A DNA stretch of 64,000 nucleotides from Prochlorococcus sp. MIT 1307 (lineage in GTDB: Bacteria > Cyanobacteriota > Cyanobacteriia > PCC-6307 > Cyanobiaceae): contig NZ_CP139301.1 of assembly GCF_034092395.1 (NCBI RefSeq), forward strand, positions 620,001 through 684,000, written 5' to 3'. Both the position numbers and the translations under genes were made by a program. Below the pieces are notes generated by a model. It ran no database searches. It was not told the DNA's origin and worked only from the letters and a program-made list of their open reading frames with translations. Positions 1 to 64,000 of this stretch are shown here, piece after piece (the stretch's first letter is position 1; each line of letters starts with the position of its first letter).

Positions 1-1751
1 CGAAATTGACGTCGAAACAATGGTGCTCCTATAAGAGTAAGGCCTATTTGAATTGGTAGTACTAACAGGGATATCAAGGTAAGAGTCACGCTATATAGCA
101 GCATTACCACTACATAGATCACAGAAAAAGCTGCATCTAGGATTGTGGTAAAGGCTTGGCTAGTAAGGAAAGTACGAATTTTTTCGAGCTCACTGATTCT
201 CGATGAAAGTTCTCCTGTAGGACGTCGGTCAAAATAATTAAGTGGCAGGCGTAGAAGATGGTCGATAACTTCTGCTCCAAGACGTTGGTCTATGCGGTTA
301 GTGGTTTCAGATAACAAAAAAGTTTTTAGGCTGCCAAGTACCCCTTCCATCAGTGTTACTAAAAGCAGCGCAATTCCTAATACTTGTAATGTATCTAGAC
401 TGCGTTGAGTAATAACTTTGTCAATTATTACTTGTATTAGAAGCGGATTGGCTAATGTAAATAATTGCACTACAAAACCAGCAAGAAGGACTTGAAGAAG
501 TACCCCTTGATGACTACGTAATGCTGGCCAAAACCAACTAGGCCCAAATAATTTCTTTGGAGTAAAGTTCGATTTTTCAAGTAGAAGGATCTCTATACCT
601 TCTGTAAAGAATTCTTCAAGTTGATTAGATTTGATAGTTAGGTATCCTTCGCTCGGTGAGGCAATAGTGATGCCATCTTGATTGCTTTCAATGACAATGG
701 CGAAATTACCTTTCCATGGAATTAATGAAGGTGTTTTGAGTCTCAATCCCATCTGAGCTTTCACTCGTGAAATGGCTACTTGTAGGCCATGATTAGAAGC
801 AATTTGACCGCATAACCGTAAAGAAGGAGCGCGATTATTCTTCGTAAATTCTTTTAGCATTTTTTCAACCGCATCTCTCCTAAAGGGGAACTTCATTAAG
901 GTTGAGAGCATTTGAAAGCAAGCAATTATCCCTAAAATCGTGCCTTCACCCTTGACTAATAATTTCTCAGTTATTTTACTTTTGCTAAGGCTACTTACTG
1001 GAGGTGAGGATGGACCAACTGGAACAGACTTAAAAACACCTTTTTCAAGGTTATTTTCTGAAGACCCTAAAGATTCTTCATTAAAATTCTCACCATTAGA
1101 GATCATTACTCTTGCAGGGAAACTAACTATACGTAGAGGGAAAGAAGTTTCAACAGCTTGAATTTCCTGTAGCTTTTTTGTGGATTTTAGTTCAATACCA
1201 AAAGAAGAATTATAGTGATGAGATCCTATAAATAAGATTTGCTCTTGTGCTAGTGCTTTATTTAGATCAGATTCATTTGGCAAAACAACTTTTGCGTGAT
1301 TTTTTGCTTGATTATAACAATCCTGTATTGAAAATTGATTCTTATAAGGTCCGTCTAACATATACTTTTTGATAAAGAAAATTATTTCTGCCTCCCATAA
1401 ATTCGAATCACAGCAATTACGAACTTCTTTATTAATTGTATAAAGCTGTTTGAATTTTGTATCTGAAATGCTCCAAACGACTAAATCTTTTGCAGCTCTA
1501 ACTTCTTCACAAGATTTGCCCCTTAGTAGAGATGCGACTCCTATAAAACTATCTGGTCCAAACTTGTCTAGAGTTGTTAGATTACCATTATGAGTAGTCA
1601 GTAATCTTGCTGTTCCACTTTTAATTAAATAGATCTGGCCAGGCAAATATTTTTCTTGGCATACTGATTGACCAATTTGGAATCTAAATTCTTTTCCATT
1701 CTCTTTAAAAAACTTTCGGAGTGGTTCAAGGTTTGTTTTCTTAGAGTGCAT
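1..1751 (-). CDS. Type I secretion ABC exporter, N-terminal part (runs off the window)
   Basis: The frame starts at an ATG at 1751 and stays open to base 1, giving about 583 residues. Residues about 15-130 look like a cyclic-nucleotide-binding-type beta-roll (FRFQIGQSV, GPDSFIGVASLL). Residues about 265-390 resemble the C39-peptidase-like domain of HlyB-type exporters. I see no Cys in the catalytic position, and the usual His region reads KGNFAIVI, so this domain is probably a non-cleaving substrate dock. From about residue 405 hydrophobic helices of an exporter membrane domain begin (NPLLIQVIIDKVI, NYFDRRPTGELSSRI). The ATPase domain must lie outside the window. It starts 9 bp after the parvulin gene, which suggests one transcription unit. 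Family knowledge: such exporters pump unfolded proteins or peptides across both membranes together with an HlyD adaptor. The substrate is unknown. Confidence 0.85.
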   Translation of the reverse strand, partial: MHSKKTNLEPLRKFFKENGKEFRFQIGQSVCQEKYLPGQIYLIKSGTARLLTTHNGNLTTLDKFGPDSFIGVASLLRGKSCEEVRAAKDLVVWSISDTKFKQLYTINKEVRNCCDSNLWEAEIIFFIKKYMLDGPYKNQFSIQDCYNQAKNHAKVVLPNESDLNKALAQEQILFIGSHHYNSSFGIELKSTKKLQEIQAVETSFPLRIVSFPARVMISNGENFNEESLGSSENNLEKGVFKSVPVGPSSPPVSSLSKSKITEKLLVKGEGTILGIIACFQMLSTLMKFPFRRDAVEKMLKEFTKNNRAPSLRLCGQIASNHGLQVAISRVKAQMGLRLKTPSLIPWKGNFAIVIESNQDGITIASPSEGYLTIKSNQLEEFFTEGIEILLLEKSNFTPKKLFGPSWFWPALRSHQGVLLQVLLAGFVVQLFTLANPLLIQVIIDKVITQRSLDTLQVLGIALLLVTLMEGVLGSLKTFLLSETTNRIDQRLGAEVIDHLLRLPLNYFDRRPTGELSSRISELEKIRTFLTSQAFTTILDAAFSVIYVVVMLLYSVTLTLISLLVLPIQIGLTLIGAPLFRRQF

Positions 1752-1760
1752 CTGAATAAT

Positions 1761-2492
1761 TTATTTAATAATTAATTGCTTTGAACTCTCTAGGGCTTTG
1801 TCAATTTCTTCTTCAATATATATCTGGAAGAGTTCAAATGCCATTCTTCTTTTCATATTGGAATCAAGCTTTGCTAATCTCCTCTCTTCTAGTCTAAGTA
1901 TTAACCAGTAATTTTCTATTTGAAAGGGCTCTTGTAAAACACCTAGTGTGGATGCTCTTATTGCTGTCTTAATTAATGGATGAGCTCCAATTAGGCTTCT
2001 TGGACCTACAAGCCCATCTGGGAATCTGTCGTTGTCTTTGGAATATTCACGAGCCAAAGCAGCAAATGTTGATTCTCCTCCTTCTATTTGTAGATATAAT
2101 TCATGAGCAAGATTAGGATTATCTACTCTTAATATACTGTATATAAATTGATCAAGATTCTCCTTTCTGCGAAGGAAATGAGCTTCCGCTTTATTTCCAA
2201 ATTTGTCTTCGTATAGATTCTGAATTTTTATTGGAGTACTTATTTGATGATGAAGATCACTTTCTTTTAGTCCATGGTGAGAAAGAAATTTTTTTCGATC
2301 ATTGATATTTTCTATTTGCCTTTCTTTGTAGAATTGATTAATAGCTTCTTTCAAAATATCTGGAGGTATATGTATATGATTAATAGCATCATAAATTAAA
2401 ATTTCCTTAATTAGTGATCTAACTAAATTGCCTCTTCGAACCAATTCCAATGTTTCTTGACTTAGGCTTTTAAATATACTATTAACATTCAT
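1761..2492 (-). CDS. PpiC/SurA-like peptidylprolyl isomerase
   Basis: This 243-residue protein has an N-terminal helical half (about 1-110) that resembles a SurA-type chaperone region. A parvulin (PpiC) rotamase-like module follows at about 115-210, with the typical run ESTFAALAREYS, a glycine-rich DGLVGPRSL turn, and VLQEPFQIENYWLILRLE near the end. I see no clear signal peptide, so it may act in the cytoplasm or be exported by an unusual route. It lies directly upstream of the type I exporter gene on the same strand. The inferred role is foldase or holdase for the exported substrate. Parvulin modules vary in catalytic residues, so chaperone action without isomerase activity is possible. Confidence 0.75.
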   Translation of the reverse strand: MNVNSIFKSLSQETLELVRRGNLVRSLIKEILIYDAINHIHIPPDILKEAINQFYKERQIENINDRKKFLSHHGLKESDLHHQISTPIKIQNLYEDKFGNKAEAHFLRRKENLDQFIYSILRVDNPNLAHELYLQIEGGESTFAALAREYSKDNDRFPDGLVGPRSLIGAHPLIKTAIRASTLGVLQEPFQIENYWLILRLEERRLAKLDSNMKRRMAFELFQIYIEEEIDKALESSKQLIIK

Positions 2493-2527
2493 GTCTGCCT
2501 CTGCAGTCTTTACTAAAGATCCTTTTA

Positions 2528-2574
2528 ACTTTAAAGTAAAAAGTACTTAATGACTCAGAATAGTAAACTTTACT
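2528..2574. promoter_or_regulatory. Pair of ACTTTA/TAAAGT dyads upstream of the parvulin-exporter unit
   Basis: A perfect 10-bp palindrome ACTTTAAAGT lies at 2528-2537. A second dyad AGTAAA-C-TTTACT lies at 2562-2574, with centres about 35 bp (3-4 helical turns) apart. They sit 36-82 bp before the start of the parvulin gene on the minus strand, a normal place for an operator. AT-rich dyads also arise by chance, so the assignment is tentative. Confidence 0.25.
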
Positions 2575-2825
2575 TGATCAACTTCTTAAACATTAATAAC
2601 TTTCCTACCCTCAAATCTAGTTAGGCCAGTCGATCCAACCAGATATCTAAGCAAAGGTCATTCATCATCTTCCTGATTCCCTTTAAACCAGCCCTGCTCT
2701 TTCCTTCCTCTCATTAAGGAAGTGATCAACGCACCAGTAAAGAACGCTCCAATACATCCCATGATCAACAACAGCGGGGAAGGAGCATTCCCTCCAGCGA
2801 CTTGGCTTAGTGGGTCAAGAGCATC

Positions 2826-2850
2826 GTGGGTTCGAATCCCACCCCCTCTG
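2826..2850 (+). pseudogene. tRNA 3'-end fragment (T arm, 3' acceptor strand, discriminator G)
   Basis: A perfect T arm is present: stem GTGGG, loop TTCGAAT, stem CCCAC at 2826-2842. It is followed by a 7-base acceptor-like strand CCCCTCT and a G in the discriminator position (2850). No matching AGAGGGG strand, D arm or anticodon arm lies at the right distance upstream, although 2803-2825 has a faint D-arm look. The G73 and the stem suggest a Ser-type tRNA, which is an inference. Such 3' ends without a gene are typical scars of elements that integrate into tRNA genes. Confidence 0.6.
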
Positions 2851-2969
2851 CTTGAAATGCTAAGAATTCACTGTTGCAAATTCTCTCAAAAAATAAGCAG
2901 AAAAAAGAAAGCTGCTGCCAACTAACCAAAAGGACAGCTAGGCATAAAGAAGATGCTTCCTAATAAATA

Positions 2970-3071
2970 ATGACACAGTCAAAAACACGTAAATCTTGGA
3001 GCCAGGTCTTGCTAGAGGGATTTGCTACCTGTGGACGTCTTCTGAACTATCGCTTGCCTAGACAGATCTAA
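2970..3071 (+). CDS. Candidate 33-residue basic peptide
   Basis: An ATG at 2970 opens a 33-codon frame ending at TAA 3069-3071. It begins MTQSKTRKSW and carries a short hydrophobic or aromatic stretch (VLLEGFATC) with Arg-rich flanks. I do not recognise it and see no good ribosome-binding site. It lies in an otherwise empty stretch (2493-3374) between the parvulin gene and a small membrane-protein gene, apart from the tRNA fragment. It may be a remnant or a chance ORF. Confidence 0.2.
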   Translation: MTQSKTRKSWSQVLLEGFATCGRLLNYRLPRQI

Positions 3072-3374
3072 TTCCTCAGGTGGGGTTGCATCTCTAGAAG
3101 TTCAACTACAAGGGAGGGGGTTTAACACACAGCTTTAGAAGTCATGCCTTATCCGCTTCTAGTGCGAAAGGAGTTGCCTTAAGGCAATATTAAGAAATCA
3201 GCAGGCACAAATCGCTAACAGTATTGGAGCGATGTTTGAAGGCCTCGAAAAAACAAGAAGTTATTGACGCTTTCACCTAATCCAAAAGAGACCTAACCCT
3301 ATTAGCACCAACGTATCTACTACTACACTAATTCTAATTATCCAGGATTTACAAATTTGAGTTCTTCCTGATTT

Positions 3375-3545
3375 TCATGTTCGCTTTGCAGGCTCATACA
3401 GATATGCCTTCTGTTCTCCGGTGCACTCTGTTGGGAAGGAGATAACGCTCTTTGCTGTGACGCCAGTTCCTATTGCAACAACTGCAACAACTGCAATCAC
3501 CTTGACTCTTTCGCTATTGATTAACCCATCCAACATGCTATTCAT
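3375..3545 (-). CDS. Small single-helix membrane protein
   Basis: I chose the ATG at 3545, or possibly the ATG three codons later at 3536, because AAAGGAG lies just upstream; a longer frame reaches 3593. The 56-residue product has a charged N-terminus (DGLINSERVK), one hydrophobic helix (VIAVVAVVAIGTGVTA) and a polar C-terminal tail with one Cys. This layout is common for the tiny conserved membrane proteins of marine picocyanobacteria. No function can be named. A longer opposite-strand ORF covers the same bases but lacks such protein character. Confidence 0.45.
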   Translation of the reverse strand: MNSMLDGLINSERVKVIAVVAVVAIGTGVTAKSVISFPTECTGEQKAYLYEPAKRT

Positions 3546-3651
3546 TTCTCCTTTAAAAGGCCGAATCCCCATTATTAAAGGCCGAAACGGCATTTTTGGA
3601 ACGCTTCATCTACATTCCTTTAAAAGAACCGCTAATTATTTCTTACACTCT

Positions 3652-3816
3652 ATGTCCTCAGAAAGATGGGTCCCCACTGAAGAGGAGAAAGAAGTCATGC
3701 AGACTGTATGAATAAAAGTTATTGGTGCATGCAAAAAACTCAAGGAAGAGACCAGGGCAACTAATGAACACATCAGAAAAATGCTTCTTGAAATATCAGA
3801 TCGTCACTTCTCCTGA
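3652..3816 (+). pseudogene. Small ORF interrupted by an in-frame TGA
   Basis: From the ATG at 3652 the frame reads a charged, protein-like start (SSERWVPTEEEKEVMQTV). It meets TGA at 3709-3711 and then continues in the same frame with IKVIGACKKLKEETRATNE and a polar helix to TGA at 3814. Both halves have similar charged, helical character, which suggests one small gene with a nonsense mutation. Without homologues this cannot be proven, and chance continuity over 34 codons is possible. Confidence 0.3.
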
Positions 3817-3921
3817 GATTGATTTGAATAGACTTTGATCTTTTCCTCTAATTCCTTACCCTCAATAGACTGATTAATCAAAAAGCTCATTAGCCTAAAT
3901 ACTCCAGCAGTGAATTGCTAC

Positions 3922-5703
3922 TTAAGGCAAACTCACTGCCTTCCCCTCTCTTCTTGGATCTGCCGCACCATACCAGGTGCCTTCCTTCCAATGAATTAAT
4001 GCCAAGCCACTGCTAAACCTACTGTATTTGATTTGATGGCCAAAACTTTTTAAAACATGAGCAGCCATGGAGTCAGGTGTTGACGACTCACTATTTCTCT
4101 CTAGCAAAGTTTGATTAGGCTTCACAGAGAGATGTCTACTACGAACCACGTCCTTTGGAGAAAGAGCAAAGTCTAAAGATCTGATTAACGCATGTGTCAC
4201 ATAATGGGGAATAAGCCAACCGCCTGGAGAACCAAGTGCCATCACTGGACGATTATTTTGAAAAACAATCATTGGAGACATAGAACTCATTGGTCGTTTA
4301 TTTGGACCAATACGATTAGCAATAGGTTTTCCCGAAACATTTGATAAAAATGAAAAATCTGTCAACTGGTTATTCAAAACCATACCCCCTGAAATATGTC
4401 GACTTCCAAAGACTGTCTCCACTGAAGCAGTATAGCTAGCAACATTTCCATCTCTATCAACTACTACCAAATGAGTCGTCCCTCCACCTGCAGTCCGAGG
4501 CTGACTGGCCAAGTCAAGTAACTCACCTCCTTTGGGCCTCCCTGGCAATGGGAAAGCTGTTGCTTTGTTGAGTTTGATCTTGTTAGCTCTTTTCTGAAGA
4601 TAATTATCCTCTAATAAACCTTCGAGAGGTACCGGCCAATCAATTGGGTCTCCTATCCAGTGAGACCTGTCTGCATCAGCAAATCGTAAGGATTCTGCAA
4701 GAAAGTGCCAATAACTTGCCGGCCCATCTAACCCATTTGGCTCTGTTAGTGACTCATATATACCAAGAGCTTGTAAAACTGCAATGCCACCACCACTTGG
4801 AGGAGGAATAGTGCAAATTTTCCAAGACCTATAAAGCCGGCACAAAGGCTTACGTTCGTAAACCCGATAATTCTCTAGGTCTCTTGCGGTAATTGTTTGT
4901 AGTGGTTTGTCGCGGTTCTGATATTTATCAAGATCTGCTATGAGTCTTTTCGCTATTCCACCCCTATAAAACTCATCAAGACCTCCTGCAGCAAGCTGAT
5001 TAAGAGTTAATCCCAAATTCTTATTTCGAAAAAGTGAAGTTGCAGACGGAGGAGAACCATCAGGGAAATATAGGGATTGAAAGTTTTCTGCATGTTTGAT
5101 TCCAATCCGTTTAGCTAACGAGATTGAACGAAGGAAGCGAGGACTAGGTAGAAATCCCTCATAGGCAAGACGAATGCTTGCACTTAAATCAGTCTTCCAT
5201 GGTAGACGGCCGAATCTCTGATGTCCTTCCCAAAGAAGAGCCGTTGTCCCCGGTACGCCTATAGAAGAGAGACTTTGGCTTGCAGTCAGCCAGGAGACTG
5301 GCTTCCCATCTAAATCTAGCCATGTAATTTCAGTAGCTTGAGCCGAAGCAGTTTCTCTACCATCTAGTGCATATAAAAGTTTTTCTTTGTTATCCCAGTA
5401 CAACAAAAAGCTCCCACCTCCCAATCCGGAACTTTGAGGTTCTACTACAGCCAATACTGTCTGTGCGGTGATGACCGCATCCATAGCAGTACCACCTTTC
5501 TCTAAAGTTCTTAGAGCTGCATCACTCGCCAATGGGTTGGCAGTGACAACAACAGCTTGACCACTAGCAGTTGAAACAGTTTTGCCACTGGTCGCCAAAC
5601 TTTCTGGAGCATCCCAGTTAACTTGTGAACTGATAGGTACAACAAGCGTTACAAGAGGAGCGATCACCCTCATCGTTGTCATCAATACAGTCAAGAGACG
5701 CAT
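3922..5703 (-). CDS. ggt: Gamma-glutamyltransferase
   Basis: This 593-residue protein has the full length of a GGT precursor. It should hydrolyse or transfer the gamma-glutamyl group of glutathione in the periplasm. A hydrophobic N-terminus (residues 1-25) fits a signal peptide. The substrate-binding DGRE motif lies at 114-117. The autocleavage and nucleophile Thr is T409 in GGGTTHL, splitting a large from a small subunit. The GSPGG loop that forms the oxyanion site lies at 491-495. It ends a minus-strand stretch, with the broken 3652-3816 ORF downstream. No operon partner is evident. Confidence 0.95.
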   Translation of the reverse strand: MRLLTVLMTTMRVIAPLVTLVVPISSQVNWDAPESLATSGKTVSTASGQAVVVTANPLASDAALRTLEKGGTAMDAVITAQTVLAVVEPQSSGLGGGSFLLYWDNKEKLLYALDGRETASAQATEITWLDLDGKPVSWLTASQSLSSIGVPGTTALLWEGHQRFGRLPWKTDLSASIRLAYEGFLPSPRFLRSISLAKRIGIKHAENFQSLYFPDGSPPSATSLFRNKNLGLTLNQLAAGGLDEFYRGGIAKRLIADLDKYQNRDKPLQTITARDLENYRVYERKPLCRLYRSWKICTIPPPSGGGIAVLQALGIYESLTEPNGLDGPASYWHFLAESLRFADADRSHWIGDPIDWPVPLEGLLEDNYLQKRANKIKLNKATAFPLPGRPKGGELLDLASQPRTAGGGTTHLVVVDRDGNVASYTASVETVFGSRHISGGMVLNNQLTDFSFLSNVSGKPIANRIGPNKRPMSSMSPMIVFQNNRPVMALGSPGGWLIPHYVTHALIRSLDFALSPKDVVRSRHLSVKPNQTLLERNSESSTPDSMAAHVLKSFGHQIKYSRFSSGLALIHWKEGTWYGAADPRREGKAVSLP

Positions 5704-5832
5704 CGTTAAGAGTCATGCCCAAAACAAATTGGTTGAAATATCATTCCATTCCAAAGTTCTCTTAGATATCTACAAAATCATTATTGGATAGAATGTTCTC
5801 CTAACATAGGATCTGCACAAATCTTAAGTCAT

Positions 5833-6084
5833 ATGATAAGGAAAACCTTTTTCGGCGTCGTTTACGTATCTGCATGGGTGATGCTATGGGGAACAATTGG
5901 CTCACTAATTGATTGGCCATTTTTGAATGCTGAAATTTATTACCCTGAGTCAGCTGGGCAAATCACAACATTTACTGTCACTGCAGTTGTATCTCTAGTA
6001 GTTGGAATATGGCTATATCCCAAAGTTTTACATTTAAGCATTGTTGCCAATTTCCTGGCTCTAGATACTGACAAAACCTCGTAG
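5833..6084 (+). CDS. Conserved-type two-helix membrane protein
   Basis: This 83-residue protein begins MIRKTFFGVVYVS. It has two predicted membrane helices, about residues 5-27 and 45-70, separated by a short acidic-aromatic loop (FLNAEIYYPESAG). The tail is polar. It is transcribed away from ggt, whose start is 129 bp upstream on the other strand. I do not recognise a named family. The compact hydrophobic design and clean codon use support a real gene. Confidence 0.65.
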   Translation: MIRKTFFGVVYVSAWVMLWGTIGSLIDWPFLNAEIYYPESAGQITTFTVTAVVSLVVGIWLYPKVLHLSIVANFLALDTDKTS

Positions 6085-6087
6085 GGA

Positions 6088-6293
6088 TTAATTAAGAAAA
6101 GCTATTTCTCTAGGAATTAATTTCTGCGTCAAACTCAGAGCAATTTCCGAATCGTATATATCAAGCAAGTCAACAAAATCTTCAACCTTGTATGAGCATT
6201 TATCTGGAGAGGAGTAGCTATTTAGTAGATCTTCATCTGGGACAAAATCCTCATTTCAAGGCAAAAATTTACTATTTCATAAATGCAATCCAT
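6088..6293 (-). pseudogene. Frameshifted small acidic ORF
   Basis: Reading the minus strand from the ATG at 6293 gives MDCIYEIVNFCLEMR and then a stop after 23 codons. A second frame shifted by one base then runs cleanly to TAA at 6088 with acidic, protein-like content (FVPDEDLLNSYSSPDK, VEDFVDLLDIYDSE, LTQKLIPREIAFLN). Joining the frames near 6250 would give a single protein of about 68 residues. The stop lies 4 bp from the end of the plus-strand gene before it. A real frameshift, programmed slippage or a sequencing error are all possible. Confidence 0.4.
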
Positions 6294-6465
6294 CTAATAA
6301 CAGTCGTTTAAAAGCCAATTGGTGTACAGAGAAAAAATGGTTGCGTACTTAAGCACTAGATATGGTGTTGCATATACATGACAGAATAGAACTCCCCCCA
6401 TCACCTTGGTCCAGCGGAACTCGAAGGACTTTTTTTTTATTTTTTAAAAGTCAAAGATTGCAATA

Positions 6466-6765
6466 TCAACCTCTGAGATCCTTCTCAAAAGATTTGCAGC
6501 AAAACATATTGTCTAGGTAAAGGCGAGTGACCTGCCTTGACTCCACTCCATTCTGAACAAGAAAGCCAGCCAAAGCAGCTTGAATTAATCGGTATTGATC
6601 CCAATTTGGGTGCCGCTCTATAAAAGTTGTCATAGCAGCCTGAAGAGGAGCTGGAACCTCCGAAAGGAAACTAACTGACTTTGAATCATTGGCACTCTCA
6701 CCACTATTCCCCACGGCCTTTGTAATCAATGCTCCCTCTCCGCCTTTGAAATCCACAGCTTGCAT
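6466..6765 (-). CDS. DUF2811 family protein, copy 1
   Basis: This 99-residue protein has the DUF2811 pattern at about 33-85: SEVPAPLQAAM, HPNWDQYRLIQAAL and FLVQNGVESRQVTRLYLDNMF. DUF2811 is a cyanobacterial family of unknown function with a compact helical core. A second copy lies at 11650-11916; the two share the E(I/V)P..L, P.W.Q.RL, ALA.FL.QNG and V..YL..(M/L)F pattern. The first 32 residues are variable and polar. A pair of DnaA-box-like motifs lies about 240 bp upstream (7003-7022). Confidence 0.75.
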   Translation of the reverse strand: MQAVDFKGGEGALITKAVGNSGESANDSKSVSFLSEVPAPLQAAMTTFIERHPNWDQYRLIQAALAGFLVQNGVESRQVTRLYLDNMFCCKSFEKDLRG

Positions 6766-7002
6766 CTAGTCCTGCCTCAATTGACTACCAGTTCCTCATA
6801 TTCATCAAGATCAGTCAAGACGCTTAGATTAATGCTGTCTCGGCAGATCTCAATCTAAGATTAAGTCCTGCACTGGTTTATTGGATAATCAATAAGAAGA
6901 GGGAAAGCTTTTAACCATTAAAAACCAATTGCTACGCAACAAAAAGCACTTCTAGCTAATTTCCACATCTTTCAGCTGAAAAAGCAACTTCAAGGCAAAA
7001 AC

Positions 7003-7022
7003 TGTGGAAAAGCTGTGGAAAA
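7003..7022 (-). promoter_or_regulatory. Two perfect TTTTCCACA (DnaA-box-like) motifs 11 bp apart
   Basis: The plus strand reads TGTGGAAAA at 7003-7011 and again at 7014-7022, which is TTTTCCACA twice on the minus strand. The spacing is one helical turn. TTTTCCACA is the DnaA-box form described for cyanobacteria. The sites lie in the 414-bp gap between DUF2811 copy 1 and the oxygenase gene, 158 bp before the latter. The rest of this gap shows no ORF of note. Confidence 0.5.
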
Positions 7023-7179
7023 TAATCAATATCGTTGGGGGAATATACATAAACCCATTTAGATAAGGGTTCTTAATCAACCGGAAATTCTCTCAGCGTT
7101 CTCAAACGTTTAATTAACTCAAGCAAAGATTGCTATCAATAGAGTTCATCTGAAATCACTTACTAAAACAGGAGGGCTT

Positions 7180-7833
7180 ATGCAACTGATTGCCCGCTAC
7201 CAAAATTCAGGTTTCGAAGCAGTCGCGGATGGCGTTATGGGCTTCTTTGATGAAAGAAAAGACTTGCAACGACGAGGAGTGGCATTTAATGATGGTTCAG
7301 AACCTGAAGCTCCTCCAGCAAAAATTTCCACAGACATCAGTCTTGTAGCCATTGATCGATCAGACCCTCAAGCTTTTGCATTATCTGAAGTCATAATTCG
7401 AGGAGTGAATGCTGCTCTGGAACAATATCTCCAAGAGAAACCAATGTTTCATAGATGCTGCCCGCAACAATCTCTTTTCGTTAATCCGATTTTTAATTTG
7501 CAGCGCTATGCACCTGGTGAAGGGTTTAAAAATTGGCATTGCGATTGGACTATTAATGATGATGCAACAGAACCAGTACATCGGGTACTTGCTTGGATAC
7601 TTTTTTGCAATGATGTTGAATCAGGTGGTACAGAGTTTTATTGGCAAGGGCATCATGAGCCTGCTGAACGAGGAAAACTTATAATTTTCCCTGCTGGGAT
7701 GTCACACATACATCGTGGAAGAGTCAATGAAAATTACACCAAAACAATTGCTACAGGTTGGATTAATGTAGGAGAGCTTAAATCATATATCTCACGTTTA
7801 ATCAATACCAAAGAGCATAATAAGGATCTTTAA
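7180..7833 (+). CDS. 2-oxoglutarate/Fe(II)-dependent oxygenase, prolyl-4-hydroxylase type
   Basis: This 217-residue protein starts at an ATG behind a strong AGGAGGG. The cupin core shows the iron ligands H120 and D122 (WHCDW), a distal His at 176 or 178 (SHIHRG) and K188 (YTKTIATGW), which would bind 2-oxoglutarate. The order and spacing fit the P4H/PKHD class. The substrate cannot be told: it could be a protein side chain or a small molecule. No partner gene lies in the same orientation nearby except an exported protein 84 bp downstream. It is not related in sequence to the AlkB-like enzyme at 21.0 kb. Confidence 0.85.
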   Translation: MQLIARYQNSGFEAVADGVMGFFDERKDLQRRGVAFNDGSEPEAPPAKISTDISLVAIDRSDPQAFALSEVIIRGVNAALEQYLQEKPMFHRCCPQQSLFVNPIFNLQRYAPGEGFKNWHCDWTINDDATEPVHRVLAWILFCNDVESGGTEFYWQGHHEPAERGKLIIFPAGMSHIHRGRVNENYTKTIATGWINVGELKSYISRLINTKEHNKDL

Positions 7834-7917
7834 ATAATTATTACTGCAATTTAATTCACTGGCAGGAATCGACCATGCATCCTAAAATAAAAACAAAATT
7901 CTTTTATAAAATTTAGC

Positions 7918-8349
7918 ATGACTAATTCTATCCCTCAAAGAATATGCTTGCTATTACTTTTTCTAAGCATCATCTTAAGCATAGGATTGCCAGAACATGT
8001 TTTAGCATCTGAATCTATAGATATAGAGAAAATCAATAGCCTTCAATCCAAGGTTGCTAAAGGTTATTCAAGTAAGTTTTGCAATGGAATCGGAATTGGG
8101 ATTTCGCAAGAAGGAGCCACCCGCTTAACGATAAGCGAAAACAAGGAATCTAAATTTAATCCTTCCTTATGGTTTGAATTGGCCGCATCCGGTACTTCTA
8201 ACCTGCAAAAAATAGATAAAAATGAGCTCGCTGAAAAGATATCAATCAATGTTATAAAAGACTGTGGATATGCAATAGGCTTATCTGGTCAGGCTGGCAT
8301 CGATTCTTTCAAAAATTATTTTATCTCTATAAGAGATGAAATGGATTAA
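7918..8349 (+). CDS. Exported protein of unknown function
   Basis: The 143-residue product begins with a classical signal peptide (ICLLLLFLSIILSIGL) and a likely cleavage after VLASE near residue 32. The mature part has two cysteines about 63 residues apart (FCNGIG, DCGYAIG) that could form one disulfide. It should be periplasmic or thylakoid-lumenal. A 6-bp stem (GAGTAA/TTACTC, 8370-8387) follows the stop but lacks a T run. I do not recognise the family. Confidence 0.65.
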   Translation: MTNSIPQRICLLLLFLSIILSIGLPEHVLASESIDIEKINSLQSKVAKGYSSKFCNGIGIGISQEGATRLTISENKESKFNPSLWFELAASGTSNLQKIDKNELAEKISINVIKDCGYAIGLSGQAGIDSFKNYFISIRDEMD

Positions 8350-8613
8350 ATAAGGAGATTTCTTGAGGTGAGTAATCTGATTTACTCTTATAAATAAAAA
8401 CTTGATAAATAATCTAGTATTTGGAAAAGAAGAGAGAAGCTCTAGATTTACTTTTTACATTTTCAAGACACAATTTTACCTAACTTAAATATTTTCCTAC
8501 ATCATATGGTATTTTATAAGGAAATATTCTAGGAACATCAATAAGGCTAATTTCATTTTCTAAGCCTAATAAAATTAAGACCAATAACTATTTTTAATGA
8601 ATTAATCTTTGAT

Positions 8614-8904
8614 TTACTTATCATCTTGTAGTGAATTCGCGAAAATCAACTTAAGAGTCAAAATAATTGTTGACAATATAAATGTTATAACATTGGCTAT
8701 CATGACAGGAATAGAATGAATTTGCCAACCATAAGCACACCAAAGTATAACTCCTAAAATAAAAAATATGAACATTGTCAATGAAACATCTTCAGCAGAT
8801 TTTGATTGCCAAGTTTTTATAACCTGCGGCAAAAAAGCAATTGTAGTGAAGATGCCTGCGCACAAACCTAACAAATCAGTTGAATTCAAAAAATTGAAGT
8901 TCAT
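8614..8904 (-). CDS. SemiSWEET-type (PQ-loop) sugar transporter
   Basis: This 96-residue protein has three membrane helices and the family's Pro-Gln motif at residues 26-27 in FLPQVIKTW. A Ser-rich loop follows (SKSAEDVSLTMF). Length and layout match bacterial SemiSWEETs, which dimerise to move sugars down their gradient in the inner membrane. The sugar is unknown. It lies 53 bp downstream of the pentapeptide-repeat gene on the same strand, so the two may be co-transcribed. Confidence 0.85.
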   Translation of the reverse strand: MNFNFLNSTDLLGLCAGIFTTIAFLPQVIKTWQSKSAEDVSLTMFIFFILGVILWCAYGWQIHSIPVMIANVITFILSTIILTLKLIFANSLQDDK

Positions 8905-8957
8905 TTTATCTATTTGTTTGCAATAGGCTTTTTAGAGGATTAGTGTCGAAGAAAAAC

Positions 8958-9434
8958 TCAATTACAACCAAGTGTTTCTCTAGTATTTCGCCCTGTTACT
9001 GGGTTTGTCCCTTCAGCTGCTAAGCAAAGTCCATTGAGAACATCGTCTCTCATCGGGACATTGGTAAAGTCAGCTCCAGTTATTATCACATCTGAAAAGC
9101 GAGTATTAAAAGCAAATGCATCCTCTAAAATAGCATTAGTCAAATCAGTACCTTCAAAGATTGCAGAATCCAATGTTGCATCACGAAGGTTCGTATTACT
9201 TAAATCTGCCTCTTGGAGCTTAGCACCAAACAAACTGGCTCCCTCCAAATCACTCCCCGATAGATTTGCTTTTAAAAGGTTGGTCAAATTAAAAGTAACT
9301 CCACGAAGGTCTCTATTAGAGAAATCCGACTCGATTAGCACTTGCTTTGCATAGTCCATAGCAGCAATGCCTGGAAAGACAGGAATGAAAAAAAGAAGAG
9401 CAGATGCAAGGAGTGCAAACATTCTTTTTCTCAT
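8958..9434 (-). CDS. Exported pentapeptide-repeat protein
   Basis: Residues 1-26 form a signal peptide (MRKRMFALLASALLFF). Residues about 36-125 are tandem A(D/N)LxX-type pentapeptides (ANLSG, SDLEG, ASLFG, ADLSN, TNLRD), which should fold as a right-handed quadrilateral beta-helix. The C-terminal Cys-bearing cap (GLCLAAEGTNP, TRETLGCN) is seen in lumenal pentapeptide proteins of cyanobacteria and plastids. It is likely in the thylakoid lumen or periplasm. Function unknown. An ORF on the opposite strand is a shadow of the repeat. Confidence 0.85.
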   Translation of the reverse strand: MRKRMFALLASALLFFIPVFPGIAAMDYAKQVLIESDFSNRDLRGVTFNLTNLLKANLSGSDLEGASLFGAKLQEADLSNTNLRDATLDSAIFEGTDLTNAILEDAFAFNTRFSDVIITGADFTNVPMRDDVLNGLCLAAEGTNPVTGRNTRETLGCN

Positions 9435-9661
9435 GAGAGGCTACTAATGTATAGATACAGAATCGCATCAAGAACGCTATCGGTATTTATCTTTGTACCT
9501 CAACTTAATTATGTTGTTATGGATTGCTGAAGAGCCATGAGGAGTATTGTTTAAATCCAATAAAAAAAAGCATAATGGTATTGAAGATAAAAAGGTTTGT
9601 AGCATCTTTGTGATGCATGCGGAAATTATCGCTAGTAAATGATCAAGAGCCAGTCTGATTC

Positions 9662-9964
9662 ATGTTCTCGATCGCAACTCGTCTTCGTCTAAAGAAGATT
9701 CTTGACCGTATTTCAATAGGGGAAAAGGTAAGCTTGCAGGAAAGAATCTATGTAGACAAATATGCTGACCAAAATCAAACTGTTGCAACCTGCTTGCGAA
9801 GAGCTCAATGTTCACAACAAGAAAGAGAATCTACTAACAGCATCGATGACCTGCTTTATAGCTTGGATTTAGTCTCTGAAGACCCAGAATCATCTTATCG
9901 GCCAAAAGCAGATGATCTTGGAGAATGGTTTAGTGGTGCGCCATCATGGTTAGGGAGAAGCTAA
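9662..9964 (+). CDS. Small cytoplasmic protein, unknown
   Basis: This 100-residue, charged, mostly helical protein begins MFSIATRLRLKKILDR. It has no signal peptide or membrane helix. Two Cys lie close together (TCLRRAQC). The end is aromatic and Gly-rich (LGEWFSGAPSWLG). It ends 43 bp before the GMC oxidoreductase gene on the same strand. Such small basic-to-acidic proteins are common in marine picocyanobacteria, but I cannot name a function. Confidence 0.6.
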   Translation: MFSIATRLRLKKILDRISIGEKVSLQERIYVDKYADQNQTVATCLRRAQCSQQERESTNSIDDLLYSLDLVSEDPESSYRPKADDLGEWFSGAPSWLGRS

Positions 9965-10007
9965 TTGATTTGATAGTTTTGACTAAATTACATAAATCAA
10001 AAGGACA

Positions 10008-11681
10008 TTGATTAAGCACCCTTTTGAAATAATAGTGGTCGGATCAGGTGCTACTGGAGGAGTAGCAGCATTAACATTTGCAGAAGCAGGCGTAAGAGTT
10101 CTTGTTGTCGAAGCAGGCCCTCAATTAACGGTAGAGCAAGCACTGGGCTCTGAGCCAGCAAACACTTTCAATCGGATAAAAGGCATTATTAGCGGAGAAA
10201 AAAGAATTCAAGCTCAACACCCTGGATATTGGAAAGCCAATCCATCACTTTATGCAAATGAGAAAGACAACTCTTATACCTATCCTCCCGAAAAGCCATA
10301 CCTGTGGACACAAGGGAGACAAGTTGGAGGCAAAAGCCTCACATGGGGAGGTATAACCCTAAGACTCTCGGAAGATGACCTAAAAGCTTCCAAGAGAGAT
10401 GGCTACGGACCCGACTGGCCAATCGAATATGCCGAACTTGCTCCACACTATTCAGCACTAGAAAAACGACTTCGAGTTCATGGGCAACGAGATGGGTTAA
10501 CTCAATTGCCCGATGGTGAATTTATTGATCCACTACCTTTCACTACCAGCGAAGAGATATTTGGTAGAACAGTCAAATCCAAACTGGGATATCCGTTTAT
10601 TCACTCACGCGGATTTGGTCATCACGAGCCTAACAAAGCAAATATTTTATGGCCACGTTCTAGTAGTCCTGGAAGCACTCTTCAAAGTGCACTTGCAACA
10701 GGCAAAGTTGAAGTCCTGCCAGATCATATAGTTGAAAAAATAATCATGAAGCAAGGTCATGATTTTGCAAAAGGTGTTTTAGTAATTAATCAAAAAGATG
10801 GCAAAAGAACAGAGCTAAATAGTTCCCTTATCGTGATATGTGCCTCAACAATTCAAAGTCTCCGGTTATTACTAAATTCAGAAAAAAGCCAACAAGTCAA
10901 TGGATTTGTTGATCCATCTTGCAAATTAGGATCCCATCTAATGGATCACATCTCAATCTGTCGTTTTTTTGCATTTCCAGTAAGTCAATCACAAGCATCA
11001 TCTACAAATTATAAACAAGAGTCAAAAATCCTTTCTGGAGCAGGTAGTTTCTTTATCCCATTTGGAACGAAATTCATAGGGAAATCTAAAATTAACTTCA
11101 AAAGAGGTTATGGAATCTGGGGAGGAATAGATCGTTTTGAACCTCCAAAGTGGCTAAAGAAAATACCAGAAAGTAATACTGGTTTCTTAATTGCCCATGG
11201 AGAAGTATTGCCTTACCCAAATAACAAAGTCACACTCTCAAACAAATTAGACCGCTGGGGTATCCCACTACCTCACATCAATTGTAATTGGGGTAAAAAT
11301 GAAGAAGCAATGGCTGAGCACATGAAAATGACTATTCAAGAAATAATTAAGGCTGCTGACGGGAAAGTATTACCCATAAAAGAACTTATAAAAATTCCTT
11401 TTATTGAATTCTTCTTAAATAACGCTGTAGCACTGAAAGAAGAAGTCCCTCCCCCTGGGTATTACATCCATGAAGTTGGAGGAGCCCCTATGGGCACTTG
11501 CGAAGAGAACAGCGTATTAGATCGATTTAACAGGCTTTGGCGTTGTAAAAATGTTCTAGTAGTTGATGGTGCTTGCTGGCCAACTTCAGGATGGCAAAGC
11601 CCAACCTTGACAATGATGGCCATTACAAGAAGAGCCTGTCTTGAAGCCCTTAATCATCAAGGCGACCAAAAAGGTCGTTGA
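10008..11681 (+). CDS. GMC-family FAD oxidoreductase
   Basis: A TTG start behind AAGGA (10001-10005) gives 557 residues. The N-terminus is the FAD-binding fold (VVGSGATGGVAALTFAEAG, then an acidic end VVEAGP). The GMC pattern follows: GGKSLTWGG near 105-115 and the C-terminal dinucleotide signature (VLVVDGACWPTSGWQSPTLT). A cluster EVGGAPMGTC near 500 lies in the active-site region. It should oxidise an alcohol or sugar and pass electrons to a quinone or oxygen. The substrate is not visible. Its last 32 bases overlap the end of DUF2811 copy 2 on the other strand. Confidence 0.85.
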   Translation: MIKHPFEIIVVGSGATGGVAALTFAEAGVRVLVVEAGPQLTVEQALGSEPANTFNRIKGIISGEKRIQAQHPGYWKANPSLYANEKDNSYTYPPEKPYLWTQGRQVGGKSLTWGGITLRLSEDDLKASKRDGYGPDWPIEYAELAPHYSALEKRLRVHGQRDGLTQLPDGEFIDPLPFTTSEEIFGRTVKSKLGYPFIHSRGFGHHEPNKANILWPRSSSPGSTLQSALATGKVEVLPDHIVEKIIMKQGHDFAKGVLVINQKDGKRTELNSSLIVICASTIQSLRLLLNSEKSQQVNGFVDPSCKLGSHLMDHISICRFFAFPVSQSQASSTNYKQESKILSGAGSFFIPFGTKFIGKSKINFKRGYGIWGGIDRFEPPKWLKKIPESNTGFLIAHGEVLPYPNNKVTLSNKLDRWGIPLPHINCNWGKNEEAMAEHMKMTIQEIIKAADGKVLPIKELIKIPFIEFFLNNAVALKEEVPPPGYYIHEVGGAPMGTCEENSVLDRFNRLWRCKNVLVVDGACWPTSGWQSPTLTMMAITRRACLEALNHQGDQKGR

Positions 11682-11916
11682 GATATCTCTCTGTCACAGC
11701 CCTATCATCACAACCATTCTGAAATAAGAAATTTGCCAGGGCAGAGCTCATTAGTCGACATTGGTTCCATTGGGGATTAATGCTAATGAAATCCTTCATG
11801 CCCGAATAAAGCTCCTCTGGTATTTCAGCCTCAAGGCTCACGCAAGGTGATGTAATCGGCCTAGAAGCGGTTTTAGTAGTGACGTCCAAGCATCCTTCAA
11901 GTTGAGTTAGATCCAT
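11650..11916 (-). CDS. DUF2811 family protein, copy 2
   Basis: This 88-residue paralogue of the protein at 6466-6765 has the conserved run EAEIPEELYSGM, NPQWNQCRLMSSALANFL and QNGCDDRAVTERYLNDLF at about 29-83. Its N-terminal third is unrelated to that of copy 1. It converges with, and overlaps by 32 bases, the GMC oxidoreductase gene. TGTGGAAAA-like motifs lie about 250-280 bp upstream, as for copy 1. Function unknown. Confidence 0.8.
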   Translation of the reverse strand: MDLTQLEGCLDVTTKTASRPITSPCVSLEAEIPEELYSGMKDFISINPQWNQCRLMSSALANFLFQNGCDDRAVTERYLNDLFGRLDD

Positions 11917-12142
11917 TCCAGAGGCTCTTCCAATTTTTTTGCTGAGACAAGGATCCTGTTCCTTCTCGATTGCGTCAAATACTCATGGGGAATTGAAAAC
12001 TAATGGCGAGACTCCCCGAGACCCAAGTGATTGCAATGGAATTTTTTTCTATTTTGACTCTTTTAGCAACTTTGAAAAGGATTCTCTAATAATGTCAAGC
12101 ATCAACGGAAACGAAAATTAAAACCCACAGCTTTTAGGCCAT

Positions 12143-12195
12143 AAAAGCAATTCCAAATAAAAATAGTGGAAAACACCGCAATGAACTGTGGAAAG
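12143..12195. promoter_or_regulatory. Motif cluster related to that at 6980-7022
   Basis: AAAAGCAA lies at 12143-12150, AGTGGAAAA at 12165-12173 and TGTGGAAAG at 12187-12195. The last two are each one mismatch from TGTGGAAAA. Upstream of DUF2811 copy 1, AAAAGCAA at 6980-6987 is followed by TGTGGAAAA with nearly the same offset (24 against 23 bases). The surrounding gap (11917-12329) holds no other convincing feature. Confidence 0.3.
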
Positions 12196-12329
12196 TTGTC
12201 TGGAAAAACCTATCTGCTTTTTAGATTAGTGATACTTATCAAGCGCGAGTCTCATGCGACGCTGTTGCGAAGAGACACTTAAGTACTCAAAACTTTTTGT
12301 TTTTCTTTAGGTTTTGTCAGTGTGGTGGG

Positions 12330-13388
12330 TCAATGGATTGATGTGGGACCTAATGGATGGTCTGCATTGGGATAAGGATGATGATGAGCATGCACATGAG
12401 AATGCTTGCTCTTTTCATGAGCAGCCTTTCTGTTTGAGTTCATTTGTGCAGACTCGCAAGCTCCCGTACATTCACTTTCACAAAGCTGACAACTTTCAGA
12501 CAAACCTTCCACATGATGATGATGGCTTTCCTGGGGAAGACTAACCTCATCTTCGAACCCCAAAAGACTAGAACGATATTTACAAAGTGAACAATTCATT
12601 GAATTATTTCCAACCAAAACTTCTTCAATCCGTTCCTTAAGAGTTTCAAGAACTAAATCGTGCCCACCTAAATATGGCGCATGAACAAAGTCGATATCTG
12701 GAAAATCAGCTGCCACTTTGTCGGTATGTTTCCTTATTCGACTAACCAAGACACCTGAAAAAAGAAAGTATGGAAAAACAATTATTTTCTTAAAACCTAA
12801 TCGAACTAAGTGTCTTAATCCAGGCTCCACAAGTGGGAAAGTCACTCCGGAATAAACAGTTTCTCCCCATCCAAAACCAAAACTTTCAACCAATATTCGC
12901 GTGATTTTTGCCACATTGGCATTAGCGTCGGGATCAGAAGATCCTCTCCCAACTACAACAAGAAGAGTTTCAGAGTTTCTAAAGCATGTTGATCTGTCAA
13001 TCGCTTCTTTTACCCTTGCCCCAGCCGCACCAATCATGGAATTATTAATTCCAAGCTCCCTTCCATATTCAATATTCAACCCGGTTTCAGTTGCATAGGA
13101 ATTCAACAACGAAGGTATGTCATTTTTTACATGGCCTGCGGCAAAAAGCATTGCAGGGATAGCTATAACCCTTCTTATAGATTGAGCCTTCAGACAATCA
13201 AGCGCTTCTGTAATTATTGGTCGGGCAAACTCCAGGTAGCCATATTCAACTGGAACAGATGGGATTTTCTTCTTTAGTGAACTGGCTAGATTTGCGAATT
13301 CATCAATAGCCAAGCGATTTCTACTGCCATGACCACAGATCAATATGCCTAGACTATTATCTTGATTATCAAGAAGATCAGAAGTCAA
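12330..13388 (-). CDS. CbiX-type sirohydrochlorin chelatase with Cys/His-rich tail
   Basis: The protein has two CbiX-like halves (about 13-125 and 140-255). It should insert a divalent metal (Co or Fe) into sirohydrochlorin for cobalamin or siroheme. H20 (CGHGSR) and H86 (FAAGHVK) fit the metal-binding active-site His residues; GRGSSDPDAN at 148-157 opens the second half. Residues 264-352 are a long tail with C266/C269, C300, C303, C307 and C311, plus His clusters at 289-292 and 324-344. Cys and His tails are known in long CbiX proteins, where Cys may hold an Fe-S cluster and His may store metal. The start is a TTG at 13388 and is not certain. Confidence 0.85.
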   Translation of the reverse strand: MTSDLLDNQDNSLGILICGHGSRNRLAIDEFANLASSLKKKIPSVPVEYGYLEFARPIITEALDCLKAQSIRRVIAIPAMLFAAGHVKNDIPSLLNSYATETGLNIEYGRELGINNSMIGAAGARVKEAIDRSTCFRNSETLLVVVGRGSSDPDANANVAKITRILVESFGFGWGETVYSGVTFPLVEPGLRHLVRLGFKKIIVFPYFLFSGVLVSRIRKHTDKVAADFPDIDFVHAPYLGGHDLVLETLKERIEEVLVGNNSMNCSLCKYRSSLLGFEDEVSLPQESHHHHVEGLSESCQLCESECTGACESAQMNSNRKAAHEKSKHSHVHAHHHPYPNADHPLGPTSIH

Positions 13389-13476
13389 AGCTTGTTAGCA
13401 TTTACTATTGACCCTATCCCGCAGGAGGGCAAATCATTAGGAATTGAACTTGGGTAAAATTTTCTATAAGGATTAG

Positions 13477-14763
13477 ATGGAGGAAATTCATAGTCACCTC
13501 TCTGTACAAAATTCAGTGGCCCAGGACTGTTTGATTTCTGGGGTCTATAAGGATGTTAATTCTGAATTAATATATCTTTTAAAACAAGGGGAAATTACAC
13601 CTAAACCATTAATGGTTTGCAGCGGTGGGACTTCTAGTCGTTGTGCTGCTGATGGTCACTGGATTCTAGATCTAAGAGAAAACTATCAACAAGTTAATTA
13701 CAACATAAAGAATAAGACAGTTGAAGTAGGTGCAGGCGTAACCATGGCAAAGTTACAAAGAGAGCTTGGAAAATATAATAGATCCTTTCCTATAGGGTTA
13801 TCGGGTCTGCCTGGACTTGGATATATACTAATGGGAGGAATTAGTCCTCTTAGTAGAAGTCATGGATTAGCAGTTGACCAAATTCTTAACATAAAAGGAA
13901 TATGGGGAAATGGAGACCCTTTAAATATTTCGAAGCCAACAAATGCTTCGAGCTACGAAGAGAAGCTTATATGGAGAGGCCTTTGTGGTGCAGCACCCTT
14001 TCTTGGAATAATAACGAAACTAATTCTTAAGACTCAGGACCTAAGCCCACTAAAAATTTGGCAGGTCTACCTAGAAATAGAGCAATTATCAGAAGCAATA
14101 AAACAAGCTGAGAATTGGCCTAGCTCTCTAAGTTTGCAATGGATATGGGGTAACAAAATCAAAGTATATGTAATCATCAAAAGTGATATAAATCTGTTAG
14201 ATAAATCTCTTCAAGAGTTTGAAAAAGAGTTCCCTTGCTCAGAGAATTTAGAAAAATTTGAAGTTCTAGGCCTACAAGAAATGCCATCATTCAACTTGCA
14301 AATTTCCTCTTCGAAGCATAGACCTAAAATGCATTCAGAAGTTCTTAGCCTTCTAGGCCCCCCATGGGAAAATAATTGCACCCAAATTGTCAAATTACTT
14401 GAAAATATGATGGCTCAACGTCCCAATGAAGATTGCTATATAGCCGCTCAACAACTTGGAGGTGTTGCCAATCAGGTAAAAAGATCCAGCACATCATTCA
14501 TACATAGACAAGCAATTTGGAAACCTTGGATAAATGCATCTTGGAGGGCAGGCAACCAGAAAGATAGAGAGCAGAGTCTTAACTGGCTTAAAGAAGTCTG
14601 GGAAGCACTTTCCCCATATTGCCCTGGAGTGCATTTAGCTCAAATGCATCAACACCTACCCTGGCATGATTCAGAAACAAGTGCAGCTTTTGAAGAGTGG
14701 CTCCCAACACTTCAAAAACTAAAGTCTCGTTATGACCCAGAATGTATGTTGCCGCGACTTTGA
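13477..14763 (+). CDS. FAD-binding oxidoreductase (FAD_binding_4 / GlcD-like)
   Basis: This 428-residue protein has the PP-loop-type FAD domain at about 35-190: a Gly/Ser-rich stretch SGGTSSRCAADG, LDLREN, VEVGAGVTMAKL, and LPGLGYILMGGISPLSRSHGL. The C-terminal part ends in YCPGVHLAQMHQHLPWHD and a DPECMLPRL close, which resembles the DP..L...R end of such enzymes. I see no His or Cys attachment motif typical of bicovalent flavin. Its substrate is unknown. It diverges from the CbiX gene and precedes the SulP gene by 28 bp. Confidence 0.75.
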   Translation: MEEIHSHLSVQNSVAQDCLISGVYKDVNSELIYLLKQGEITPKPLMVCSGGTSSRCAADGHWILDLRENYQQVNYNIKNKTVEVGAGVTMAKLQRELGKYNRSFPIGLSGLPGLGYILMGGISPLSRSHGLAVDQILNIKGIWGNGDPLNISKPTNASSYEEKLIWRGLCGAAPFLGIITKLILKTQDLSPLKIWQVYLEIEQLSEAIKQAENWPSSLSLQWIWGNKIKVYVIIKSDINLLDKSLQEFEKEFPCSENLEKFEVLGLQEMPSFNLQISSSKHRPKMHSEVLSLLGPPWENNCTQIVKLLENMMAQRPNEDCYIAAQQLGGVANQVKRSSTSFIHRQAIWKPWINASWRAGNQKDREQSLNWLKEVWEALSPYCPGVHLAQMHQHLPWHDSETSAAFEEWLPTLQKLKSRYDPECMLPRL

Positions 14764-14791
14764 GATTTCATCTCCTACAAAAATTTTCTAG

Positions 14792-16369
14792 ATGATTAAC
14801 AATTCACAACCGTCATTAATAAAGCAGTGGTTCATACAACCACGTCAGGACATTCTCTCAGGCCTCGTCGTTGCCTTCGCCATGATCCCTGAAGCTATTG
14901 CTTTCTCAGGGATCGCAGGTGTTGACCCACAAGTCGGGCTTTTTGGCGCATTTTGCCTCTCAATAACTATCGCGGTTGTAGGAGGGCGCATGGGAATGAT
15001 CACCTCAGCAACTGGATCTACCGCTCTATTAATGACCGGTCTAGTCGCAACTGGAAATGCAAAAGGTGACGGTCTTGGACTTTCTTATTTAATGGCAGCA
15101 GGCCTTCTAACTGGTTTTTTTCAAATCCTCTGGGGTTATTTACGTCTTGCCTATCAAATGCGTTTTGTGCCCCAAGGTGTACTTAGTGGATTCGTGAATG
15201 CACTTGCCCTATTAATACTTCAAGCTCAGTTTCCGCAATTAGGCCTAAGTTTTCATTCTGGGGAACATATATCAGAAGGCCATATCAATCAAATTCTACC
15301 AACAGGAGGACAAATACCTCTTGTGTGGATTTTAGTTTTACTTGGACTAATTATTATTTATGGCCTACCAAAAATAACTAAGATTATCCCCTCTCAATTA
15401 GTAGCAATAATTGCACTCACTGCCATTTGTATAGGATTCAACATTGAAATTCCTACAGTTAAAGATTTAGGTGCACTGCCTCAGGGCCTACCTACATTCT
15501 CTATTCCATTTGGCTCTATTTCAGAAGGAAAAATACCTTTTAATCTGGCAACCTTTGGAATAGTTTTACCCACATCACTAGCTATCTCTTTGGTAGGGCT
15601 GATGGAAACCTTTCTGACTCAAGATATTCTCGACGACATTACTGATACAAACTCAAATAAAAACGTTGAAGCTCGTGGCCAAGGGATTGCGAATATCGTC
15701 TCTTCGTTATTTGGGGGTATGGCAGGCTGTGCCCTGGTAGGTCAATCAGTTATGAATACTGACAATGGAGGTAGAACAAGACTTTCCACTTTTGCCTCAG
15801 GCTTAAGTCTGTTAGCAATGATTTTGCTTTGTAGGCCTTGGCTCCAACAAATACCCATGGCTGCACTAGTTGCAGTAATGATCACAATTGCCGTCAGTAC
15901 TGCTGATACAACTGGTCTAAAAAATATCGCCAGAATTCCTCGTAGCGATACCGCAGTAATGCTCATGACATTCTCGGTAACAATGCTTACGACACCCCAC
16001 AACCTCGCCCTAGGAGTAATAGCAGGGGTTGCACTCGCTGGAATTCTCTTTAGCAGAAAAGTTGCTAAAGTAATTAAAGTAAGTGCAAGGTTTACAAGTC
16101 AAGATGAACTTTTATATGAAGTAAAAGGACAATTATTTTTTGTTAGCAAAGTCTATTTCCTGCAAGGCTTTGATATTCATGATCATCCGGAAAAAATCAC
16201 AATAGACATGTCTAAGGCCCACATCTGGGATCAAAGTGGTGTAACAGCACTTTCTCAAATTGTCAGGAAGCTCACTACTGGAGGTTCAGAAGTCGAAGTG
16301 GTTGGTCTTAATAAAGAAAGCCTTGATCTTTTTGAACGGCTAGGAGGGCAAGAGCCTATGCATGGTTGA
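14792..16369 (+). CDS. SulP-family anion transporter with STAS domain
   Basis: This 525-residue inner-membrane protein has about 12-14 helices. The SulP signature appears early ([15 protein letters not shown] and VGLFGAF), and a C-terminal STAS domain runs from about 440 ([19 protein letters not shown]). Members move sulfate or bicarbonate; in cyanobacteria the Na-dependent bicarbonate carrier BicA belongs here. The sequence alone does not settle the anion. No carboxysome gene lies nearby, so context does not help. Confidence 0.85.
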
Positions 16370-16597
16370 TCACTAGACGACAAAAGTTAAGAATAGAGTA
16401 TTAAATTCTTATAGCCTAAAAATATATTAATAGTTTTCTTTAAAATTGAAAAAGAAATAATTAGAGTTAAAGCACAAGAGTTTCAATTAGAAGCTATCAA
16501 CAAAGATGCACAAAAAATTTTAGATATAAAGCCTATGAAATTTTTCACGTAAATATTCAGTTGATCTGGGAGACTTAATGTGATTTGTTTTTTTTTG

Positions 16598-17647
16598 ATG
16601 ACTAGGCGAGCTTTAGCAGGGTTAATCACACTGGGTTTACTCAGCTCAGGATGCGCCAGCATGGAGAAAGGGACTATCTCTAGGCTTGATTTAATTCAAA
16701 AAAGAGGAGAGCTCAAGTGCGGTGTAAGTGGCAAAATCCCAGGTTTTAGTTTTCTTAGTGGAAACGGAGTTTACAAAGGCCTAGATGTCGACATTTGTAA
16801 AGCTATGGCCGCAGCCTTTATAGGAAACCCATCCAAAGTGCAATATCGACCACTTACAGCTCCAGAAAGATTCACAGCCTTAAAAACGGGTGAAATCGAT
16901 CTTTTATCTCGTAACACCACTTTTAACCTTAGCCGAGATGCTTCAGGCGGTAATGGTGTCACATTTGCCCCTGTGGTTTTCCATGATGGCCAAGGACTAA
17001 TGGTAAGAAAAAATAGTGGGGTTTCAAGCATAAAAGGACTATCTAATTCCACTATTTGCGTAGGTTCTGGGACGACTACAGAACAGAACCTAAATGACAC
17101 TTTTCAAGAAAAAAACTTACCTTATAAACCAATTAAATACCAAGATTTAAATCAAGTAATTGCTGGCTACTTACAAGGTAGATGTAAAGCCATGACATCA
17201 GACCTTTCTCAACTGGCAGCCGCAAGATCTGGATTTCCTGATCCCCAAGAACATATAATCCTTGACCAAATTCTAAGCAAAGAGCCACTAGCACCTGCTT
17301 CTATAGATGGAGATCAAAAACTCTCAGATGCAATGCGATGGGTTGTTTTTGCACTTATTGCGGCAGAAGAGTTTGGAATAACACAGGAAAATATAAACAT
17401 AAAGTTGCTACAGGCACAATCAAATGAGAACCTTATGTCACTAAGAAGGTTCCTTGGGGTTGATGGTGGTCTAGGGAAAAAGATTGGGCTTAGTGATGAT
17501 TTTGTAGTGAAGGTAATCCAAGCAACTGGAAACTATGGAGAGATCTATAACAGACATCTAGGCCCTGAGAGTTCAGTACCTATTCCCAGAGGTTTAAACC
17601 GCATATACAAAAAAGGCGGTCTTCTAATCTCCCCTCCTTTGAAATGA
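16598..17647 (+). CDS. Amino-acid ABC importer, periplasmic binding lipoprotein
   Basis: I chose the ATG at 16598 over a GTG at 16580, because it gives a compact lipoprotein signal (MTRRALAGLITLGLLSSGC) whose lipobox Cys follows LLSSG. The mature part has the SBP family 3 pattern (LKCGVSGKIPGFS, GLDVDICKAMAAAF, ERFTALKTGEIDLLSRNTT). Within the family it resembles the AapJ/BztA group for acidic and polar amino acids. It ends 7 bp before the first permease gene, so the four genes 16598-20483 form one importer. Confidence 0.88.
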   Translation: MTRRALAGLITLGLLSSGCASMEKGTISRLDLIQKRGELKCGVSGKIPGFSFLSGNGVYKGLDVDICKAMAAAFIGNPSKVQYRPLTAPERFTALKTGEIDLLSRNTTFNLSRDASGGNGVTFAPVVFHDGQGLMVRKNSGVSSIKGLSNSTICVGSGTTTEQNLNDTFQEKNLPYKPIKYQDLNQVIAGYLQGRCKAMTSDLSQLAAARSGFPDPQEHIILDQILSKEPLAPASIDGDQKLSDAMRWVVFALIAAEEFGITQENINIKLLQAQSNENLMSLRRFLGVDGGLGKKIGLSDDFVVKVIQATGNYGEIYNRHLGPESSVPIPRGLNRIYKKGGLLISPPLK

Positions 17648-17654
17648 ACATAAG

Positions 17655-18554
17655 ATGAGATACTCAAAAAAATTAACTATCCAATTACTTTTTGCAATAG
17701 CTGGTTTGGCTATTTTGAGTGTCTTTATCAGCAATCTTACAGTAAATCTTATTCGTACTGGAATGGGTTTGAACTTTAATTGGTTAATACAACCATCAGG
17801 GTTTGCTCTCTCTGAAAGCTCACTACCCTATAAACCATCCGATAATTATCTTTGGGTTCTTTTTATTGGTTGGATTAATAGTTTAAAAGTGATCATAGCC
17901 GGATTAATATTAGCCACAATCTTTGGTCTTATTGCAGGAATAGCAAGAACTAGTCAAAATATTTTATTGAAGAAAGTATCAAGCTTGTATGTAGCCCTAA
18001 TAAGACAAATACCACTGCTTCTCCAATTAATGTTCTGGTATTTTGTAGTCTTTCTAAGTCTTCCAGAAAGTCCTATTCCCATTCTTGGCTCAATGGTAAT
18101 AATTTCCAATCAAGGTATAATATTTTTAGGTTTAAATCTTAGCGTAGAGTTTTCATCATTACTCATTGGCTTGAGTATTTTCAGTGGGGCCTCAATTGCA
18201 GAAGTGATTCGAGGAGGGTTGAATTCAATATCAAAAGGTCAATGGGAAGCATTTAGAAGTTTAGGAATATCAGAAAATTTGGGCATGTTCAGAATAGTTT
18301 TACCACAAGCCTTACCAGCAATTATTCCTGGACTTACGAGTCAATACTTAAACCTTGCCAAAAACAGCACTCTTGCTATAGCTGTTGGCTATGCAGATTT
18401 ATATGCAGTAAGTGACACAACTATTACTCAAACAGGAAGGGCTATCGAAGGTTTTATAGTCTTGTTAGTAAGCTTCCTCCTTCTGAACTTAATCATAAGT
18501 GGAGGAATGGAAGTCATCAATCGTTTAACAATGAAATCGAACTATCATTTCTAA
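17655..18554 (+). CDS. Amino-acid ABC importer, permease 1
   Basis: This 299-residue protein has an extra N-terminal helix and loop before the core, as in AapQ/NatG-type permeases. The core ABC permease runs from about 70. The EAA loop is EAFRSLGISENLGMFRIVLPQAL, where the ATPase docks. It should form a heterodimer with the permease encoded at 18649. A run of 12 A (18553-18564) follows the last codons and may be unstable or slippery. Confidence 0.87.
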   Translation: MRYSKKLTIQLLFAIAGLAILSVFISNLTVNLIRTGMGLNFNWLIQPSGFALSESSLPYKPSDNYLWVLFIGWINSLKVIIAGLILATIFGLIAGIARTSQNILLKKVSSLYVALIRQIPLLLQLMFWYFVVFLSLPESPIPILGSMVIISNQGIIFLGLNLSVEFSSLLIGLSIFSGASIAEVIRGGLNSISKGQWEAFRSLGISENLGMFRIVLPQALPAIIPGLTSQYLNLAKNSTLAIAVGYADLYAVSDTTITQTGRAIEGFIVLLVSFLLLNLIISGGMEVINRLTMKSNYHF

Positions 18555-18648
18555 AAAAAAAAAATTCCTATGTGTCTATTTATATTTTATATGAATTTTC
18601 TAAATATTTGACTTAAGAAAAATAAATTTCATACCTTTATAGATTAAA

Positions 18649-19737
18649 GTGTATTCAAAGCAATCAAAAAAACTGACCTTGAGATCCAAAAAGAATCATA
18701 TAAAAATTATAAGGTACTTCAAAAAATGCCAACTGCTAAGGGGAATCAAAAAAGATCTTTTCAATAGCCCATTAGATACTTTAATTACTTTATTCTTGCT
18801 TGCAATAATTGGCTGGTTATCACTAGGTCTAATTAAATGGGTTTTCTTTCAAGCGGATTGGAGAGTGGTTACAGAAAATATTAATCTCTATACTTTTGGT
18901 AGTTATCCTCAACAAGAGAAGTGGAGAATTTCACTTTGGATTTTATTTTTAAGTGGGCTCTCATTATTAACCTTATTATCGCCAAATATTTATAAATTTA
19001 GAAAGCCTTTGCCCTTCTTATGGATAATTACAGTACCTTTAGGAATTTATCTTTTTTCAGGGGGATTTGGGATATTAACTCCTATTCCAACTAGATATTG
19101 GGGAGGACTTTCATTAACCCTAATCCTTACTTTATGTAGTGCTTCTATAGCCCTGCCTTTAGGAATAATTCTTGCTCTTGGCCGTAGAAGTGACTACAAA
19201 TTGATTAATTCAATATGTAGAGTCTATATAGATGTGATGAGAGCGGTTCCCTTAATAGCTGTTCTTTTCTTTGGTCAACTTCTAATACCACTATTTCTCC
19301 CAATTGATTTTGAAGTTAGCCGTTTCGTTAGAGCAGCACTTGCATTCGGGCTTTTTGCTGGAGCTTATGTTGCCGAAGATATTAGAGGTGGACTCCAAGC
19401 AATTCCATTAACACAATATGAAGCAGCAGCAGTCCTCGGTCTTACCCCTGGACAAACACTCCAACTAATTATCATTCCTCAAGCACTGAAAACAGCACTT
19501 CCAGCACTAACTAACCAAGCAATTGGACTACTCCAAAACACAAGTCTTATGGCAATTCTAGGGTTAGTTGAACTATTAGGGATTAGTAGAAGCATTCTTG
19601 CTAACCCAGAATTTATTGGGAAATATTTAGAGGTATATATTTGGCTAGCAATCCTTTACTGGTTTATATGTACGATTATGGCTTTACTTTCACGACAAAT
19701 CGAACATCAACTGAACCCTCTAAAATCCTTTAAATAA
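18649..19737 (+). CDS. Amino-acid ABC importer, permease 2
   Basis: A GTG start at 18649 gives 362 residues. There is a long N-terminal region with several helices (about 40-150) before the core permease, as in AapM-type subunits. The EAA loop is EAAAVLGLTPGQTLQLIIIPQAL. A 94-bp AT-rich gap separates it from permease 1, unlike the 5-7 bp elsewhere in this operon, so expression may be uneven. It lies 5 bp before the ATPase gene. Confidence 0.87.
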   Translation: MYSKQSKKLTLRSKKNHIKIIRYFKKCQLLRGIKKDLFNSPLDTLITLFLLAIIGWLSLGLIKWVFFQADWRVVTENINLYTFGSYPQQEKWRISLWILFLSGLSLLTLLSPNIYKFRKPLPFLWIITVPLGIYLFSGGFGILTPIPTRYWGGLSLTLILTLCSASIALPLGIILALGRRSDYKLINSICRVYIDVMRAVPLIAVLFFGQLLIPLFLPIDFEVSRFVRAALAFGLFAGAYVAEDIRGGLQAIPLTQYEAAAVLGLTPGQTLQLIIIPQALKTALPALTNQAIGLLQNTSLMAILGLVELLGISRSILANPEFIGKYLEVYIWLAILYWFICTIMALLSRQIEHQLNPLKSFK

Positions 19738-19742
19738 GATCA

Positions 19743-20483
19743 ATGAAAATTGCTATTGAAGCTAAAGGAATAGTTAAAACATATGGGCAGGGAAATCGGG
19801 CAATTGACAATGTCTCTCTTCAAGTCAAAAAAGGAGAAGTCCTTGTAGTAATGGGGCCTTCAGGCTCAGGGAAAAGCACCCTAATAAGAACCTTTAACGG
19901 ACTTGAAAGATTTGAGAAAGGAACTTTAGAAGTTCTAGGCATAAAGCTTGATGCTCAGCAAAACGAAAAACAAGTCAGAAGAATTCGTAGGCGAGTGGGA
20001 ATGGTGTTTCAACAATTCAATCTTTTTCCGCACCTTTCAATCCTTGAAAACATCACCTTGGCTCCCATCAAAGTTCAAGATCACTCCCGAAAAGAAGCCG
20101 AATCAAAAGCTATCGATCTTCTAGATCAAATGGGAATTGCAGACCAATTACATAAATATCCCAATCAACTCAGTGGAGGGCAGCAACAAAGAGTTGCTAT
20201 TGCACGCGCTCTTGCACTCCAGCCCGAAATAATGCTCTTCGATGAGCCAACAAGTGCTCTTGATCCAGAAAGAATCAAAGAAGTTCTAGATGCAATGAGA
20301 AGTCTTGCAATTAAAGGCATGACTATGGTCGTAGTGACTCATGAAATAGCCTTTGCGAGAGAAGTGGCTGATCGAGTGCTTTTTATTGACCAAGGAAGAG
20401 TTATTGAAACCGCTCCCCCTCTAGATTTCTTTAACAATGCTCGTGAAGATCGCACTAAAAGGTTCTTGAATCAAATGATGTAA
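19743..20483 (+). CDS. Amino-acid ABC importer, ATPase
   Basis: This 246-residue ATPase has Walker A GPSGSGKST (about 37-45), the Q loop FQQFNLFPHL, signature LSGGQQQR, Walker B IMLFDEPTSALDP and the switch His in VVVTHE. It matches the GlnQ/AapP class, cytoplasmic and bound to the two permeases. It is the last gene of the importer; no clear terminator follows within the next 180 bp. Confidence 0.92.
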   Translation: MKIAIEAKGIVKTYGQGNRAIDNVSLQVKKGEVLVVMGPSGSGKSTLIRTFNGLERFEKGTLEVLGIKLDAQQNEKQVRRIRRRVGMVFQQFNLFPHLSILENITLAPIKVQDHSRKEAESKAIDLLDQMGIADQLHKYPNQLSGGQQQRVAIARALALQPEIMLFDEPTSALDPERIKEVLDAMRSLAIKGMTMVVVTHEIAFAREVADRVLFIDQGRVIETAPPLDFFNNAREDRTKRFLNQMM

Positions 20484-20666
20484 AAATGAAAAGATTTAGC
20501 TCGTCACTACAGCCGCTGAATCCCTCCAAAAACAAATCTGTTCCCAAGAGATTGTAGGCAGGCAAAGAGCTCGTGAGAATTTGTACAAATAAGAAGACAA
20601 CACCACCTAACATAAATAACACTTACTAAGTCAAGGTATAATTGAATTTATTGACTAAGTAGACCT

Positions 20667-20951
20667 ATGGCTTACAGCCAAGTTCAAGTCATGCTTGGTG
20701 GAGCAGTCCACATACCAATCGTTATTGGCTTCTTAAAGTTCTGCGACAACAAGACATCTAAGTCTTATAACGCCCAGAAAGCAGCCAAAGAAAAAGCTGA
20801 CGCAGAGGCTAAAGCCAAGGCTCTAGCTGACGCTCAAAAGAAAGCAGCTGCAGAATCAAAAGCAAAAGCAGCGGCAGAAGCAAAAGCAGCGGCAGAAGCA
20901 AAAGCTAAGGCTGCGACTGAAGCGAATGAAAAAGTTGATAAAAGCGAATAA
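20667..20951 (+). CDS. Ala/Lys-rich repeat protein with N-terminal hydrophobic segment
   Basis: Residues about 5-24 are hydrophobic (VMLGGAVHIPIVIGFL) and could anchor the protein. From about residue 38 it is almost only Ala, Lys, Glu and Asp in AKAAAEAKA-type repeats, as in the helical arm of TolA, and should form a long charged helix. The total is 94 residues. The ATG follows an AT-rich stretch with no strong ribosome site. The gene lies alone between the ABC importer and alkB-like gene. Function unknown; a membrane-tethered spacer is a guess. Confidence 0.6.
   Translation: MAYSQVQVMLGGAVHIPIVIGFLKFCDNKTSKSYNAQKAAKEKADAEAKAKALADAQKKAAAESKAKAAAEAKAAAEAKAKAATEANEKVDKSE
20862..20905 (+). repeat. 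Tandem 18-bp repeat inside the Ala/Lys-rich gene
   Basis: The 18-bp unit GCAAAAGCAGCGGCAGAA occurs twice exactly at 20862-20879 and 20880-20897. A third partial copy (8 bases) follows to 20905. The unit is six codons, so copy-number change keeps the frame. It is more GC-rich than the flanks. Confidence 0.8.
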
Positions 20952-21008
20952 TAATGAAGCCACACAAAAATCATCAGAAATTAATTAAATACTTCTGAAG
21001 AAAAGAAT

Positions 21009-21596
21009 TTAACCAGTATTATTATGATTATAACAACGAAAAGTAAGGTTTATCCTTTGATTAATTACTTTTTTTCTGGTTGGAATTGAGTGGAGCCATT
21101 CTTTCTGACAATTTGGATGCATTATTAATAAATCTCCTCTTCTGAGGGTTATAACTTCTTTAATATTTTTACTCCGATGTTTTAAAAAAAAATCCCTTGT
21201 TGCACCAAGTGATAAAGAAGAAATAGGTTTTGTCAAATCAAGCTCTGCCTCATCATCTGAATGCCATCCCATTCGATCGTTTCCATTTCGATAAAGGTTA
21301 AGAAGACAGCCATTGAATTTCACTTTGCTAGCAAAGTTGACACTTTCTAGCAAAGGAAAAAACCAGTCTGGCCATCCATCTCCAAAATGCTTGGTACCGC
21401 TATAACAATAACTAATATGCTTCTCAGAAAGGAAATTAGTCATACGTGGAGCAACATGTAATGACCCATAAACTCGAACTACAGTCTGCTCCCAAACTAA
21501 ATTCTTATTAATTTGATTCTTCCAATATTCACTATCTTTGATATTCATCCAAGATGGTATAAGAATCCATGGTCGTTTTTCTGATAAATCTTCCAT
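21009..21596 (-). CDS. alkB: AlkB-like 2-oxoglutarate/Fe(II) dioxygenase
   Basis: This 195-residue protein has the AlkB core: iron ligands H112 and D114 (MGWHSDDE), the distal ligand H169 (EWLHSIP) and R181 with NLTFR, which bind 2-oxoglutarate. The NLYRNGNDRMGWH run and LGATRDFFLKH are typical of the ALKBH2/3-like branch. It should remove alkyl groups from bases in DNA or RNA. It follows metY-metA on the same strand, 81 bp after metA, with no functional link evident. Confidence 0.9.
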   Translation of the reverse strand: MEDLSEKRPWILIPSWMNIKDSEYWKNQINKNLVWEQTVVRVYGSLHVAPRMTNFLSEKHISYCYSGTKHFGDGWPDWFFPLLESVNFASKVKFNGCLLNLYRNGNDRMGWHSDDEAELDLTKPISSLSLGATRDFFLKHRSKNIKEVITLRRGDLLIMHPNCQKEWLHSIPTRKKVINQRINLTFRCYNHNNTG

Positions 21597-21677
21597 TTAT
21601 TAGTACTTAATTAAGGTCAAAATTTGAGGTGAATTTAATAGTTAAAAAAATAATTGTGACTCAGAAAAATCTATATC

Positions 21678-22571
21678 TTAAGAGATCAGACTAACTCGCT
21701 GATAACAAAACCAAAGCCATTGCTGAAAAAGCAAGTTCCTATGTGATCGCCAAGAAGTTTGGGGATTGTCAGCATCAAAATTTTCTGGTGGAGGAACATC
21801 TCCTCTCGCTCGATCTCTCTCCATCTCAGAAACAATTCTGCCTGCATTGTATTCAGGGTGTCCTAAATGCATTAATTGCCGTTGATCCGTAGTTTCAAAG
21901 ATGGTGTAACCAACTTTTTCTCCATAAGCCAAAAGACGTAATCGTCCTTGTCGTTGGGCTGCTTCCATCTCTGCATCAGGTAATCCTGCATGTCTGCTCT
22001 GAGGACACAAAAAGCAATCATCCTGAGTTCCCATAAGAGGATGACTAGGGATAAGACTTCTTAATGGAAAAACACCAAAAAGTTTTTGAGAGAAAGATTG
22101 CTTATTAACACCAGCAAGATAAGCAAGTGCAAATCCTGCCCAACAAAGACCTAATGTACTGGCACAACTTGAACGAGCTTCTTCGATAATACCAACTAAT
22201 TCTGACCAATATTTAACTTCTTCATAAGCAATATGCTCAACAGGGGCTCCAGTAATAATTAGGCCATCAAGTGGAGTCGGAGACATAGCTTCTTCCCAAT
22301 CAACATATAAAGCAGCTAAATGAGATAGATCCCATGTTTTATAAGAGTGAGTTTTCAAGCGTATCCAAATAGGTTCGATTTGAAGTGGTGAAAGTCCTAA
22401 AGGGTGAAGTAGATTGAATTCATATTGTTTACCTAAAGGCATCACATTTAAAATCCCAATTCTCAAAGGTCTTATATCCTGCCTCTCTGCTAATTCAGGT
22501 TCAATCCATGAAATATGGTTACGTTCAACTGATGAAATCTTGTGGTAGCTTTTAGGAAGTATTAAAGCCAA
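21678..22571 (-). CDS. metA: Homoserine O-acyltransferase (likely acetyl-CoA)
   Basis: MetA activates homoserine for methionine synthesis. The catalytic Cys is C143 (GLCWAGFA), with H238 and E240 in LGHPEY. Residue 112 (ITGAPVE) is Glu. In characterised MetA enzymes Glu at this place goes with acetyl-CoA, whereas Gly goes with succinyl-CoA. Its partner metY lies 14 bp upstream on the same strand, which also fits O-acetylhomoserine as the product. The length of 297 is normal for the family. Confidence 0.93.
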   Translation of the reverse strand: MALILPKSYHKISSVERNHISWIEPELAERQDIRPLRIGILNVMPLGKQYEFNLLHPLGLSPLQIEPIWIRLKTHSYKTWDLSHLAALYVDWEEAMSPTPLDGLIITGAPVEHIAYEEVKYWSELVGIIEEARSSCASTLGLCWAGFALAYLAGVNKQSFSQKLFGVFPLRSLIPSHPLMGTQDDCFLCPQSRHAGLPDAEMEAAQRQGRLRLLAYGEKVGYTIFETTDQRQLMHLGHPEYNAGRIVSEMERDRARGDVPPPENFDADNPQTSWRSHRNLLFQQWLWFCYQRVSLIS

Positions 22572-22585
22572 TTTTATACCCTCTT

Positions 22586-23923
<1,338 letters not shown>

Positions 23924-23962
23924 CTATTCGAAGAGGCTAACTTCCTTTCTAGCTAAAGAAAA

Positions 23963-24658
23963 TCATTCGCGACTCCAATCATCAGGAGGTTCTGGTTTTT
24001 TCGTATCACTCAAAGAAGGAAGAATTTCTCTAATTAAAGAAAGTATTTGTAGGCGTACTTCTTCACGAAAATTACTTACTGCTTCTTCGCTAAGAACTGG
24101 ATAATATTGATCCTCCCTTGAAACTCCTTCTCTCAAAGGCTTCCAGCTTGTAACTTGCTTTGCCTTAAGGTCTTCCAAAGGTGTAGTGAAATCAAAATCA
24201 CATATCTGAAGATTCACTGATTCCAGTTTTGAGGACCTTCCAATGATTTCCTCCCGGATAGGCTCAAGCGCTTTGGCTTTAATGGTATCTGGCAAGCCAA
24301 GTACAGGCTCATAATAATCAAGTGCTCTTAACTCCTCTTCTAAGAGGATTGGCCATACACCTCTTGAACCTGGAGGTAAATCTAATTTGGTTTCAGCCAA
24401 ATTCATAGCATCAAGAAAAAACTTGAGCCTTCGGTAATAGGACTTGTCCTGAGTAGGTTTCTTAACTGAGACCTTTCCAGTAGTTATTGCAGGGAGAGCA
24501 GCTTCTGCTTTACGAAGAAAAAGTCTGTCATCTCTTTCTAAATTTATTGCTCCCCATCTCTGCCTGTAATCCCAAAGCTCTATATAGCGAGCGATATCAT
24601 CATTTGACCAGCCAAGCTTTTTAAGTTCATCGGCTCTGTGTGTTGTTTCCTTTACCAC
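23963..24658 (-). CDS. Conserved-type cytoplasmic protein, unknown
   Basis: A GTG start gives 231 residues. The N-terminal part (DELKKLGWSNDDIARYIELWDYRQRWGAINLE) looks like a small helical domain; the rest is mixed and charged, with no membrane helix and no clear catalytic motif. It lies 45 bp upstream of metY on the same strand and may be co-transcribed. I do not recognise the family. Confidence 0.65.
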   Translation of the reverse strand: MVKETTHRADELKKLGWSNDDIARYIELWDYRQRWGAINLERDDRLFLRKAEAALPAITTGKVSVKKPTQDKSYYRRLKFFLDAMNLAETKLDLPPGSRGVWPILLEEELRALDYYEPVLGLPDTIKAKALEPIREEIIGRSSKLESVNLQICDFDFTTPLEDLKAKQVTSWKPLREGVSREDQYYPVLSEEAVSNFREEVRLQILSLIREILPSLSDTKKPEPPDDWSRE

Positions 24659-24851
24659 GCTTAAAGTTTTAGCATTTCATTTAAGCGTAGGAGGTTGAAG
24701 AGAAATTGACAATGCAATAACTTATTCTCAAAAATAAAAAATATAATAAAAAGACAGTTTTTGATCACAGCAGAAAAGAAAGGTGGAAATTAACTTTCTA
24801 CACTAAGCAATCACTATTAACAAAGAAATAAAAAGGTAACTTTCCTCAACC

Positions 24852-25994
24852 TCAAGCAATTTTCATATTAGTTAATTCTAGCAATCCATCCCATTGTTTA
24901 TGAATAGACTCAACAAGCCTGAGCTGAACTTCTGCTCTATATAAATTCTGATCACTATATTGAACTTTAAAATAAATATTTCCATTCATAAAGTCGGTTA
25001 GAAAGCGAATAGCCAATTCATAAGGTAAAAACTTAATGCAATATGGTAAATAGTAAAAGTCATAAGCCGAAAAACCCTTTCTTGCTATAGACAAATAACC
25101 GGTAAGAAGGGCTTCACAAAATTCTAAATCAAAACTAATATTAGCCAAGTCTTTTGTCTCCTCGCCAAGTAGATTGCAACAAGAGCGAATACAATCTCCA
25201 ATATCATAGTGAATAATTCCTGATGCAAGAGTGTCAAGATCTATGAGGGATATAATATCTTTAGTGTCATTATCGAACATAAAATTTGTGATTTTAGGAT
25301 CGCCATGTATTGGTTTCTTCATTAATTCCCCTCTAGCTATTGCATCGTTCAAGATAGACACACCTGAACGATGCTTATCTACAACTCTTTCCAGTAAAGA
25401 AAATCTTTTGAAAATTGAAGGTGTGGATATTCGTTTGGATCTAAAATGGTTCAAAGCTTTATCATAATCAGAAAGTATTTTTGTTATGTCATGTAAATCA
25501 TTATCTAATTTTTTTATCCTTTTGAGTGGGAAATCCTTAATTAAATAATGAAAAGTAGCCAGACCTTTTCCAACCTCCTTGGCTTGCTTTGCATTAGATA
25601 TTTTATCCAGACTAGTAGAGGATTGAATGAAGGTAATTGCCCTCCAATATTTATCATCTATTCTTAAAAGAAGTTTTCCCTTGTCAATAGTAGGAATGAT
25701 AGTTGGAATATCCCATCGTTTATAATTAGTTTGATCTTTTTTTTCTCTTATCTTTTTACTAATGTGCAGGCTAATAACATTCCAATTATACATTGGAATT
25801 TCAGGGTCCGAAAATACCGAGGTATTAATTTCTTGTATTACAAAGGATTCTATATCTGAAGAGGGTTTAAGAACTACTAGGAAAGTTTTGTTAATGTTCC
25901 CAAATGGGAGTTCCCTTACAGATAAAATCTGCTTAGAGGGACAGAAGCTGCTTCCAATACTAATCAAATATTCCTGACTATATAAAGAGCTCAA
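24852..25994 (-). CDS. APH-fold phosphotransferase (sugar or small-molecule kinase)
   Basis: This 380-residue protein has the aminoglycoside-phosphotransferase fold. The catalytic loop is H230-G-D232 to N237 (HGDPKITNF), and the metal-binding Asp follows at 252-254 (IDLDT). The N-lobe has a Gly/Asn turn (LPFGNINKTF) like that in NahK-type N-acetylhexosamine kinases. The start codon is a TTG. It lies 46 bp downstream of the Rossmann-like gene on the same strand. The inferred role is kinase for a sugar or polyol. Antibiotic resistance is unlikely in this setting. Confidence 0.75.
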   Translation of the reverse strand: MSSLYSQEYLISIGSSFCPSKQILSVRELPFGNINKTFLVVLKPSSDIESFVIQEINTSVFSDPEIPMYNWNVISLHISKKIREKKDQTNYKRWDIPTIIPTIDKGKLLLRIDDKYWRAITFIQSSTSLDKISNAKQAKEVGKGLATFHYLIKDFPLKRIKKLDNDLHDITKILSDYDKALNHFRSKRISTPSIFKRFSLLERVVDKHRSGVSILNDAIARGELMKKPIHGDPKITNFMFDNDTKDIISLIDLDTLASGIIHYDIGDCIRSCCNLLGEETKDLANISFDLEFCEALLTGYLSIARKGFSAYDFYYLPYCIKFLPYELAIRFLTDFMNGNIYFKVQYSDQNLYRAEVQLRLVESIHKQWDGLLELTNMKIA

Positions 25995-26040
25995 ATCAAA
26001 TAGTTGAAAGAATCCTTTTTATAGCTTTTAATTTATTTTC

Positions 26041-27552
26041 TCACAAGTAGTGTTCTATAAATGATAGAGCTTTTTTATAATTCTCACTATTACCCTTTGG
26101 CTCATGTAAAGGAGTTGCAAAGTCATCTAAAGAGCATGATGACTCAGCCTCAGAATAAATGCAATCGACTATTAGCTCCAATGCCTCTGGAATATGTATA
26201 TTATTCAATGCATCTGCATATCTTCGACTGCTAGATGGACGAACTGAATCTTGGCAATAATTAGCAAGCTCTCGACTCTGTGTCATTACACTAAAAAAAG
26301 TATCTTTAATTTCTGGGGGAGCAAAAACTGACATATATAACAAGTTATTCATAGAGGAATCATGGAGGGGTATGGAATATTTCCTTAGAATTTGGGGCCA
26401 GTATTTTAAGGACTTTATACCTTCAAGCCCACCTTTTTTTAATCCTGCAAATTCACACCATTCTATAAATTCATCAAAATCGTAAGGGCAACGTTTCAAC
26501 TCTTTCATTCGATCAGCAAGAACCTGACCTGCTTGGAAATTTCTAGTTGGTTTTCCTATATTTGGCATCATCATACTTCCACGTACGTCTGCGACCATTG
26601 CTGTTAATTGTGAAAAAGTATGATCTCTAACTTTTTCCAAAAAACCATTTCTTAATAACGCAGCTTCAATCCTCTGAACACCATATCCAAGTTCTGTTAA
26701 TGGAAATGGCTGCAAGTCATATAGGTCGTCTCTATTATCTCTACATACTGAGACTGAGGCTGCCTGATCCAAGCATTGATTTAAAAGCAATGTTAATAAT
26801 GTTGGCAATAAGCCAGGATTCATAGAATGATAGGTATGACCAAAACCAGCAAAAATAGATGAAATATTTTTTGCCGCTTTAATATATTGACCTTCAATAT
26901 TATGGACGCCTGGTGAAACCTGAATATTAGGAGAAATACCATCTAACAATTTTGCACCTAATAGGGCAGTCACTGCATTTGGATGACAGAAGTTTGCAGT
27001 AAAACTATCTAAAGGGTTTCGAAGAGCATCATGTCTATGAAATCCTGAAAAGAAAGCAAGATTATTTTCCTTCTCACATAAAATATATGATTCATTGGTC
27101 ACTTCATTGTGGCTGAAAGAGCCAGATAAACATGCTAATACTACACATTCTCGTTTTAGAATTGTTCGCAACCTACAGGCCTCATACAAATCTTCCTCTA
27201 TATGGTTACTATTAGCACTAAGTATTACAATTTCACACCTAAGTAGCAAATCAGACAAGTTATTATTTACAACCTTATCGCCTTCAATATGGGTTCCCAT
27301 TCCATATAAAGTTTCAATATGTTGAGGATCCATCCCATCTAAAACATCCTCAGAAAATGCGCCTAAAAGGTCTCTATGAGGCCTTGCTGCTAATAAAAGG
27401 CCCTCCCCATCTGTCTGCATTGCGCAGTTATATGCTAGCGAGGCTGCATATAGACCTATGCTATAAAAACCAACTTTGCCTTTACTAAGATCTCTAATTC
27501 TTATGCGTATAGACTCATCAACTAATGGGCTGTAGAAAAAATTGTTTTTCAT
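26041..27552 (-). CDS. Rossmann-like dehydrogenase-related protein, unknown
   Basis: This 503-residue protein has a possible dinucleotide-binding start at about 25-45 (KGKVGFYSIGLYAASLA). A strand-loop VILSAN and a VVLACLSGSFS segment follow, with a helical C-terminal half (NPGLLPTLLTLLLNQCLD). The arrangement recalls glycerol-3-phosphate or 6-phosphogluconate dehydrogenase folds, but the glycine motif is incomplete. It diverges from the StpA-like phosphatase gene across 189 bp and precedes the kinase gene. Function unknown. Confidence 0.6.
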   Translation of the reverse strand: MKNNFFYSPLVDESIRIRIRDLSKGKVGFYSIGLYAASLAYNCAMQTDGEGLLLAARPHRDLLGAFSEDVLDGMDPQHIETLYGMGTHIEGDKVVNNNLSDLLLRCEIVILSANSNHIEEDLYEACRLRTILKRECVVLACLSGSFSHNEVTNESYILCEKENNLAFFSGFHRHDALRNPLDSFTANFCHPNAVTALLGAKLLDGISPNIQVSPGVHNIEGQYIKAAKNISSIFAGFGHTYHSMNPGLLPTLLTLLLNQCLDQAASVSVCRDNRDDLYDLQPFPLTELGYGVQRIEAALLRNGFLEKVRDHTFSQLTAMVADVRGSMMMPNIGKPTRNFQAGQVLADRMKELKRCPYDFDEFIEWCEFAGLKKGGLEGIKSLKYWPQILRKYSIPLHDSSMNNLLYMSVFAPPEIKDTFFSVMTQSRELANYCQDSVRPSSSRRYADALNNIHIPEALELIVDCIYSEAESSCSLDDFATPLHEPKGNSENYKKALSFIEHYL

Positions 27553-27741
27553 AAGATAAACTTTAGCTTACCAAGCACCCATTAAACAAAGAAAATCAGA
27601 GCTCATCGTATCTAAATATCTTTTATAGAAGCAAGTTTTTTTAGCTATACACACTTAATCAAGAAGAAAACTTAGCTTGTGAGGTTAAATAGTATAATTT
27701 ATTATAGAATGATGCTAAGAATGAGAATAAAGTAAAAGTCT

Positions 27742-28965
27742 ATGCAACCAGAAATTAAGCCCAGCATTCTACTTGAAGAGATTCTAGCCTCACACAATTA
27801 TCTTATAGTACAAGACATTGATGGTGTATGCATCCCTTTAGTAAAAGATCCATTAGAAAGAAAGGTGGATATCACTTATGTCCAAGCAGCTAGAAAATTC
27901 AATGGTGAATTTGCTGTTCTAACAAATGGAGAGCATGAAGGAACTAGAGGTGTAAATAGAGTGATTGAAAAAGCATATAAAAGTGCAAATTTATCCCATA
28001 ATTCAGATATATATCTTCCTGGACTAGCTGCCGGTGGTATTGAATATCAAAATAAGTTTGGGCAAGTAGAGTATCCTGGTGTATCTAACGAAGAGTTACA
28101 ATTTCTTAGTAGGATAACAGAATTAATGGAAGATCTTCTAACAAAAAATCTTACTAAAATTTTGCCAATGCTAGAAAAAGGGGAAGCTCAAAATTTTGCA
28201 AGAGCAGCTGTTCTTGCAACAAGATTCTCTCCAACAGTTAACTTGAATGGAATATTTAGCCTAATACCAAATGACATAAAGCTGCAACAAAAGATACAAA
28301 TCATGCTTATGAATATAATGGATAATCTATTAAGTTTGGCAAATAGTCAAGGATTAAATAGTTCATTCTTCTTACATATAGCTCCAAATCTTGGTGAAAG
28401 AGATAATAAAGAGGCAATAAAGTTTTCTTCAGCTGGAGATGTAGGAACAACTGATATTCAATTTATGCTTAGTGGAGCAGTAAAAGAAGCAGGACTTCTT
28501 GTATTAATCAATAAATTTATCCAAAATAGATTTGGGAAAGCTCCATTAGGACAAGATTTTAATGTGAGAAATGCGCCAAGGACAATTCAAGAACTAAAAG
28601 ATCTATGTCAAAAGAAGATATCAGGAGATGAGATGCCTCTTATAATTGGAGTTGGTGATACTGTCACATCGCACCCATCACAGACAGGAGAAGGTTGGCA
28701 AAGAGGGGGAAGTGACAGAGGCTTCCTAACATTAATTCAAGAACTAGGCACCCTATATAACAAGAGAAATAGGGTGGTCTTAGTTGATAGTAGTTTTGGA
28801 GAAGTTGATCGTCCAAGCCTTTCAAATAATCAATTAAAAGGCATAAGTGATCCGGATGATCCTCTTAAGTTTAATACATACTTCAGAACCGGTCCAAAAG
28901 GTTATATTAAATGGTTTAGCCAGTTAGCAGAAGAACAAAGAGTGGTACGACAAAACATGCTTTAA
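27742..28965 (+). CDS. StpA-like salt-tolerance phosphatase (HAD fold)
   Basis: This 407-residue protein matches the Salt_tol_Pase family. In Synechocystis StpA removes phosphate from glucosylglycerol-3-phosphate to give the compatible solute. The HAD motif I is at D25/D27 (VQDIDGVCIP), and a later acidic loop VGDTVTSHP near 310 fits motif IV. Marine picocyanobacteria often make glucosylglycerate, so the substrate may be that ester instead. No synthase gene is in the window. It faces the Rossmann-like gene head to head and has a terminator just after its stop. Confidence 0.8.
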   Translation: MQPEIKPSILLEEILASHNYLIVQDIDGVCIPLVKDPLERKVDITYVQAARKFNGEFAVLTNGEHEGTRGVNRVIEKAYKSANLSHNSDIYLPGLAAGGIEYQNKFGQVEYPGVSNEELQFLSRITELMEDLLTKNLTKILPMLEKGEAQNFARAAVLATRFSPTVNLNGIFSLIPNDIKLQQKIQIMLMNIMDNLLSLANSQGLNSSFFLHIAPNLGERDNKEAIKFSSAGDVGTTDIQFMLSGAVKEAGLLVLINKFIQNRFGKAPLGQDFNVRNAPRTIQELKDLCQKKISGDEMPLIIGVGDTVTSHPSQTGEGWQRGGSDRGFLTLIQELGTLYNKRNRVVLVDSSFGEVDRPSLSNNQLKGISDPDDPLKFNTYFRTGPKGYIKWFSQLAEEQRVVRQNML

Positions 28966-28982
28966 AAAGCTCTAGCTTTTTT
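28964..28982 (+). terminator. Rho-independent terminator after the StpA-like gene
   Basis: The stem AAAAAGC/GCTTTTT has a 4-base loop TCTA and ends in a T run, TTTTTT. It overlaps the last bases of the stop codon. The stem is AU-rich, so it may be leaky. Confidence 0.55.
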
Positions 28983-29091
28983 CTAAGGAATTCAAATGAC
29001 AATCTTTACACGTTTTAAAGTATGAAAGAATGCTTTAAAAAGAGCTTTATGATAGTAGCCAGTAATGTCATATTGATTCCTAATTTTCCAA

Positions 29092-30033
29092 GTGGCAGTT
29101 TGTACTTTCCCTAAGTTAAGCAGAAGTCAGCTAACTACTTTACAGGTCAATCTTGGCTATCGCTGCAATCAAAAGTGTGGTCACTGTCATGTAAATGCAG
29201 GGCCAGAAAGGAAGGAAATGATGGACAAAAAGACTTTAGAACTAATCCCTAAGGTCCTTAAACATTACAATCTCAATATACTAGATATAACCGGTGGAGC
29301 GCCAGAACTTCATCCAGATTTTAAGAAGTTAGTAATTGCGGCTAGGGACCTTGGAGTAGAAGTTATAGACAGATGCAATTTAACTATTTTAAATGAGCCA
29401 GGTAATGAAGGTCTTGCAGATTTCTTAGCTGAAAATCAAGTTACTGTTACAGCCTCAATGCCTTGTTATCAAAAAGAAAATGTGGATATGCAACGAGGGA
29501 AAGGTGTCTTCGAAAGAAGCCTTATGGGTCTAAGGCAATTAAATAGTTTGGGTTATGGAAAAAATAACGATAGTTTAATATTAAACCTAGTATTTAATCC
29601 GCAGGGAGATAACTTACCTCCTCCACAAGCAAAGCTAGAAGCTGATTACAGGGAAAAATTAAACGAGAGATATGGTATTTCATTTAATAATTTATATACC
29701 ATAACTAATATGCCAATCAAGCGATTTGCTGCACAGCTAGAAATTTCTGGAAAATTAAGCAATTATCAGAAGCTACTTATTGAGAAATATAATAGCTCAA
29801 ACTTAGAAAATGTGATGTGTAAAACTTTAATAAGTGTTGATTGGCAAGGCCTCTTATACGACTGTGACTTCAATCAGCAACTAGGACTACATATGCAGGG
29901 TCGATATCACATTAAAGATCTACTAAATCAAAAACTTATTTTAGAAGGAGAGTCCATTGAGGTGGGACAGCACTGCTATGGATGCACTGCTGGAAGTGGC
30001 TCTAGTTGTAGTGGTTCTTTAGAAGCCAAATAG
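29092..30033 (+). CDS. arsS: ArsS-like radical SAM protein (arsenosugar biosynthesis type)
   Basis: This 313-residue protein has the radical-SAM cluster CX3CX2C at C25, C29 and C32 (GYRCNQKCGHC), then LDITGGAPELHP. The C-terminal domain has the DUF3641-type Cys pattern (HCYGCTAGSGSSCSG). ArsS-type enzymes join a 5'-deoxyadenosyl group to a dimethylated arsenical, making arsenosugar precursors. The start is a GTG with no strong ribosome site. No arsM or other ars gene is nearby, so the role rests on family similarity. Confidence 0.8.
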   Translation: MAVCTFPKLSRSQLTTLQVNLGYRCNQKCGHCHVNAGPERKEMMDKKTLELIPKVLKHYNLNILDITGGAPELHPDFKKLVIAARDLGVEVIDRCNLTILNEPGNEGLADFLAENQVTVTASMPCYQKENVDMQRGKGVFERSLMGLRQLNSLGYGKNNDSLILNLVFNPQGDNLPPPQAKLEADYREKLNERYGISFNNLYTITNMPIKRFAAQLEISGKLSNYQKLLIEKYNSSNLENVMCKTLISVDWQGLLYDCDFNQQLGLHMQGRYHIKDLLNQKLILEGESIEVGQHCYGCTAGSGSSCSGSLEAK

Positions 30034-30060
30034 ATTGATTCATAATTATTTCGAATAACT

Positions 30061-30561
30061 TTATTGGCAACCAGGACAAATTGCGCGCACATTTAGCGTT
30101 GATTCTATAAGTTTAAATCCATTTGCTTCTGCCGCGATTCTCCCAGCTTGAACAACATGATCATTCTCAAATTCTTCAGTACGGCCGCACGTGACGCATA
30201 CCAAGTGATGATGGTCAGGGTGATCATCGCTCGCCAGTTCAAATCTGTGCCCACCTTCACTCAATTCAAGTTCATGCAAAAAGCCCATCTCTACTAACAA
30301 ACGAAGCGTTCGGTAAATCGTCGCTAAAGATACACGAGACTTGGCTTCCATTAATTGATGATGTACATCCTCAGCGCTGAGATGCATCCCGGCTCCAATA
30401 TTCTCAAACAGGTCTAGTATTTTTCTTCTTTGAGGTGTTAAACGGCGCCCTTCTTGATGTAAGCCAGTTTCTAAAGGCCTCTCAAAGCGATTAAAAGGCG
30501 AAGAACCAAGCAAAGCTACAACCGCGTACTTTTTCTCAATAGTAATCACTAATGAGAGCAA
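30061..30561 (-). CDS. Fur-family metal-responsive repressor
   Basis: The N-terminal winged helix contains RLTPQRRKILDLFE and VSLATIYRTLRLL. The dimer and metal region carries HPDHHHLVCVTCGRTEEF and a final CPGC, giving two Cys pairs for structural Zn. The class (Fur, Zur or PerR) cannot be set by eye. The drawn start is a TTG at 30561; a GTG four codons in (30549) is also possible. It diverges from the isochorismatase-fold gene 98 bp away and converges with arsS. Confidence 0.88.
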   Translation of the reverse strand: MLSLVITIEKKYAVVALLGSSPFNRFERPLETGLHQEGRRLTPQRRKILDLFENIGAGMHLSAEDVHHQLMEAKSRVSLATIYRTLRLLVEMGFLHELELSEGGHRFELASDDHPDHHHLVCVTCGRTEEFENDHVVQAGRIAAEANGFKLIESTLNVRAICPGCQ

Positions 30562-30659
30562 TAGGCAAGATTGATGTTAAGCAATAAGGCGGAAAGCAAC
30601 TATTTCATAAATTTGGAAGAATTGAATAAGATAAGAAAACAGTTTTTAACAACTCAAAC

Positions 30660-31220
30660 ATGGCGCCATTAAGAATGAAGGAGAAGAGTACTGCAATAAT
30701 AGTCATCGATGTACAAGAGAAGCTTGCAAAAGCTATCGAAAATAAAGATGATATCTTATTTAATATCAGAAAATTAATTGATGCGGGAATAATTTTGAAC
30801 ATACCTCAATTCTTTACAGAGCAAAACCCTCATAAGTTGGGAGAAACAGTGAAGTTGCTAGGTGATTATAAAAATAAAAATACTTTCTCTAAAATGAGTT
30901 TTAGTTGTTTTAAATGTTCAGCGCTAATAAATAAAATAGAGAATTTAAGTCTTAAGAATATACTTTTATGTGGAGTCGAGACACATATATGTGTACAACA
31001 AACAGCGCTAGACTTTATAGCTAATGGCTTTAATGTATTTATCGCAGCTGACTCTGTCGGAAGTAGAAATAATATCGATCATATAACCGCACTTAGAAGG
31101 CTAGAAAAAGCTGGGGCAATAATATCAACCACAGAATCAATCATCTTTGAATGGTGTAGGAATGCAGAAAGGAGCGAATTCAAAGGAATTAGTGAGCTTA
31201 TAAAAAGGAGAAAGGGTTAG
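30660..31220 (+). CDS. Isochorismatase-fold cysteine hydrolase
   Basis: The 186-residue protein carries the triad D17 (IIVIDVQEK), K78 (TFSKMSF) and C111 (GVETHICVQQTA), with the cis-peptide VET before the Cys. It is cytoplasmic. Members hydrolyse nicotinamide, other amides or isochorismate; the YcaC-like size gives no clear substrate. It begins 98 bp from the Fur-family gene on the other strand, so shared regulation is possible. Confidence 0.85.
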   Translation: MAPLRMKEKSTAIIVIDVQEKLAKAIENKDDILFNIRKLIDAGIILNIPQFFTEQNPHKLGETVKLLGDYKNKNTFSKMSFSCFKCSALINKIENLSLKNILLCGVETHICVQQTALDFIANGFNVFIAADSVGSRNNIDHITALRRLEKAGAIISTTESIIFEWCRNAERSEFKGISELIKRRKG

Positions 31221-31305
31221 AAGCTAAATTTTATAGATTGTGTTTAAGGACTAGCAAAAACCTTAATTTGCGGCAAAGTAGTAATTGACTATTTGCTCAT
31301 AAGTA

Positions 31306-32334
31306 ATGGATGATTTTTATAGGCTCCTCCTAACATCCGCTGCTGCTTTTATTATAGGCAGCCTACTTTCATTGTTAGCTGCCCGCATCAGTAGAGTTAT
31401 CTTTGGAAGAATAGCAGCACGAACTAAAACTAAAACAGATGATTTCATATTTCAAGTTATAGCAAATGCTATAAAACCTCTAGGTCTCCTTATAAGTGCT
31501 TCAATTGCATGGAAAATTCTACCTATTGAAAATGAAATAAGTAATGCAGTACTTGGAATAATAAAACTAATATGCCTTATCCTTTTAGTAAGGTTAATTA
31601 ATAAAATAGTATTTAGACTAATAGAAAGATGGTCTTTAAAGATTAATGATAGTTCAGTTAGTACGATGCTGAGATCATTAAGTCCCATGTTTCGTGCACT
31701 TGTTTGGTGCATAGGTTTTATTTTTTACCTTCAAAATATGGGTGTCCAAATGGCGGCAATTTGGGCACTATTAAGTGCTGGTGGTATTGGAGCAGGACTG
31801 GCTTTAAAAGAACCTGTACAAGAGTTTTTTGAGTACATAACTATTCTTCTCGATAAGCCATTTGAAAATGGTCAATTTATCAACGTTGATGGTATTTGGG
31901 CCTCTGTTGAAAGGGTTGGCGTACGTTCAACTCGCCTAAGAAGTATTAATGGTGAGATTATTGTAATGAGTAATAGTGCATTAACTAATGGAAAAATTGC
32001 TAACTATGGAGAAATGGAATATAGAAGACTAGTTCATAAACTTGGAGTTGTATATGAAACACCGCATTCAACAATGCAACATATCCCAAGTATTATTCAA
32101 ACAATTGTTGATTCAACCGAAGATGTTATTTTTGACCGTTGTCACTTTATTGAGTTTGGTCAATTTAGCCTAGATTTCGAATTGGTTTATTACATTCCTA
32201 CAAATAATTATCTGCGTGCAATGGAGGCTCAGCAGAAAGTAAATCTTGAAATAATGAAGATCTTTGAAGAGAAAAGTATTGATTTTGCATACCCAACTCA
32301 GACAATTCATTTAACAAGTAATGGTCAAGATTAA
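31306..32334 (+). CDS. MscS-family mechanosensitive channel
   Basis: This 342-residue protein has four N-terminal helices, the last being the pore helix with the Ala/Gly pattern LLSAGGIGAGLALKEPVQEF. It is followed by the cytosolic beta domain (GQFINVDGIWASVERVGVRSTRL, IVMSNSAL) and an alpha-beta cage. It should release solutes on hypoosmotic shock from the inner membrane. It lies 3.3 kb downstream of the StpA-like gene, though not in one unit. Confidence 0.92.
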   Translation: MDDFYRLLLTSAAAFIIGSLLSLLAARISRVIFGRIAARTKTKTDDFIFQVIANAIKPLGLLISASIAWKILPIENEISNAVLGIIKLICLILLVRLINKIVFRLIERWSLKINDSSVSTMLRSLSPMFRALVWCIGFIFYLQNMGVQMAAIWALLSAGGIGAGLALKEPVQEFFEYITILLDKPFENGQFINVDGIWASVERVGVRSTRLRSINGEIIVMSNSALTNGKIANYGEMEYRRLVHKLGVVYETPHSTMQHIPSIIQTIVDSTEDVIFDRCHFIEFGQFSLDFELVYYIPTNNYLRAMEAQQKVNLEIMKIFEEKSIDFAYPTQTIHLTSNGQD

Positions 32335-32352
32335 TATTTAAAATAATACTTT

Positions 32353-32366
32353 AAAAACTAGTTTTT
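32353..32366. terminator. Palindrome between convergent genes, possible bidirectional terminator
   Basis: AAAAACTAGTTTTT is a perfect 14-bp palindrome in the 41-bp gap where the MscS and SDR genes converge. The stem is AU-rich and the loop would be tight, so termination would be weak. Confidence 0.35.
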
Positions 32367-32375
32367 CAATCTAAA

Positions 32376-33383
32376 TCAAGCAAGATTATATAGTTCTTTT
32401 GTATATTCCCATAACAATTCAGCCTTATTATTTTGATTTGCCTCATTGCTAATTTCGCTCCTATCAAAACTACGCCTTCCTGGGCTCAAAATTCTATTGC
32501 TAAAGTAGCTAAATCCAACTTCATTGTATTCAGGCTCTGTAGCCAGTTTAAAAAGGAGTTCACCCGCTTTCTCTGGACTCTCAGTAATACGAAGAAAATC
32601 TCTTGCAACTAAAGAAAATAGACGTTGACCTAACTCATTAAATTGTCTGCTATATCTAAAAAAACCTTTATTGGTGCGAGGAATTACGAGACCTGGAGCC
32701 CATGCAATTACTGGCATAGGGAATCCCATTAGATTCAAACGTCTATATAATTCTCGGCCGAAAAGAATATTACAAAGTTTAGTATCTTTATACGCTTTAT
32801 CTGCATCAAAATTTGAAATACCATCAACCATAGAGAATCCTTTACCTCGCCTAATTCCTAACATTTCTCCCAGGCCAGCTGGTTTTCCAATTCGCCCACC
32901 CGGGCTTTCAGGGTTATGCACTTCTGAAGCAGTAATTACCACTCTAGGTGATCTAGAGTTACACAAGAGAGAAGAGATGCTTTCAGTCAAGTATTGATGT
33001 GCAAGATGATTCACCGCAAAAGTTAATTCAAACCCTTGTGAGGACCACCTAATTGATTTAGATCCAGTATATTGCAAGCCAGCATTAAGAATAAGAGTAT
33101 CAATAGATTTATCTCTTGCAAGTAGTTGTTTAGCAAAATCTTCTATATCTCTCAAGTCTGATAAGTCAACAATCGGAGTGAATATCATCTCTGACAAGTC
33201 TGACTTATATTCAGACTTGTCTTCTAATCTCTTGAATAAACATTTAGAGGTGCTCTCATTACGACAAGGAAGAATGAGCTTGTGACCATTTCTAAGCATG
33301 CCTAGGGCAGCTTCATAACCAATTCCTGAACTTGCGCCAGTAACCAGTATATTTCTATTATTTGGAGCGGGGAGTTGTCTCAT
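32376..33383 (-). CDS. Short-chain dehydrogenase/reductase, protochlorophyllide-reductase-like
   Basis: This 335-residue SDR has the cofactor loop TGASSGIGYEAA at about 15-26, NAGLQYTG, a Ser region VVITASEVHNP and the catalytic Tyr-Lys pair in AYKDTKLCN. Its length and the Pro/Gly-rich insert after the Ser resemble the protochlorophyllide-reductase and WW-oxidoreductase branch. It is probably not the main POR, whose conserved Cys-rich core I do not see. The substrate is unknown. Confidence 0.82.
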   Translation of the reverse strand: MRQLPAPNNRNILVTGASSGIGYEAALGMLRNGHKLILPCRNESTSKCLFKRLEDKSEYKSDLSEMIFTPIVDLSDLRDIEDFAKQLLARDKSIDTLILNAGLQYTGSKSIRWSSQGFELTFAVNHLAHQYLTESISSLLCNSRSPRVVITASEVHNPESPGGRIGKPAGLGEMLGIRRGKGFSMVDGISNFDADKAYKDTKLCNILFGRELYRRLNLMGFPMPVIAWAPGLVIPRTNKGFFRYSRQFNELGQRLFSLVARDFLRITESPEKAGELLFKLATEPEYNEVGFSYFSNRILSPGRRSFDRSEISNEANQNNKAELLWEYTKELYNLA

Positions 33384-33892
33384 AAATCAAAGCAGCAAGA
33401 TTCCTTCCAAAAGAATTAAAGTGATTTTAAATAAATTAAAATCAACTATAGAGTATACTATTTATGTCTTAAAAAGAATTTGTATCAAACTAAGGATAAT
33501 AGATTTATGATTAGATAACTTTAGTCATCCAGGATTTTATTAAAATAATCTAAAAGGCTATCTTAATAATTAAGTAGCAGTTTTAGGCATAAATAAATCA
33601 GCTTTTATCGTAGAGAGTTCAAAACATACATAGATAAATCATAAAAAAGTAATTTAAAAATGCTTTTATTCCATGATCCACTACCCTCTTCTAAAGAAGA
33701 AGGTTAAAAAGCTACGCTGATGCAGCTAGAAATTTGATTTAGCTTGGTCGAGAGGAGGTAACCTCAAAGAGTGAGCAGAGGACGTAACAATCGTGATCGA
33801 TGACACTTTCCACTTTGCTTCACGATACTTTTGTACTCATCAGCCAAAAACGAAGCATAGAGTCAAGGTAGTGCACATTACTCAGCGTCAAA
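33384..33892 (+). other. 509-bp non-coding leader upstream of lycopene cyclase
   Basis: I find no ORF. Two dyads stand out: CTTCT-AA-AGAAG at 33688-33699 and GAGGT-A-ACCTC at 33755-33765. The first 250 bp are very AT-rich; the last 200 bp are richer in GC. This could hold a promoter and a long 5' leader or a small RNA, but neither can be shown. Confidence 0.4.
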
Positions 33893-35176
33893 ATGAGCAC
33901 TAGGGCATTTATCGATGTCCTAGTGCTCGGAGCTGGACCGGGTGCCTTGGCTATTGCAGCCGCACTGGGAGCAGAAAACCTCCGAGTTGAAGTCCTTGCG
34001 GCAAGCAACCATACAGATCCATGGCCATACACCTATGGCATCTGGGGAGAGGAAGTAGACGAAATGGGCCTCCAACATCTCTTAGAGCATCGATGGAAAA
34101 ACACAGTCAGTTTTTTCGGCTCAGGAGCAAGTGAGCCAAAAGCTGATGCAAATAAAGCTACCCACCATGGCAGGGACTACGGACTTTTTGACAAGAAAAA
34201 ATTACAACGCTATTGGATAAAGCAATGTGATGCCGCATCAGTTCAATGGCATAGAGGATATGCAGCTGAGCTAGAAATTGACGAAAACCTTTGCACCGTT
34301 ACTACAGCGGAAGGAAAAAAGCACAAAGCTAGGCTTCTTATAGATGCAACTGGCTATGAGCCCGTGTTTCTCAAAAGCAGAAAAAATTGGCCAATTGCAA
34401 TTCAAACTTGTTATGGAGTAGTGGGACGATTCAATACCCCACCTGTTGAAGAGGGGCAATTCGTTTTAATGGACTATAGGTGCGATCACTTAAGTTCAAA
34501 AGAGAAAGAAGAGCCACCAACATTTTTGTACGCCATGGACCTAGGGGATGGCAGGTTCTTTCTAGAAGAAACTTCCCTAGGATTAGCTCCACCAGTAACA
34601 CTAGAGACTTTAAAATCTCGACTTAAGCAGCGTTTAGCACATCGAAAGCTTGAATTAACTTCATTAGAACATGAAGAACTAGGCCTGTATCTCCCTATGA
34701 ACATGCCACTTCCAGACTTACAACAACCAGTTTTAGGATTTGGTGGAGCTGCTGCAATGGTTCATCCCGCTTCTGGATATATGGTTGGTGGCTTACTGAG
34801 AAGATCACCCTCTGTAGCAAAGGTTCTAGCTAAAGCAATGCGTGATAAAAATGCATCGCCTGCTGCATTAGCTGAAAAAGGGTGGGCTGTTCTTTGGCCA
34901 CCAGACCTCAGACGCAAACAAGCCCTTTATCAATTTGGATTAGAGAAGTTGATGCGTTTCGAGGAAGCACAATTGAGAGACTTTTTTAAAGGATTTTTTG
35001 CGCTCCAGAGTGATCAGTGGTATGGATTCCTTACTAACACGCTAAGTCTTAGTGAACTGGTACAAGCGATGTGGACTATGTTCGTAAAAGCACCTTGGAG
35101 TGTACGTTGGGGGTTAATGGGTATGCAAGGAAGGGAACTATATCTTCTCTGGCAATTCCTAAAACCACTAAATTGA
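33893..35176 (+). CDS. crtL: Lycopene beta-cyclase (CrtL type)
   Basis: This FAD-dependent enzyme closes beta rings on lycopene for beta-carotene and zeaxanthin. Residues 10-25 carry the dinucleotide motif (LGAGPGALAIAAAL); conserved stretches include WPYTYGIWGEEVD, QFVLMDYR, PTFLYAMDLG, FLEETSL and MVHPASGYMVGGLLRRSP. The residues follow the beta-cyclase of Synechococcus closely from start to end. An epsilon-type cyclase, which Prochlorococcus also has, would differ more, but ring specificity is not proven. The 427-residue length is normal. Confidence 0.92.
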   Translation: MSTRAFIDVLVLGAGPGALAIAAALGAENLRVEVLAASNHTDPWPYTYGIWGEEVDEMGLQHLLEHRWKNTVSFFGSGASEPKADANKATHHGRDYGLFDKKKLQRYWIKQCDAASVQWHRGYAAELEIDENLCTVTTAEGKKHKARLLIDATGYEPVFLKSRKNWPIAIQTCYGVVGRFNTPPVEEGQFVLMDYRCDHLSSKEKEEPPTFLYAMDLGDGRFFLEETSLGLAPPVTLETLKSRLKQRLAHRKLELTSLEHEELGLYLPMNMPLPDLQQPVLGFGGAAAMVHPASGYMVGGLLRRSPSVAKVLAKAMRDKNASPAALAEKGWAVLWPPDLRRKQALYQFGLEKLMRFEEAQLRDFFKGFFALQSDQWYGFLTNTLSLSELVQAMWTMFVKAPWSVRWGLMGMQGRELYLLWQFLKPLN

Positions 35177-35179
35177 ACA

Positions 35180-35887
35180 TTGAGAACTATTCTTATTAGC
35201 GGTGCTAGTCGAGGGATTGGTAGAGCTATTGCATTAAAGGCACTTGAAGATGGACATAGGATTAGCTTAGGTATAAGGGATTTAAATTCTGTAAAAGGAA
35301 GTAAGCTAGACCCTGATATTTCCGGCTCAAATAGGGTTATTTTGAACCATTATGAAGGTAATTCTCCTCAGACAGCAAAAGATTGGATAAGTGCAACTTT
35401 AGATCATTTTCAGAAATTAGATAGCCTAATAAATTGTGCAGGAATATTTAATAGAACAAAATTTCTATTTTCTGATAGTGAGGAAGGTGAAATAGAACAG
35501 TTATGGAGAGTCAATGTGATGGCACCATGGTTTTTGACGAAAGAGGCTTGGGGAGAGATATCAAAAGATGGGCAAGGTAGAGTTATGTTCTTAGTTTCCT
35601 TAAGTGGGAAAAGATCCAAAAGCAACCTTGCTGGTTATTGCATGAGCAAGTTTGCGTTAATGGGTCTTTGCCAAACAATCAGGAATGAGGGTTGGGATAG
35701 TGGAATAAGAGTAACTGCTATATGTCCTAGTTGGGTCAATACAGATATGGCCTCAGGCATAAAATCTATAAGTCAAGAGGAAATGACTCAACCTAATGAT
35801 CTTGCTTCTATTGTCAGCAACTTATTAACATTGCCAAATACTTGCATCCCATTTGAAATAGAGGTCAATTGCAACCTTGAGAAATAA
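35180..35887 (+). CDS. Short-chain dehydrogenase/reductase
   Basis: This 235-residue classical SDR has the nucleotide loop SGASRGIGRAIA, INCAGIF, a Ser region FLVSLSGK and the Tyr-Lys pair YCMSK. The start is TTG, 3 bp after the crtL stop, so the two genes are likely translated from one message. Whether it acts on a carotenoid or is only a neighbour is not known. Confidence 0.8.
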   Translation: MRTILISGASRGIGRAIALKALEDGHRISLGIRDLNSVKGSKLDPDISGSNRVILNHYEGNSPQTAKDWISATLDHFQKLDSLINCAGIFNRTKFLFSDSEEGEIEQLWRVNVMAPWFLTKEAWGEISKDGQGRVMFLVSLSGKRSKSNLAGYCMSKFALMGLCQTIRNEGWDSGIRVTAICPSWVNTDMASGIKSISQEEMTQPNDLASIVSNLLTLPNTCIPFEIEVNCNLEK

Positions 35888-36381
35888 GATCCCGTATAAC
35901 TTTAAAGAAATAAGTCCATTCAATAACCCTTCAACAGGATAAATAAAAATAAATATATAGCCTAAGCCTCGCCAAAAGGGAAAAGCTCAAAAGCATAAGC
36001 AATAAACCAATTAAGTAGAAGTCCATCACTATTTAATCAAAGCATCAGGAATTAGTTAACAAGTCCATATCAAACCAAGAAGTTGACAAAAAAAGCTTTA
36101 TCTAACGAGTTTGCAATACTGTGGTTTATAAGCTCTTAAACCCAAAATTCCACAATCAAGGCCCAAGCAAACAAAAACGGAGTGCACGCTTTAATCACAT
36201 CACACATCAAGAATGAACCTTTATAAAGAAAAGACTTAAGCAGGTTGACTTTCTCAATACTTGCAAAGAATGAAATGCCTTAACCTAATCTGAGTCTCAG
36301 TAACCATTTTTTTGCTTAATAAATATGGACACAGAATGTATTTCCTGCTACAAAACTGAAGACTCGTTCTAAAAGTTCTCC

Positions 36382-36519
36382 ATGGACATTAACTTTCCAG
36401 TTATCAGCCTAGCTGCCATCCTAGTAGCGGTCTCATATGACAATGCTCAGCCAGTGATCAAGTGGGGGGGGCTTATTATCGCTGTAGTTACTGTAGTTAC
36501 GAGCCTTACCGGTGGTTAG
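36382..36519 (+). CDS. 45-residue one-helix membrane protein
   Basis: The ATG at 36382 opens MDINFPVISLAAILVAVSY and a second hydrophobic stretch (GLIIAVVTVVTSLTGG) to a TAG. It is followed after 26 bp by a strong terminator, which supports a real transcription unit. The size and layout resemble small photosystem or cytochrome-complex subunits, but I cannot match it to any named one. The 494 bp upstream (35888-36381) hold no ORF that I would accept. Confidence 0.5.
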   Translation: MDINFPVISLAAILVAVSYDNAQPVIKWGGLIIAVVTVVTSLTGG

Positions 36520-36545
36520 TTTCTAAAATCCCAAAAACAACAATT

Positions 36546-36604
36546 AATTACCCTCTAGAGCAAAGACTTAAATGGTTGTCTTTACTTAGGGGGTAATTTT
36601 TTTT
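36546..36604 (+). terminator. Strong rho-independent terminator
   Basis: The outer stem AATTACCC (36546-36553) pairs with GGGTAATT (36591-36598) and an inner stem AAAGAC/GTCTTT stacks inside it. A run of eight T follows. It ends the transcript of the 45-residue membrane protein and shields the minus-strand gene at 36664. Confidence 0.8.
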
Positions 36605-36663
36605 GCAGGCATATTAAAGTTCTGAAATAAAGCATATGCCCTAAGCATAAATTCTGTTTTTAT

Positions 36664-36927
36664 TCACAAAACTGTTGATTCAGGCCTACGAGATTTAAAT
36701 AAAGAAATCATTTTAATCACAGCACTTTTAAAATGCCTGTGAAGATAATTTCGATAGATCCCCCCAAAGGCTTTGCCAATTGAATATGTTTTCTGTATTA
36801 TACCTACGATGAAGTTTAAAATCCAAAGTATTAATAGTACAGCAACTATTCCCGACATTGTTGAATAGACCTTGGTAAATTGGTCTTGCATTGGCTCAAG
36901 AAATTGCAAATAATTGATAAGGTTCAT
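36664..36927 (-). CDS. Small membrane protein, unknown
   Basis: This 87-residue protein has an N-terminal soluble stretch, one strong helix at about 25-46 (GIVAVLLILWILNFIVGII), and a basic tail (YRNYLHRHFKSAVIKMISLFKSRRP). The basic tail should face the cytoplasm. The ATG is clear. I do not recognise the family. Confidence 0.6.
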   Translation of the reverse strand: MNLINYLQFLEPMQDQFTKVYSTMSGIVAVLLILWILNFIVGIIQKTYSIGKAFGGIYRNYLHRHFKSAVIKMISLFKSRRPESTVL

Positions 36928-36960
36928 GATTAATTTCTAAATAAGGTGAAGTCCTTGAGT

Positions 36961-36983
36961 TTTTGGCACCGAAGATGCCAAAA
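36961..36983. other. Perfect 8-bp stem-loop between two small genes
   Basis: TTTTGGCA at 36961-36968 pairs with TGCCAAAA at 36976-36983 with a 7-base loop CCGAAGA. It lies 34 bp upstream of the small membrane-protein gene on the minus strand. On that strand the loop reads TCTTCGG. No T run follows, so it may be a regulatory stem rather than a terminator. Confidence 0.5.
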
Positions 36984-37150
36984 CATTCATTCCATTTATG
37001 CGGCCTATTAGTATGCTTTGCAATAGGTGCTTTGTTATGCGTTATAAAGAATCTTGAATTAAGTTTCTATTGTCCTTTCCCATGAAAGCTCAAAAAGCTA
37101 AGTATTTCATGTAAAATATCTAAGTTATAAGAAGTCTATAATAAAATTAT

Positions 37151-37411
37151 TTAATCATCCCCTGATCTGCGTTTATCAACAATCCTAGAGAGTTCTAAGA
37201 AGTAACCAGCAGTACAATATTTTCCCAAGTTTCTATCTCGATTATCAGGATCACTTCTAAATTCAGCAGTTTCGGCCATAAGTAAATCTAATTCATTTTG
37301 CGGTAATTCATACACCTCCCTTAATTCAATTTCGCGCCCTAATAAATGACTTTTAAACCACTTTTCTCTTGATTCTTGAGAAGGAATATCCTGATAAGGC
37401 CTTGGATTCAT
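37151..37411 (-). CDS. Small soluble protein, unknown
   Basis: I prefer the ATG at 37411 (86 residues) over a TTG at 37426. The protein is charged and helical with an acidic core (REIELREVYELPQNELDLLMAE) and ends RRSGDD. There is no membrane segment or signal. It lies 73 bp downstream of the gltS-like gene on the same strand. I do not recognise a family. Confidence 0.6.
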   Translation of the reverse strand: MNPRPYQDIPSQESREKWFKSHLLGREIELREVYELPQNELDLLMAETAEFRSDPDNRDRNLGKYCTAGYFLELSRIVDKRRSGDD

Positions 37412-37483
37412 TGGGAATTGCTTCAAAATATTAGACTAAAGCAGCAGTTACTTCAATGAATAAGGCAAAAAACACTGCGCCAG

Positions 37484-38869
37484 TCAATTCACTTCTTCAG
37501 AAAAGCTCCCTTGCATGAAAAATGCAAGGAAAATAGATACCATCGTTAGTAATCCGCAAACTTCAGTCCATCCAAGTAGTCCTAGCTTTACAACTGCGAT
37601 TGGGGCAATAACAGTAACAAGCCCACCTGAGAGTAATGGCTGTAAAAATAATCTAGTGGTTGAAAAAATTGGGAGAGTGCTTGTGACGTTGTTGGGATCT
37701 GCAAGCCTCAAAAGCAATACCCCACTCGCAGCTACACCAGTGGCATTACCAAACTCTGCTATGGATCGCTCAAACCACTCTTCTTGAAAAGTTAATCTGG
37801 CGACAACAAACATCCCTGCAAGATTCCATGTAAGTCCTGTTACTGCAAGGATTGTCAATGGTACCCAATCATTGATCAGGAGTGGCAAGTTCACACTAGC
37901 TGTAGCTGTCGTAATTAGAAGATCAGTCGCCAGAATGCCTATACCTCTCATTAGCAAAGCAGAAATCAAATCTGTATTACCAGTTATTTCTAACAAATAG
38001 CGAATAAACAAAGAACCCAATAATGCCAAGGGAAAAACAGGAAAGACCAAAAGAACTTCTTGAAAAAGATCCCCCAAAAAAGGTGCTAAAAGTCTTAAGC
38101 CATATAACAGACCTACCCCAAAAAGTACGGCCAATCCAACAAATGCCAAGTTTACAGCTGCCTCACGAAACCTTTCAATGAAGCTATTGGAATCTGCCAA
38201 AGGTGTGGCGTTTTTAATCTCTTCAGAGGATTGAATAGCAATCCACCCACGCCAACGGCCTAAAACAACGAGGCCGCTGCCTAAAACTGTTGATGAAAGT
38301 AGTCCCACTGTTGCCATTGCAAGGCCAAGATCAAGCCCTTCAGGGAATCCAAGCCTTGAAAAGCTTTTGCCCATAATTGCAGCCGCCCCATGCCCACCTT
38401 CAAAGCCCACTTCTATTAGACATCCCATTAAAGGGTCTACTCCTAAATAAGGAATTAAAATCAATAAAACAGCTAAGCCTCCTACTAGGTATTGACCAAA
38501 ACCAAGCATTAACCCAACCAATGATTGCGAGGCAATAGGCTTCCAAACACCACGTCCTCTTGGGATAGGGCGACCAAGCATCAAAGTGGCAAAAACCAGA
38601 GTCAGTAAAGGCGCTGGAAATTGAATCCAAGTCTCAGTAACACTTTCTGGCAATAAAGGAAATTGACCATATGGGCCAATGGCTAGGACCAAAACTCCGA
38701 CTATTAAAGCGATAGGTATGCCAACCATTTCTAAATTCAATGCAGGCTTAAAGCTTCGGCTAAACCCCAAAAGCAATCCCAGCAAGCAAAAAAGCCCTAT
38801 TGCTAGGCTATGACTTGACAATATATTTAAAGAAAGGATTCCATTAATCGTTTTCAGGAGTAAATCCAT
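37484..38869 (-). CDS. gltS: GltS-like Na+/glutamate symporter
   Basis: The ATG at 38869 gives 461 residues; a TTG at 38926 would add 19 polar residues. It has 10-12 helices in two inverted halves. The Gly/Glu signatures of the family are GFEGGHGAAAIMG in the first half and EFGNATGVAASG in the second, the re-entrant loops that bind Na and substrate. It should import glutamate or a related acid. Nearby genes give no further hint. Confidence 0.8.
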   Translation of the reverse strand: MDLLLKTINGILSLNILSSHSLAIGLFCLLGLLLGFSRSFKPALNLEMVGIPIALIVGVLVLAIGPYGQFPLLPESVTETWIQFPAPLLTLVFATLMLGRPIPRGRGVWKPIASQSLVGLMLGFGQYLVGGLAVLLILIPYLGVDPLMGCLIEVGFEGGHGAAAIMGKSFSRLGFPEGLDLGLAMATVGLLSSTVLGSGLVVLGRWRGWIAIQSSEEIKNATPLADSNSFIERFREAAVNLAFVGLAVLFGVGLLYGLRLLAPFLGDLFQEVLLVFPVFPLALLGSLFIRYLLEITGNTDLISALLMRGIGILATDLLITTATASVNLPLLINDWVPLTILAVTGLTWNLAGMFVVARLTFQEEWFERSIAEFGNATGVAASGVLLLRLADPNNVTSTLPIFSTTRLFLQPLLSGGLVTVIAPIAVVKLGLLGWTEVCGLLTMVSIFLAFFMQGSFSEEVN

Positions 38870-39710
38870 CCCTCGATATCTGGAGAACTTTTTGCTCACA
38901 AATAATATTACTTTTATGCCGATCAAGCCTTATAGAACTAATCCAAAGATAAATTTCAAAATCAAGGAATATGAACTATGCAAAGCTAAAGGTCAAAAAA
39001 GCGTGATTCCAATAGGAATGAATCCAGCCATAAAAACATTTACTTAAAAAAACTATAGTCAAATTATCTGCCTAAAAGAATCTCAACCTAACCTTTGAGT
39101 AATTATCAACCTTGACTTAAACAAGTAAGAGTAAGATTAAGCCTTGAAAGATTAGCTCAACAAGGCCTAACTTTATTTTAATATTTTTACCACTAGCCTC
39201 GCTCAAGGTGGCGAGATGAATATCTTTTGAAGGCCTGGCTCGAATTTGAATATTAGTCATTTATTTTTAGATACAGATCTATTGAGCCTTAAAAAAAAGG
39301 TTCAAGCAACTACCATATGAAGGGCGAGTCCTTTTATATATAGCCATATATAGCGTTCTTGGTATAATTGAGCTCTTAAGCTAGGTAGTACTAAGCAGTT
39401 TGTCAAAAATTTTTATTGCTCAAGGAAAGACAGATCATTCAAATAATTAAGCGGCATGTTCTCAGCCTTTTCGTATTTTAAATCAAACTAGAAAGCTTTC
39501 TATCAAACTCATTTTCTAGAGATTAAAGACTTGAAGGTCAGCTCATAAATCTATCTTCGAAAAAAAATCCATATCTAGGGGAAGAACCCCAATAATCGAT
39601 CAAAAAGTAAAAAACCATTTTAAATTTTTATTTCATCCCCTTCACTCATAATGATTGCGAGGGTTTGCCGTAAAATAACTTCGAATGCAAGAAAACCCCT
39701 CCTGATATCC
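38870..39710. other. Long gene-free stretch
   Basis: No convincing gene is present. A 43-codon ORF at 38916-39047 is discussed as rejected. A short hairpin CTCGC/GCGAG lies at 39198-39215, and a perfect TATAAT (39363-39368) has no good -35 partner at 17 bp. Repeated TATATAGC units lie at 39336-39353. Base composition is AT-rich throughout. Confidence 0.4.
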
Positions 39711-39887
39711 GTGTCCCCAGAAGAACAAGCACCTGAAAGTCAACCAAAGTGGGATTACACCTCCAATAAGCAAAACATGATCACTGGAGGCGTTGTCCTA
39801 GGTGGCAACCTCCTACTCCTAATTGCTTTCCTGCTTTATCAATACGTCCCAGCAGCCCATCAGTTCATTTCTGGTCGACCTCTCTGA
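39711..39887 (+). CDS. Small one-helix membrane protein
   Basis: The GTG at 39711 gives 58 residues (MSPEEQAPESQPKWDYT then a helix GGVVLGGNLLLLIAFLLYQYVP). A TTG- or ATG-led longer frame to 39651 adds basic residues that look non-coding. The soluble acidic N-terminus with one membrane helix is typical of small conserved picocyanobacterial proteins. Function unknown. Confidence 0.6.
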   Translation: MSPEEQAPESQPKWDYTSNKQNMITGGVVLGGNLLLLIAFLLYQYVPAAHQFISGRPL

Positions 39888-39960
39888 TCACTCATCACTC
39901 CATCTTCAAGAAAGCAAACTTCTTATAGGTCCAACACGTCCAAAATGAGTGCAATGGTCA

Positions 39961-40065
39961 ATGGCAGCTAAAAACCTAGCCTATTTCAGCATTGAAACCT
40001 TTAAAGAATCTCTGATTTACCAAGCAAAAACCTCTGCCAAATCAATATGGTTTTTCTTCTTATAA
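39961..40065 (+). CDS. Candidate 34-residue ORF
   Basis: From the ATG at 39961 the frame reads an amphipathic stretch (AYFSIETFKESLIYQAKTS) and ends in WFFFL before TAA. It could be a tiny membrane-associated peptide. There is no visible ribosome site, and I cannot match it. The remaining bases of the 39888-40205 gap show nothing. Confidence 0.25.
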   Translation: MAAKNLAYFSIETFKESLIYQAKTSAKSIWFFFL

Positions 40066-40205
40066 TTTCCTTATAGACAAAATGAGGGATGTAAAGCTTT
40101 AAAAAGTCTTTTTTTTGTAGAAAAAAACTAATTTCAACGTTATCTCACCTGACTAACAACCGCTCAATGGACTAACTTCAATGGATAAGTTCGTTCAAAT
40201 GAAAA

Positions 40206-40376
40206 ATGGCTGGTGGACCAATCCTGCAGTTTTGGGAAACAGCACTAGCTAATCCTGTGCTCAAAGATCTCAAGGTCCGGTTTGCAATAGCAATGGTGGG
40301 AAATATAGTAGCAGTTGTATTTATTTTATATTTTTTAAAAAGATTTGTTCCTGACCTTCCTATTGATATTGGCTGA
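40206..40376 (+). CDS. 56-residue one-helix membrane protein
   Basis: The ATG at 40206 opens MAGGPILQFWETALANPVL, then a helix (FAIAMVGNIVAVVFILYFLK), then RFVPDLPIDIG and TGA. The conserved-looking Pro and Trp residues and the clean frame support a gene. It may be an accessory subunit of a membrane complex, but this is only a thought. Confidence 0.55.
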   Translation: MAGGPILQFWETALANPVLKDLKVRFAIAMVGNIVAVVFILYFLKRFVPDLPIDIG

Positions 40377-40392
40377 ATAAAGCTACTAGGCA

Positions 40393-40406
40393 GTATTGAT
40401 CAATAC
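40393..40406. promoter_or_regulatory. Perfect 14-bp palindrome
   Basis: GTATTGATCAATAC is a perfect dyad in the gap between the 56-residue membrane protein (plus) and the HTH gene (minus), downstream of both. It could be a protein-binding site or a small stem. The neighbouring HTH protein is a candidate binder, by position only. Confidence 0.3.
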
Positions 40407-40534
40407 CAGATGGGCGCTAAAAAAATTCATAGCAAAAAAATTCTTATAAGGAGCCATTAAATTAAACAGATTTACCAAATCTATGGCTTATGAATTTTCT
40501 TTTATAAAGACCAAATATTTTTACTAGATGGTCT

Positions 40535-40780
40535 TCATGCTGCCATATCATTAATTGGAGCATCCTGAGCAAGCCAATAATTAATTTCTTCCTCACACCA
40601 TCTCAAATGATATAAGACTTCGGGCTTCCAGGGCATCTGATGTGATGTCAGAGCGCTTCTCCAATGAGTACCAGGCTTTAAATATCCAATTTCCCTCCAA
40701 AGTTGAAGGGTTTTTTCACTAACGCCAAGGTGATGACTTGCCTCTTTCCCAGAGACCCACGGGCTATCACTATCGCTCAT
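40535..40780 (-). CDS. Excisionase/MerR-like helix-turn-helix protein
   Basis: I chose the ATG at 40780 (81 residues) over a TTG at 40792. The core GKEASHHLGVSEKTLQLWREIGYLKPGTHW is a winged-helix pattern of the MerR/excisionase kind: a Gly-Val-Ser turn and a Leu-Trp recognition helix, then a GYLKPG wing. The C-terminal part has Trp/Cys (RWCEEEINYWL). It may be a transcription factor or a recombination directionality factor. I see no integrase next to it. Confidence 0.6.
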   Translation of the reverse strand: MSDSDSPWVSGKEASHHLGVSEKTLQLWREIGYLKPGTHWRSALTSHQMPWKPEVLYHLRWCEEEINYWLAQDAPINDMAA

Positions 40781-41047
40781 TAGCTCAGGCAAATTTCCCT
40801 ATTAATAACGTAATTTGAAAATTTAGGAAGGGTAAGAAGAGCGATGCAAAATAAAGCTAAAACTTCTAGACATATTCTATTGGCAATATCTAATAAAGAA
40901 AGAGCTGAAGCAAAAGTCAAGGCGAATACGATGGAATTGTATCTTTTATCTATAAGTTGTTAATTAAGGCTTCTTCACCTAAAAGAAAAAATATCTTTCA
41001 AATAAAATTCATATGTATATTGAGATATTTCTTTCATTCTTGGAAAT

Positions 41048-41386
41048 TTAGTCATAATCCCATGGCCTGATCAAATTTTTTTCTGATGGTATTAGAAGGC
41101 CAGAATCTTTAGAAGGATGAAGACAAGCTTTTGCAAGCTCAATGTTTCCAAATTCCTCCGAGCAAGAATTAGCCTCATCTTTAGCTAATGATAACCAGCC
41201 AGAAATCCATTTAGAATTATCTTGCATCTCACTCCATGGCACTACAAAGCGTGACTTCCCATCCAAAACTGAAACAAGAGCAACCCAGCGTTCTTTTTTC
41301 TTGCCGCCATAATTAATAGCAACAAAATGTCGGTAACCATTCCTGGAATATATACTGGTCCAAGATTTATTAGGAGGCCATCTCAT
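41048..41386 (-). CDS. Trp-rich small protein, DUF2389/TIGR02450-like
   Basis: The 112-residue protein begins with Trp-rich residues (MRWPPNKSWTSIYSRNGYRHFVAINYG) and has VSVLDGKSRFVVPWSEMQDNSKWISGW. The KWT..HF..V..VL..K.R..VPW.E..D..KW..GW order resembles the cyanobacterial Trp-rich family TIGR02450. Function unknown. The tail (EFGNIELAKACLHP onward) seems an extension. Confidence 0.6.
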   Translation of the reverse strand: MRWPPNKSWTSIYSRNGYRHFVAINYGGKKKERWVALVSVLDGKSRFVVPWSEMQDNSKWISGWLSLAKDEANSCSEEFGNIELAKACLHPSKDSGLLIPSEKNLIRPWDYD

Positions 41387-41556
41387 CCACGAAAAAATAA
41401 AATTTTTAAATCTTATTTTATCACGTTTATCTTGAAATATGTAATAGGTTTTTTTTCGCTAGAACATTTAAAAGCGAATCTCCTTAGATCAGTTGTATTT
41501 TCTTTTTAAAAGAACCATTTTCACTAAATCATTTCTAGATCAGAACCTGATCTAAT

Positions 41557-41691
41557 TTATCTCTTTACATCATGGGCACAGCCATCACCTTCGTATTTCT
41601 CGGTGTCGTAATATCCATTTCTAGTCCCAAAGTAGACAGTAGCAAGAACAAAAGGAATAGAAATCCACAAGAGAGAACTTGATAGGTCCAA
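41557..41691 (-). CDS. 44-residue one-helix protein
   Basis: A TTG start at 41691 gives MDLSSSLLWISIPFVLATVYFGTRNGYYDTEKY and ends GCAHDVKR. It has one short membrane helix followed by a polar RNGYYDTEKY segment that looks like conserved micro-proteins of marine picocyanobacteria. No ATG is available in frame. A frame on the plus strand covering the same bases is less protein-like. Confidence 0.4.
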   Translation of the reverse strand: MDLSSSLLWISIPFVLATVYFGTRNGYYDTEKYEGDGCAHDVKR

Positions 41692-41974
41692 AATATGCAA
41701 AAACTATTATTCCTAATATAAATGATCTATCTATACAGAATCTAAAAGAACGAAGGAAGAATTCGAGTTTTTAATAAAAAGTTTTTTTATGTTGGAATCA
41801 TGATTTAAGGTGTTTTAGATTTATTGCATCAAGGGAAAGACATATTTATCTTTTCTTTAGTCCTTGCTGATAAATACTTCCAAATTACATTGGTTTGTAA
41901 AAATTAATCCTAAAACTCAATTTTTCTGCACTTCAAAAAATTTTAGGATCTCTGGCAGAATAAATACAAAGAGT

Positions 41975-42301
41975 TTACCTTTGCCGATATCCAGGTTCAA
42001 ATTCTCGACGTGCCGCTTCAGTACGCAAAAGAATTTGTCGAGCAGTACTAATAAGGCTATAACGCAGAGCCTTGCCTGACTTAAACATTGCCTCACTGAC
42101 GGCCTTTGTTCTCGTTAATTCAATTTGATAAGCTCGGCTTACTGCTCGCTCAGCATCAATATTTGCAAGTTTGGCCTGTAAAGCCAATCTTTCCGTCTTT
42201 GACTTAGGCAAGACCATCGGTCTTGTTTCAGGCTCCGCCCAACTCCACAACCAACCTTTCTTGGCTTTGGTGATTGCTGCAGATTTCTTGTCCATTGCCA
42301 T
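41975..42301 (-). CDS. Basic soluble protein, unknown
   Basis: I chose the ATG at 42301 because AGGA lies 7 bases before it; the longer frame would start with TTG at 42331. The product is 108 residues, strongly basic and helical (KTERLALQAKLANIDAERAVSRAYQ, ARQILLRTEAARREF). No membrane segment. A nucleic-acid- or membrane-surface-binding role is possible but only guessed. Confidence 0.6.
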   Translation of the reverse strand: MAMDKKSAAITKAKKGWLWSWAEPETRPMVLPKSKTERLALQAKLANIDAERAVSRAYQIELTRTKAVSEAMFKSGKALRYSLISTARQILLRTEAARREFEPGYRQR

Positions 42302-42419
42302 AAATCCATCCTGCCTAACAGATTTCGCCAAAATTAATTCGACAATCCGAGGTTAGCGCCCTGAAAAGATCTTGCGAATTTATTCCAAAGCACTATTAAA
42401 AGAGGGCTTATGTTTCTAA

Positions 42420-42530
42420 TCAAACAAATGGCAATCTTATTAAAGCCCAAACATAAAGAGATACGTTAAATGCGATAGCAACTCCTACTAAAGCAAATTT
42501 GTTCATTGATCTGAACAGATAGAGCCACAT
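42420..42530 (-). CDS. 36-residue one-helix micro-protein candidate
   Basis: From the ATG at 42530 the frame reads WLYLFRSMNKFALVGVAIAF, then NVSLYVWALIRLPFV and TGA. The frame extends upstream to a TAG without another ATG. It is hydrophobic with a short Asn/Lys hinge. Too short for certainty; the frame and composition are consistent with a small membrane subunit. The rest of 42302-42677 shows no feature. Confidence 0.35.
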   Translation of the reverse strand: MWLYLFRSMNKFALVGVAIAFNVSLYVWALIRLPFV

Positions 42531-42677
42531 CCATTCAGCAAGAAAAGTTCTTATTCTGCCAGTGCTTGTAAGCTTTCCCTAACATTTAAGAGAGAAAAAT
42601 TCTACTTTTAGGGTAAAAGATTTTCTTAAATTTTACTGAAAAGTTTTTTTATTTATCACAAAAGGGCAAAATATTAA

Positions 42678-43013
42678 TTATTGGCCAATTTCGTTTGGAA
42701 GGTAAATCAATCCAGTACGGCAAGCTTTTAGAGCTTTTCTAACACTCTTTATTGTTTTCAGGCTAAGTGCTTTTTTCAAGTGTTCCGAAGGAAAAAGCAA
42801 TTGATCATTGCCATCCAATCGAATTCGAGCACCAAACCAAGTCCCATTCTTCGGAATAGAGGCTCTACAAGAAATAGTTTCATTTGAAGAGTTGAATTTA
42901 CGCTCAATAATCCAATTCTCAACCTGATCCAAAAAGCTGAATTTATCTAAGCCCGCCTGGACCCCTCTAGGGCAAATCAAAAGAGTAACTAGTATTAGGA
43001 TTGATTTATACAT
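42678..43013 (-). CDS. Exported protein, unknown
   Basis: The 111-residue product starts with a signal peptide (YKSILILVTLLICPRGVQA, likely cut after AQA-type VQA near 20). The mature domain has two Cys (ISCRASIPKNG and LKACRTGLIYL) that may form a disulfide. It is likely periplasmic or lumenal. I do not recognise the family. Confidence 0.6.
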   Translation of the reverse strand: MYKSILILVTLLICPRGVQAGLDKFSFLDQVENWIIERKFNSSNETISCRASIPKNGTWFGARIRLDGNDQLLFPSEHLKKALSLKTIKSVRKALKACRTGLIYLPNEIGQ

Positions 43014-43332
43014 ATCTACAAAAGACTTCTAAAGTATATCTGAAGATACTAAAGCAATAGTTTATAGTTGCTTCAATAGCTTTAGGAATTGCAGTTTTCA
43101 TAACAAATGCATAGTCATAGATTCATATAATTAGTTAATCCTCTATTTACAAAAAGGAAGGGTAGGATCCAAAAAGTTTTTATTTGAAGTTATTAGTTTA
43201 TCAAAATTATGTGTAATTTGCCTGCTGAAAATTAAATAATCAAAACCACTCTCTTTTCAAATAAGATAAGCACAAGTCAGAGGAAGCTCAACTATTTAAA
43301 TTGAATATAAAACTCTCACTAAAGAAATCCTT
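43014..43332. other. Gene-free gap
   Basis: I find no ORF above chance, no repeat and no clear promoter or terminator in these 319 bp. It is AT-rich. Confidence 0.5.
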
Positions 43333-43533
43333 TTATATCATAGATTTCTTGGAAGACTGGATAAAACAATCAATTACCAAGGCAAATGCCATCCCAAACG
43401 GCCAAACAGCCACAAACCAAAAGCCACCTTTACTCCAGTAGCAAGAAGCCCCCACCCCACTAGTTGCTTCTTTGATAGGCCAAACAGCATTGAAAAAATT
43501 TAAATTATTTAACTGTTCTAGCTTACTCAACAA
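43333..43533 (-). CDS. Small hydrophobic protein, doubtful
   Basis: A TTG start gives 66 residues with a C-terminal hydrophobic and aromatic stretch (GGFWFVAVWPFGMAFALVIDCF), which could be one membrane helix. The N-terminal 20 residues are polar. No better start is present. It lies upstream of tRNA-Lys in a gene-poor region and may be a remnant. Confidence 0.35.
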   Translation of the reverse strand: MLSKLEQLNNLNFFNAVWPIKEATSGVGASCYWSKGGFWFVAVWPFGMAFALVIDCFIQSSKKSMI

Positions 43534-43697
43534 AAGATTTGACTAAAGCATGGATATCACAAAAATCATTTATTCAAAGACTTTAAAAGCTCTCTAAAAC
43601 CACTGAGGCAACAGATCGGGCCTGGATGCTGATCAGGCTGAATGAAGTTGGGTCTATACAAAAATTGATGGGAATCAGTCTTGAATAAGGAAATGTA

Positions 43698-43769
43698 TGG
43701 GTCGCCTGAGATTCGAACTCAGGACCAGCCGGTTAAAAGCCGGATGCTCTACCGCTGAGCTAGCGACCC
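43698..43769 (-). tRNA. trnK: tRNA-Lys (TTT)
   Basis: The 72-base gene folds as a full cloverleaf: acceptor GGGTCGC/GCGACCC, D arm GCTC...GAGC, anticodon arm CCGGC-TTTTAA-GCCGG with TTT anticodon, T arm CTGAG-TTCGAAT-CTCAG and discriminator A. No CCA is encoded. It stands at the right edge of a gene-poor region. Confidence 0.97.
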
Positions 43770-44017
43770 CCATAAATGCCATAAAGGCACGAAAGGAAAT
43801 TATCATGCGGCCTACCAAAAATTGAATGGTTGCTGACTTTTTCAGACATCTAGACTTCCAAAAACTAATAAATCAAGGTATCCCTAGCGATTTAGTATTT
43901 TTTTCTTCAACACCACCCACTCAACCTTCTCCAAGTGAAGAGATGCGAAAAAGCAACTAAACAGAGTGTTCACATCCAAGCTCACTAAGCTCAGGCTAAA
44001 GGTAAAAACTAAATTCA

Positions 44018-45400
44018 TTGGCCAACTTACCTTCAGTTTTAGTAATCGGTGCAGGGTTAGCAGGCACAGAAGCTGCTTGGCAGATTGCAAGAGCAGGCGT
44101 CAAAGTAAAACTTATAGAAATGCGTCCAGTAGCCAAAACTCCTGCTCATCACACAAGCCATTTTGCCGAGCTCGTTTGTAGCAATAGTTTTGGTTCGCTT
44201 AAGAGTGATCGTGCAGCAGGTCTATTACAAGAGGAACTTAGAAAGTTGGAATCAATAGTCATTGCTACTGCCGATAAACATGCAGTTCCAGCTGGTGGAG
44301 CTCTGGCAGTTGATAGAAGTCAATTCAGTCAAAATCTCACTGAAAAAGTTTCTTCCAATCCACTAATCACTATTGAAAGGCGAGAGATAAAGCATTTACC
44401 CAAAGAAGAACAAATCACAGTTGTTGCTACTGGTCCTCTAACAAGCGATGATTTAGCAAATGACCTAAGAGAGTTCACAGGTCTTGAATACTGCCATTTT
44501 TTCGATGCTGCAAGCCCAATCGTCACTGGGGAAAGTATTGATCTATCAATAGCCTTTAAAGCTAGCCGCTACGACAAAGGCGATGCAGACTATATAAACT
44601 GTCCTATGGAAAGGAATATATATGTTGCCCTGAGAGAAGAACTTCTGAAAGCCGAAGTGGCTGAATTAAAAAACTTCGATCAAGCTTCAGCTAATTACTT
44701 CGAAGGATGTCTCCCAATTGAAGAGCTAGCTCGTCGAGGTGAAGATACTATGCGATATGGACCACTAAAACCCATTGGACTCTGGGATGAGCGTTGGGGT
44801 GACCTCAATAACAAAGAAGTCAGGAAAGCAAAGCGTGCCTATGCAGTGGCTCAATTACGCCAAGAAGATCGTGCTGGACGCCTCTGGAACTTAGTTGGAT
44901 TTCAAACCAATCTGAAATGGGGAGAACAAAGTCGTGTCCTGAGAATGATTCCTGGACTAAAAGATGCAGAATTTGTACGTTTCGGAGTAATGCACAGAAA
45001 TACTTTCATTGAATCGCCAAATCTACTGAAACCTACTCTCCAATTCACACAACGAGCACAACTCTTAGCCGCTGGTCAAATCACAGGAACAGAAGGCTAT
45101 GCAGCCGCGGTGGCAGGCGGCTGGCTGGCTGGGACTAATGCCGCATTACTGGCTCTAAACCGAGTCCCAATAACCTTTCCTCCAACAACCATGATTGGAG
45201 CCCTTACAAACTTTATTAGTAATGTTGAAAGTATGAAAAAAGTTAGGAGGAACGGTCATTTTCAACCAATGCCAGCAAATTTTGGGCTAATGCCGGAACT
45301 CCCTGCACGAATCAAAAACAAACGCGATCGTTATGGTGCTTACAGGGATAGAGCACTAAAAGATCTTAGAAGCATCACTCACCCTTTCCAAAAACTTTGA
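44018..45400 (+). CDS. trmFO: tRNA (uracil-54-C5) methyltransferase, folate/FAD-dependent
   Basis: TrmFO uses methylene-tetrahydrofolate and reduced FAD to make m5U54 in the T loop of tRNAs. The N-terminus has [19 protein letters not shown] and then EMRP; CSNSFGS and the C-terminal FRxxxTGVEGY-like [13 protein letters not shown] match the family. The 460-residue length is normal. The start is TTG at 44018. It lies 80 bp upstream of crtH on the same strand. Confidence 0.95.
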
Positions 45401-45480
45401 TCAAAAAAAGCATCTACTCTAAAAGCAGAAATTTAAGGCTTACTTGTGAGCACTTAGGTTCATATAGTTGGTAAGACGCT

Positions 45481-47034
45481 ATGGATGTTGTAAGTACAAC
45501 CCAAAAAAGTTGGGATGCAGTCATAGTTGGGTCAGGGCTTGGAGGGTTAGTTACCGCTAGCCAGCTAGCTGCGAAGGGCGCAAAGGTGCTCGTTTTAGAG
45601 AGATACACAATTCCAGGAGGAAGTGGTGGATCTTTCAAAAGGAATGGATACACCTTCGACGTTGGAGCATCAATGATCTTCGGTTTTGGAGAAGATGGTT
45701 ATACAAACTTGCTTACACGTGCATTAGCAGATGTAGGGAAGAAAGTCGAAACAATTCCTGACCCCGTTCAACTGGCATATCATCTCCCTGACAACTTCAA
45801 TATTGCCGTTGATAGGAATTATGAGCAATTCATCTCCGACTTGACCTCCCTCTTTCCACATGAAGCCTCAGGAATCAAACGCTTCTATGGTATTTGCTGG
45901 CAAGTTTTTAATTGCCTAGATTCAATGCCGTTACTATCCATCGAGGATCCTGCATATTTAGCAAAAGTATTTTTCAAGGCACCTTTAGCATGTCTAGGTT
46001 TAGCGAGATGGCTACCAGTAAATGTTGGAGACGTTGCCAAACGCTACATAAAAGATCCAAAGTTATTGAGATTTATCGATATTGAATGCTTTTGTTGGTC
46101 TGTAATGCCCGCAGACCGCACACCAATGATCAATGCAGGAATGGTTTTTTCGGATCGTCATGCTGGGGGAATTAACTACCCTCGGGGAGGAGTAGGCGTA
46201 ATTGCCCAAAAGCTTGTAAAAGGGTTAGAGGATCATAATGGTGAAATCAGATACAAATCACGTGTTAAAAAGATTCTTTTAAAGGGTAACCAAGCTATTG
46301 GTGTCCAGCTGGCAAATGGAGAAAATATTCTTGCTAAAAAAGTTATTTCAAATGCAACTCGCTGGGACACTTTTGGTGGAGAGGGTTGTAGACAAGCCTT
46401 AATAGATCCAAAAAAAACACCAGCTTCTGAAAAAAAATGGCGAGATCGTTATATTCCATCACCATCTTTTCTATCTCTACATCTTGGTGTAAATAGCTCT
46501 TCTATACCTAAAGGGACCCATTGTCATCACCTAATTTTGGATAAGTGGGATGAAATGGAAAATGAAGAAGGTGTCATTTTTATTTCAATACCTACATTAC
46601 TAGATCCCTCTCTAGCCCCTCAAGGGAAACATATCCTTCATGCTTTTACCCCCTCTTCCATTAAAGGATGGAAAGGCCTAACAACCTCAAGCTACATTAA
46701 AAGAAAAAATTCTCACGCAGACCGTCTAATAGAAAAGATCGAAAGAGTTTTGCCAGGTATAAGCCAAGAAGTCACTCATAGAGAAATCGGGACACCACGT
46801 AGTCACCGACGATTTCTAGGGCGGCATCAAGGGAGTTATGGACCCATTCCTTCAATGCGACTACCAGGCTTACTACCAATGCCCTTCAACAGTACAAATA
46901 TCAAGAATTTGTTTTGTGTAGGAGACTCCTGCTTCCCTGGACAAGGACTAAATGCCGTTGCTTTCAGTGGTTTTGCCTGCGCACATCGTATTGGAGCAGA
47001 ACTAGGGATAAACCCTTGGAATCTGCCCAAATAG
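45481..47034 (+). CDS. crtH: Prolycopene (carotenoid) isomerase
   Basis: CrtH converts tetra-cis lycopene to the all-trans form in the plant-type pathway. The N-terminus is the FAD fold (VIVGSGLGGLVTASQLAAKG, LERYTIPGGSGGSF); C-terminal GDSCFPGQGLNAVAFSG is the flavin-binding end. Length 517 and the FDVGASMIFGFG motif favour CrtH over phytoene desaturase. It acts before the lycopene cyclase at 33.9 kb. Confidence 0.92.
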   Translation: MDVVSTTQKSWDAVIVGSGLGGLVTASQLAAKGAKVLVLERYTIPGGSGGSFKRNGYTFDVGASMIFGFGEDGYTNLLTRALADVGKKVETIPDPVQLAYHLPDNFNIAVDRNYEQFISDLTSLFPHEASGIKRFYGICWQVFNCLDSMPLLSIEDPAYLAKVFFKAPLACLGLARWLPVNVGDVAKRYIKDPKLLRFIDIECFCWSVMPADRTPMINAGMVFSDRHAGGINYPRGGVGVIAQKLVKGLEDHNGEIRYKSRVKKILLKGNQAIGVQLANGENILAKKVISNATRWDTFGGEGCRQALIDPKKTPASEKKWRDRYIPSPSFLSLHLGVNSSSIPKGTHCHHLILDKWDEMENEEGVIFISIPTLLDPSLAPQGKHILHAFTPSSIKGWKGLTTSSYIKRKNSHADRLIEKIERVLPGISQEVTHREIGTPRSHRRFLGRHQGSYGPIPSMRLPGLLPMPFNSTNIKNLFCVGDSCFPGQGLNAVAFSGFACAHRIGAELGINPWNLPK

Positions 47035-47068
47035 AGACCAAACAGCAAAACTGATTTAAGCGCACCAA

Positions 47069-47095
47069 AAAGCAAAGCTAGAGGGCCCTTGCTTT
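47069..47095. terminator. Possible terminator between convergent crtH and regulator genes
   Basis: AAAGCAA (47069-47075) can pair with TTGCTTT (47089-47095), with GC-rich bases in the 13-base loop. A short T-rich stretch follows on the plus strand. Weak. Confidence 0.3.
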
Positions 47096-47202
47096 ATTCA
47101 ACTTTTCATTTAACGCTTTATCTTAATTGTAATTGCTTAAGAGATAGTTGAGATCCTAAATTCTATTAAGAGCAAAAGATATTAGGATCTTTAGTAAATG
47201 AA

Positions 47203-48000
47203 TTACCCCTGTAAAGTATCTAGGCTAAAGCGATATCCTTGCTGTCTAACTGTTGTAATTCCTCCACCTTCTCCAAGACCAGCTTGTTCAAGTTTACGAC
47301 GAAGAGTTAAAACCTGTGTATCTACTGACCGTGGTCCCCCGCTAAATGGGGGCCAGGCCATCCTTAAAAGCTCCTGACGACTGCGAACCATTCCTGGAGG
47401 CATTAATAAAGCGCAAAGAAGAGCAAACTCTCTAGGACTTAATTCAACTGGCTTTTCTTGCAAAGTTACCTGTCTCAACAATAAATGAACTTCTAGAGGG
47501 CCAACCGTTACGCGCTCTTGCAAACCTATTCTTCCTCGTTTCAGAAGAGTTCTACAACGAGCGGCCAATTCTTCAAGGCCAAATGGCTTTCGCAGCACGT
47601 CATCTGCCCCATCATCTAAAAGCCCTACTAGGGTTTCCACTCCTGGACGCGCTGTAAGAACAATTACTGAGCATCCCAATTGTTGAGCTAAGCCTATTGC
47701 TGAACTTTTCTCGAGCAATTCTGCACTGACCAAAAGGTCAGGAGTTTGTTCTCTACAAAGGTCTACAGCTTCTATGCCTGTAGCCACTGCAGCAGTGAGA
47801 TGGCCATCCTGACGCAACCTCTGAACCAACACAGTTCGGAGGGTCGGATGGGGCTCCACAACAAGAACCTTGGCAGGGCTTTGAGCAGTAGCCTGTGAGG
47901 ACAAAGACCCCAAAGATGATGATGGGCTTTGCTCGTTTGAAAGCAAATCTGAAGAGATGGTGTTCACATGCCTTAAAAGAGCACGCTTACGATAAAGCAA
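47203..48000 (-). CDS. OmpR-family response regulator with degenerate receiver
   Basis: Residues about 43-155 form a receiver domain and 165-262 an OmpR winged helix (VELSPREFALLCALL, RSVDTQVLTLRRKLEQAG, VRQQGYRF). The phospho-acceptor site reads PDLLVSAELL, with Ala93 where Asp is normal, and the acidic pair is replaced by E49-P50. Thr116 and Lys138 are kept. Thus it probably works without phosphorylation, as in NblR-like regulators. The start is a TTG at 48000; a GTG 11 codons on is an alternative. No kinase gene lies nearby. Confidence 0.85.
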   Translation of the reverse strand: MLYRKRALLRHVNTISSDLLSNEQSPSSSLGSLSSQATAQSPAKVLVVEPHPTLRTVLVQRLRQDGHLTAAVATGIEAVDLCREQTPDLLVSAELLEKSSAIGLAQQLGCSVIVLTARPGVETLVGLLDDGADDVLRKPFGLEELAARCRTLLKRGRIGLQERVTVGPLEVHLLLRQVTLQEKPVELSPREFALLCALLMPPGMVRSRQELLRMAWPPFSGGPRSVDTQVLTLRRKLEQAGLGEGGGITTVRQQGYRFSLDTLQG

Positions 48001-48043
48001 TTCAATGGCAGGCTGTGAAAAGAAACGGTCTTGCTCTCAGACC

Positions 48044-48313
48044 ATGACATCACTAGATCATCCTGCAGCCATAAGGCATTTCCAATCAATTTGTGATGCC
48101 TGCCAGGAATTAACCAGTCGTCACCTAAGTCCAGCCGAACTAAGGCTTTACGCAGAAGGGTATTTACATGCCCTTAGAAAGTCCGGAGAGCTCGAACAAA
48201 GAGAGCAAGAGAAACTAGAAAAACTTATAGAAAAATGGATCCTTGACCCTTCTAGCTTTATTGGACCAAATGATGACATCAGTACTCTGTTTTATAAAAA
48301 AGAAGTTTGGTAG
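48044..48313 (+). CDS. Small helical protein, unknown (marine cyanobacterial type)
   Basis: I chose the ATG at 48044 (89 residues), because the 13 residues before it (from 48005) look non-coding. The protein is helical with DACQELTSRHLSPAELRLYAEGYLHALRKS and a charged coiled stretch after it. It diverges from the regulator gene, starting 43 bp from it. No named function known to me. Confidence 0.6.
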   Translation: MTSLDHPAAIRHFQSICDACQELTSRHLSPAELRLYAEGYLHALRKSGELEQREQEKLEKLIEKWILDPSSFIGPNDDISTLFYKKEVW

Positions 48314-48328
48314 CCAGGTCATAACTGA

Positions 48329-48652
48329 TTAAGAAGCCAAAGCAATCTCTAGTTTTTCAAGAAGCTCGCCTGAGTTATACATCTCAATGAGAATATCTGA
48401 ACCACCTATGAACTCTCCTTTGACATAAACCTGCGGAATTGTTGGCCAATTTGAAAAATCCTTAATGCCCTGACGAATTTCTTCATCAGAAAGAACATCA
48501 AAAGTTTCAAAGGTCATGCCAAGAGCATTGAGAATTTGTACCACATTGTTAGAAAAGCCACATTGCGGCATTAATTTTGTGCCCTTCATAAAGACCACTA
48601 TTGGGCTTGAATTAACAAGGGCCTCAATTCGAGTACGTGTATTTGAATCCAT
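48329..48652 (-). CDS. grxD: Monothiol CGFS glutaredoxin
   Basis: This 107-residue protein has the CGFS active site at 31-34 (MPQCGFSNN) and the TIPQVYVKGEFIGG glutathione-binding part. CGFS glutaredoxins hold a [2Fe-2S] cluster with glutathione and carry clusters to other proteins, often with BolA. The BolA gene is 21 bp upstream on the same strand. The two form a classical pair. Confidence 0.95.
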   Translation of the reverse strand: MDSNTRTRIEALVNSSPIVVFMKGTKLMPQCGFSNNVVQILNALGMTFETFDVLSDEEIRQGIKDFSNWPTIPQVYVKGEFIGGSDILIEMYNSGELLEKLEIALAS

Positions 48653-48673
48653 TAAAAAAAAAGATAGAAAAGT

Positions 48674-48907
48674 TCAATTAGGTGTAGCAGTGTTCAAGGC
48701 CAATGCATGAATAGCTTCACTAGCTAAATCATCCTTAAGGGCCTCATATACCAATTGATGCTGACGAACCAAAGAAAGGCCAGCGAACACAGGAGAAACA
48801 ACATTCACCTGCAAATGATCACCCCCTCCACTCATGTCCTCAATAGTGACATGAGCGTCAGGTATTACACGCCTAATTGAGGCTCCTACTTCGTCAAAAT
48901 CAACCAT
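48674..48907 (-). CDS. bolA: BolA-family protein
   Basis: I chose the ATG at 48907 (77 residues), the start of the usual BolA core; a longer frame from 48952 adds 15 hydrophobic residues. The core has the KH-like fold with [21 protein letters not shown] and the C-terminal His (EAIHALAL), a cluster ligand in BolA-Grx complexes. It pairs with grxD just downstream. Confidence 0.9.
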
Positions 48908-48975
48908 AAGGGAATAGATGTCAGGAAAATAGATTTGGTAAAAACTACTCAAAAATGTGAATACCGAAAGAAGCT

Positions 48976-49497
48976 TTACCTTGCACCAAGATAAGGGGTA
49001 TCAACAAAACCCAACTCAACCAAACTTTGATAAGCCTTCTGCCCCTCTTTTTTAGCCGGAGTTGTAAGCCTCACAACTTCAACGAGTAATGGGACTGCCA
49101 CCTCAGGTTGATTTTGGCGGCGTAATAGTGCTGCAAGTCTGAGGTTTGCTTTTGAAAGAAGAATGAGAGTTTTTCGCCCTTTTGCATCCATTTCACGAGG
49201 GATACGAGCATCAAGACCTCGAAAAGCACCTGACAAATCTCTATAAAAGGAAAGCAATAACTTGGATGCTTCCCTAGCTTTTTTAAAATTCTGCTTGGCT
49301 TCTTCGAAATTCTCCTGAGCAACTGCTTCATCACCTTTTTCTAAGAGCTTTTCAAGAGAAGAAACATTAAACCCCACTTCTTCACTAGCTAAAACCTTGT
49401 AGTTAGAGGAAGGAGCTGTCTCAGAGAATGATGGACCAGGACAAAAAATCAAACTAGTCGTGAGGGCAAATGCCGTCATCGGGAGGCGACAACGCAT
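48976..49497 (-). CDS. Exported helical-repeat protein, unknown
   Basis: The ATG at 49497 gives a signal peptide ([17 protein letters not shown], Ala/Ser before SETAP). The mature part is helical and TPR-like ([46 protein letters not shown]). It should be lumenal or periplasmic. It lies 29 bp after plsC and 68 bp before bolA on the same strand, so the four genes 50243-48329 may be one transcript. Confidence 0.65.
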
Positions 49498-49526
49498 GAA
49501 GTAGAGAAACAAAAGTGATTAAGACT

Positions 49527-50243
49527 TTAAGTCGCTTTGTTCTTACGGCCTACTGCCATTAGGGCAGCTTGTTCAGCTGAATGCATGCTTGCTGCTAGTG
49601 CGGTATTAAAGCTAATAGCAGCTTTTCTACCAAACCCCTCTACTTTCATAGGCTCTGCAAAGCAAATAGCTGCTTTAGAGAAAGGCTTTGGCGTCATATT
49701 GCTATAACCAAGTCCCACAGGCACTACTTGGACATCAACACCTTTTACTTCAGCCAATTGCGCAAGACGAGCTAAACCTTGCTTAAGTCTTATTGGCTTT
49801 TCTGTACGGTTTATCCTTCCCTCAGGAAAGACCACAAGCTGCTGCCCTTCAATCATCAGATCAATAGCAAATCTTAATGAGGTTAATGATGGTCTTACCT
49901 GATCTACAGGGAAGCAACCCAAACGCTCCAAAAACCATCCTTGCAAACCATTCATCTCAGTGCGAGTAACCATAAAACGACAATCTCGATCTGTAACTCG
50001 TCGCCCTGCAGCCATTGTCAACATCAGGCCGTCCCATCTAGCACGATGAGTTGGAGCTAACAAAACTGCTCCTTTCAATGGCAAATTGTGAATACCTAGA
50101 ACAATCCTTTCACGAAAATAATTTCTCAAGACAATGTCCTGAGTAGTGACCATTGCCAGAGGACTCCAAAACGGATCTATCCCAAGACACAAGTTTGTTT
50201 CGCGATTAGCAAGAGCCGAGGGCACTTGAACTATAACCTCCAT
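49527..50243 (-). CDS. plsC: 1-acylglycerol-3-phosphate acyltransferase
   Basis: This 238-residue protein has the acyltransferase HX4D motif at H66-D71 (THRARWD) and the glycerol-phosphate loop FPEGRINRT near 138. It should acylate lysophosphatidate at sn-2 to give phosphatidate in membrane lipid synthesis. Length is normal. It starts 128 bp from pdxJ on the other strand (head to head). Confidence 0.88.
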   Translation of the reverse strand: MEVIVQVPSALANRETNLCLGIDPFWSPLAMVTTQDIVLRNYFRERIVLGIHNLPLKGAVLLAPTHRARWDGLMLTMAAGRRVTDRDCRFMVTRTEMNGLQGWFLERLGCFPVDQVRPSLTSLRFAIDLMIEGQQLVVFPEGRINRTEKPIRLKQGLARLAQLAEVKGVDVQVVPVGLGYSNMTPKPFSKAAICFAEPMKVEGFGRKAAISFNTALAASMHSAEQAALMAVGRKNKAT

Positions 50244-50371
50244 TCATCTGAACTTACCTTTTGAAGATTGGTTTTTCCTCTATGGGTTGGGCAGTTAACC
50301 TTGCGTCTAAATAAGCTCTCACAAGAAATCAAAATAGACAACTAAAAAAGCACATCCACTTCAATTCACTC

Positions 50372-51112
50372 ATGGCAAGTCTGGGAGTAAACATTGACCA
50401 CATCGCAAATGTGCGTCAAGCACGTCAAACTATTGAACCTGACCCTGTTCAATTGGCATTTCTCGCTGAAATTGGTGGGGCTGATGGGATTACAGTCCAC
50501 CTCAGAGAAGATAGACGTCATATTCAAGATCGAGACTTACAGCTTTTAAGAGAAACCGTCAAAAGTAGTCTGAATCTAGAAATGGCTGCAACTGAAGAAA
50601 TGGTTCAGATAGCATTAAATACGTTGCCTGAAATGGTCACAATAGTCCCAGAGAAGCGTGAAGAAGTAACGACAGAAGGTGGTCTATCAATTACTGCAAA
50701 TGAAAAATATCTCAAGAATGTTATTGAGCAAGTCCAATCATCAGGCATTCCTGTGAGCTTATTTATTGACCCAGACAAAGAGCAATTAGAGGCTTCTGCA
50801 AGAGTTGGAGCAACATGGATTGAACTTCATACAGGCCATTATGCTGAAGCATCTAGGCAAAATAAACCTTTAGAGCTATCAAAAATCAAGGAAGGAGCTG
50901 CGATAGCAAGGAGTCTTGGACTGCGAGTCAATGCAGGTCATGGACTTACCTATCAGAACGTTGAAGCCGTAGCTCTAATAGAAGGGATGGAAGAATTGAA
51001 CATCGGACATTCAATAATTGCTCGTTCAATAGCCGTTGGACTAACAGAAGCAGTACGAGAAATGAAGAGTCTGGTGCAAAACCCGCGCACCGAATATCTA
51101 TTCGGCAAGTAA
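50372..51112 (+). CDS. pdxJ: Pyridoxine 5'-phosphate synthase
   Basis: PdxJ condenses 3-amino-2-oxopropyl phosphate with 1-deoxyxylulose 5-phosphate to give pyridoxine phosphate. The TIM barrel shows the signature motifs [33 protein letters not shown] and [12 protein letters not shown]. The length of 246 matches the family. It converges with the next gene 20 bp after its stop. Confidence 0.95.
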
Positions 51113-51132
51113 CATCAATAGAAATTAAGTTT

Positions 51133-51468
51133 TCAGCGTTTAATACGGAAGAATTGAAAAAAACTAATAGTCCAAGAATCCCATCTTGTTCTAGTGGATA
51201 CATCCTGTTGGTGGCGCAGAGTTCCCTCTCCCAACATCACTAAAGCTTGCTTATTTTTCCACCAAATCCAATCCCTTATTGGAGGAGTACGCATCAAATC
51301 ATCTCGAGTAAGTCCTAGTCTCAAATTGAGAGAAACCTCCAAAAGCACATCTAACATTTCTTCACCTGTCTCACAACTAGATAAGGTCTCATTGGTTTTT
51401 TCTGCGCCGTCAAGCGCATCAACAAGCAATTTGACCCTTTTGTTAACCGGAAGTTTTTTAACATCCAT
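51133..51468 (-). CDS. Small cytoplasmic protein, unknown
   Basis: I prefer the ATG at 51468 (about 111 residues) that begins MDVKKLPVNKRVKLLVDALD. The protein is helical and has the Trp-rich end IRDWIWWKNKQALVML. A start at 51486 is also open. I see no motif that names a function. It converges with pdxJ and diverges from recC. Confidence 0.6.
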   Translation of the reverse strand: MDVKKLPVNKRVKLLVDALDGAEKTNETLSSCETGEEMLDVLLEVSLNLRLGLTRDDLMRTPPIRDWIWWKNKQALVMLGEGTLRHQQDVSTRTRWDSWTISFFQFFRIKR

Positions 51469-51614
51469 ACCAACTAGATGAAGCAATAGCAGGCTAATTA
51501 CTTACTATGAAGATGGTCGAAGTTCATGTGAAACTTGAAACCACATCACTACTAAGCATAATTTAGATCAATACTTGAGAGATGAAGAACCAACAAACAA
51601 TGGGCGGATAAACC

Positions 51615-54600
51615 TTGCTAACTATCTATCGAAGCAATCGAGCTGAGTGGTTAGCCAACGTTTTGTCGGAACACCTCCGACTAAAACCGCCAAGTCCATT
51701 TGAAACCGTTGAAGTAATTGTCAATACTTGGCCTGTAAGCAGGTGGTTAGGAGAAGAACTAGCAACTGTAAACGGAATCAGTGCTTTGATTCGTTTCCCC
51801 TTCCCAGGCACACGTCTTAAAGAGTTGGTGAAATTAGTGCTTGGGTTAGAAGAAAAAGATGAAGATCCTTGGAAAGCAAACCGACTGGTATGGCACATAC
51901 TTGAAGTATTGCCTGAACTTCTTAAAACAGATGAAGCGTCTCTTTTAAGAGAGTGGCTTAAACAACGTTCTTCTAAACCTGGGGAAGTTAATAGAGATGA
52001 ATGGCAACTTGCGAGCAGTATTGCTGATGCTTTTGACGACTACGCTCTTTACCGAATTAATGAGATAACTCAATGGTTGAGAGGCACTGATAAGAATTCT
52101 TCTAAATTTCTTGAGACAAACGCCCAGTCAAATTGGCAACCACTATTAATCAATCTTCTTTCCAAACGCATTAATCGTGAACCATTCGGGCTGCAAGTTA
52201 AACGCGCTATAGATCAACTTAAACATGGCACCCCCCCAGCCAAAAAGCTTCCATCCCAACTTCACATCTTTGGTTTAAGCAGTCTTGCCCCTGTACAAGT
52301 GGAGCTAATTCAAGCTCTTTCTGGATTCATAGACATCAAAATGTACCTCATAACTCCTTGCCGTGATCTATGGCAACGTTGTGAACTCAGAAGACATCGA
52401 CTAGGCAAAAGTTGGAGTAACCCACTTGATGGATATTGGTTGCTACAAGCACCCAGACTAGAAGCAAATCTTGGACGAATGGGAGCTGAATTCCAACAAC
52501 TTCTGGAAGGGAGTGGTGAAAGTCAATTGGGAGAGTGGAAAGAAGGTGACCTCTTTGCTGCTCCAGCAAACATATCCATTCAACTAAAAAGAGAGCCCAC
52601 ACTATTAGAGCAACTGCAACAACAATTAGTGACCCCCAGTGAAGGGACATCAATAACCAGAAAAAAAGATGATACCTCGTTGACTTTTATGGCTTGTCCA
52701 GGACAAAGGCGTCAAGTTCAGTTGGTTAGAGATCAAATCCTTCAATGGCTTGCTAGTGATTCAAGTCTAGAACCTAAAGACATACTAATAATGACTCCTC
52801 AAGTCAAGCTATATAGTCCACTAATCTCATCTGCTTTTAATGACAAGACAGCTACTAACTTTGAACTCCCTTACAAAATTACAGATCGTAGTCAGCAGGA
52901 TTGTCCAGGATTAACTCAATACATGTTGCTGCTACTTCAGCTAGCTAGTACCAGGATAAATGCAACAGCTATAAATTCTCTCTTGACTAATCCAGCAATT
53001 CAAAAGCAACAATGCCTGACTCAAGAAGATGTAATTAACATTAGCGACCTTCTCCAAGTTACAGGCTTTCGATGGGGGCTTGATGCTGAGGATCGAGATG
53101 GAAATGAAGTACATAGCTTAAGTTGGTGCCTAGATCGTTGGCTATTAGGTCTAGTTCTGCCAAGTACACCAGGCCTTGCACCTGGAGGTATAGCACCATT
53201 TTCAAAAGGAATTAAGCTGAATGACCTAACACAATGGTGGAATTTCCTATCTCTTACATGTAATCAACTAAGAGAGCTACGGTATCCACGTACTTGTGAG
53301 AAATGGGTAGAGCTTTTACGATCATATGTAAAGGATTTATTTGGCGACGGGGGCAACTGGGCTTTGGAATTCAAAGGATTCCTCTCTGCTCTTGAGGTAT
53401 GGAGACAATCCTCAGTAGATTCTCAACTCGAAATAGACGTATCTGTTGCCGAAGACATACTAAGCCAAATATTCGCAGTTGAAGTTGGTCGATTTGGTCA
53501 CCGAAGTGGAGTTATCACAATTAGTGCTCTTGAACCTATGAGAGCAATTCCTCACCGAGCAATAGTTTTGATGGGCCTCGATTCAAATATTTTCCCGCGA
53601 CATAAAGATCGGCCAGGCTTTCATCTTTTAGGGCAGAAGCGAGAGCTAGGAGACCCTATGCCTAGTGATCAAGATCGTTATGTACTTTTAGAGGCATTGA
53701 TATCAGCCAGGCAACATTTAATGATCACCTGGAACAGCAGAAATGAGCACACTGGTGAGCCTATTCCAGCCGCAAGTCCTATCCAACAATGGCTAACACA
53801 ACTGGAATCTCAGTTAGGGAAAGAAAGCGTAGAAGGATTACTTAGAGAGCCCCACCCCAATCCTCTAGCACGTGCCAATTTTGTACCTCTAAACAACCAA
53901 CTACCAATTAGTTGTGATCAACGCAACCTAGAAGCTCGCATATGGCTAAATAAAAGGTTGGAACCACATTCTTTAGCACTGGCCTTGCCTCTAAAATGGG
54001 ACCAACCTAAGGATAAGGAAGTCCCTCTTATCTCCACTAATCTGCTGAAGTCATGGCTAAAGTCACCACAACGTATTTGGCTTGAAGGATTACAACTAAA
54101 ACCCAGAGAATGGATTAATCCACTTCGAGATTTTGAGGACCTTAATCTAAATGAGTTGCAACGATATCACTTACTTAGGAACCGTTTCGAAGAGCTGCTA
54201 GAAATTCCACTTGAGAAGCAGGCTCACTTCTTCAATAACCAAAGAGAAGAAGATTGGGAAACCAAGTATGAAGGGCAAGGGAAATTACCTCCTTTATCAG
54301 CAGCTCGCATAGAGTGCGAACTTTTAGAAAACCGTTGGCAAAACCTTTTATCGATTCTGACAAAACTTGGACCATGCAGGAAACGACTACTCTTGTTTGA
54401 TGGTGAACCTGAGGAAATACTTTGGGCTGGTGATTTCGTAATAGTGATTGAACTAGGGAAATTAAAATCGAAGAATGTAATGGAAGGTTGGGTAAACCAT
54501 CTGCAAACTTGTGCAAGCTCAACACCTCCAACAGCAACTTTAGTTATTTCCCGTAACTCTTCTAAATCAAAAAGAGACCAATTCCAGGTTGCCCTTCAAT

Positions 54601-54929
54601 GGGATCCACTACCTCAAAAGCAGGCAAGAGAAGAATTAAATAAGCTAAAAGCAATAGCATTACATGGCCTTCAGCATTGCTGGCCAGTCCCTCCAGAAAG
54701 TGGGTGGGCATTTGCAAAAGCTAAGCTTAAAGACTCTTCTAAAGGAATGAAAGCCTTTCAACAAAATTGGAATGGTATCTTCAACATTCCAGGAGAGCGT
54801 GAAACAACTGAAATGCAACTTTGTTTTGGAATAGACTTCGAGGCTAATATGTTTACAAACAATAAGGATTTTATAGAAGCTTTCTCTAGCCTATACGATC
54901 CATTAATAGAAGTACTAAGCGAGAAGTAA
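51615..54929 (+). CDS. recC: Exodeoxyribonuclease V, RecC subunit
   Basis: This 1104-residue protein matches RecC in length and its N-terminal start (LTIYRSNRAEWLANVLSEHL). RecC binds the 3' tail, splits strands and recognises Chi. Recognisable parts are CPGQRRQVQLVRDQILQWL and ALEPMRAIPHRAIVLMGLDSNIFPR. The start is TTG. recB lies 1.2 kb downstream with one other gene between, unlike the compact E. coli order. The product works with recB and recD below. Confidence 0.93.
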   Translation: MLTIYRSNRAEWLANVLSEHLRLKPPSPFETVEVIVNTWPVSRWLGEELATVNGISALIRFPFPGTRLKELVKLVLGLEEKDEDPWKANRLVWHILEVLPELLKTDEASLLREWLKQRSSKPGEVNRDEWQLASSIADAFDDYALYRINEITQWLRGTDKNSSKFLETNAQSNWQPLLINLLSKRINREPFGLQVKRAIDQLKHGTPPAKKLPSQLHIFGLSSLAPVQVELIQALSGFIDIKMYLITPCRDLWQRCELRRHRLGKSWSNPLDGYWLLQAPRLEANLGRMGAEFQQLLEGSGESQLGEWKEGDLFAAPANISIQLKREPTLLEQLQQQLVTPSEGTSITRKKDDTSLTFMACPGQRRQVQLVRDQILQWLASDSSLEPKDILIMTPQVKLYSPLISSAFNDKTATNFELPYKITDRSQQDCPGLTQYMLLLLQLASTRINATAINSLLTNPAIQKQQCLTQEDVINISDLLQVTGFRWGLDAEDRDGNEVHSLSWCLDRWLLGLVLPSTPGLAPGGIAPFSKGIKLNDLTQWWNFLSLTCNQLRELRYPRTCEKWVELLRSYVKDLFGDGGNWALEFKGFLSALEVWRQSSVDSQLEIDVSVAEDILSQIFAVEVGRFGHRSGVITISALEPMRAIPHRAIVLMGLDSNIFPRHKDRPGFHLLGQKRELGDPMPSDQDRYVLLEALISARQHLMITWNSRNEHTGEPIPAASPIQQWLTQLESQLGKESVEGLLREPHPNPLARANFVPLNNQLPISCDQRNLEARIWLNKRLEPHSLALALPLKWDQPKDKEVPLISTNLLKSWLKSPQRIWLEGLQLKPREWINPLRDFEDLNLNELQRYHLLRNRFEELLEIPLEKQAHFFNNQREEDWETKYEGQGKLPPLSAARIECELLENRWQNLLSILTKLGPCRKRLLLFDGEPEEILWAGDFVIVIELGKLKSKNVMEGWVNHLQTCASSTPPTATLVISRNSSKSKRDQFQVALQWDPLPQKQAREELNKLKAIALHGLQHCWPVPPESGWAFAKAKLKDSSKGMKAFQQNWNGIFNIPGERETTEMQLCFGIDFEANMFTNNKDFIEAFSSLYDPLIEVLSEK

Positions 54930-55507
54930 TTAAGTGATCTTTCAAGCTCATATGTCTAAAGATGGGAGTAGATTTTAATCTTTTTAATATATAAGATAAC
55001 AGTTAAAAGGAAATCATTTATGTATTAATAAAATATACGATTAGAAGCAATTACCTACCATAGATTATAGATGAAGAGCAACAATTAAGCTTTTTCTTCG
55101 ATTGTAAATTTAGTAACAATTTATTGTCGATTTTCTACGTGTCTTCTAGGTAAAGATCTCCTCTACATGCTTCAATTAACTTGATTTTATATTAACAAGT
55201 AATTGACTGCAATCACTCCTATCAATGCTCTACTAAGAAAATGGGTTAGAGAAATATTAGTTGAAAACAATAAAAGGTCTTCGTTGACAGTCCTAACCTA
55301 TGAAACCAACCCATCTTCTGTTCAAAAATCGAAATATAAAAAAAAAAGCAATAAAGCTCATTGAGCCTCTCCAGCTTTTAATAGAGTTAACTTCATTATA
55401 ATCACTTTACATAATCCTAAAAATTAAGTTCAAATGCCCTTAATACTTACTAATAGCTTTAGTATTCATTTGCCTCTTACTTTCCAAAAAGTGGAAATAA
55501 GCGTTCT
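54930..55507. other. 578-bp gene-free gap between recC and the methyltransferase-like gene
   Basis: No ORF of note and no clear terminator. It is very AT-rich, with A runs near 55335-55350. The size is unusual within a recombination gene run, so a lost gene is possible. Confidence 0.4.
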
Positions 55508-56059
55508 ATGATAAAAATTTCGTCTAGATCTCTTATTCACGCATTTTCCGGTTGGGGACTTAATTGGAAAGGGATAGTTGACAATCAAAAAGGTGAGTGG
55601 TGGCTAATTGGCCAGTTACTCTTTATTACTGCCCATATAATGCCAGCTTGGCCTTCATTGCATAGTTTTAACTTAACTTGGCCTAAGTTTCTTGCAAATT
55701 TTGGTGTTTTTATTGTATTAATAGGAATAACTCTTGCAGCAAGAGCCTTTTTATCACTTGGATCAAGTCTGTCACCCCTCCCTGAGCCAAAATTAGGAGC
55801 CAAGCTAGTAACTATCAATAGCTATAAAAGATGTCGTCACCCTCTATATCAAGGCCTTTTAATTAGTTCATTTGGAATGATAGTTACTCTGGGAAGTATC
55901 TTTCATATTGTCCTATTTATTGGTTTATGCGCGATACTTATAGGCAAAGCGAAAAGAGAAGAGCGCCAATTAATCAAAAGGCACTCCCAATATAAAAATT
56001 ATTTAACAAATACTCCAGCAATTATTGCTGGTCTTCCTTGCTTAGATTGGCGAGTATAA
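55508..56059 (+). CDS. Isoprenylcysteine/phospholipid methyltransferase-like membrane protein
   Basis: This 183-residue protein has four or five helices and the ICMT/PEMT motif: YKRCRHPLYQGLL near 95-105 and the acidic pair in KREERQLIKRHSQYKNY near 150. These residues bind S-adenosylmethionine in the family. It could methylate a lipid or a small thiol. It sits between recC and recB, but I see no link in function. Confidence 0.75.
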   Translation: MIKISSRSLIHAFSGWGLNWKGIVDNQKGEWWLIGQLLFITAHIMPAWPSLHSFNLTWPKFLANFGVFIVLIGITLAARAFLSLGSSLSPLPEPKLGAKLVTINSYKRCRHPLYQGLLISSFGMIVTLGSIFHIVLFIGLCAILIGKAKREERQLIKRHSQYKNYLTNTPAIIAGLPCLDWRV

Positions 56060-56166
56060 GGTGAACGCATGAAAACCAAACACTGCCAATACCGTAATGA
56101 AAAACCAGTACAGATGGATCCCACTCACTAATTTCCGAAGCAAGCCATAAAAAGGAGCCTTTTAGA

Positions 56167-59100
56167 ATGAAGGGGAAAACAAACAAATGTCTATTTAAAT
56201 TTTCCCCTAATGACTACCCTCTTGATCCGGGGCTTCGTCTAATAGAAGCTAGTGCAGGGACAGGAAAAACATTTGCTCTCGCTCACCTTGTTTTAAGGCT
56301 ACTAACAGAAGGAGAGTACAGAATTAATGAGATCCTTGTCGTTACTTTTACAGAAGCAGCTGCCGCTGAGTTACGAGCAAGAATTAGTGATCGCATTGAA
56401 GCAGCCCTTGGGGGACTCGAATCTATAAAAACAAGAGTTAAACAAGAAATGCCTGATGAAGTGCTCCAAGAATGGCTAGATCTCAAAGCTCAAAATGAAG
56501 TCACTAGATGCCATTGGCAAAGCCTGCTATTAGAAGCATTAGAGAGTATTGATCGTGCAGATATCACAACCATTCACGGCTTCTGCAAACGCACATTGCA
56601 AAGAGAAGCGCTAGATAGCAATGCCCCTATCAAACCACAACTTGAAGAAGACAACTCAGAACTAGTATTGGAAGAGGTTCAGAATTACTGGCAACATCAT
56701 GCTCTGACACTCAACCCAAGCAATTTGAAAGGAGTTCAAAATGCAGGCCTCAGTCCAGAAAATCTATATAAGGCACTACTAAAAGTAGATAAGGATCCAA
56801 GTCTTATTTTTGAAGTTGACGATGCGTGCTTCATTTCATCACAACCACTAGGAGAACAATTTAATATTTGGATTGAAGAGCGCTGGTACAGATTTGTTGC
56901 AGCTTGGGAGAAACAAGGGAGTGCCTTAGAAGATTGTCTAAGAAGCCAAGCTTCAGAATGGCGTGCCAATGGCATTCAAGACACCAAGCCATTTAGTCCC
57001 AATCCAACTAAGAACCGTTTTGAAATCCTCAACAACTGGATTGAGACTATCTCTAAAAAAGGACAGAGCAACGGGCTCAATAGCGCTCCATTCTACGAAG
57101 TAATTCGAACCCAAAAACTCTTAGAGAGCTACTATCACCCGGCAGCAATAAGTCAAGTAGCCCAACGTTGTGGTGACAATAATTTTGTTCTTGTCAAACC
57201 TAAACTTCAAAAAGCTATTGCTGAATTATGGGATGGTCCGGCGGAACAACTATGGAAGCATGCCATAGGTATGATATTAACAAATCTGAGTAAGCGAAGA
57301 CATCAACAAGGACTTATTAGTTATGGTGGACTTCTTAAAGCACTAGACCCCTTTACTACAAGCATCAAGGAAAGTAAAGGTCATAGGTCTCAAAATCAAT
57401 CAATTCAAGAACGATTAAGAGTTCGCTACCGAGTGACACTTATAGATGAGTTCCAAGACACTGATTCTCTCCAATGGAGATTATTAAAGCAAACTTTTGG
57501 CACTAGCCCTCAACATCTTCTATTAATGGTAGGGGATCCAAAACAAGCAATTTATAGGTTTAGAGGTGGTGATCTAAATATCTATATGTCTGCAAGAAAT
57601 GAAGTCGATCGAATTGATCAACTTCTAGACAATTATCGAACAACTCCTCTTCTTATGCATGGGCTAAATCAATTAATGGCCCCTGGCCTGAAACTTTCAG
57701 GTCTAGAGGTCCCATCATTAACTCCACGAGCAACTAGGAAAGAGCTGCATTCAGCAAATAATCAATACCCACTCCAACTACTGACAATTTGTCAGAATTC
57801 ATCAGACAGCAATTCGGAATTATTCGACTCAAAAAGCCAATTAGAAGAAATCATCCCAACCGCTGTGACAAATGCAGTAATGGAAGTTTTAGAGAATCAA
57901 TTAAATCAACTTCAGCCTTCCGATGTTTGTGTTCTAGTAAGCCGCCATGACCAAGCAGAAAGTATCCGGAATACGCTCGCTTTAGCAGGACTGCCAAGTC
58001 GTCTTGTTAGTCAAGGAGATATTCTTAAGTGTTCCGCAGCACAGGTTTTACAGCGCTTTCTCGACTGCCTTGCAAGACCAGGAAACAGTGGAAATCTAAA
58101 ACTCGTTGCTTGCTCTCCTTTAATGCAATGGAACATAGATAAGATCAAACTTGCAGATACGAATGGAGAGCTTAACGAGTTAGCAGTTCAATTCAAAGGT
58201 TGGTCCAAGAACTTGCAGAAGCTAGGCATTATGGGGTCTCTAGCTGAGCTATTAAAAGGACAGACAAGGGCTGATCTTTCAACCAGAGGGAGAATGCTTG
58301 GAGATCTTCAACAATGTGCCCAATTAGTTCAAGAGGCAATTCATAGGGATGGTCTAGATGCGATAGGTGCTGCGAGATGGCTCAGAAGACAGAGACTAAA
58401 CCCCAGTGAACAGCTATCTGAGGCAAGGGAGCCACATAGTGATATTGAAGAGAGTGCAGTCAATGTAATAACAGTTCATCGAAGTAAAGGGCTAGAGTAC
58501 CGAGTTGTCATATGTCCATATCTATGGCAAAGTCCACCAGTTTCTAAAGGACCCTTATGGTCTCAAAGAAAAGCCGAGCGCTGGCGAATAGCTTTGAATA
58601 ACAAATGGGGGAAAGGGAAAGAATCTGCCGAGGAATCCCGAAAGGCTTCTCTTCAAGAAGCAGAAAGACTAGCCTATGTAGCCTTTACTCGTGCACAGGA
58701 TAAATTAATAGTGATATGGGCAAAAGCTACAAAGCAAGAAGGCAATCCACTCACGCATTTACTATTTGAAAAAGAGTTACCCAAAAGTAAAATAGAAGAA
58801 CTTACAAGCGAAAAGCTGAAGGAATTTATAACTAATAAAGAGATAAGAATGAGTATAAGTCCTGCTCATCTAAGCAAACCCACAAAACGCTGGAGTCCTA
58901 AAGTTCCAAAAGAGATACTAACTCTAGGACCAATACCTCGACGCAAACTAGATGTTAGCTGGGGACGTAGTAGTTACTCATCTATTGTCAATTCTAACGA
59001 AGACGGCTACACACAATCCAATGACCCTGATGAACTAGAAGGAGGGAAAGATAAAGATCAACAAAATAATCTTGATAAACTAATCGATACTGCCTCTACT

Positions 59101-59970
59101 ATGAGGGGATTAGACACAAAGAATCCATGGCCGAGGCAAAGCCCTCTTGGTGACTTCCCACGTGGAGCTGCTGCTGGCGAATGTCTTCATAGAGTCCTCG
59201 AGAGAATAACTTTCAACGAATCTCTTGATAGCTCACAGAACAGAATCGTAATTGAGGAAGAGCTACTAAGAACAGGGTTAGATATCAATCTAAGGTCCAA
59301 AGTACAGGATGGTCTTGCTCAGGTATTAGGAACGCCATTAGGAGGCCCGCTTGGTGAGTTGAAATTCAACCAAATAAAAAAAAGCCATCGTATCCACGAA
59401 CTCAGTTTTGATATACCTATTGCCCATAAAAGCCACCAAATCAATTCATTAGATCTTGCTAGTGCATTTCTAAAAAATCCTCAATCTCGATTTGGTCCAA
59501 ACTACTCTAAAAGATTAGCCTCCTTAAATTTTTCTAGTCGTGGTTTTCTTACTGGTTCAATTGATCTAGTTTTTACAGATCAAGAAAATACGAAAAATGC
59601 TCAATGGTGGATAGTTGACTGGAAAAGCAACTGGATTGGAACCTATAACGACAATAATAAATTAGTCAATTGTGGGCCATATTACTACCATCAAAAAGCC
59701 ATGGAAGATCAAATGATCTACCATCACTATCCACTCCAAGCACATCTATACCTTGTTGCACTCCATCGTTTTTTAGAATGGCGCCTGCCTAATTATGACC
59801 CCAAGACCCATCTTGGAGGCTATATCTACGTCTTTCTAAGAGGTGTACCAGGAGCAAAGGCGCTCAGTCAAAGATCTCAAATAAAGAATATCCCTGGCCT
59901 AATTATTGAGGAAGCGCCCCTAGAGCGCATAACAGAACTCAACCGATTACTTCAAGAAGGAGGAAGATGA
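56167..59970 (+). CDS. recB: Exodeoxyribonuclease V, RecB subunit
   Basis: This 1267-residue protein has the SF1 helicase: Walker A EASAGTGKT at 27-35 (K34), LIDEFQDTD near 426 (Walker B), VGDPKQAIYRFRGGD and the late motif VAFTRAQ. The C-terminal nuclease has WWIVDWKSNW near 1150, where Asp and Lys bind metal. It should unwind and degrade DNA ends with RecC and RecD. The gene overlaps recD by 4 bases (ATGA), which suggests coupled translation. Confidence 0.96.
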   Translation: MKGKTNKCLFKFSPNDYPLDPGLRLIEASAGTGKTFALAHLVLRLLTEGEYRINEILVVTFTEAAAAELRARISDRIEAALGGLESIKTRVKQEMPDEVLQEWLDLKAQNEVTRCHWQSLLLEALESIDRADITTIHGFCKRTLQREALDSNAPIKPQLEEDNSELVLEEVQNYWQHHALTLNPSNLKGVQNAGLSPENLYKALLKVDKDPSLIFEVDDACFISSQPLGEQFNIWIEERWYRFVAAWEKQGSALEDCLRSQASEWRANGIQDTKPFSPNPTKNRFEILNNWIETISKKGQSNGLNSAPFYEVIRTQKLLESYYHPAAISQVAQRCGDNNFVLVKPKLQKAIAELWDGPAEQLWKHAIGMILTNLSKRRHQQGLISYGGLLKALDPFTTSIKESKGHRSQNQSIQERLRVRYRVTLIDEFQDTDSLQWRLLKQTFGTSPQHLLLMVGDPKQAIYRFRGGDLNIYMSARNEVDRIDQLLDNYRTTPLLMHGLNQLMAPGLKLSGLEVPSLTPRATRKELHSANNQYPLQLLTICQNSSDSNSELFDSKSQLEEIIPTAVTNAVMEVLENQLNQLQPSDVCVLVSRHDQAESIRNTLALAGLPSRLVSQGDILKCSAAQVLQRFLDCLARPGNSGNLKLVACSPLMQWNIDKIKLADTNGELNELAVQFKGWSKNLQKLGIMGSLAELLKGQTRADLSTRGRMLGDLQQCAQLVQEAIHRDGLDAIGAARWLRRQRLNPSEQLSEAREPHSDIEESAVNVITVHRSKGLEYRVVICPYLWQSPPVSKGPLWSQRKAERWRIALNNKWGKGKESAEESRKASLQEAERLAYVAFTRAQDKLIVIWAKATKQEGNPLTHLLFEKELPKSKIEELTSEKLKEFITNKEIRMSISPAHLSKPTKRWSPKVPKEILTLGPIPRRKLDVSWGRSSYSSIVNSNEDGYTQSNDPDELEGGKDKDQQNNLDKLIDTASTMRGLDTKNPWPRQSPLGDFPRGAAAGECLHRVLERITFNESLDSSQNRIVIEEELLRTGLDINLRSKVQDGLAQVLGTPLGGPLGELKFNQIKKSHRIHELSFDIPIAHKSHQINSLDLASAFLKNPQSRFGPNYSKRLASLNFSSRGFLTGSIDLVFTDQENTKNAQWWIVDWKSNWIGTYNDNNKLVNCGPYYYHQKAMEDQMIYHHYPLQAHLYLVALHRFLEWRLPNYDPKTHLGGYIYVFLRGVPGAKALSQRSQIKNIPGLIIEEAPLERITELNRLLQEGGR

Positions 59971-61682
59971 GCCCCAAAAACCTTTTTAAATACCCTCAAG
60001 ATTTAAAACGTTCCCTATTCCAAACATTATTGAAACGTATTCCTCCAAAATCATTTTCGCCCCATCTAGAAGACATAGTTAATGCACTAATGGATGCATT
60101 ATCAAAAGGAGAGTTAGAGCTAAATCTAAATAGCAACCCTCCTGACAAAGAATTAAAAAATCCAGGTTGGCCTAAAATGCATCAAGAGGCTCTTCTAAAA
60201 AGCGGATGGCTAGAGGGTGAGCATGCTCCCATGATTCTAGAAGATAATCAACTTAGTTGGCGTCGATGGCATGACGAAATGAACGAGGTAATTAAAAATC
60301 TAATTAATAGATCGCAGATCAAACTAACAGTTCAACAGAGTAAAACATCTCAAGACCTCACTAGGTTACCCACAATGCTTAACCGTGAACAACAACTTGC
60401 TGTTGAAGTTGTTTCCAATCAAAGGGTTGTAATGCTTAGCGGGGGCCCTGGAACAGGTAAAACAAGTACTGTCATGCAAATGCTTGAGCAAGCACTTAGC
60501 TTAAACAACAATTTAAAGATTGGCCTAGCGGCACCTACAGGAAAAGCAGCAAGGCGGCTTCAAGAAACTCTTCACAGAGGCATTGAATCTCTCACTCCTC
60601 TCCATCAAGAGGTCTTATATGAGATTCCATGCTATACACTCCACAAATGGCTTCAATCTAATCCCCAAGGCTTTGCAAAGAACAAACAAAATCCTCTAAA
60701 CCTTGATCTATTGGTGATTGACGAGATGTCAATGGTAGATCTACGCCTAATGAAGGCTCTAATTGATGCACTTCCTAAAAGTACTCAACTATTTTTAGTA
60801 GGTGATAGCAATCAATTACCACCAATAGGTAGTGGTTCGATCTGGCACAAGCTACAAAGAGACAATGTTCGGAGTCGATTTGGTAAAGGTGCGGTTCATC
60901 TGCACAAGCGTTACAGAAATCGCGGAGCGCTAGCTTTGGCAAGCAATACTCTTTGTGAGCATGGTCTTTATTCTTTTTGGGAAGAATTATCAAACCTGAC
61001 CAAAGAATCAAATATCCAAACTCATCATTGCAAGATTAATAGAATTCCTCCTTTTTTATTAAGCCGTCTACAAATACACTCCAAGCGACTAAAGCACCTG
61101 ACTAAATTACTACTTAAACAGCTGCCAAAAGAATTCCAAGTTTCATTTGACGAAAATATCGATTTAGGGAAAGAAGGAGAAAAACTTCTTCGCGGGATTG
61201 AAGAGTTGATGGTCCTTTGCCCAAAACGTCATGGAAGATGGGGAGTGGATGAAGTACACAAAGCTTTGTTGGGCAGCAATATTGCAGAAGACTTATCAAA
61301 TTGGCCACAAGGTACTCCTGTCATGTGCAAAGAAAATCAACCAGAGTTTCAACTTGCCAACGGAGATATTGGTCTTCTAATTGGAGAAAAAGAAAATCGA
61401 CGATTATTGTTTCGTGTTTTTTCTGAAGAGCATAAGTTAACTACACGTTTTTTTCATCCTGCAAGATTAAAGGCAATTGAACCAGCATTCGCAATGACAG
61501 TTCACAAAGCCCAGGGAAGTGAAGCTGATGAAGTTATTTTACTTTGGCCAGATGAGAAATCACAATCATTACCAACCAACCAAGAAACATGTCAGTCAAA
61601 GAGCTACGAAGAAAGATTGCTTTATACAGCCATAACAAGAGCTAGAAAAAAAATTGATCTAATCACTAAATCAAACAATTAA
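59967..61682 (+). CDS. recD: Exodeoxyribonuclease V, RecD subunit
   Basis: This 571-residue helicase has Walker A LSGGPGTGKTST near 157-167, the DEMSMVD Walker B near 255, LVGDSNQLPPIGSGS and the end motif YTAITRARKK. It moves along the 5' strand in RecBCD. The ATG overlaps the recB stop. It completes the set; a Chi-activated enzyme is the inferred role. Confidence 0.94.
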   Translation: MSPKNLFKYPQDLKRSLFQTLLKRIPPKSFSPHLEDIVNALMDALSKGELELNLNSNPPDKELKNPGWPKMHQEALLKSGWLEGEHAPMILEDNQLSWRRWHDEMNEVIKNLINRSQIKLTVQQSKTSQDLTRLPTMLNREQQLAVEVVSNQRVVMLSGGPGTGKTSTVMQMLEQALSLNNNLKIGLAAPTGKAARRLQETLHRGIESLTPLHQEVLYEIPCYTLHKWLQSNPQGFAKNKQNPLNLDLLVIDEMSMVDLRLMKALIDALPKSTQLFLVGDSNQLPPIGSGSIWHKLQRDNVRSRFGKGAVHLHKRYRNRGALALASNTLCEHGLYSFWEELSNLTKESNIQTHHCKINRIPPFLLSRLQIHSKRLKHLTKLLLKQLPKEFQVSFDENIDLGKEGEKLLRGIEELMVLCPKRHGRWGVDEVHKALLGSNIAEDLSNWPQGTPVMCKENQPEFQLANGDIGLLIGEKENRRLLFRVFSEEHKLTTRFFHPARLKAIEPAFAMTVHKAQGSEADEVILLWPDEKSQSLPTNQETCQSKSYEERLLYTAITRARKKIDLITKSNN

Positions 61683-61807
61683 GAGGATCTGAACTCAGAA
61701 TACAAATTTAAATTCCTACAATGATGGCTTAAATGATGATAAATTAAAAAGAACCTTTAAAAAGGCGAGTCAACACAGCACGGTTATTTACCGATTGGAC
61801 GTTGTCT

Positions 61808-61832
61808 GCCTGATTTGAAGGAGTAATCAGGC
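61808..61832 (+). promoter_or_regulatory. Perfect hairpin with AAGGAG loop in the helicase leader
   Basis: GCCTGATT (61808-61815) pairs perfectly with AATCAGGC (61825-61832), and the 9-base loop TGAAGGAGT holds an SD-like AAGGAG. The stem ends 13 bases before the ATG at 61846. The SD-like bases are 23 to 28 bases before this ATG, too far for normal use, so the hairpin may be a regulatory element instead. No T run follows. Confidence 0.5.
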
Positions 61833-61845
61833 CAACTCCATCTAG

Positions 61846-63684
61846 ATGACTAATACAAAAGCGCATGAGGACTTTTCATGTTATGTAGATCTCAACATGG
61901 AAAAGCTCAACGATTCCAAACCTGAAGGCCACTCAACTAATGATCAGCACTTAGAAGATAAAATGTCCAAAGATAAAGTTCTGCAAGAGAAAGCCGACTC
62001 CAGAAATATCATCAAAAACAATTTCGAAGGTTTCGGATTCAGTGATGCACTCCTAGAAACAATCAAATTGAAAGGTTACAAGGAACCTTCACCCATTCAA
62101 AAGGCGGCTATACCTGAACTGATGCTAGGGCGAGATTTGGTAGGACAAGCCCAGACCGGGACAGGTAAAACTGCCGCTTTTGCTCTACCGCTAATAGAAC
62201 GATTAAAGAAGGAACACAAACATCCTCAGATTCTAGTGCTCACACCTACTCGTGAGCTGGCTATGCAAGTTGCAGATTCTTTCCGAGCATATGCAGCAGG
62301 TCATCCTCATCTGAAAATCTTGGCAGTTTACGGAGGTGCTGACTTCCGGTCTCAAATCAATACTCTTAAAAGGGGGGTAGACGTCATTGTTGGTACTCCT
62401 GGTCGAGTAATGGACCACATGCGTCAAAAAACACTTACTACAGCTGACTTGGAATGTCTAGTCCTCGACGAAGCAGATGAGATGCTTCGAATGGGTTTTA
62501 TAGATGATGTCGAATGGATACTTGATCAGTTGCCGAATAAGCGTCAACTTATTTTATTCTCTGCAACTATGCCTTCTGAGATAAGAAGGCTATCAAAACG
62601 CTACCTTAATGAGCCTGCAGAAATCACCATCAAATCTTGCGCACAAGAAGCCCGGCTAATTAAGCAAAGCTTTATAACTGTCAAAAATACTCACAAGATT
62701 GAAGCTGTCAAAAGAGTGCTTGAAGCGAGAAGTGGTCAAGGTGTAATCATTTTTGTACGCACAAAGATGATTACATTAAGTGTTGCCGAAGCACTGGAAG
62801 CTTCTGGTCATGAAGTCGCTGTTCTTAATGGTGATGTCCCTCAAACCCAACGCGAAAGGACAGTTGAACGTCTACGAAATGGCAATATTAATATTCTTGT
62901 CGCCACAGATGTAGCTGCTAGAGGCTTAGATGTTGAACGTGTCGGCCTTGTAGTTAACTACGACATGCCGTTCGATAGTGAAGCATATATTCACCGTATT
63001 GGTCGTACTGGAAGGGCTGGTAGGAATGGTGAGGCCATCCTTTTCGTAAATCCCAGGGAAAGACATTTCTTAAGCAACCTTGAAAGAGCGGTTGGTCAAC
63101 CTATTGAGCAGATGGCAATACCCAGCAATAATGATATTAATAAGAGCCGAATCGAAAGACTTCATGCACAGCTCTTAAAGGCTGCAAAGGAGGGTAGAGA
63201 TCACGACGAAGAAACAACCCTTTTTAATGAGCTAATTAAAAACGTAGGGGAAGAACTGAAGATAGATTCGGACAAAATTGCTCTTGCAGCAATAAGTCTT
63301 GCTGTTGGGCCTAATCCTTTACTAGTTCATGAAGATGAAGATTGGTTAAAACAATTTGCCCAAGGCAATCGCTCAGACGAGCGTCGAGAAAAGCGCAATC
63401 ACTCACGACGAAGAACTGATAGAGACACGCATCATTCTGACAACAACATGGAATCATTCCGAGTCGCTGTTGGTCATCGTGACAGAGTCAAACCTGGCAA
63501 TTTAGTTGGTGCTATAGCCAATGAGACTGGATTAAAAGGGCGAATGATTGGACGAATTCAAATTTTTCAATCTCATAGTTTAATAGACCTGCCAAAGGGT
63601 ATGCCAGAAGATATCTTCAAGGACTTAAAAAAACTTAGAGTCATGAACAGAGAGTTGCAGATAAGTCGAAACAGCCAACAATGA
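61846..63684 (+). CDS. deaD: DEAD-box RNA helicase (DeaD/CsdA type)
   Basis: This 612-residue protein has a polar N-terminal extension (about 1-50), then the core motifs: Q motif GYKEPSPIQKAAIPE, AQTGTGKT near 102, PTRELA, DEAD (LDEADEML), FSATMP, ATDVAARGLD and HRIGRTGR. The C-terminal domain (from about 540; VAVGHRDRVKPGNLVGAIANETG) is the DbpA/CsdA-type RNA-binding domain. It should unwind RNA in ribosome assembly and mRNA decay. An ATG later in the N-terminal extension is also possible. Confidence 0.95.
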   Translation: MTNTKAHEDFSCYVDLNMEKLNDSKPEGHSTNDQHLEDKMSKDKVLQEKADSRNIIKNNFEGFGFSDALLETIKLKGYKEPSPIQKAAIPELMLGRDLVGQAQTGTGKTAAFALPLIERLKKEHKHPQILVLTPTRELAMQVADSFRAYAAGHPHLKILAVYGGADFRSQINTLKRGVDVIVGTPGRVMDHMRQKTLTTADLECLVLDEADEMLRMGFIDDVEWILDQLPNKRQLILFSATMPSEIRRLSKRYLNEPAEITIKSCAQEARLIKQSFITVKNTHKIEAVKRVLEARSGQGVIIFVRTKMITLSVAEALEASGHEVAVLNGDVPQTQRERTVERLRNGNINILVATDVAARGLDVERVGLVVNYDMPFDSEAYIHRIGRTGRAGRNGEAILFVNPRERHFLSNLERAVGQPIEQMAIPSNNDINKSRIERLHAQLLKAAKEGRDHDEETTLFNELIKNVGEELKIDSDKIALAAISLAVGPNPLLVHEDEDWLKQFAQGNRSDERREKRNHSRRRTDRDTHHSDNNMESFRVAVGHRDRVKPGNLVGAIANETGLKGRMIGRIQIFQSHSLIDLPKGMPEDIFKDLKKLRVMNRELQISRNSQQ

Positions 63685-63823
63685 TTTATTGCTATTAACA
63701 AGATTGAGCTCCTACTCCTTACTTTCTTGAACAAAAGAAGCATTATCTATATGCAAAACAACCAAATTAGATCCTGTTTAAAGAGCCAATATCCTCAAAG
63801 AAACAAAATGTTCTTTTTGTTCA

Positions 63824-63979
63824 TTAGTTGCTAGCTGTCACTTTTAAACCGGCTTCCCTGTAGTTTGGTAATGCATCAGCTTCAGCTAACAGGCTCCAAA
63901 CGGCTCGCTCCCAAAGCTTCAGCTTCCAGGCTCCAGCATTCAAGGACTTTCCTTTTCGGACCAATGCTTCACTGATCAC
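63824..63979 (-). CDS. Small soluble protein, unknown
   Basis: A GTG start at 63979 gives 51 residues with Leu, Trp and Lys in a helical pattern (LNAGAWKLKLWERAVWSLLAE, ALPNYREAGLK). A stop lies just upstream in frame, so this is the whole ORF. It has real-protein composition but no motif. Its start lies 22 bases from the window end, so upstream context is not visible. Confidence 0.5.
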   Translation of the reverse strand: MISEALVRKGKSLNAGAWKLKLWERAVWSLLAEADALPNYREAGLKVTASN

Positions 63980-64000
63980 ATCCCATCAGTCCCTTTAGGA

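Follow-up and report, generated by a model that had tools for sequence, protein, structure and literature searches.

A 503-residue protein, P503, predicted from the window (the whole 64,000-nucleotide stretch of Prochlorococcus sp. MIT 1307 DNA analyzed here), is likely a highly diverged, glucosylglycerol (GG)-linked GpsA-type enzyme of putative activity that replaced the housekeeping GpsA. It is very probably the enzyme, long unassigned and of presumed catalytic function, that makes sn-glycerol-3-phosphate (G3P) in Prochlorococcus and marine Synechococcus. Direct support comes from a structural match to G3P dehydrogenases, phyletic replacement of GpsA, co-occurrence with the phosphatase StpA, position within a GG gene cluster, and the presence of GgpS in the genome. 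From these observations, we infer the reaction, cofactor, and essentiality of P503. The reaction would be dihydroxyacetone phosphate (DHAP) + NAD(P)H to G3P. The features of the locus are as follows.

24852 to 25994, minus strand: predicted NahK-like APH-fold sugar 1-kinase, 380 amino acids; a neighbor by position only.
26041 to 27552, minus strand: P503, candidate divergent GpsA-type glycerol-3-phosphate dehydrogenase, 503 amino acids.
26539 to 26544, minus strand: P503 R337-N338, counterpart by profile match of the substrate-phosphate-binding Arg-Asn; invariant in 53/53 sequences.
26866 to 26871, minus strand: P503 K228-N229, which probably corresponds to the catalytic Lys-Asn pair in G3P dehydrogenases; invariant in 53/53 sequences.
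27445 to 27462, minus strand: P503 degenerate dinucleotide-binding loop S31-x-G33-x-x-A36, from alignments.
27553 to 27741, no strand: 189-bp intergenic region common to the divergent P503 and stpA genes, read from the sequence.
27742 to 28965, plus strand: stpA/ggpP, predicted HAD-type glucosylglycerol-3-phosphate phosphatase, 407 amino acids.

All three ORFs named in the preliminary description of the locus were found at the coordinates given there. The starts of the head-to-head P503 and stpA genes lie 189 bp apart, and 46 bp downstream of P503, encoded on the same strand, is the kinase gene. Promoter-like matches in the region were no more frequent than in shuffled sequences, and a search of the region for terminators found none. 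An MscS gene, formerly placed 3.3 kb away, starts at 31306, 2.3 kb beyond the end of stpA, and is a member of a locally conserved gene order and nothing further.

P503 matched no Pfam or NCBIfam model, and neither sequence nor family-profile searches of the PDB returned anything usable. Structure prediction, proposed as a check on what had been described as a Rossmann-like protein, placed P503 closest to the G3P dehydrogenases. The AlphaFold (AF2) model of P503 (pLDDT 87.3) and that of a relative 49% identical to it (pLDDT 85.7) retrieved the same 16 PDB entries on top, all of them G3P dehydrogenases (Z 23.6 to 28.3; Foldseek E values of 2e-9 and 7e-10 for the two models), and the next fold family scored Z 14.4 to 14.9. 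The best match was 3k96, the GpsA of Coxiella (Z 28.3, 310 to 311 of ~325 residues). Both models thus predict a G3P dehydrogenase-type fold, with a Rossmann N-domain and a helical C-domain.

Sequence models were far less sensitive. None of the P503 family members scored above the curated cut-offs of PF01210 or PF07479, so P503 was classed as GpsA-like rather than as a canonical family member. Ten of the 53 members matched PF07479 below threshold (best E value, 0.003), and genome-wide PF07479 searches picked P503 itself in some genomes. Compared directly as profiles, P503 and cyanobacterial GpsA showed no significant similarity, and HMM cross-searches between the two recovered the TRN/SRN motif only. 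P503 would therefore belong to the GpsA fold family but be too diverged for sequence models. Compared to GpsA/GPD1 (PF01210 plus PF07479), it shares the whole two-domain fold but is longer (503 versus about 310 to 330 residues), with a long insertion, an extra hairpin, and C-terminal helices.

Active-site residues of GpsA were compared with their possible counterparts in P503. An unbiased profile scan paired R337-N338 of P503, invariant in 53 sequences, with R249-N250 of GpsA (z 5.0 versus 2.3 for the next match), and P503 thus has the substrate-phosphate-binding Arg-Asn of GpsA. K228 is likewise invariant in 53 sequences. In ungapped profile matching, it paired best with K185 of cyanobacterial GpsA, but weakly and only when the window was 21 residues; K228-N229 is probably the counterpart of the Lys-Asn helix of the known enzymes. 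In the human enzyme, the catalytic Lys is K204, the second Lys is K120, and the catalytic Asp is D260. The P503 position paired by eye with Lys120 of human GPD1 is A, S, or V, and D322, invariant in P503, lies a helix turn ahead of the residue that an ungapped profile match pairs with the catalytic Asp, which leaves the Asp pairing ambiguous. The GxGxxG dinucleotide-binding loop was not found in the P503 alignments; in its place is S31-x-G33-x-x-P/A36, in which S31 and G33 are invariant and position 36 is P in most relatives and A in the window protein. Two further invariant residues after the second strand, R57 and R60, would suit NADPH.

The phosphatase next to P503 was assigned with high scores. 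StpA scored 552 bits against the equivalog model TIGR02399 (curated cut-off, 365) and 530 against PF09506 (cut-off, 25), in agreement with its earlier description as a salt-tolerance phosphatase, and these matches identify it by sequence as a true glucosylglycerol-phosphate phosphatase (GgpP/StpA). Its HAD motif, QD[IL]DGVC, was invariant, including in lineages that lack GgpS, and the gene is under purifying selection. The synthase that had been reported missing is absent from the window only: GgpS is encoded elsewhere in the genome (G000:C1:398662-400107; 783 bits versus a cut-off of 569), with ggtBCDA, for the Ggt transporter, downstream of it. In these respects, the window StpA resembles GgpP/StpA of Synechocystis (slr0746); it differs in being paired with P503 and in being retained in many GgpS-less genomes. 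In GG makers, including the window genome, the product of P503 would pass to GgpS (ADP-glucose + G3P to GG-phosphate), and StpA/GgpP would take the phosphate off GG-phosphate, a sequence that would account for the divergent stpA/P503 pair. The link to compatible-solute metabolism suggested earlier was borne out in RCC307 and its relatives, in which P503 lies inside a ggpS-ggtBCDA/stpA/GH13/glpD/glpK cluster.

Across 251 good Cyanobiaceae genomes, P503 and canonical GpsA were complementary (P503 only, 143; GpsA only, 83; both, 21; neither, 4; Fisher P = 8e-41), although this P value overstates the number of independent events because the P503-only genomes are related members of a marine clade, and the complement is in part a clade pattern. 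WH7803 has P503 and lacks canonical GpsA, and RCC307 has both. Draft gaps likely lie behind some of the four genomes with neither gene, one of which, G310, has an StpA fragment only. P503 and StpA were found together in 162 of the 251 genomes and both were absent from 81, with two containing P503 only and six StpA only. Long branches in the P503 tree led to reduced Prochlorococcus-like genomes. Sequences from other cyanobacterial families, in which StpA is not adjacent, nested within those of Cyanobiaceae on the midpoint-rooted tree, so transfer is possible; the true root is not fixed by this rooting.

The altered glycine loop and Lys120 counterpart, the insertion and longer C terminus compared with GpsA, and the near-perfect co-occurrence with StpA would also suit a protein that kept the G3P dehydrogenase fold for another job, either reducing a different phosphorylated carbonyl or serving as a noncatalytic partner or regulator of StpA. 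This is unlikely, as about 143 good genomes would then have no canonical GpsA, some of them without any known G3P source; moreover, neither the phosphate-binding Arg-Asn nor the Lys-Asn pair varies, and P503 occurs without adjacent StpA in other families.

G3P is the starting point of all membrane glycerolipids. In Prochlorococcus and subcluster 5.1 Synechococcus, from which ordinary GpsA was lost, P503 would also be the G3P source for all glycerolipids, which would be why it is retained without GgpS, GlpK, and GlpD. Among GgpS-less genomes with P503, Prochlorococcus included, all 14 tested lacked both GpsA and GlpD and all 10 checked lacked GlpK, leaving P503 as the sole candidate source of G3P. 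Alternatively, marine strains could obtain G3P through the FAD enzyme GlpD/GlpA or, via GlpK, from glycerol, with P503 merely an additional GG-specific enzyme. One study reports FAD-dependent glpA for marine strains and gpsA for freshwater ones (PMC9361551), and the GlpK and GlpD genes are adjacent in the window genome. This source is nevertheless very improbable, given that GlpK and GlpD were restricted, among the genomes tested, to the 13 that have GgpS and were missing from the GgpS-less genomes above. In addition, the normal reaction of GlpD is the oxidation of G3P.

The retention of StpA without GgpS calls for separate consideration. It has been speculated that GgpP acts as a sucrose-phosphate phosphatase in Prochlorococcus (PMC11505929), and such a switch, which concerns StpA only, is possible, if tentative, as the reason that it stays. 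Consistent with it, a full-score S6PP domain was absent from the tested g18, g11, and g40 genomes and purifying selection on StpA persists. However, the g56, g4, and g30 genomes have StpA and a full-scoring S6PP domain without GgpS, so the switch cannot be the whole reason, and simple replacement of the sucrose-phosphate phosphatase by StpA was rejected as not covering them. There is a slim chance that P503 and StpA together give Prochlorococcus lacking GgpS a GgpS-independent route from DHAP through G3P to glycerol or another glyceryl product, which would explain the joint retention of the two genes. By analogy, and with the same slim chance, this route would be a split-gene counterpart of Dunaliella DsGPDH (6iuy), in which G3P dehydrogenase is fused to a phosphoserine-phosphatase-type domain in the osmolyte glycerol pathway (PMC7468427). 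The P503 gene similarly adjoins that of a HAD phosphatase, but P503 and StpA are encoded by separate divergent genes, StpA belongs to the GgpP family, and the glycerol product is hypothetical.

The kinase was annotated as APH fold, as first described (Pfam E value, 8e-8), and is predicted to be a NahK-like sugar 1-kinase from its full-length similarity to the N-acetylhexosamine 1-kinase NahK (4ocj/4wh1; phmmer E value, 8e-36; residues 6 to 366), although none of the hexosamine pathway genes were seen beside it. The preliminary description had the kinase, oxidoreductase, and phosphatase acting in sequence on one new metabolite and proposed co-occurrence of the three genes as the check. P503 and StpA do belong together, but the kinase does not track them and was negatively associated with P503 across the 251 genomes (both, 95; P503 only, 69; kinase only, 71; neither, 16). 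The lack of co-occurrence that the preliminary description named as refuting its idea thus applies to the kinase, but not to P503 and StpA. As in several marine genera, the three genes lie side by side in the window; in other genera, however, the kinase gene is kilobases away, and in genomes without StpA and P503, it keeps its own partner, an ORF of ~190 amino acids. Given also the resemblance of the kinase to N-acetylhexosamine 1-kinases and the presence of GgpS in the genome, a single three-step pathway has almost no likelihood, and the kinase distribution contradicts it. The kinase would be a mere neighbor with an unrelated sugar 1-kinase role.

Few phototrophs in the ocean are as abundant as Prochlorococcus and Synechococcus, and G3P is the backbone of both their membrane lipids and the salt protectant GG. 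EC 1.1.1.94 was unannotated in Prochlorococcus and "Syc7803" (WH7803) in a 2012 survey (PMC3369817). If P503 makes G3P, an essential gap in the metabolic maps of Prochlorococcus and WH7803 would be closed, a family of hypothetical proteins would gain a readily testable function, and a gene tied to a salt protectant would have assumed a housekeeping role. The orphan GgpP of Prochlorococcus, moreover, travels with a probable G3P-making enzyme.

The host genome of the window comprises 2.03 Mb in one contig, with the window at positions 620001 to 684000, and its relatives are Cyanobiaceae (picocyanobacteria). The preliminary description had suggested that a kinase, a Rossmann-like protein, and StpA could form one solute pathway, and all three ORFs were confirmed at their positions:

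24852-25994, minus strand: NahK-like kinase, with full-length similarity to N-acetylhexosamine 1-kinases (E = 8e-36)
26041-27552, minus strand: P503, an ORF of 503 residues
27742-28965, plus strand: StpA, above the equivalog cutoff of TIGR02399 (glucosylglycerol 3-phosphatase; 552 versus 365 bits)

P503 and StpA are divergent, with 189 bp between their starts. Sequence searches of Pfam, NCBIfam, and PDB returned no match to P503. The window also contained ArsS, an arsenosugar radical SAM protein (29092-30033; TIGR04167, 453 versus 300 bits), which is kept beside stpA in many picocyanobacteria.

P503, the kinase, and StpA were found in 226, 259, and 235 of 400 Cyanobiaceae genomes, respectively; the same set was used for PF07479 searches. 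Among the 251 good genomes (≥90% complete, ≤5% contaminated), 162 contained both P503 and StpA, 2 contained P503 alone, 6 contained StpA alone, and 81 contained neither. StpA was adjacent to or near P503 on the opposite strand in 13 of 19 P503 neighborhoods. In RCC307 and its relatives, both genes lie within a full glucosylglycerol (GG) cluster (ggpS-ggtBCDA/P503/stpA/GH13/glpD/glpK), and the proposed pairing of P503 with StpA in solute metabolism was thus upheld. The kinase was negatively associated with P503 (both, 95; P503 only, 69; kinase only, 71; neither, 16). Depending on genus, it was located beside P503, split from it by SbcCD-like nuclease genes, or elsewhere in the chromosome, where it was usually followed by an ORF of ~190 amino acids with no Pfam match. 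The negative association and variable position indicate that the kinase is a neighbor of P503, not a partner, and it was removed from the pathway. The kinase and the ~190-amino-acid ORF were also kept together in genomes without StpA and P503. The window genus lacks this ORF, and a lytic transglycosylase gene follows the kinase in some genera.

An AlphaFold2 model of P503, built from 53 sequences (mean pLDDT, 87.3; pTM, 0.88), was compared with the PDB, where the first 16 entries, of bacterial, archaeal, and eukaryotic origin, were without exception glycerol-3-phosphate (G3P) dehydrogenases (VIA-align Z, 23.6 to 28.3; lowest Foldseek E, 2e-9). The best match was Coxiella GpsA (3k96; Z = 28.3, 310/325 residues, 3.2 Å), and the next fold family, ketopantoate reductase, reached a Z of only 14.4. 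The same 16 entries ranked on top (best Z, 28.3) for a second model (pLDDT, 85.7), that of a protein 49% identical to P503 from genus g18 (1.6- to 1.7-Mb genomes), which we infer is probably high-light Prochlorococcus. The GpsA C-domain PF07479 matched 10 of the 53 family members weakly (best E, 0.003), and PF07479 genome searches landed on the P503 genes themselves in genome G350 and Xenococcus PCC 7305. Direct profile comparison of P503 with cyanobacterial GpsA was not significant, so the relationship is visible mainly in structure.

Invariant residues in the 53 sequences were K228-N229, D322, R337-N338, and E377-G378. In an unbiased ungapped profile scan, R337-N338 aligned with the phosphate-binding pair of GpsA, R249-N250 (z = 5.0; next-best position, 2.3), the fourth strand of P503 aligned with that of GpsA (z = 3.7 to 4.0), and K228 aligned weakly with the catalytic lysine K185. 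The nucleotide loop is GxGxxG in GpsA, whereas it is S-x-G-x-x-P/A in P503; by-eye alignment placed A, S, or V at human Lys120, and the counterpart of the catalytic Asp is ambiguous. These predicted roles (phosphate-binding Arg-Asn, catalytic Lys, Lys120, and Asp) follow general knowledge of GPD1 and GpsA. P503 very probably works like GpsA; it fell short in two sequence tests for membership in canonical GpsA and was therefore classed as a new, highly diverged variant.

The preliminary description had also considered the synthase missing, an argument that falls with the detection of GgpS elsewhere in the genome (C1:398662-400107; 783 bits versus a cutoff of 569). The four genes after it match ggtBCDA of the RCC307 cluster, and the genome therefore encodes an ordinary GG pathway. 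GlpK and GlpD were both found in 13/13 tested GgpS-positive genomes and in 0/11 GgpS-negative genomes tested for both. In the window genome, two GH13 enzymes lie on either side of a glpK-glpD pair (C1, about 911.6 to 917.9 kb; locus L230, 5591-11842), and one of them is TreS-like and 69% identical to the GH13 of the RCC307-type cluster. Since glpK and glpD occurred only with GgpS in tested genomes, this TreS-like protein is a candidate GG-degrading enzyme for marine picocyanobacteria without gghA. Genome G358 (loci L231 and L232), the sole GgpS-positive genome among 12 tested from g18, has ggpS grouped with GH13 genes, glpD, and glpK in a stretch of about 16 kb. This stretch looks like a gained GG island and resembles the case of a Red Sea Prochlorococcus that reportedly has an intact GG pathway. 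In SynAce01 (G083; loci L111 and L233), GgpS and P503 were found but no match to StpA, leaving its GG-phosphate phosphatase unaccounted for.

Many Prochlorococcus are already known to keep StpA without GgpS; in MIT 9303, ggpP is present without ggpS and no GG is produced (PMC11505929). StpA retained its HAD motif and its further signature residues intact, and its median dN/dS was 0.16 in GgpS-less genomes of genus g56, which holds Prochlorococcus single cells such as AG-424-E20 and AG-402-I20, versus 0.10 in GgpS-positive genus g35. StpA in GgpS-less g56 is still under selection. Orphan StpA has been suggested to have taken over sucrose-6-phosphate (PMC11505929). A full-scoring S6PP domain was absent in tested genomes of genera g18, g11, and g40 and present in g56, g4, and g30; the latter three also retain StpA without GgpS, so this takeover cannot be the whole answer and was rejected as a full explanation. 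A possible but unlikely reading, suggested by their co-occurrence, is that P503 and StpA would act as a split version, in separate genes, of the Dunaliella G3P dehydrogenase/phosphatase (6iuy; PMC7468427) and yield glycerol.

Canonical GpsA exceeded the PF07479 cutoff in 145/400 Cyanobiaceae genomes and was not found in the window genome by this search. The 251 good genomes comprised 143 with P503 only, 83 with GpsA only, 21 with both, and 4 with neither (Fisher test, which ignores shared ancestry, P = 8e-41), a pattern suggesting that P503 has taken the place of GpsA. Synechococcus WH7803 contained P503 without canonical GpsA, and RCC307 and WH5701 contained both. Canonical GpsA was also present in 16 of 20 further P503 genomes, mostly from other cyanobacterial families; the two therefore coexist outside marine picocyanobacteria, and GpsA loss in the latter looks like a later event. 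Beck et al. listed EC 1.1.1.94 as lacking an annotation in Prochlorococcus and "Syc7803" (PMC3369817), and Cabello-Yeves et al. described an FAD enzyme in marine strains and gpsA in freshwater strains, naming no replacement (PMC9361551). No paper assigning P503 a function was found in the open-access literature. Bacteria obtain G3P through GpsA, GlpA/GlpD, or glycerol via GlpK (PMC6431249). In GgpS-less P503 genomes, from genera including g56, GlpD and GpsA were absent from 14/14 tested and GlpK from 10/10 checked, and P503 was the sole candidate found for a G3P source in the tested GgpS-less genomes.
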